Assembly: GCA_012800995.1 (NCBI GenBank)
Contig: JAAZIH010000232.1
Span: forward strand, 1 to 10,277
Length of the DNA stretch: 10,277 bases
From: Chloroflexota bacterium
Lineage (GTDB): Bacteria; Chloroflexota; Anaerolineae; Anaerolineales; Anaerolineaceae
Reading direction: 5' to 3'
The translations under genes and the position numbers were made by a program. Numbering within the stretch: the stretch's first letter is position 1; each line of letters starts with the position of its first letter. Under the pieces are notes generated by a model. It was not told the origin of the DNA. It did no database searches and saw nothing but the letters and a program-made list of their open reading frames with translations. Positions 1 through 10,277 of this stretch are shown here, piece after piece.

Positions 1-30
1 GCAATTCACAGTTTGCTTTCTGTGTTTCTT

Positions 31-54
31 AAAATAAAGCAAGGCTTTCGCCTT
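31..54 (-). terminator. possible second (backup) terminator hairpin
   Basis: On the minus strand AAGGC (54-50), a GAAA tetraloop (49-46) and GCCTT (45-41) form a short stable hairpin, followed by GCTTTATTTT. The T-tract is interrupted and the stem is only 5 bp, so this is a weaker candidate than the hairpin at 89-115. Confidence 0.35.
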
Positions 55-88
55 TAAACCAAGCCCTTTCGAACATAACTTTCTAACT

Positions 89-115
89 AAAAAGAGCCCT
101 TTCGAGCTCTTTTTT
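89..115 (-). terminator. intrinsic terminator of the opp operon
   Basis: AAAAAGAGC (89-97) and GCTCTTTTT (106-114) form a 9-bp inverted repeat with an 8-nt loop. On the minus-strand transcript the hairpin ends in a run of five T, 22 nt after the stop of the 90-aa gene. The plus strand also has a T-run, so it could work in both directions. Confidence 0.85.
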
Positions 116-136
116 CTAACACTTTGTCATCAATTC

Positions 137-409
137 TCACTTGAACCAAACGTATGTCGCAAATAACCACATCAAAATCCAGGCTACTACAAAGACAGCT
201 ACGATGGTCAAGCCCGCTAAGACAGCGTAGAAGGTATAACGTAAGGTTTGTCTGGGTGTCATCACGTTGTCGACATCAGGTCGGGTTGACTTTGCCCGGC
301 TGCGACGATAATCACTCACCTTAGATAAGCTCTGGTTATACCAGCGCATGCCCTCGACGTTCATGTCGCATATAACACGTCCGTCATCATCAGCATACTG
401 CCTTGTCAT
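137..409 (-). CDS. small single-TM protein at the end of the opp operon (90 aa)
   Basis: Function unknown. The hydrophilic N-terminus contains YADDDGRVICDMNVEGMRWY (5-24). A basic stretch (YRRSRAK, 34-40) and TPRQTLRY (51-58) precede one long hydrophobic segment (about 59-86) ending WFK. By the positive-inside rule the N-terminal domain is cytoplasmic and only a very short tail is outside. The start ATG directly abuts the oppF stop (TAA then ATG), with only a distant AAGG 14 nt upstream, so translation is probably coupled to oppF. A terminator follows, making it the final operon gene. I recall small proteins with DDDGR...M...W-Y N-termini near opp genes in anaerobic Gram-positives, but cannot check. 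A role as an accessory transporter subunit, or in coupling to another cytoplasmic factor, is inference. Confidence 0.85.
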   Translation of the reverse strand: MTRQYADDDGRVICDMNVEGMRWYNQSLSKVSDYRRSRAKSTRPDVDNVMTPRQTLRYTFYAVLAGLTIVAVFVVAWILMWLFATYVWFK

Positions 410-1438
410 TTAAAGATCTAATACCTTTCCCTGTCCAGTATAGAGATGACATGCCACTTCGTGGTCAAGTTTCAACTCTATGACAGGAGGAATTTCTTCC
501 TTACAAATGTCCATCGCATGCGGGCAGCGTGTGTGGAACTTACATCCTGAAGGAGGATTCGCTGGGGAAGGAATGGTGCCTTCCAAAATGATGCGTTTCA
601 TCTTCAGGGTAGGGTCAGGAATAGGTACCGCGCTAAGCAAGGCTTGTGTGTAAGGATGGAGCGGATTCTCAAAAAGATATTCTTTCTTGGCATATTCCAC
701 AATATCACCCAGGTACATCACACCAATGTAGTCAGAGATGTGCTGCACAACCGAAAGGTCGTGGGAGATAAAGAGATAAGCCATTTTGTTTTGCTCCTGC
801 AGGTCTTCAAGCAAGTTGATAATCTGTGCTTGAATGGAGACATCCAAAGCTGAGACCGGCTCGTCACAAACGATGAAGTCTGGTTTCAAAGCGAGTGAAC
901 GCGCGATGCAAATGCGTTGACGCTGGCCACCAGAAAACTCGTGTGGGTAACGGTCTTTGTGGTAAGGTTGCAGACCACAGTTGAGCATGACATGGTCAAT
1001 GTAATCATCGTGTTCGACCCGCGACACGATGTTGTGTTCGCGAACAGCCTCGCCAATAATCTCGCTAATGGGCATACGCGGGGAAAGGCTCGAATAGGGG
1101 TCCTGGAAAATCATCTGCATTCGGGGACGCAAATCGCGAATACCTTCACGGTTTAATGCAAAAACATCAATGCCATCAAAGAGAACACGCCCTGAGGTGG
1201 CAGTATTTAGTCGTAACATTGTTTTGCCAACAGTGGTTTTTCCACAACCGGACTCACCCACCAAACCGAGCGTTGTACCTTTTCTAATTCTAAAAGTTAC
1301 GCCGTCAACAGCCTTCACATGGCCAATCACACGTTGGAACAAACCAGCCTTGATTGGGAAATATTGCTTCAGACGATAGACCTCGGCAATATATTCATCG
1401 TTATGAATCAGTTCGTCAGAAAGAATTTCATTTTCCAT
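410..1438 (-). CDS. oppF: OppF-type ABC transporter ATP-binding protein (342 aa)
   Basis: Partner ATPase of OppD. Walker A GESGCGKT (61-68), Q-loop FQDP (Q112), signature FSGGQRQ (168-174; first residue F instead of the usual L), Walker B FIVCDEP (E193), D-loop SALD (196-199), H-loop H226. The SSLSPRM segment after the Q-loop is typical of OppF/DppF. The C-terminal cysteine quartet is Cys299, 305, 312 and 330 (C-x5-C-x6-C-x17-C). Length is normal for the family. The ATG at 1438 lies inside the end of oppD, with GAGG 6 nt upstream. Its TAA is immediately followed by the ATG of the 90-aa gene, with no intervening base, so that gene is part of the same translational unit. Confidence 0.96.
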   Translation of the reverse strand: MENEILSDELIHNDEYIAEVYRLKQYFPIKAGLFQRVIGHVKAVDGVTFRIRKGTTLGLVGESGCGKTTVGKTMLRLNTATSGRVLFDGIDVFALNREGIRDLRPRMQMIFQDPYSSLSPRMPISEIIGEAVREHNIVSRVEHDDYIDHVMLNCGLQPYHKDRYPHEFSGGQRQRICIARSLALKPDFIVCDEPVSALDVSIQAQIINLLEDLQEQNKMAYLFISHDLSVVQHISDYIGVMYLGDIVEYAKKEYLFENPLHPYTQALLSAVPIPDPTLKMKRIILEGTIPSPANPPSGCKFHTRCPHAMDICKEEIPPVIELKLDHEVACHLYTGQGKVLDL

Positions 1439-2636
1439 TGTTGGCCTCTTCGTTTTGATCTTTGTAAAGATAGCAGGCTACCATATGCGTATCAGATGTG
1501 AAAATCTCAGGTGGATATTCACCATTACAAATGGGCATGCGTTTATTACATCGGTCTCTAAAGTAGCAGTAATTAGGCATGTTGATGGGATTAGGCACTG
1601 AACCAGGGATGCTGTATAAGCGGTCAACTTCTTTGTTGATAACCGGTTTAGATGCCATTAAGCCTATCGTGTAAGGATGCTGGGGATTCAAGAACACGTC
1701 ATGTGCCGTTCCTTTTTCGACGATGCGCCCAGCATACATGACCACAACATAATCTGCCATCTCGGCTACCACACCCAAGTCGTGGGTAATAAGCATAATA
1801 CTGGAGTTGATGCGGTCTTTCAGTTGACGCAACAAGTCCAAAATTTGTGCTTGAATAGTCACATCCAGGGCGGTAGTTGGTTCGTCAGCGATAATCAAGC
1901 GCGGGTTACAAGCCAAAGCAATAGCAATCATGACACGCTGGCGCATACCACCCGAAAGTTCGTGGGGATACATGTTATAGACACCTTCAGCATTGGCAAT
2001 ACCGACCATTTCAATCATGCCGATCGATTTCTGCTTGACTTCCGATTCGCTCATCTCAGGATTATGCAACGCGATAACTTCGTCAATTTGATCTCCTGCT
2101 CTAAAAACAGGATTCAAACTGGTCATTGGTTCCTGGAAGATCATCGAAACTTGCGCACCACGAATGGTTTCCATTACCTCGGTTGGCGTCTCAACAATAT
2201 TGTAGATCTTTTCGCCGGTGTTGAGACGAATTTCACCTTTGACGGTTTGTCCTTGCGGACGTTGTACTAATTGCATCAAGGAAAGTGCGGTAACTGACTT
2301 GCCACAGCCAGACTCACCCACCACGCCAACGGTCTTACCAATGGGCACATCAAAGCTCACACCATCAACCGCACGTACGGTGCCGATATCGGTGAAGAAA
2401 TAGGTATGGACATTGTCAAATTCAACTACATTTTCCGGATTGACCATTTCAGTAAGATACTCCGAAGGGTCAACATTTCGACGATTACGGTGTTTTTCGA
2501 TAGCGTCGGTAATGCGACGGTTTTCCCGCGTAATTCTGGCTGATTCCTTCGCGCTGAGATGGATGCTCTCTTTTACGCGATCTTCTTCAGCCTCAGTTGT
2601 TTCAAATTGTTTCAAATCAATTTTTTCGTCAGTCAT
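1428..2636 (-). CDS. oppD: OppD-type ABC transporter ATP-binding protein (402 aa)
   Basis: Cytoplasmic ATPase, one of the pair driving OppBC. Walker A GESGCGKS (107-114), Q-loop FQEP (Q168), signature LSGGMRQ (227-233), Walker B LIIADEP (E252), D-loop TALD (255-258), H-loop H285. The C-terminal oligopeptide domain has Cys357, 363, 370 and 388 (C-x5-C-x6-C-x17-C), the quartet reported to hold a [4Fe-4S] cluster in related transporters. The catalytic domain begins only near residue 70. Residues 1-69 are an extra, highly charged, probably helical N-terminus (for example [20 protein letters not shown]). The start is supported by TAGGAG, which overlaps the oppC stop, 6 nt before the ATG; the gap between the genes is 9 nt. 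The end overlaps oppF by 11 nt, indicating translational coupling. Confidence 0.96.
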
Positions 2637-2645
2637 CTAAAACTC

Positions 2646-4421
2646 CTAACGTTTCATCTTTGGATCGTAAGCGTCGCGCAAGCCATCACCAATAAAGTTG
2701 AAACCCAACACGGTCAGCATAATCAATGTGCCTGCGGGCAACCACATCCACCAATAGCTCTGCATTACGTGCGCGTCAGATGCCGTGTTAATAATGCTAC
2801 CCCATGAAGCTTCAGGGTATTTGATACCCAAGCCCAAAAATCCTAATGTCGCCTCTGAGATGATAATACCTCCCAGACCTGCTGTTGCCGAAACAATAAG
2901 CAATGGCATCACATTTGGAACAAGGTGGCGGAAAATGCGCCTTGTGGTTCGAATACCGGTCGCTTCGGTAGCTACCATGAAGTCTTGTTCGCGGAGGCTC
3001 AAAATTTGTCCGCGAACAACCCTGGCAATAGGAGTCCAACCAAGCACGCCTAAAATAGCCATCAGTAAAAAGATACGTTCTTTAGATCCAACTTGTAATT
3101 TATCCATTACCGAACCAAAAATAATCACGATCGGGTAAAAAGGAATACTGTTAAACAAGTCTACGAAACGCATCATAAGAGTATCTACCACACCACCAAA
3201 GTAGCCGGAGATACCGCCGAAAACCACACCGATAAGCATCTCGATGATGATAACCACAAAGCCAACCATAAGAGAGATACGCCCACCATACATCAGGCGA
3301 GTGAGCAAATCCATACCGTTATTATCCAAACCCAACCAGTGATTTTTGGATGGTGGTTCGAAGGTTCGAATAACTTCAGTATCCTTATCCCTCATAATTG
3401 TATAGTTTTGGTTGACAACAACTATCTTATAGTGGACTTCCTGGCCATCTTTATCCGTGAAATAGAACTCATCCCCTTTTGCAATCATTGTCTCACGAAC
3501 AGTGTCTTTGAATTCAACGCTCAAAAAAGCATTTGCATCCAGAGGGTTGACAATAATATCGGAAATTTGAGCAAAGCCTGCGCCACTATCGTCAAAAACC
3601 GTACCGCTCTTTCCATCTATTTCAATCGTAAACTCACGATCTTCTACCTGAAATGTGTCTTTTTCATCAGCAATGGCATTCGCTACAGCAAGCTTAAAGG
3701 CATGAGATTGGACAAACTTGTCATCAGCTTGCTTATAAGCATCAAAAACGAAGGTTGAAGCCAATGCGATTTCTTTTTCAGTTGAAATGGATTTAACTTT
3801 CATTCCAGTGATGATGTATAGCACATCGTCAAAAATGAAGCTTCCGGCTTTTTTATTCGCTTCGTAAGCTTTTATGAACTCTTCGGATATAGCCGGGTCA
3901 TTTTTTGGCAATTGACCCAGCGGGTCTGTTTTTACGACAACTTCAAGTTTCGTTATGCGGTTAAAGCCTGGAACAAGTTCCACATAATAGAACTCACCAT
4001 TAGCAGAGCTAAAGTCTGCTTTCCCCTGTCCTTTGGCAAAAAGATAAGCAGCGCGGTCGGCGGAACCGAAGGTCTCACCATCAGCAACAGTGTAACGGTC
4101 TTCAGTATTATAGATAGCACCTGCAAATTCACGCGACATGGTCTTCATTCCCTTGAAGACCTGTGTTTGTGTATACGGGGAAAACACTGGCCCCAGGAAT
4201 GAGAACGTGAACATGATTGCCAGGATAATCAGACCCACAACGGCAAGTTTATTGCGGATGAAGCGTTTAAAGACTAACATACCAGGTGATAAAACCTTGA
4301 CACGACGTTGGTCATCAAGCGCCATCTCTCCAGGTGTGGTCATTGGCAATCCATCGCTACCAAGCTGTGCATCCAAAATTTCTTCAACTTTATCTAAAGT
4401 TTGTTTGTATTTGTCACTCAT
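2646..4421 (-). CDS. oppC: OppC-type ABC importer permease with large extracytoplasmic insertion (591 aa)
   Basis: The second channel-forming permease, about twice the usual ~300 aa. The N-terminal OppC_N-like part has the cytoplasmic FKRFIRNKLAVVG motif (51-63) and TM1 (about 59-81). Normal OppC resumes at HWLGLDNNGMDLLTRLMYGG (361-380), followed by five further TM helices. The EAA coupling loop is at about 480-503 (ATEATGIRTTRRIFRHLVPN), with LGFLGLGI (526-533) and a DGLRDAYDPKMKR end. Residues 82-355 are an insertion in the loop after TM1, which should face outside. It is hydrophilic, lacks cysteine, and seems to hold four degenerate units starting near 121, 180, 240 and 306. The flanking permease parts are intact, so this is not a frameshift product. 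The ATG at 4421 follows the oppB stop by 13 nt, with an AAAGG/GGTG-rich ribosome site. Confidence 0.95.
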   Translation of the reverse strand: MSDKYKQTLDKVEEILDAQLGSDGLPMTTPGEMALDDQRRVKVLSPGMLVFKRFIRNKLAVVGLIILAIMFTFSFLGPVFSPYTQTQVFKGMKTMSREFAGAIYNTEDRYTVADGETFGSADRAAYLFAKGQGKADFSSANGEFYYVELVPGFNRITKLEVVVKTDPLGQLPKNDPAISEEFIKAYEANKKAGSFIFDDVLYIITGMKVKSISTEKEIALASTFVFDAYKQADDKFVQSHAFKLAVANAIADEKDTFQVEDREFTIEIDGKSGTVFDDSGAGFAQISDIIVNPLDANAFLSVEFKDTVRETMIAKGDEFYFTDKDGQEVHYKIVVVNQNYTIMRDKDTEVIRTFEPPSKNHWLGLDNNGMDLLTRLMYGGRISLMVGFVVIIIEMLIGVVFGGISGYFGGVVDTLMMRFVDLFNSIPFYPIVIIFGSVMDKLQVGSKERIFLLMAILGVLGWTPIARVVRGQILSLREQDFMVATEATGIRTTRRIFRHLVPNVMPLLIVSATAGLGGIIISEATLGFLGLGIKYPEASWGSIINTASDAHVMQSYWWMWLPAGTLIMLTVLGFNFIGDGLRDAYDPKMKR

Positions 4422-4434
4422 GTTTCACCAACCT

Positions 4435-5424
4435 TTAGTTTACTCTCACGCGGGGATCTACAACAGCGTACATGATATCCGCAATAAGCAAGCTAATCTG
4501 AGTGAGCAGAATCAAGAATGTTGTGTAGAACATCGCAAAAGGAATGTCTCCCTGTTGCATAGCACCGAATGAAATATAACCAATGCCAGGAATTTGATAC
4601 ATTGTTTCTGTAATCATTGAGCCACCGAACATTGCAGGTAAAAGTGTACTCATGTAGCTTACTAAAGGAATAAGCGTATTTCTGAAAGCGTGTTTGTTAA
4701 TAACTACCTTCTCAGAAAGACCCTTCGCGCGTGCAGTGCGAATATAATCCGAGTTTAGGACCTCAAGCATATTCGTGCGGGTATAACGCATCAAGCCACC
4801 AATTGAAAGCATCATCAAGGTAACAACTGGCAAAGTCATATTCCGCGCCATATCCATAATTTGTTGGGGACGTGTCATGGTCGAGTAGAACCGGCTGGTA
4901 ATACCATACAAGGGAAACCATCCAAGTTTGATACTAAAGACATATTTCAACAAAGTTGCCAGGAAGAATGTTGGCAACGAAAGTCCAGCCAGGGCAAATA
5001 CGGTAATCGCATAGTCCACGCCAGAATATTGCTTGCGTGCTGCCAGGATGCCTAACGGGATAGAAATCACAATTTCCACTATAAAAGTGATTATGTTTAA
5101 GACAATTGAATAGGGGATGACCTCCTTGAATTTTTCAGTCACAGGGACGTTATAAATAAAGGAGATACCAAAGTCACCACGGATTGCATTTTTGAGCCAT
5201 CCAAAGTAACCAGGAACGATACCCACGTCAAGGTGATAGACTTTATTTAACTCATCTATCCACTCTTGGTATGTCCGCATGCTCTGCGGGTTAGCCGCTC
5301 GTTCTCGGGCGATTGTTTCAACATAAGAGCTGGGCATACTGCGAATGACACCATATACAATCATCGCCCCAAAGAACACAATAAAAATACCAAGGAAAAC
5401 TCTTCGAATTATGAAATTACTCAT
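4435..5424 (-). CDS. oppB: OppB-type ABC importer permease (329 aa)
   Basis: Integral membrane subunit that forms half of the peptide channel with OppC. It starts with the typical amphipathic, basic N-terminus (MSNFIIRRVF). Hydrophobic segments are at about 9-28, 104-128, 137-163, 198-217, 248-272 and 298-322, giving the six TM helices of the family. The cytoplasmic EAA-type coupling loop, which contacts the ATPases, is at about 225-254 (SDYIRTARAKGLSEKVV, then NKHAFRNTLIP). The C-terminus AVVDPRVRVN is typical of the family. Length is normal, unlike its partner OppC. The ATG at 5424 is preceded by AAGGAAG (5440-5434) with about 9 nt spacing, directly after the attenuator. The gap to oppC is 13 nt. 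Confidence 0.95.
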   Translation of the reverse strand: MSNFIIRRVFLGIFIVFFGAMIVYGVIRSMPSSYVETIARERAANPQSMRTYQEWIDELNKVYHLDVGIVPGYFGWLKNAIRGDFGISFIYNVPVTEKFKEVIPYSIVLNIITFIVEIVISIPLGILAARKQYSGVDYAITVFALAGLSLPTFFLATLLKYVFSIKLGWFPLYGITSRFYSTMTRPQQIMDMARNMTLPVVTLMMLSIGGLMRYTRTNMLEVLNSDYIRTARAKGLSEKVVINKHAFRNTLIPLVSYMSTLLPAMFGGSMITETMYQIPGIGYISFGAMQQGDIPFAMFYTTFLILLTQISLLIADIMYAVVDPRVRVN

Positions 5425-5446
5425 AGCGTTTCACTTCCTTCATGTT

Positions 5447-5473
5447 AAAAAACCAGCTTCGTCTTTCTGGTTT
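5447..5473 (-). terminator. intrinsic terminator/attenuator between oppA and oppB
   Basis: On the transcript strand AAACCAG (5473-5467) and CTGGTTT (5456-5450) form a 7-bp stem with a 10-nt loop, directly followed by T residues giving a run of six T (5452-5447). The run ends 6 nt before the oppB Shine-Dalgarno. This is a canonical intrinsic terminator inside the operon. I infer partial read-through, giving a high OppA to OppBCDF ratio; complete termination would need a separate oppB promoter, and none is visible. Confidence 0.8.
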
Positions 5474-5477
5474 GACA

Positions 5478-5509
5478 AATATGAGCCCACCTGAGGGCGG
5501 GCTCATATT
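5478..5509 (-). promoter_or_regulatory. strong hairpin after oppA (mRNA-stabilising or partial terminator)
   Basis: AATATGAGCCC (5478-5488) pairs perfectly with GGGCTCATATT (5499-5509): an 11-bp stem with a 10-nt loop, starting 45 nt after the oppA stop. Only a short, interrupted T-tract (TTTGTC) follows on the transcript strand, so it suits protection of the oppA mRNA 3' end or partial termination. The oppA-to-oppB gap of 130 nt is far longer than any other gap in this operon. Confidence 0.8.
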
Positions 5510-5554
5510 CTTAATCATACAAAGTGATACAACATCCCATTCAAATAAATTGAA

Positions 5555-8020
5555 TTAGGGTGTGGGTACCGTTTCAAGAAGTTCGATGTCATTCATCCAG
5601 CCCCAGAAAGTGGTGATATCGGGGGTTAGAGTGCTTAGAACGATACGTTTTGTGCTAAAGATGGTTGCATTTTGGCGCTGGTAAGTGGGGATTTCCACTG
5701 CCCAGTCAATAACCACATCCAAAGCCTGCTTGTAAACTGCTTTGCGATAGTCCTGGTCATCAGACATGCGGGCATCCATGATGTACTGATCCAATTGTGA
5801 ATCGCGGATGTGATAGTGATTGGAGTCGGTTCCACCTTCGCCAATAACGTTGTTGCTGTGATAGACCTGGTACATATCTGGGTCAATGGTTGAACCCCAG
5901 GCAGCAGTCCACATTTCTTGCAGACCGGAATCCAAGGCATTCCAAAGGATATTAGAGTCAGCAGGATCGTTAATGATCAGTTCAATACCAATCTTTTCCA
6001 GGTCAGCTTTTGCGTCAGTGATGATAGCAAATGCAGGGTGGTCGCCGGTACCATCACCAGGAACGATCAGTTCATAAGCCATCTTTGCGCCTGCAGGAGC
6101 CGCGACAGCCTTGCCACCTTCAATTGTGTAACCAGCAGCTTCAAGATAGCCTAAAGCAGCCTGGCGGGCAGCCTCGTATTTATCTTCGGGTGCCATATCA
6201 GCGGTGTAGATAGGATTACCTTCAACATCAACCGAGAAGGCCAGTTGATAGTCATCATCGGTAGGTTGAGGAGCAGCCCAGCTGGTGTTAGAGATGGGGT
6301 AATTGATAACAGAAGCAAACTCACCGTAGTAAGAAGCTATAGCAACATCGCGGCGGATTGCCAGAATGGTTGCGAATGCTTTGCGCAAGTTCTTTGATGC
6401 GTCAGAGCCAGGATCGCCGGCGACATTGACGGTATCAGCATTAATACCAATGTAACCGTAACCAAGGTTGTCAACTTTAATCAAGGTAATGACATCACCG
6501 GTAGTTTCGCCATTGCTGTTGTAGCTCATAACTTCCTTGAAGCGTTCCATGTTAAAGGAGAGTTCGCCAGCATCAGCATCGCCAGTGTTCAAAGCTGAAG
6601 CAACATCACGTGAGTCAGTTTCTTTGAATTGAATCTCGCGAATCTTGGGGCAGCCCTTGTAATAATATTCATTGGCTTCAAAGCGAACAATACGGTTGTC
6701 GTATTCAACAAATTTGTAAGGACCAGCACCCATAGGTTTGCCGGTAAGGCTTTGTTGTTTGCTCAGATCACCAAAGGGGAAACCAAACTTGTTGTTTTCG
6801 TAGTCATAAAGCTCTTTGTCACCATAGTAGTGCATGGGTGTAATACTAATACCCAAAATGGAGTAAACAGCAGGTGCTTCAAAACCATTGATAACAACTT
6901 CAATACTGTAATCGCTGGTTTTCTTGATGCCAGCGATGTTAGGCACGCCTTCACCACCAGTTTCTTTGTCTTTGGGACCCCATTCTTTGATGAACTCGGT
7001 CTCAACGATATTCAGGATATCGGTGTTATTAGTGGCGGCTTCGACTTCCCAGGCGGTAGCGAGGTCGCCTTCGTAGGCTAAGGTGATTTCGCGGTTGTAG
7101 TCTTCAGCAGTTGGGAATTGTTCAACCATGTCATATTCGTCGCCAGAAGCAGCGATGAATTTGTAGCCAGCTTCTTCGGGGCATTCTTCGTCTTCGCCAA
7201 CTTCTTCGGCACAGACAACATCACCAAAGCCCCAGAGGACCATACCGAGCACAGCCTGCAAACCTTCATTAGCGCGAACTTCGTCTGCAGTTTTGTAGAT
7301 GAATGGCTCAGCGTAGTTATCAGCATAGTTATTGGTCACATAGTCAATAATAGCTTGGGATTCTCTCACACCAAATGCTTCAATTTCAGCCCAGTAAGCA
7401 TCTTGAAGTTCCTGGGTCCAGGCATCAGATGAGGACCATTCGTGATCAGGGCCAGCCTCGTAGATATCCTTGGCGTATTGAGTATAGCGCTCTAAAACCG
7501 CTGTGGGGGTTTGAGTTTGATATTCCTTTAGACCAATAATCTTATAGGAACTAAGGCTCGTTGAACCAACATAGGACGGATCCAGATAGGTATAGTAAGT
7601 GAAGATGATGTCATCTGCAGTTACGGGTACACCGTCTGAAAAATGCATGTCTTTACGGATTTCCGCTTTGTAGGTAGTGCGATCAGTATCTTTATCATAA
7701 TCCACGCTCAGGTTAGCAGCACCCTTATAGGTATACTTCGTGTTGTTATAGACGTGGGTTTCACCTTTGATACCGTTCATTATAATCTGACCTAAACGGT
7801 CGGTGGTCATAAGACTTATCTGGGTCATACCTGCAACGTCGGCATCATAGGCAGTATCAGAAAAAAACGGGCTAAATTTCTCTGAAAAGCGACTGTAGGC
7901 GACAACCAGAGGGGTGTCAATTGTCGGGGCATCGGCTCGCTTCTTGCCACAAGCAGCCAACATACTACCCAACATTACCACGACAATGACAAGGGATAAG
8001 ATTCGTGTAAATTTTTTCAT
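5555..8020 (-). CDS. oppA: OppA-type substrate-binding lipoprotein with large insertion (821 aa)
   Basis: Extracytoplasmic solute-binding protein of the peptide/nickel family (SBP_bac_5-like). It binds the transported peptide or other oligomer and passes it to OppB/OppC. The N-terminus MKKF, a hydrophobic stretch and lipobox LAAC (Cys24) mark a lipoprotein anchored after signal peptidase II cleavage. Family landmarks: HFSDGVPVTADDIIFTY (126-142), GAGPYKFVEYD (431-441), an EANEYYYKG segment (448-456) and GSTIDPDMY (709-717). At 821 aa it is about 250 residues longer than a typical OppA. The excess is mainly at about 168-360, between the LSSYKIIGLKEY region and GIKKTSDYSIEV, plus smaller additions. 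The insert is acidic and has Cys270 and Cys280, close enough for a disulfide loop. A lone Cys457 follows in KGCPK. First gene of the operon, with a consensus promoter and a strong ribosome site. Substrate unknown; non-peptide oligomers are possible. Confidence 0.93.
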   Translation of the reverse strand: MKKFTRILSLVIVVVMLGSMLAACGKKRADAPTIDTPLVVAYSRFSEKFSPFFSDTAYDADVAGMTQISLMTTDRLGQIIMNGIKGETHVYNNTKYTYKGAANLSVDYDKDTDRTTYKAEIRKDMHFSDGVPVTADDIIFTYYTYLDPSYVGSTSLSSYKIIGLKEYQTQTPTAVLERYTQYAKDIYEAGPDHEWSSSDAWTQELQDAYWAEIEAFGVRESQAIIDYVTNNYADNYAEPFIYKTADEVRANEGLQAVLGMVLWGFGDVVCAEEVGEDEECPEEAGYKFIAASGDEYDMVEQFPTAEDYNREITLAYEGDLATAWEVEAATNNTDILNIVETEFIKEWGPKDKETGGEGVPNIAGIKKTSDYSIEVVINGFEAPAVYSILGISITPMHYYGDKELYDYENNKFGFPFGDLSKQQSLTGKPMGAGPYKFVEYDNRIVRFEANEYYYKGCPKIREIQFKETDSRDVASALNTGDADAGELSFNMERFKEVMSYNSNGETTGDVITLIKVDNLGYGYIGINADTVNVAGDPGSDASKNLRKAFATILAIRRDVAIASYYGEFASVINYPISNTSWAAPQPTDDDYQLAFSVDVEGNPIYTADMAPEDKYEAARQAALGYLEAAGYTIEGGKAVAAPAGAKMAYELIVPGDGTGDHPAFAIITDAKADLEKIGIELIINDPADSNILWNALDSGLQEMWTAAWGSTIDPDMYQVYHSNNVIGEGGTDSNHYHIRDSQLDQYIMDARMSDDQDYRKAVYKQALDVVIDWAVEIPTYQRQNATIFSTKRIVLSTLTPDITTFWGWMNDIELLETVPTP

Positions 8021-8024
8021 TATT

Positions 8025-8040
8025 TCTCCTATTCTCCTAT
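8025..8040 (-). promoter_or_regulatory. oppA: tandem Shine-Dalgarno sites of oppA
   Basis: The octamer ATAGGAGA occurs twice in direct succession on the minus strand (8040-8033 and 8032-8025). The proximal AGGAG ends 5 nt before the ATG at 8020, which is good spacing; the distal one is 13 nt away. The proximal copy fixes the oppA start. The second copy may act as a standby site or be a simple duplication. Confidence 0.75.
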
Positions 8041-8052
8041 TGAGTTTTAATC

Positions 8053-8082
8053 ATTATAATGCGACAAACTGAAAACTGTCAA
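8053..8082 (-). promoter_or_regulatory. sigma-70-type promoter for oppA
   Basis: On the minus strand there is an exact TTGACA (-35, 8082-8077), an 18-nt spacer, and an exact TATAAT (-10, 8058-8053). Transcription would start near 8046, giving a leader of about 25 nt before the oppA ATG. Both hexamers match the housekeeping consensus, so this should be a strong basal promoter for the downstream importer operon. Confidence 0.85.
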
Positions 8083-8084
8083 TC

Positions 8085-8098
8085 ACAACCGCAGTTGT
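8085..8098. promoter_or_regulatory. candidate operator dyad abutting the oppA -35 box
   Basis: ACAAC (8085-8089) and GTTGT (8094-8098) form a 5-bp inverted repeat with a 4-nt spacer, ending two bases upstream of the -35 box on the minus strand. The position suits an activator or repressor dimer. The arms are short, so chance is possible. Confidence 0.3.
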
Positions 8099-8261
8099 TA
8101 TGTCCTTATTTAGTTGCTGTAATGTTTTTGTAAAATTAATTGGTTGATTACCCGTACTGTTACTCATCTACATATATTTATGGTAGTCGATGGTTTTATT
8201 CATTTATTTTAGGTCAATGCAATCTTATAAAGGTTTGAAGTTTTACACTTATTCAAGCTTA

Positions 8262-8813
8262 TTATTCTGTCTCATGGACAATTTCTTTTATTTTCAATCC
8301 TTTGTTTAGCATCCAGGCATAAACAGCAATGCCAAATCCAATTAGATTACCCAGAAAAAAGACGGAATCAGATCCTTGCTTTGTTTTCCAGAAAAAAACA
8401 AAGTAAATAACCATGCCAATTAAAGATATCGCAGTAAAAATAATCGTCAGCAGTGTCATAGACTTTAACCGATGAAAACTTAGCCCGACCTCTTCAAGTC
8501 GCAATAGTTTTTGTTTGCGAGGCAATCTAAAAACCGCAAAGCCCCAAAACACCAGAGGGATAAATGTTGCCGTATAGGGAATACTTACATAAAGCGTGCG
8601 TGTTCCTGGGTTGTTGAGGAAACCCAACGCGATGTGGATAACTGCTATCAAAACAAACAGAGTTATTTGGATAAACCGGTAATGGCTTAAGCCTTTTTGG
8701 TCAAGAGAAACTTCATAAAAATTGCCGCGGTAAACCATTTTTCGTGTTTCGCGACCCTGATCATCATACTCGTAAATAGTCTCGTATGCATTTATGTATT
8801 TTTTACGACTCAT
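8262..8813 (-). CDS. four-TM membrane protein of unknown function (183 aa)
   Basis: Not assigned to a known family. The polar N-terminus (1-45) contains YEYDDQGR (14-21) and MVYRGNFYEV (26-35). Four hydrophobic segments follow at about 46-67, 74-96, 119-142 and 150-168. A basic loop between TM2 and TM3 (RLPRKQKLLR, 96-105) suggests that loop and both termini face the cytoplasm. The ATG at 8813 overlaps the end of the 84-aa gene by 11 nt in a different frame, and its Shine-Dalgarno is weak, which suggests translational coupling. It is the last gene of the upstream operon. No clear terminator was seen after it. The N-terminal DDQGR-x4-M-x3-G pattern recurs in the 90-aa protein at the end of the downstream operon. 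A transporter-associated role is inferred from position only. Confidence 0.85.
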   Translation of the reverse strand: MSRKKYINAYETIYEYDDQGRETRKMVYRGNFYEVSLDQKGLSHYRFIQITLFVLIAVIHIALGFLNNPGTRTLYVSIPYTATFIPLVFWGFAVFRLPRKQKLLRLEEVGLSFHRLKSMTLLTIIFTAISLIGMVIYFVFFWKTKQGSDSVFFLGNLIGFGIAVYAWMLNKGLKIKEIVHETE

Positions 8814-9057
8814 CGTCCATATCTCTTAAGCGTTCATATTGAGAGTCTTGCGCGTGGCGATCTCTTGATTCCTTGGCAAAGGTAAAAATTCCCAACATGC
8901 CAAGAAATAAACCACTGACTAAAAAAACATATGTTAAGAGATCAATCCATAACCAGGCTGGCAGAAATTCTGCCAGCCTTAGCGCTGGAATGATAACACT
9001 CAACACCAACAGAGTGCCACCAACAATGATCATCGTTTTGGAACTAATTCTAAACAA
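8803..9057 (-). CDS. small two-TM membrane protein (84 aa, TTG start)
   Basis: Function not recognised. Two hydrophobic segments (about residues 8-26 and 38-60) are followed by a highly charged tail (KESRDRHAQD onward) ending in DDES, so it should be a small inner-membrane protein. The TTG start is supported by AAGGA, which overlaps the TAA stop of the preceding ATPase gene and sits 8 nt before TTG. An in-frame ATG eight codons later (9033) lacks a comparable site. The gene starts 11 nt after the ATPase stop and overlaps the next gene by 11 nt, so it looks translationally coupled to both. Proteins of this shape (IIVGGTLLVLS, then SGLFLGMLGI) seem familiar to me from operon ends in Chloroflexota, but that is memory, not a search. 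The gene contains a 25-bp near-palindrome at 8955-8979. It could be an accessory subunit of the upstream transporter or simply a membrane protein in the same transcript. Confidence 0.8.
   Translation of the reverse strand: MFRISSKTMIIVGGTLLVLSVIIPALRLAEFLPAWLWIDLLTYVFLVSGLFLGMLGIFTFAKESRDRHAQDSQYERLRDMDDES
8955..8979. repeat. 25-bp palindrome inside the 84-aa gene
   Basis: AGGCTGGCAGAA (8955-8966) is exactly complementary to TTCTGCCAGCCT (8968-8979), leaving one unpaired central base: a perfect 12-bp inverted repeat. It lies in codons for LRLAEFLPAW, the loop between the two TM segments. No T-run follows on either strand, so it is not an intrinsic terminator. In RNA it could form a strong hairpin once a few central bases open as the loop. 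In DNA it could be a dimer-binding site. Confidence 0.75.
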
Positions 9058-9068
9058 AGACCGTTTCC

Positions 9069-10175
9069 TTATTCTTCGGCGGTAAATTTGCGATGAATAG
9101 GTCTCTCTCTAAACAACCAACACGCAACCAGATGGTCATCACCCAAATCGAATTCCGGTGGGCGCTGTACTTCACACAAATCCGAAATCATATGCGGACA
9201 ACGCGGATGGAAACGACAACCCTTAGGCGGTGTCACCAGGCTTGGTGGTTCCCCAGGTGGAACATCCTGGAACTCATCCACGTTCTTAGGATCAGGATCA
9301 GACGTAGCAGCCAAAAGAGCGTGCGTATAAGGATGCGCAGTCTTATTAATGAGGTCGCTTTCCTGGGCTTTTTCAATCACTTGACCGGCGTACATTACAT
9401 AAATGTATTCCGAGAAGTAACGTACAGTTGCCAGGTCGTGAGTGATATAGATAACAGCCAGATGATGCTCCTCTTGCAAGGCGCGTAAAAGCTTGAGGAT
9501 TTCAACACGAACAGAAGCGTCGAGCATTGAAACCGGCTCATCTGCCACCAACAGGATGGGGTCCAAAATCATCGCTCGCGCGATAACAATACGTTGCTGT
9601 TGACCACCACTCAGTTGATGGGGAAACTTTTCAAGAAAGTCTTCCACTGGTGTCATACGGACTTCTTCAAGCACTTTTACAACGCGTTCAAAGCGTTCTA
9701 GTTTGTTTTTGACACCATTAATGATTAGTGGCTCTTCAAGAATAGTTCGCACGTTCATGAAAGGTGCTAAGGCACCATAAGGATCCTGTTGCACATATCC
9801 AATCTTGCGACGCACATTTTTGAGGGCATCAGCTTTGAGGTCATTAATGATCTCGCCGTCAAATTCAATTTCACCGCCTGTGGGTGTATTCAAACGCAAA
9901 ATTGTTTTCATTAAGCTGGTTTTGCCACAACCCGACTCACCAACAATGGCAATGGTCTCACCACGTTGAAGTTTTAAGTCTACACCATCTACCGCGCGTA
10001 CAAATCCAGCATGTTGAAAACCACGTTTACGTAGTTCAAAGTAGACCTTTAACCCGCGAATGTCCAGAACAAAACCATCATCAAGTTCATCTTCTGAGAT
10101 TTCAGAATTGTTGAATTCCCCGATAATCTCTTCAGGTTTTTGTTCAAATTCTTTTTCTTCGTATTGTTCTGTCAT
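9069..10175 (-). CDS. OppF/DppF-like ABC transporter ATP-binding protein of the upstream importer
   Basis: A 368-aa cytoplasmic ATPase that would power a peptide-type importer together with the OppD-like protein cut by the window edge. Visible motifs: Walker A GESGCGKT (79-86), Q-loop in VQQDP (Q130), signature LSGGQQQ (188-194), Walker B LLVADEP (catalytic E213), D-loop SMLD, H-loop H246. The C-terminal oligopeptide-transporter domain carries Cys320, 326, 334 and 352 (C-x5-C-x7-C-x17-C), one residue longer in the second gap than the other ATPases here. The frame is open 26 codons further upstream, but I chose the ATG at 10175: it follows AAGGTG with about 6 nt spacing and lies one nucleotide after the previous stop, whereas the longer form would overlap that gene by 77 nt. 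Residues 1-34 are an unusual, strongly acidic extension. Substrate unknown. The permease and binding-protein genes are presumably upstream of the window. Confidence 0.93.
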   Translation of the reverse strand: MTEQYEEKEFEQKPEEIIGEFNNSEISEDELDDGFVLDIRGLKVYFELRKRGFQHAGFVRAVDGVDLKLQRGETIAIVGESGCGKTSLMKTILRLNTPTGGEIEFDGEIINDLKADALKNVRRKIGYVQQDPYGALAPFMNVRTILEEPLIINGVKNKLERFERVVKVLEEVRMTPVEDFLEKFPHQLSGGQQQRIVIARAMILDPILLVADEPVSMLDASVRVEILKLLRALQEEHHLAVIYITHDLATVRYFSEYIYVMYAGQVIEKAQESDLINKTAHPYTHALLAATSDPDPKNVDEFQDVPPGEPPSLVTPPKGCRFHPRCPHMISDLCEVQRPPEFDLGDDHLVACWLFRERPIHRKFTAEE

Positions 10176-10176
10176 G

Positions 10177-10277
10177 CTATTCACCTTGTCCTTCATAGAG
10201 CCAGCAGGCAACCCAGTCATCGCCAAATACGACAGTAGGCGGTTCTTCTTCACATTTTTCGAAGCGATTTGGGCAGC
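10177..10277 (-). CDS. C-terminal fragment of OppD/DppD-like ABC transporter ATP-binding protein (cut by window edge)
   Basis: The last 32 residues of a protein whose 5' part lies outside the window. The frame reads CPNRFEKCEEEPP, then VACWLYEGQGE and a TAG stop. This is the end of the oligopeptide/dipeptide transporter C-terminal domain that follows the nucleotide-binding domain in OppD, DppD, OppF and DppF. The cysteines (in CPNR, EKCE and VACW) fit the last three of the family's four conserved cysteines; the first would lie just outside the window. The stop is one nucleotide before the ATG of the next ATPase, so the two genes are almost certainly an OppD/OppF-type pair in one operon. Family membership is clear. 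Calling it the D subunit is inferred from its position before an F-like gene. Confidence 0.85.
   Translation of the reverse strand, partial: CPNRFEKCEEEPPTVVFGDDWVACWLYEGQGE

Follow-up and report, generated by a model that had tools for sequence, protein, structure and literature searches.

The OppC permease subunit encoded in a 10,277-nucleotide stretch of Anaerolineaceae DNA (hereafter the window) carries a genuine, widely shared, repeat-built domain after its first transmembrane helix (TM1). We tentatively propose that the C subunit acquired this undescribed repeat arm on a single occasion, in a peptide-importer lineage whose OppA was already enlarged and which already possessed a 90-residue membrane partner. 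In the same account the arm co-diverges with the scoop of OppB, varies in length by its number of units, has spread across Clostridia and Anaerolineaceae, and was freed as a surface lipoprotein that would serve as an extra subunit of the same importer. Taken as a whole, this account is possible rather than probable, and its parts are graded separately below.

Place and repeat build of the OppC insert

The minus strand of the window encodes an oligopeptide-importer operon (oppA, oppB, oppC, oppD and oppF), as identified from open reading frames (ORFs), Pfam domains and family models; all window coordinates below refer to this strand. The oppC gene (positions 2646–4421) encodes 591 residues, with an OppC_N domain at residues 45–88 (48.9 bits, cut-off 23.9) and the BPD_transp_1 permease core at residues 398–591 (positions 2649–3230; 97.3 bits, cut-off 26.4). 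Between the two, Pfam returned only NAGLU_N, at E = 0.08 and below its cut-off. The protein has the features of an OppC-type permease of a type I ABC importer, including the six-TM fold of solved C subunits. The best 14 of its 18 family-model matches are to C-type subunits, and B-type models score at most 26 bits. The core is matched best by Opp4C (NF045476), a short model of 278 positions whose match is split in two around the insert. This match scores 332.4 bits, below the curated cut-off of 350, so that the equivalog assignment does not apply.

The sequence-only reading of this DNA had described a 591-residue OppC with an intact TM1, an insertion of about 270 residues and a conserved restart at HWLGLDNNGMD. 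Our analysis bears this out. TM1 is recovered as a predicted helix at residues 58–80 (positions 4182–4250) and by the OppC_N match, and the motif is the conserved restart of the core at H361. The insert, as delimited by the Pfam gap, the alignment and the model, covers residues 82–355, i.e. positions 3357–4178, in agreement with the 3350–4180 first given. The TM1–TM2 segment of C-type permeases faces outside. The solved C subunits that we found by sequence have 287–302 residues, which fits the earlier figure of about 300 for a normal OppC, and lack such a domain. When E. coli OppC (8z21_B, 278 residues) was aligned on our model with VIA-align, 274 of its residues were placed on residues 43–587. 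Hence, the excess length lies in the TM1–TM2 segment.

Searched against proteins on its own, the insert matched 122 of 1702 candidates at E ≤ 0.001, and a genome scan identified 78 loci, 74 of which encode an OppC longer than 540 residues with an alignable insert. The other four lack a usable insert: three are at contig ends (L059, L063 and L074) and one has an OppC of normal length (L078, Tissierellales). The number of matching proteins and of insert-bearing loci excludes chance or misassembly, and with homologues in many separate assemblies a sequencing or assembly artefact is practically inconceivable. Of the outcomes that the earlier reading had named as fatal, i.e. disorder, absence from homologues and artefact, none occurred. 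The repeat units, the cassette, the free lipoprotein and the insert-less sisters described below could not be seen by that reading.

We modelled the whole OppC with AlphaFold2 from an alignment of 115 homologues. The mean pLDDT was 88, and values of 80–95 per 10-residue block throughout the insert led us to reject a disordered segment. The secondary structure of the insert cycles through helix, hairpin and long strand, with helices beginning at residues 120, 180, 240 and 302. After a conserved base strand (residues 84–115, positions 4077–4172; mean column identity 0.71), the model and a profile of the unit delineate four tandem α/β units of about 60 residues: unit 1 (residues 116–176, positions 3894–4076), unit 2 (177–236, 3714–3893), unit 3 (237–298, 3528–3713) and unit 4 (299–354, 3360–3527). 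Profile comparisons matched units 1 and 3 at 95.7%, 2 and 3 at 93.2%, and 3 and 4 at 93.1%. The matches were weaker between units 2 and 4 (77.2%), 1 and 2 (60.0%) and 1 and 4 (7.8%). Comparisons with longer unit segments gave 97.1%, 90.3% and 74.1%.

We applied the unit model (consensus SVEFKAAFELAIAAGETSFEYDGETYTITRVGENYTISTEEPVALVSLIIVDP, 53 positions) to 83 OppC inserts, i.e. those of the window, of the 74 loci and of 8 of 116 longer database proteins. It recognized four units in 71 of the 73 inserts of ordinary length and three in the other 2. When the complete set, together with five lipoproteins, was shuffled once, it gave 4 unit matches in total. Three shorter forms score three units: L109 (538-aa frame), L110 (525) and L111 (584). 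The ten longer inserts (370–535 residues) have 3–6 clear units each, and their lengths are not shown to be strict multiples of 60 residues. When the 7995 best-sharing candidates were scored with an insert of 461 residues, 2 proteins matched, one with 100% identity to that insert. We found no Pfam family common to the insert: among 34 members scanned, at most three matched any one family (Lsr2, best E = 0.00037). The insert profile gave one chance match in the PDB (E = 0.43), and structure searches with the whole model (Foldseek/VIA) returned mainly matches to the TM domain, which fill the list.

Cassette partners, lipoprotein copies and history

The arm-bearing OppC is part of a conserved cassette, which comprises a multi-TM protein, long OppA, OppB, long OppC, OppD, OppF and a 90-residue one-TM protein. 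In the window these are u183 (183 residues, multi-TM, positions 8262–8813), oppA (821 residues, 5555–8020), oppB (329 residues, an ordinary length, 4435–5424, from its ORF and family models), oppC, the ATPase genes oppD (1428–2636) and oppF (410–1438), both from Pfam and family models, and u90 (137–409), recognized by the motif DDGRxIxxMNVEGMPWY. OppA has an SBP_bac_5 domain and the AppA/NikZ-like fold of cluster-C substrate-binding proteins, with a lipobox read from the sequence. It contains its own insert of about 200 mostly helical residues (161–358, positions 6947–7540).

Upstream of the cassette genes, the window encodes an OppF-like ATPase (positions 9069–10253). Its counterpart in locus L002 is 85% identical and adjoins the ORF of a second C-type permease, upstream of the cassette. 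An 84-residue ORF (positions 8803–9057) with two hydrophobic stretches has a weak Phage_holin_3_6 match below the cut-off and, among the loci, a BLAST match only in L002. The second C-type permease occurs in the window's own genome (L080, contig C247, 483-aa frame), and an ORF of L001 at 16327 is 90% identical to it. Read from its sequence, this permease has a different segment of about 195 residues between TM1 and the core, to which the arm profile gives no match (E = 0.15).

The small gene u90 follows oppF in 62 of the 63 loci with at least 3300 nt beyond oppC, the single miss being L078, and in 3 of the 15 loci with a shorter stretch. Among 121 genomes drawn from the window's family, 27 encode insert and u90, one the insert only and three u90 only. 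In the class of one clostridial carrier u90 occurs in 16 of the 17 genomes with the insert, and 12 further genomes have u90 without an insert match. We examined seven of the latter loci, the other five having weak u90 scores (E between 1e-5 and 5e-4). All seven (L102–L108) are A-B-C-D-F-u90 operons with a short OppC (open frames of 354–376 residues) and no detectable unit. The N-terminal motif of u90 is strongly conserved, and the gene closes the cassette in both Clostridia and Anaerolineaceae, whether the OppC insert is present or absent; across 39 members scanned, no Pfam family matched more than two.

The insert-less sisters also bear on the OppA insert. Five of the seven (L102, L103, L105, L106 and L107) encode an OppA helical insert homologous to that of the window (E between 2e-30 and 2e-34). 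Of the remaining two, L104 has a truncated OppA, and L108 encodes an OppA frame of 906 residues that does not match the window's OppA insert. OppA frames are shorter in the three-unit L109 (769 residues) and L110 (749) and match that insert weakly. Our expectation had been that the OppA and OppC inserts diverge together and depend on each other. Since the OppA insert occurs with a short OppC in the five sister systems, OppA does not need the arm, and we rejected an obligatory pairing of the two inserts.

In three loci (L005, L016 and L047), a lipoprotein ORF lies directly 3' of u90 and consists of the arm domain. It matches model positions 17–268 of 280 (E between 3e-50 and 4e-55), and its signal peptide and lipobox can be read from the sequence. 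L017 has a broken copy, which gives three intact and one broken among 78 loci; the layout also appears in L085–L087, which are the same contigs as L047, L005 and L017. A database search with one lipoprotein retrieved 20 proteins, one of them a 173-aa piece, and none has a Pfam domain. In a tree calculated from 104 domains, all 19 full-length lipoproteins go back to one origin (support 100/100) and sit on a long branch (1.74). The lipoproteins join the OppC inserts of L005, L014, L016, L017, L021, L047 and P0097 with support of 91/94, below the program's star, and this group of inserts holds all four loci known to have the lipoprotein gene. Because the lipoproteins group among OppC inserts, the arm domain was probably copied out of OppC into a free lipoprotein in some Anaerolineaceae. 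That relatives encode the same domain as a lipoprotein of the same operon is strong indirect evidence that the arm would be exported and fold autonomously. Together with the TM1–TM2 place and the confident predicted fold, it gives good support to the earlier suggestion of an extracytoplasmic domain by the channel mouth.

The insert profile was found in 4 of 201 genomes drawn from the Chloroflexota, all from the window's own family, in 28 of the 121 of that family, and in 17 of 291 from the class of the clostridial carrier. The named loci are nearly all from Anaerolineaceae/Chloroflexota or from Clostridia and their subgroups, with one labelled Cloacimonetes. The inserts of L012 and L013 are identical, although the contigs are labelled Chloroflexi and Candidatus Cloacimonetes; this is possibly a binning error.

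We inferred a tree from OppB, the OppC core and OppD, rooted on the single distant L078, a long-branch outgroup, with SH-aLRT supports from a quick search. The seven insert-less systems group together (98) opposite all 46 insert-bearing ones (94); the rows of L108 and L111 are long, and according to a program warning the join of L108 with the other six may be false. Between fixed alignment columns, the TM1–TM2 stretch has 46 residues in L078, 80–83 in the seven sisters, 245–252 in two three-unit forms and 306–318 in four four-unit examples. The simplest reading of the tree, which is not proven, would be one gain of the arm at the base. The arm is probably a later gain than the OppA insert and u90, because the insert-less sisters keep u90 and five of the seven keep the OppA insert. 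The arm might have grown through duplication of a hairpin that the sisters have in their short loop, an idea that is suggestive only and that we do not claim: this loop matches single units at 4–17% in profile comparisons, and 20 shuffled controls against unit 4 reached at most 1.4%. Anaerolineaceae occur in two places among the clostridial systems of the core tree, which suggests transfer between phyla (or misbinning). The inserts of three loci labelled Anaerolineaceae (L027, L033 and L036) group with clostridial ones, as do L027 and L036 in the core tree; a second transfer between phyla and misbinning are the alternatives here.

Divergence of the arm and its possible role

As far as sequences can tell, the insert is constrained yet fast-evolving, since its median dN/dS is 0.49 (567 computable pairs) against 0.14 in the core (698 pairs with usable core dS), with few pairs at or above 1. 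These values were obtained by the Nei–Gojobori method from pairs that are not independent. Sixteen of the 567 pairs have an insert ratio of at least 1 (maximum 1.65); among the 49 pairs whose insert dS is below 0.7, one does. The identity to the window is 62–100% in the permease core and goes down to 17% in the insert of the most distant form. Averaged over alignment columns, identity is 0.87 in the core, against 0.71 and 0.65 in the base strands and 0.50–0.58 in the units. The near-invariant positions of the insert belong largely to the repeat core and the base (F242, G326, S287 and F137 at ≥99%).

We then searched for the part of the importer whose divergence the arm follows. The distances of core OppA, OppB 101–329, core OppC and OppD, and their squares, were regressed out, and the residual divergence was scanned over 79 windows of 70 residues in OppA, OppB, OppC and OppD, with correlations that ignore phylogeny. 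The best window was OppB 41–110 in the full set (r = 0.56, 62 loci), OppB 21–90 in the 53 four-unit loci (r = 0.52) and OppB 61–130 in the 23 Anaerolineaceae loci (r = 0.51). In the 30 other four-unit loci, which are mostly clostridial, it was OppB 121–190 (r = 0.40), and OppB 21–90 came fourth (0.31). In a permutation test, OppB 28–100 gave r = 0.57 (p = 0.001) and the rest of OppB 0.03 (p = 0.30). No part of the arm dominates (0.26–0.43).

The best windows outside OppB were OppA 581–650 in the full set (r = 0.46) and OppA 121–190 in the four-unit set (0.38), where OppA 301–370, mostly in the OppA insert, reached 0.33; OppA 121–190 and 301–370 overlap the ends of this insert. For windows inside the OppA insert, r lay between −0.19 and 0.07 in the 62 loci, between −0.08 and 0.22 in the four-unit set, between 0.26 and 0.30 in Anaerolineaceae and between −0.33 and −0.12 in the other four-unit loci. 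The OppA insert also evolves fast (mean distance 1.23 against 1.62). Its partial Mantel correlation with the arm was −0.145, and −0.05 in a second run; that of the OppA core was weak (0.145, p = 0.038). Hence, the divergence of the arm tracks the TM1–TM2 'scoop' segment of OppB (residues 21–110, positions 5095–5364) better than the OppA insert. The earlier reading had suggested that the domain could receive substrate, gate entry or bind another surface component; any of these may apply, with the divergence data pointing to the scoop segment more than to the insert of OppA. The scoop is named after E. coli DppB, whose TM1–TM2 stretch holds a scoop motif that enters the DppA cleft, according to the excerpted text of PMC12136057.

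Because of this correlation, we favour an arm that lies beside the OppB scoop at the outer channel mouth and docks or clamps OppA, a reading to which we give about an even chance. The tandem-repeat arm would rise outward from the TM1–TM2 loop of OppC, stand next to the scoop segment and help to hold or orient the lipoprotein OppA during substrate hand-over. In some Anaerolineaceae, one duplicate would have left OppC to become a free surface lipoprotein. We infer the contacts with OppB and OppA, and the clamping itself, from the confident fold, the four-unit build, the TM1–TM2 place, the lipoprotein copy, the OppB correlation and the precedents of AmiC and DppB. Several observations count against docking. 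The arm evolves fast while the OppA core is conserved, unlike a pure docking face. The OppA insert occurs with a short OppC in the sisters, and OppA windows also score in the scan. Clamping also offers no obvious explanation for the free lipoprotein copy.

Fast evolution, the lack of a required pairing with the long OppA and the free lipoprotein suit instead a surface binder of a variable external partner, or a shield of the permease mouth against external agents. The partner could be a cell-wall or S-layer component, a peptide source or another surface protein, with the free lipoprotein as an extra binder or decoy. The variation in unit number, from three units to the longer inserts, points the same way, and there is a precedent in S. 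pneumoniae, where an external bacteriocin requires the AmiCD permease, but not AmiA, to kill, in the excerpted text of PMC10191383. The arm nevertheless tracks the TM1–TM2 segment of OppB, its base strands are more conserved than its units and no partner was identified. We consider a binder or shield rather unlikely, yet the leading alternative to docking.

The arm might also be a platform for the assembly or regulation of the accessory membrane proteins of the cassette, chiefly u183, rather than of OppA. The gene u183 is poorly conserved, with no Pfam family over the cut-off. Of 61 insert-bearing loci that include OppA and extend 1000 nt or more upstream, 58 have it, against none of the four insert-less loci with at least 850 nt upstream. 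However, the insert-less loci form one clade, so that this contrast may result from shared ancestry. The gene is often on the opposite strand, downstream or elsewhere in the locus, and L011, L027 and L036 retain the insert although u183 was not found there. We consider a platform quite improbable. With slightly lower probability still, the insert could be neutral, a tolerated loop that tandem duplication has lengthened and that is drifting: a dN/dS of about 0.5 and an insert identity to the window as low as 17% would fit, but an open, alignable domain is kept in 74 loci across two phyla, has near-invariant repeat-core residues and was duplicated as a separate lipoprotein.

Comparison with known importers

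Permease subunits with a folded extracytoplasmic insertion are already known from MalF and AmiC. In the maltose importer MalFGK2, the P2 loop of MalF is a large folded extracytoplasmic insertion in one permease subunit, sits between TM3 and TM4 and contacts the binding protein. To our knowledge, it is not a repeat. It belongs to another importer subfamily and differs in its place, since Pfam, the model and the alignment all put the insert of OppC after TM1 and not between TM3 and TM4.

The closest parallel is AmiC of S. pneumoniae (498 residues), whose residues 31–278 form ECD1 and ECD2 and were modelled to clamp the binding protein, as given in the excerpted text of PMC11192437. Like the OppC studied here, AmiC is an oligopeptide-importer permease in which a large extracellular insertion follows TM1. 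AmiC is a B-type subunit, homologous to E. coli DppB (excerpted text of PMC10191383). Hence, the large outer domain is here on the other subunit, a C-type and not a B-type permease, and it is a regular four-unit repeat, in a comparison with AmiC by description only. The scoop of DppB in E. coli DppABCDF is also a TM1–TM2 extracytoplasmic element of a peptide importer at the interface with the binding protein. In the excerpted description (PMC12136057) it spans about 30 residues of subunit B, as a short helical motif, while the arm is an additional element in subunit C, and OppB keeps its own TM1–TM2 segment alongside it.

Among the matches listed from the open-licence PMC literature, none describes an OppC insert of this kind. 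The cassette also adds two uncharacterized membrane proteins to peptide importers from Anaerolineaceae and Clostridia that are mainly known through metagenomes. The versions with zero, three and four units, the longer ones and the free copy make a natural series on extracytoplasmic permease domains, which could show their effects on the docking of the binding protein and on substrate hand-over. Compared with AmiC and MalF, four features are new as far as our searches show: the location in the C subunit, the construction from repeats, the series of lengths and the offshoot lipoprotein.
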